Source: Planctomycetes bacterium RBG_16_41_13
GTDB taxonomy: Bacteria > Planctomycetota > Brocadiia > Brocadiales > Brocadiaceae
NCBI GenBank assembly: GCA_001828295.1
Contig: MHYI01000178.1
Location: forward strand, 1-5,419
Direction of reading: 5' to 3'
DNA length: 5,419 bases
Position 1 is the stretch's first letter. Every line of letters begins with the position of its first letter. A model generated the notes under the pieces. The model did no database searches, was not told where the DNA came from, and was given only the letters and a program-made list of their open reading frames with translations. The position numbers were made by a program, and so were the translations under genes. Below, piece after piece: positions 1-5,419 of this stretch.

Positions 1-2
1 GG

Positions 3-1637
3 ATTTTTTCAAATGTAAACAATCTTGTAACACAATTTTATAACCAGCTTAAAAGTAACGGAACATCATTATATGCTTCTCCTCTGAGCTGGTTAAAGGT
101 GTTGTTACAGTATATGTTTAACAGGTCTGATTTTGGGATCAGAGAGACGTGCCTTGAATGGTTAAAAGGCGAAAGTATTGACCGGGATGAGGCAAATACC
201 ATAGGTATAAGGAGCAGGGATGTATCACTTCCGGAAATGACTTCCGATGAGATGAACGAGCTTTGTAAACAAAGGGTCGTTGATTTCTGCCATCTTGCAG
301 GTTTTTTCAGACCATTTCTGTTCTGTTTTGATCAGACGGAAAATTATGGTAAAAATCCCGAACTGGTGAGGTCTTTCGGTATAATGATTGAAAACCTGGC
401 GAGCACATGCCCGAACCAGATGACTGTAGTAACGGCAAATCAGCATGTATGGGAAAAGACAATCCTTGCGTCTATGGAAGAAGCCCATAAAGATAGATTC
501 AATAAGCGTTATGAGCTTGAGGGAATAAATAAAGAACAGGGCAAAGAACTTATAAAGCAAAGACTGAACTTCTTTGATGGAGGTAGCGATAATATACAAT
601 TTTTTACTGATGAAAAGTGGTTAAATAGCATATTTAAAAATAATTCCCAAATAGGGGTTCGTCTTTTTATAAACGCTTGCAGAGATCAATGGGATAAATG
701 GAAAGACAAAGAAGTTAAGGTTGCCACGCTTGAATATTATTTCGAGAAAAATAGAGAAGATGTTAGGTCTCAGCCAAAAAGGCATATGTTTGATCCTGAT
801 ATTTTGTATTGGATGATCTTTGAAGTGTCTAAGGGGCTTACCGGGGTTAAGGTAAAAAAATATAAGACAGAAAAGGGATATTTTTCCATTCACTGGTTAT
901 TCAATACCAACTCTATTATATTTGGGTTTGAATCAGGTGCGAATAGTATGAGATGGCGATCAATTGTAAGGGAGGCGAAAAGATATGCAACGTCTCAAAA
1001 GGGATTGAAGGCAGTTATGTTGCGAACATTTGAGTTACCGAAGATACCTAAAACAACATGGAAAATAATAGGGGCAGAGATAAATGAGGCGAAAAATGAG
1101 TTTTTCAATATAGTAGATTTGAAGAAAGATATGGTGATAAATATTTATGCCGCTAATGAACTATACAGAGATGCAGTAGAAGGGGATATACCGTATTCAT
1201 GCGATGAGGTTTTAGCATTTATTAGAAAAAGATTTACGTGGTTTTGGGACACAATTATTGGTGGTTTCTCCGCCGGAAAAGAAAGTGAAACATTCTTGTC
1301 TCACAGAGACGCAAGGGGGGATGAAAATGTCATTCCTGCGAAAGCAGGAATCCGGAAAACAAAAGAACCGGATTCCCGTTTACACGGGAATGACAGGTTA
1401 GAAGGATTTTTGAAGGGGAAAAAAGACGAAAATAACATTATCCCGGCAGAAGGTGTTGCTGATGAGATTACGGCACATATCAAAAAGGAAAAGGTGTTAA
1501 GCTTCGATGAATTACTCATGAATTTGTCAAAGTCATTCGATAAAGAAGTAATCATAGATATTTGTATGAAAATTCCGCAAATAAAGGTTTATCAAAGTCC
1601 CCGTATGACACTATTACAATGGCAGTCAAATCGATAA
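3..1637 (+). CDS. AAA+/ORC-KAP-like P-loop ATPase, 5'-truncated by the window edge
   Basis: This is the C-terminal 544 residues of a larger ATPase. The frame is open from base 3 with no stop, so the first in-frame GTG (99) is internal and the true start lies upstream. No Walker A is visible, as expected if it was cut off. A Walker B-like hydrophobic strand ending FCFDQTEN has its Asp at base 330. A sensor-1-like strand TVVTANQ follows (423-443), and then DRFNKRYELEGI with a helix ending LIKQRL (about 492-575), the lid pattern of ORC/Cdc6 and KAP-type ATPases. Residues encoded at about 790-1260 form an unrecognised mixed alpha/beta domain, and the tail (about 1440-1637) looks like a small helical domain. 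A PAKAGI repeat is inserted in frame at 1329-1394. The 3' end overlaps the nuclease-FtsK gene, which implies an operon. The likely role is an ATP-driven sensor or loader for that partner; this is inference from context. The ATPase call is moderately sure, the family is not fixed. Confidence 0.85.
   Translation: MFSNVNNLVTQFYNQLKSNGTSLYASPLSWLKVLLQYMFNRSDFGIRETCLEWLKGESIDRDEANTIGIRSRDVSLPEMTSDEMNELCKQRVVDFCHLAGFFRPFLFCFDQTENYGKNPELVRSFGIMIENLASTCPNQMTVVTANQHVWEKTILASMEEAHKDRFNKRYELEGINKEQGKELIKQRLNFFDGGSDNIQFFTDEKWLNSIFKNNSQIGVRLFINACRDQWDKWKDKEVKVATLEYYFEKNREDVRSQPKRHMFDPDILYWMIFEVSKGLTGVKVKKYKTEKGYFSIHWLFNTNSIIFGFESGANSMRWRSIVREAKRYATSQKGLKAVMLRTFELPKIPKTTWKIIGAEINEAKNEFFNIVDLKKDMVINIYAANELYRDAVEGDIPYSCDEVLAFIRKRFTWFWDTIIGGFSAGKESETFLSHRDARGDENVIPAKAGIRKTKEPDSRLHGNDRLEGFLKGKKDENNIIPAEGVADEITAHIKKEKVLSFDELLMNLSKSFDKEVIIDICMKIPQIKVYQSPRMTLLQWQSNR
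1299..1316 (+). repeat. Possible fragment of a 'CTCACGCAGAGACGCAAAG' type dispersed repeat
   Basis: TCTCACAGAGACGCAAGG resembles, with a two-base deletion, a simple GACGCA-type dispersed sequence that turns up in many bacterial genomes and inside mispredicted proteins as 'SRRDAK'-like peptides. Here it reads LSHRDAR within the ATPase gene, 12 bases before the PAKAGI repeat. The resemblance is from memory and short, so it may be chance. Confidence 0.25.
1329..1394 (+). repeat. 'PAKAGI' double-hairpin dispersed repeat inside the ATPase gene
   Basis: This 66-bp element has outer arms GTCATTCC and GGAATGAC, which are perfect inverted repeats. The left hairpin is ATTCCTGC-gaaa-GCAGGAAT (1332-1351, 8 bp with a GNRA loop). 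The right hairpin is ATTCCCGT-ttac-ACGGGAAT (1372-1391, 8 bp). An inner pair AATCCGG/CCGGATT (1349-1355 and 1368-1374) lets the whole unit fold as a cruciform. Its translation here, from VIPAKAGI to DSRLHGND, is the well-known peptide signature of a widespread REP-like/MITE-like intergenic repeat. At exactly 22 codons in frame, it adds residues without breaking the gene. Confidence 0.9.
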
Positions 1638-3433
1638 CGGTAACAGAATTAAAACATGCCTGTCTGGACAATGATTGGAAAGACCGATGGCTTGCCGGCG
1701 AAAATCCTCAGACAACTCCTCAGCATCCTCCAAATTCAATAGCTGTTTACGGAACCAAATTCCACAACATTGTGAAGAAATTTTTAGATTGGTTGTCATT
1801 GCCAGAAAATAACACCATTACTCTAAACCTCAAAGACAGGTATTTGATCTGGGATGAAATGTATACCAGATTTGCAGAGAGCGAGATAAACGAAGTACTG
1901 AATAATAACAGATTGGAATCTGCGCACTATCTTGCAAAGGCATTAAAGGCCTTTTGTAACCGTACCGTTACCTTACGCGATCAGACAAACAATTTTCATT
2001 CATGGAATGATATATACATAACGAATGAGTTCCACATAAAGGATATCCAGTATAAGGTCGGTGATCATTCCGTTTTTGTTTCCGGCCAATTGGATTCGGT
2101 AAGGGTACATCCTGCGCGCGGCATTGAGATTGTGGATTACAAGCTTACGAAAGGCGATAAGAGGGAGCACGACCTTTTACAATTGGCTATCTATGCAGAA
2201 TTGTTAAAAAAACTAAAACCTGAAATGAAATGTAACGGAGCCCTTGAATATTATGTCCCGGATCTTCGTGAAGTTATTGTGACACATAAAGAGCTTGCCG
2301 AACTTTTTCATGATAGTGTTTTGCCGGTTTTGCATGAGCTGGCAGGTAAGGATAGGAGCAAATGTGCACGTGTTAAAAAACATGGCATAGACGAATTTGC
2401 CGCGATAATAAAACAAACCTATGCTGATTTCGGGCTTAAAATCGAAATAGTTGACAAACAGGAAGCGCCTCAATTGGTGCGGTATAAAATAAAACCGGAT
2501 TCCGGGGTGAAAGTTGTTTCATTAGCGAACAGGGCTGACGATTTACAGGTTGCATTAAGTTTAAATTCAGCGCCCAGGATAGAACCTTCCGTGGGCTATG
2601 TATCAATTGATATACCAAAAGAAACGCCTGATGTCATATATTGGAGTGACAGGGAAAAACATCCGGAAGATACAAAAGGGAATGAATGTGTCACTTTTCC
2701 CATAGGGGTAGGTGTGAATAACGAGATGCTTTTCGCCGATTTTGCTGATTCCAATACGGCTCATGCATTGGTTGCCGGGGCTTCAGGCAGTGGTAAAAGC
2801 GAATTTTTAAAATCACTGGTAGGCTCGTTATTGAAAAAGAATAATCCCGAAACCCTCAAACTCTCTCTTATCGACCCAAAAATTTTGACGTTTGGTTCAT
2901 TAAAGGCCTCACCTTTTTTGGCAGAACCGGTTATACATGATGTTGCAGGAGCTATTGACTGTTTAGAGAAGGCGGTACATGAAATGGAGAACCGCTATAA
3001 ACAGTTAGCGGAAGAGGGATTTAATGACCTGAGCAGTCGCATAAAAGCCGGAAGAAAAGACATCCCCTTTTATATTATTCTCTTTGATGAATTTGCAGAC
3101 CTGGTGCTTCAGGGGAAAAAAGAAAAAGAGACATTTGAAAAACTGGTAGCAAGAATAGCGGCAAAAGGCCGGGCGGCAGGAATACATATAGTGCTTGCCA
3201 CACAGCGGCCCGACAGAAACATTGTTACCGGCATCATAAAGGCCAATCTGCCCCTCAAAATTTGCATGAAAGTGACCACTGCCACCAATTCAAAAATTAT
3301 CCTTGACCATGCCGGTGGAGAATTATTGTTAGGGAGAGGCGATCTTCTTTGTGACCGGGGAAAAGGAATAGAACGCGCTCAATCTCTTTATATTTCACAG
3401 GATGAGCTTCTGTCGCTGGCAAAAATTTGCTGA
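1619..3433 (+). CDS. PD-(D/E)XK (RecB/Cas4-type) nuclease fused to FtsK/SpoIIIE DNA translocase
   Basis: A 604-residue soluble protein, probably a DNA translocase carrying its own nuclease. The N-terminal nuclease (about 1-200) has the full RecB/Cas4 signature: G45xxxH49, GQLD with Asp159, E170-IVDYK with Asp173 and Lys175, and Q188xxxY192. Residues about 255-345 match the FtsK alpha domain (RYKIKPDSGVKV, then RADDLQVAL, then GYVSIDIP). The motor (about 365-600) has Walker A GASGSGKS (387-394), Walker B IILFDE (Asp490, Glu491), the FtsK hallmark LATQRP (526-531), and the conserved tail ITGIIKANLP-like and LLGRGDLL-like stretches. The membrane domain and the C-terminal gamma winged helix of cell-division FtsK are absent, so chromosome segregation is unlikely. 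I chose the ATG at 1619 because the nuclease fold normally begins with ITVTELKHAC-like residues. A TTG at 1562 would add 19 residues without a ribosome binding site. The start overlaps the upstream gene by 19 bases with no clear Shine-Dalgarno, which suggests translational coupling. Domain calls are firm; the defence role is inference. Confidence 0.95.
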   Translation: MAVKSITVTELKHACLDNDWKDRWLAGENPQTTPQHPPNSIAVYGTKFHNIVKKFLDWLSLPENNTITLNLKDRYLIWDEMYTRFAESEINEVLNNNRLESAHYLAKALKAFCNRTVTLRDQTNNFHSWNDIYITNEFHIKDIQYKVGDHSVFVSGQLDSVRVHPARGIEIVDYKLTKGDKREHDLLQLAIYAELLKKLKPEMKCNGALEYYVPDLREVIVTHKELAELFHDSVLPVLHELAGKDRSKCARVKKHGIDEFAAIIKQTYADFGLKIEIVDKQEAPQLVRYKIKPDSGVKVVSLANRADDLQVALSLNSAPRIEPSVGYVSIDIPKETPDVIYWSDREKHPEDTKGNECVTFPIGVGVNNEMLFADFADSNTAHALVAGASGSGKSEFLKSLVGSLLKKNNPETLKLSLIDPKILTFGSLKASPFLAEPVIHDVAGAIDCLEKAVHEMENRYKQLAEEGFNDLSSRIKAGRKDIPFYIILFDEFADLVLQGKKEKETFEKLVARIAAKGRAAGIHIVLATQRPDRNIVTGIIKANLPLKICMKVTTATNSKIILDHAGGELLLGRGDLLCDRGKGIERAQSLYISQDELLSLAKIC

Positions 3434-3453
3434 CAATGAAAACAGGGTTATCC

Positions 3454-3484
3454 TTAATTATACGGTTATGTGGTATGTTATATT
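3454..3484 (+). promoter_or_regulatory. Weak candidate promoter ahead of the antitoxin remnant
   Basis: TATATT at 3479-3484 could be a -10 box, with a poor TTAATT (3454-3459, 19-base spacing) as -35. The surrounding stretch is AT-rich. A separate promoter would make sense for an antitoxin gene, but the match is weak. Confidence 0.2.
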
Positions 3485-3502
3485 CTAAAAATAGTAAAAT
3501 AC

Positions 3503-3506
3503 GAGG
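3503..3506 (+). promoter_or_regulatory. Ribosome binding site GAGG for the antitoxin remnant
   Basis: GAGG lies seven bases before the ATG at 3514. This is good spacing, and it supports the idea that the short reading frame began as a real, translated gene. Confidence 0.5.
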
Positions 3507-3513
3507 TTGAATT

Positions 3514-3606
3514 ATGACTACAAAAACAAACGAGATTATTTCAATGGTTGAGTCTTTACCAATTGATATGAAAACAAAATTGATTGAAAAACTTCTTAAC
3601 AGGTAA
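3514..3606 (+). pseudogene. Truncated addiction-module antitoxin (N-terminal remnant, 30 residues)
   Basis: A short frame starting MTTKTNEIISMVESLPIDM and ending IEKLLNR then TAA. It reads like the N-terminus of the 'putative addiction module component' antitoxins (the Unstab_antitox/TIGR02574 family, normally about 70-80 residues), in which a helix ending in a KLL motif is followed by a segment that binds the toxin. Only the first 30 residues remain. The rest, and any RelE/ParE-type toxin partner, are absent, and a repeat hairpin begins 30 bases after the stop. The start has a good ribosome binding site (GAGG). The likeliest reading is a decayed toxin-antitoxin module cut by recombination or repeat insertion. 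A tiny functional peptide cannot be excluded. Family identification is from memory of the sequence pattern. Confidence 0.6.
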
Positions 3607-3636
3607 CACGTTAGTTTTTTGAAAAATAAATTTAAT

Positions 3637-3694
3637 CTGCTCGCTCCCAAACCTTGTACTGAACATGGTGAAGTATCAGTTTGGGAGCAAGCAG
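3637..3694. repeat. 16-bp imperfect inverted repeat (hairpin)
   Basis: Left arm CTGCTCGCTCCCAAAC (3637-3652) pairs with GTTTGGGAGCAAGCAG (3679-3694) at 15 of 16 positions around a 26-base loop. The loop has further partial pairing (ACT/AGT). Neither flank carries a clean run of T, so it is not a typical intrinsic terminator. It looks like a dispersed hairpin repeat. Confidence 0.75.
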
Positions 3695-3751
3695 GAACAT
3701 ACACCCCCAATCGGTGATGGGGACACGTTTCGCATCCATTAACGCCGCACT

Positions 3752-3795
3752 TTTGGCTGATAGCCATGAGCCATCAGCCAAATTGCTATCAGCCA
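3752..3795. repeat. Overlapping inverted repeats of a GGCTGATAGC unit
   Basis: TTTGGCTGAT (3752-3761) pairs perfectly with ATCAGCCAAA (3773-3782). The overlapping TGGCTGATAGC (3754-3764) pairs perfectly with GCTATCAGCCA (3785-3795). The same left arm can therefore pair with either of two right arms, giving two mutually exclusive hairpins. This is typical of short 'gctgatagctgat' family dispersed repeats; a regulatory switch is possible but there is no gene evidence for one. Confidence 0.7.
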
Positions 3796-3808
3796 TAGGG
3801 GAAATATA

Positions 3809-3861
3809 GGGACACTTCCCTCATTTTTCCAAGATCAAGCAAGCAATATGGGAAGTGTCCC
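3809..3861. repeat. 12-bp perfect inverted repeat GGGACACTTCCC (REP-like)
   Basis: GGGACACTTCCC (3809-3820) and GGGAAGTGTCCC (3850-3861) are perfect inverted copies around a 29-base loop. A related GGGGACAC lies at 3719-3726 and its inverse GTGTCCCC at 3855-3862, so an outer 144-bp unit with 8-bp ends is also possible. From memory, GGGGACAC-type hairpins are dispersed in many environmental genomes and are often near Y1 (RAYT-type) transposases. No transposase is present here. Confidence 0.75.
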
Positions 3862-3880
3862 CAAATTACACCAAATTACA
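3861..3880 (+). repeat. Two tandem copies of a 10-bp unit
   Basis: CCAAATTACA occurs twice, head to tail, at 3861-3870 and 3871-3880, followed by an AT-rich degenerate stretch (aattattaaattatt). The first copy begins at the end of the GGGACACTTCCC inverted repeat. It may be a slippage product or a target duplication. Confidence 0.7.
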
Positions 3881-3938
3881 AATTATTAAATTATTCCGGA
3901 AGGGTTTATTTCATCCACAATGAGTAAACAAGGTTGAT

Positions 3939-3944
3939 TATAAT
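3939..3944 (+). promoter_or_regulatory. Consensus -10 box TATAAT upstream of the unknown 437-residue gene
   Basis: A perfect TATAAT stands 11 bases before the GTG at 3956. The best -35 partner is TCCACA (3914-3919), matching 4 of 6 with a 19-base spacing. Transcription from this box would begin about five bases before the GTG. That would give an almost leaderless message and put the GGGA (3947-3950) outside it, so either the box is not used or translation begins unusually. Confidence 0.35.
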
Positions 3945-3955
3945 CTGGGAAAAAA

Positions 3956-5269
3956 GTGAATAAACGAAACATGAAAGGTCATAAACAACTTCTTACAGAA
4001 ATATCCAACACCAGGGATGTTTTTACCGAACTGGATGATTTCTTCTGCAATGCAGATGAAAGTATTTCCCGTGATCCGGAGGACCCCCGGGAAGGAATCG
4101 GTCGTTTGCCCGGTCTTGACCGATTGATGTTCCTCATACCCTGTGTGATCAACCGCCTTGAGGAAGATATATCTGAGAGTAATGAATGTGAAAATGTCGC
4201 AGCAATCATAGAAGGTTTATATACAATACAAGAAGGCATACAGAGCGTATTAACTTATTATTTCCGGGACGATGTCGAAGGCGCAATCAATTTACTCAGT
4301 AATGTTCTGTCAAAGATAGACAAACCTTCCGGTAAAAAGTTCTCATCCGGTATCCGCATCTTCTGCGACATAGCGAGAATTGCACCGGACTTTCAGATCA
4401 TTCTTGGTATGTTTGAAGGATTCCGGGAAAACAGACGAATAAGGCCCAAAGAACCGGAAACCAACACATCGTGGTCGCCTGAATGCTGGTTGGATTATTA
4501 CCGGGAACAAGCCAGGCTTGAAGAACCTCTTATCGCCATGGTTGATGCCGAAGGACTCTCTGAAGCAAGCCTTGAAAAAGGTATGAAACGAATGGTGGAA
4601 GAAAGCGAACAAAGAGACAAGATGATGGAAAAACAATTAACCATTTATAAACTGATGAAAAACAGAGATGCAGCATTTAGCCCGGAACATCCGGAAAGGT
4701 TCTTAGACCTTTCAGAGATTCCGGATATAAAAGACGAGAACGACGATGGTGATTATGAAGTCAGGGTTATAGACCTCTGTTATGAGGATGTGGAAGAAGA
4801 GCCCCAAGAACCCTGGGCAAGTTCCCTGCCGGAACTCTGCAATTGGAATAAAATTATACAAGAATCATCCTTTGGTGATACGGAATTATACCGTCAGGAT
4901 TTTGAAGATGAGCCGGTTTACCGTCTGCTTAAGCCTTTTGTGCATAGGCTTTTTGAATGTCTGAAACAGGACGATCTTCGTCGGGTCAAAGAAAGCAAAA
5001 GCGGGGTTCCTGAGATGCGATCTCCGCTGGATCACTATTTAGTAATTCTTGCCCTTAAGGCACAGGTGCGAATATCCTCCTGTGGAGTCCAGGCTGAAGA
5101 CGTCGGACACGAAGCGCCGAGAAAAGGTGTTTATCTGTTTGCCATGGAATGCCTGGAAAGGATTACCGAAGCCATAGAGAGATTCCAACGGAAACATCTT
5201 TATCATCTCGCTGCCGAAGCACGAAATATCAAAAAACAGATTGAGAAGATACTTGCTGAAAACCTATAG
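3956..5269 (+). CDS. Unrecognised acidic, probably helical soluble protein
   Basis: I do not recognise this 437-residue protein. It has no signal peptide, membrane segment, P-loop or zinc-binding Cys/His cluster that I can see. Residues about 10-150 appear helical (for example DRLMFLIPCVINRLEEDI). Residues about 195-235 are rich in Glu, Lys and Met and could form a coiled coil. Residues about 253-287 are a strongly acidic linker ending in EEPQEPW. The last 120 residues are again helical, ending in a charged helix (KKQIEKILAENL). The GTG start at 3956 is preceded by GGGA five bases upstream; an ATG at 3971 (432 residues) is the alternative and has no visible ribosome binding site. It lies after a repeat-rich gap and 46 bases before the next gene, so it may be co-transcribed with that gene. 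A scaffold or adaptor role would fit the composition, but this is only inference. Confidence 0.85.
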   Translation: MNKRNMKGHKQLLTEISNTRDVFTELDDFFCNADESISRDPEDPREGIGRLPGLDRLMFLIPCVINRLEEDISESNECENVAAIIEGLYTIQEGIQSVLTYYFRDDVEGAINLLSNVLSKIDKPSGKKFSSGIRIFCDIARIAPDFQIILGMFEGFRENRRIRPKEPETNTSWSPECWLDYYREQARLEEPLIAMVDAEGLSEASLEKGMKRMVEESEQRDKMMEKQLTIYKLMKNRDAAFSPEHPERFLDLSEIPDIKDENDDGDYEVRVIDLCYEDVEEEPQEPWASSLPELCNWNKIIQESSFGDTELYRQDFEDEPVYRLLKPFVHRLFECLKQDDLRRVKESKSGVPEMRSPLDHYLVILALKAQVRISSCGVQAEDVGHEAPRKGVYLFAMECLERITEAIERFQRKHLYHLAAEARNIKKQIEKILAENL

Positions 5270-5315
5270 CGCATCCGAATATTTAATATGTGTATGTATT
5301 CCATGAGAAATAATT

Positions 5316-5419
5316 ATGGATCATAAGGAATTATATCTAAAATACCAAGCTCTGCTTGCAGAAAATGTCGACTTAAAAACTGAGATAAAAAGGTTAAAGG
5401 CACAACGTGGTATTCCCGA
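5316..5419 (+). CDS. Start of a gene with an N-terminal leucine-heptad coiled coil, cut by the window edge
   Basis: An ATG at 5316 opens a frame of 34 codons that runs off the window. An in-frame TGA at 5304 leaves no alternative start of the ATG/GTG/TTG type. A GAGA (5305-5308), seven bases upstream, may serve as ribosome binding site. The peptide begins MDHKELYLKYQALL and has leucines at 6, 13, 20 and 27, an exact heptad series, with charged residues between (KTEIKRLKAQ), then breaks at RGIP. A short leading coiled coil of this type followed by a Gly-Pro break resembles, from memory, the N-termini of large conflict-system helicase/primase proteins (TOTE type). IS66-type transposases and many other proteins also begin this way. 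It sits 46 bases after the unknown gene, so the two are probably in one operon. Confidence 0.7.
   Translation, partial: MDHKELYLKYQALLAENVDLKTEIKRLKAQRGIP

Follow-up and report, generated by a model that had tools for sequence, protein, structure and literature searches.

Gene organisation of the locus

The window, that is the whole stretch of 5,419 nucleotides from Planctomycetes bacterium RBG_16_41_13 analysed here, opens inside an ATPase gene (P1) that is followed by a gene for a nuclease fused to an FtsK motor (P2). The question raised by this locus is what such proteins do together, and whether they form a two-gene, undescribed defence system, as a sequence-only reading had proposed. The features of the window, with the evidence for each, are listed below.

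3..1637, + strand: P1, ORC/Cdc6-like AAA+ ATPase, 3' part, 544 aa in the window (ORF open from base 3)
330..341, + strand: Walker B motif of P1, FCFDQTEN (D-Q-T-E) (sequence; column counts)
789..1262, + strand: alpha/beta domain of P1, between the AAA+ core and the C-terminal domain (secondary structure of the P0121 model, residues about 440-597)
1327..1397, + strand: palindromic repeat element, in-frame insert in the P1 linker (sequence)
1437..1622, + strand: C-terminal winged-helix-like domain of P1 (secondary structure of the P0121 model, H654-671 to E711-715)
1619..3433, + strand: P2, nuclease-FtsK fusion, 604 aa (conserved ATG at 1619; Pfam)
1619..2320, + strand: RecB/Cas4-type PD-(D/E)XK nuclease domain of P2 (PF12705, PDDEXK_1, 2.3e-11)
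2321..2617, + strand: FtsK alpha domain of P2 (PF17854, FtsK_alpha, 8e-12, profile 1-100 of 101)
2690..3211, + strand: FtsK motor core of P2 (PF01580, FtsK_SpoIIIE, 3.9e-37, profile 18-219 of 221)
3956..5269, + strand: ORF of 437 aa, function unassigned, between P2 and the TOTE gene (ORF list)
5316..5419, + strand: TOTE conflict-system gene, start only, cut by the window end (likeness to the L002 protein)

The P1 and P2 genes overlap, as had been noted from the sequence, by 19 nt. An alternative P2 frame of 623 aa runs from an upstream TTG at 1562; the conserved start is the ATG at 1619. The overlap is general, since the P2 start (measured from the nuclease match) precedes the P1 stop in 29 of 31 loci with separate genes. 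The description as a two-gene system did not hold: a third gene, P0, lies immediately before P1 in 42 of 46 related loci, and in two of the four loci without it the contig ends too close to P1 to hold it. The operon is thus made of three genes, P0-P1-P2; in this contig P0 would sit just off the window, before P1. The conserved P1-P2 arrangement and the invariant residues described below are far beyond chance.

The TOTE gene starts 1.9 kb 3' of P2, with a single ORF in between (3956..5269, no convincing Pfam match). In the related locus of Kuenenia hertensis (L002), a TOTE conflict gene is found 1.4 kb before P0, and its protein (4906-7815) matches AEP-TOTE with 4.6e-105, together with ResIII and PLDc_2. 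The start of the window gene shares 22 of 34 residues with the start of this protein, window positions 5256-5419 are 84.8% identical in DNA to L002, and a frame-broken copy of the 437-aa ORF, about 77% identical, stands ahead of the TOTE gene there. No Rfam match reached the gathering threshold in the window; three sub-threshold matches at 3430-3960, to animal microRNA and enterovirus families, were taken as chance.

P2 is a nuclease-FtsK fusion with invariant catalytic residues

The Pfam matches to PDDEXK_1, FtsK_alpha and FtsK_SpoIIIE agree with the earlier description of P2 as a RecB/Cas4-type nuclease fused to the FtsK alpha and motor domains. Among the 43 aligned P2 proteins, selected among 120 listed of 247 matches, none differs at any of the residues then named (H49, D159, D173, K175, Q188, Y192 and K393), and the nuclease is apparently intact. 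The conserved motor region runs past the Pfam match at 2690..3211. Compared with PDB sequences, the motor matched FtsK (2iuu_A, 4.2e-54); HerA profiles match it as well.

P1 and P0 are an ORC/Cdc6-like ATPase and a winged-helix protein

The 47 other rows of the P1 alignment (A2) are 651-719 aa long, which indicates that about 175 residues of P1, including Walker A, lie off the window. The D and the Q of Walker B are invariant in 48 of 48 aligned rows, and the position of this Q is usually occupied by a catalytic Glu. In the fold comparison (rows spanning residues 1-414), P1 matched ORC/Cdc6, TnsC and BrxC. Of the proposed ORC/KAP-like nature, the ORC part is therefore retained, whereas KAP gave one match only, which was insignificant (P0123, 0.083).

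The order of secondary-structure elements in the modelled alpha/beta domain would agree with an inactive domain of the restriction-endonuclease type (iREase), the name used in the available text of PMC10853773 for the domain at this place in Orc/CDC6 proteins. The palindromic repeat insert of the following linker occurs in P0121 but not in P0122 or P0124; in the P0121 model, pLDDT is below 50 for residues 600-650.

P0, as seen in relatives, consists of three tandem winged helices (model pLDDT 92.5; units by secondary structure). Foldseek returned winged-helix chains from SelB, ScpAB and the RNA polymerase III initiation complex; measured over all of P0, the TM-scores were low.

The operon is linked across phyla and patchily distributed

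The association of the ATPase with the nuclease-FtsK gene, proposed from this one stretch, is conserved across genomes. Excluding loci whose P1 runs off a contig leaves 43, and nuclease plus motor were found in 31 of them. When the search was reversed and started from the nuclease alone, P1 adjoined in 23 of 25 loci. Of the 25, 13 overlapped with the first set; the 12 new loci, considered separately, had P1 in 10. The P0/P1/P2 linkage spans phyla, and the complete operon occurs in Rhodoplanes elegans DSM 11907 and Bradyrhizobium sp. SSBR45G, among others. Its occurrence is patchy: among 1010 genomes drawn, 24 have the nuclease, and in one family 2 of 33 do. The P1 tree tracks phyla closely, with 8 label changes where the minimum possible is 7.

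The search of viral contigs with the P1 alignment gave 10 candidate stretches, none confirmed, and P0123 found no relative in phage records. In the plasmid search, the L040 P1 query retrieved a single partial P1 with 34% coverage; it sits on a Methylosinus plasmid and appears in two records, both of the same strain. The P2 nuclease plus alpha region retrieved FtsK-like stretches only, covering about 30%.

Comparison with known systems

The operon had been regarded as undescribed, but 'HerA/FtsK capture systems' coupled to Orc/CDC6 were predicted in 2024 (Rakesh, Aravind, Krishnan; PMC10853773). According to the available text of that article, the class comprises an Orc/CDC6 AAA+ protein, HerA/FtsK, an active nuclease and a multi-winged-helix protein, and its anti-invader role is a prediction. 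Judged by predicted architecture, our operon is a member of this class, matching part by part. Common to both are the Orc/CDC6 AAA+ protein, the PD-(D/E)XK nuclease, predicted active (PF12705; catalytic residues in 43/43), and an FtsK motor with FtsK-alpha (PF01580, PF17854), as in one set of the class. The class also has an inactive REase domain before a C-terminal wHTH; P1 has candidates for both, the modelled alpha/beta domain and a winged-helix-like element order at residues 654-715 of the single P0121 model. In the same portion of text, a subset carries an accessory protein of 2-4 winged helices, here P0 of the relatives, and some members have a 3'-5' exonuclease, here seen in L049; one-frame P1-P2 fusions, short P1 proteins without P2 and the HATPase fusion are not mentioned in it. 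A search of the open-licence literature found no experimental test of the predicted class.

DndFGH / DptFGH also combine an ATPase, a triple-winged-helix protein and an REase + HerA/FtsK protein. Unlike P2, however, DndH contains SWI2/SNF2, TRD and methylase-like domains (1389-1715 positions in PADLOC models), and its match is weak and limited to the P2 motor. SspFGH, according to the accessible part of PMC8092258, shares with our operon the three genes, a Walker A protein and an FtsK-like C-terminus; SspH is indeed the best PADLOC match of the P2 motor (1.3e-53), over the FtsK part only. When the window P1, P0123 and three P0 proteins were compared with PADLOC at E 1, neither DndF/DndG nor SspF/SspG was matched, and no Ssp family was seen among 25 listed of 30 neighbour PADLOC families. 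Identity with either system was rejected, considering the lack of these homologues in the PADLOC comparison of those five proteins, the absence of the full DndH architecture and the confinement of the SspH match. BREX-related capture (BRC) systems have in common an ORC/Cdc6 ATPase, a tripartite DNA-binding protein and HerA/FtsK, but use PglZ and a STAND NTPase (PMC12839542, as far as its available text goes); our operon has a RecB-type nuclease fused to FtsK. PglZ was not seen among 25 listed of 30 PADLOC families for 137 neighbours. The distant L049 ATPase gave a weak PADLOC match to SngB. HerA-NurA, SIR2-HerA and DUF4297-HerA, which the sequence-only reading had invoked, pair a HerA/FtsK-class pump with an effector; they are two-component systems with effector folds unlike that of P2.

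Gene neighbourhood

As judged from 25 listed of 144 Pfam families and, by eye, from the listed neighbour sequences, the neighbours look mostly like unrelated metabolic, transport and signalling genes. They include neither conjugation nor cell-division families on this basis, a setting that would have spoken against defence; the listed families also contain no transposase or recombinase.

For the PADLOC scan, 185 neighbour genes within 3.5 kb were reduced to 141 (130-980 aa, less than 2.3 kb), 137 of which were scanned; four long neighbours were left out, including Cas3g of L035, scanned later. These genes gave 30 families, as compared to 9 for 108 control genes (12 hand-chosen regions on large contigs of nine genomes, with slightly different gene-calling training). 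We claim no defence enrichment, because two loci supply 15 of the 25 families listed (30 in total): L011 through three proteins (NsnABC) and L009 through a single one (SoFic). Clear defence neighbours are NsnABC in L011, which has no P2, SoFic in L009, and Cas3g and Cas8g after P2 in L035. Matches to mad2, mad3, PDC-S12 and PDC-S17 were also observed among the neighbours. The neighbourhoods support defence weakly. The proposed defence role is left as plausible, and as the best reading, with no PADLOC enrichment that could be claimed.

Variant forms hint at exchangeable outputs

In eight loci (L026, L031, L063-L068) P1 and the nuclease are in one open frame; natural P1-P2 fusions occur, for example, in Methylacidimicrobium. 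In L018, L029 and L035 a HerA-type motor from another clade stands behind the same nuclease. Among the 43 loci with uncut P1, P2 is absent in nine, the nuclease is degenerate and the motor missing in two (L007, L012), and one (L038) has a motor without nuclease; L036 combines a motor with a degenerate nuclease. Nuclease activity is therefore not universal. L013 has a fusion of the P1 core and a HATPase, beside a DUF4325 gene. This HATPase takes the place of the P1 C-terminal winged-helix-like domain, as the effector does in the fusions L026, L031 and L038.

Since outputs across loci include nuclease-FtsK, nuclease-HerA, a motor without nuclease and a HATPase, DNA pumping or signalling, and not cutting alone, could be the output. 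Fusions, exchanged motors, nucleases that are degenerate or missing, and the P1-HATPase protein together hint at exchangeable effectors on P0-P1. As a less likely reading, P0-P1 may serve as a platform that senses invaders in general, with effectors docking on the C-terminal winged-helix-like domain of P1.

In six loci (L006, L011, L028, L032, L044, L046) the P1 frame stops 1-6 residues after profile position 596-603, before the C-terminal winged-helix-like domain, and no P2 follows. The joint loss of P2 and of the P1 C-terminus was not significant (39 rows, starred branches, leaving out the fused L026, L031 and L038 and the truncated L041): five independent pairs, four changing the same way and one undecided, p 0.125. 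A single deletion at the overlapping P1-P2 junction is a plain alternative, and L043, contrary to linked loss, keeps the P1 C-terminus without P2. The P1 genes of L041, L044 and L046 look damaged.

Proposed function and alternatives

The operon probably codes for a machine that intercepts invading DNA, of the Orc/CDC6-coupled HerA/FtsK capture class. P0 and P1 would bind plasmid or phage DNA by recognising a feature in it, which may be a particular site, a DNA end, or an intermediate of replication or transfer. P1 would load P2 using ATP binding, and the FtsK hexamer would pull duplex DNA past the nuclease, which would cut it. The earlier idea of a motor feeding DNA to the attached nuclease is supported as a predicted function. 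We count for this explanation the invariant catalytic residues, the P0-P1-P2 linkage, the P1-P2 fusions, the motor exchange, the P1 fold, the patchy occurrence, the match to the published class and the nearby TOTE gene (window and L002). Against it stand the mostly non-defence neighbours, the lack of clear PADLOC enrichment, the near-absence from phages and plasmids, the losses of P2 or of its nuclease, and a P1 tree that tracks phyla, unlike that of a fast-moving defence gene.

Some of these points would suit host DNA repair or end processing, in which P0 and P1 would detect DNA that is broken or stalled, and P2 would resect this DNA as it pumps, in the manner of HerA-NurA or AddAB. Archaeal HerA-NurA has the same activities, the nuclease is of the RecB type, the P1 tree follows phyla and the neighbours are mostly non-defence genes; nevertheless, such a role is unlikely, considering the very patchy distribution (24/1010 genomes; 2/33 in one family), the nucleases lost or degenerate in several loci and the motor swapped between clades. 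The loci with P0-P1 and no P2 would rather agree with an abortive or regulatory stress module, where P0-P1 is the sensor, P2 one of several outputs, and the host is killed instead of DNA being selectively cut. The L013 fusion of the P1 core to a HATPase with its DUF4325 neighbour, and the combination of winged helices with an ORC-like ATPase, point the same way. We hold this to be quite unlikely, as P2 is present in 31/43 loci, with active sites intact in 43/43 and P1 overlap in 29/31. Finally, a TnsC-like ATPase, an FtsK pump and a nuclease could have served a mobile element, for its maintenance or transfer, and be chromosomal now. With no transposase or recombinase among the 25 listed of 144 neighbour Pfam families, no occurrence in phages and almost none in plasmids, this origin appears improbable.

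The interception machine proposed here adds to the predicted class the P1-P2 fusions, the exchange of HerA for FtsK motors, the degenerate or missing nucleases and the P1-HATPase fusion. The operon is compact, with three genes and active sites that are easily mutated, and the natural P1-P2 fusions make assembly testable as one protein. Experiments on it would show whether an ORC-like loader can put an FtsK pump together with a nuclease onto invading DNA. Among the conserved genes of the operon we found none for DNA modification; experiments would also show by what means self DNA is spared when no modifying enzyme is encoded alongside.

Gene Layout and Domain Content of the Operon

The pair under study, in a window of 5419 nt, consists of two overlapping open frames:

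3-1637, P1, ORC/Cdc6-like AAA+ ATPase, open frame; the window starts inside the gene
1619-3433, P2, nuclease-FtsK fusion; the start is a conserved ATG at 1619

The Pfam domain order of P2 is PDDEXK_1 (2.3e-11), FtsK_alpha (8e-12) and FtsK_SpoIIIE (3.9e-37), and the closest solved structures by sequence match are FtsK motors (2iuu_A, 4.2e-54). The part of P1 contained in the window gave no significant match in Pfam, PADLOC or NCBIfam; P0123, a full-length relative, gave a weak AAA_22 match (3.6e-5), which is under the curated cut-off. A palindromic repeat (CATTCCTGCGAAAGCAGGAATCC ... GGATTCCCGTTTACACGGGAATGAC) was observed in frame within the P1 coding sequence at 1327-1397, where it is translated in a low-confidence linker; the P1 relative P0121 has it, and P0122 and P0124 are without it.

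Residue Conservation and Distribution

With scoring on P2 residues 1-380, 247 proteins were retrieved, 120 of them listed; the P1 search retrieved 90. Across 43 aligned P2 proteins, residues H49, D159, D173, K175, Q188 and Y192 of the nuclease are invariant, and the motor likewise never departs from G-K-S in Walker A and D-E in Walker B. In the 48-row P1 alignment, the Walker A G-K-S is present in all 47 rows covering the site, and D-Q of the Walker B D-Q-T-E (window 330-341) in 48 of 48. The usual residue at this Q position is a catalytic glutamate; ATP hydrolysis by the P1 family may be unusual.

Judged by record title, the P1 rows come from Planctomycetota, Thermodesulfobacteriota, Nitrospirota, Verrucomicrobiota, Acidobacteriota, Nitrospinota, Myxococcota and Pseudomonadota. 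A quick P1 tree tracks these phyla (8 label changes vs. the least possible 7), and the window P1 clusters with P0121 and Kuenenia hertensis, which makes an anammox-type planctomycete its probable source.

Operon Composition and Variants

P1 is cut by the contig end in three of the 46 related loci (L025, L042, L045), and the other 43 were counted for P2 content. Nuclease and motor occur together in 31; two (L007, L012) have a nuclease-like domain without motor, one (L038) has P1 joined to a motor but lacks the nuclease, and nine (L006, L011, L013, L028, L032, L041, L043, L044, L046) have neither. Catalytic residues are lost in L012 and L036, according to column counts, and in L007, as read off the sequence. 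The P1-P2 overlap is retained in 29/31 pairs of separate genes, and in L026, L031 and six more loci (L063-L068) a single open frame encodes both P1 and the nuclease.

In the reverse test, a nuclease-only scan of 1010 genomes in four draws (395, 286, 296 and 33) found 25 loci in 24 genomes, 13 of them already present in the first scan. P1 adjoins the nuclease at 23 of the 25, which bears out the co-occurrence for which the sequence-only reading had proposed a genome survey. The exceptions are L060 and L069; in L060, the P2-type nuclease-like domain closes a coiled-coil-rich open frame, with no P1 match in the sequence available.

The motor following the nuclease is FtsK-type in 28/31 loci (P2 profile) and HerA-type in L018, L029 and L035 (Pfam). 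L049, a distant relative, carries a single protein with 3'-5' exonuclease domain, PDDEXK and FtsK, and in L013 the P1 core continues into a HATPase domain (6.5e-6), with a DUF4325 gene next (9.4e-16). In six loci lacking P2 (L006, L011, L028, L032, L044, L046) the P1 frame stops 1-6 residues past profile position 596-603; when set against the tree, the association of early P1 end with P2 absence fell short of significance (p 0.125).

Genomic Neighbourhood

Among the 25 of 144 Pfam families listed, and by inspection of the sequences, the operon neighbours are mostly seemingly unrelated metabolism, transport and signalling genes, and a PADLOC scan of neighbours against control genes gave no claimable enrichment of PADLOC families. 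Clear defence genes lie beside the operon in L011, L009 and L035. Past P2, the window contains:

3956-5269, 437-aa ORF, adjoining the TOTE gene
5316-5419, start of a TOTE conflict-system gene, 1.9 kb past P2 and after the 437-aa ORF

Judging by its sequence, the latter encodes the N-terminus of a TOTE conflict-system protein: 22/34 residues are identical to an AEP-TOTE protein of K. hertensis (L002:4906-7815), whose gene encodes AEP primase, SF2 helicase and PLD-type domains. In L002, the TOTE gene and a frame-disrupted copy of the 437-aa ORF (4353-4801) are found upstream of P0, the tandem winged-helix protein gene, not downstream of P2, so that two conflict modules are close together, in swapped order with respect to the window. 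L091, a further copy from the same family draw, had no TOTE match in the 19.9 kb covered.

A 30-codon ORF (MTTKTNEIISMVESLPIDMKTKLIEKLLNR, 3514-3606) gave no Pfam match; we take it to resemble an antitoxin-type gene truncated after its start. Three inverted repeats downstream of P2 (3637-3694, 3754-3795 and 3798-3872; arms of 16, 14 and 28 nt) reached the threshold of no Rfam family. Two Desulfobacterales loci encode related, coiled-coil-rich 427-aa proteins immediately downstream of P2 (L015:13893-15173, L034:13889-15169), which are probably the two DUF2130 proteins that Pfam counted among the neighbours.

Relation to the Published Class and Proposed Mechanism

The portions of PMC10853773 available predict Orc/CDC6-coupled HerA/FtsK capture systems, comprising an Orc/CDC6 ATPase whose wHTH is preceded by an inactive REase, together with an active REase and a HerA/FtsK component that may or may not include FtsK-alpha; a subset adds a 2-4 winged-helix protein, and some members a 3'-5' exonuclease. 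With the P1 wHTH and the inactive REase set aside as putative, the operon agrees part by part with the class as described there. PMC12839542, in the portions available, describes an offshoot with BREX parts. An experimental test of the class did not turn up in searches of the open-licence PMC literature.

Beyond the domain assignments, we infer all steps of the mechanism. P0 and P1 would recognise DNA, ATP-dependent loading would follow, and the FtsK motor would translocate the DNA, which the fused P2 nuclease would then cut. Plasmid or phage DNA would be the likeliest target.
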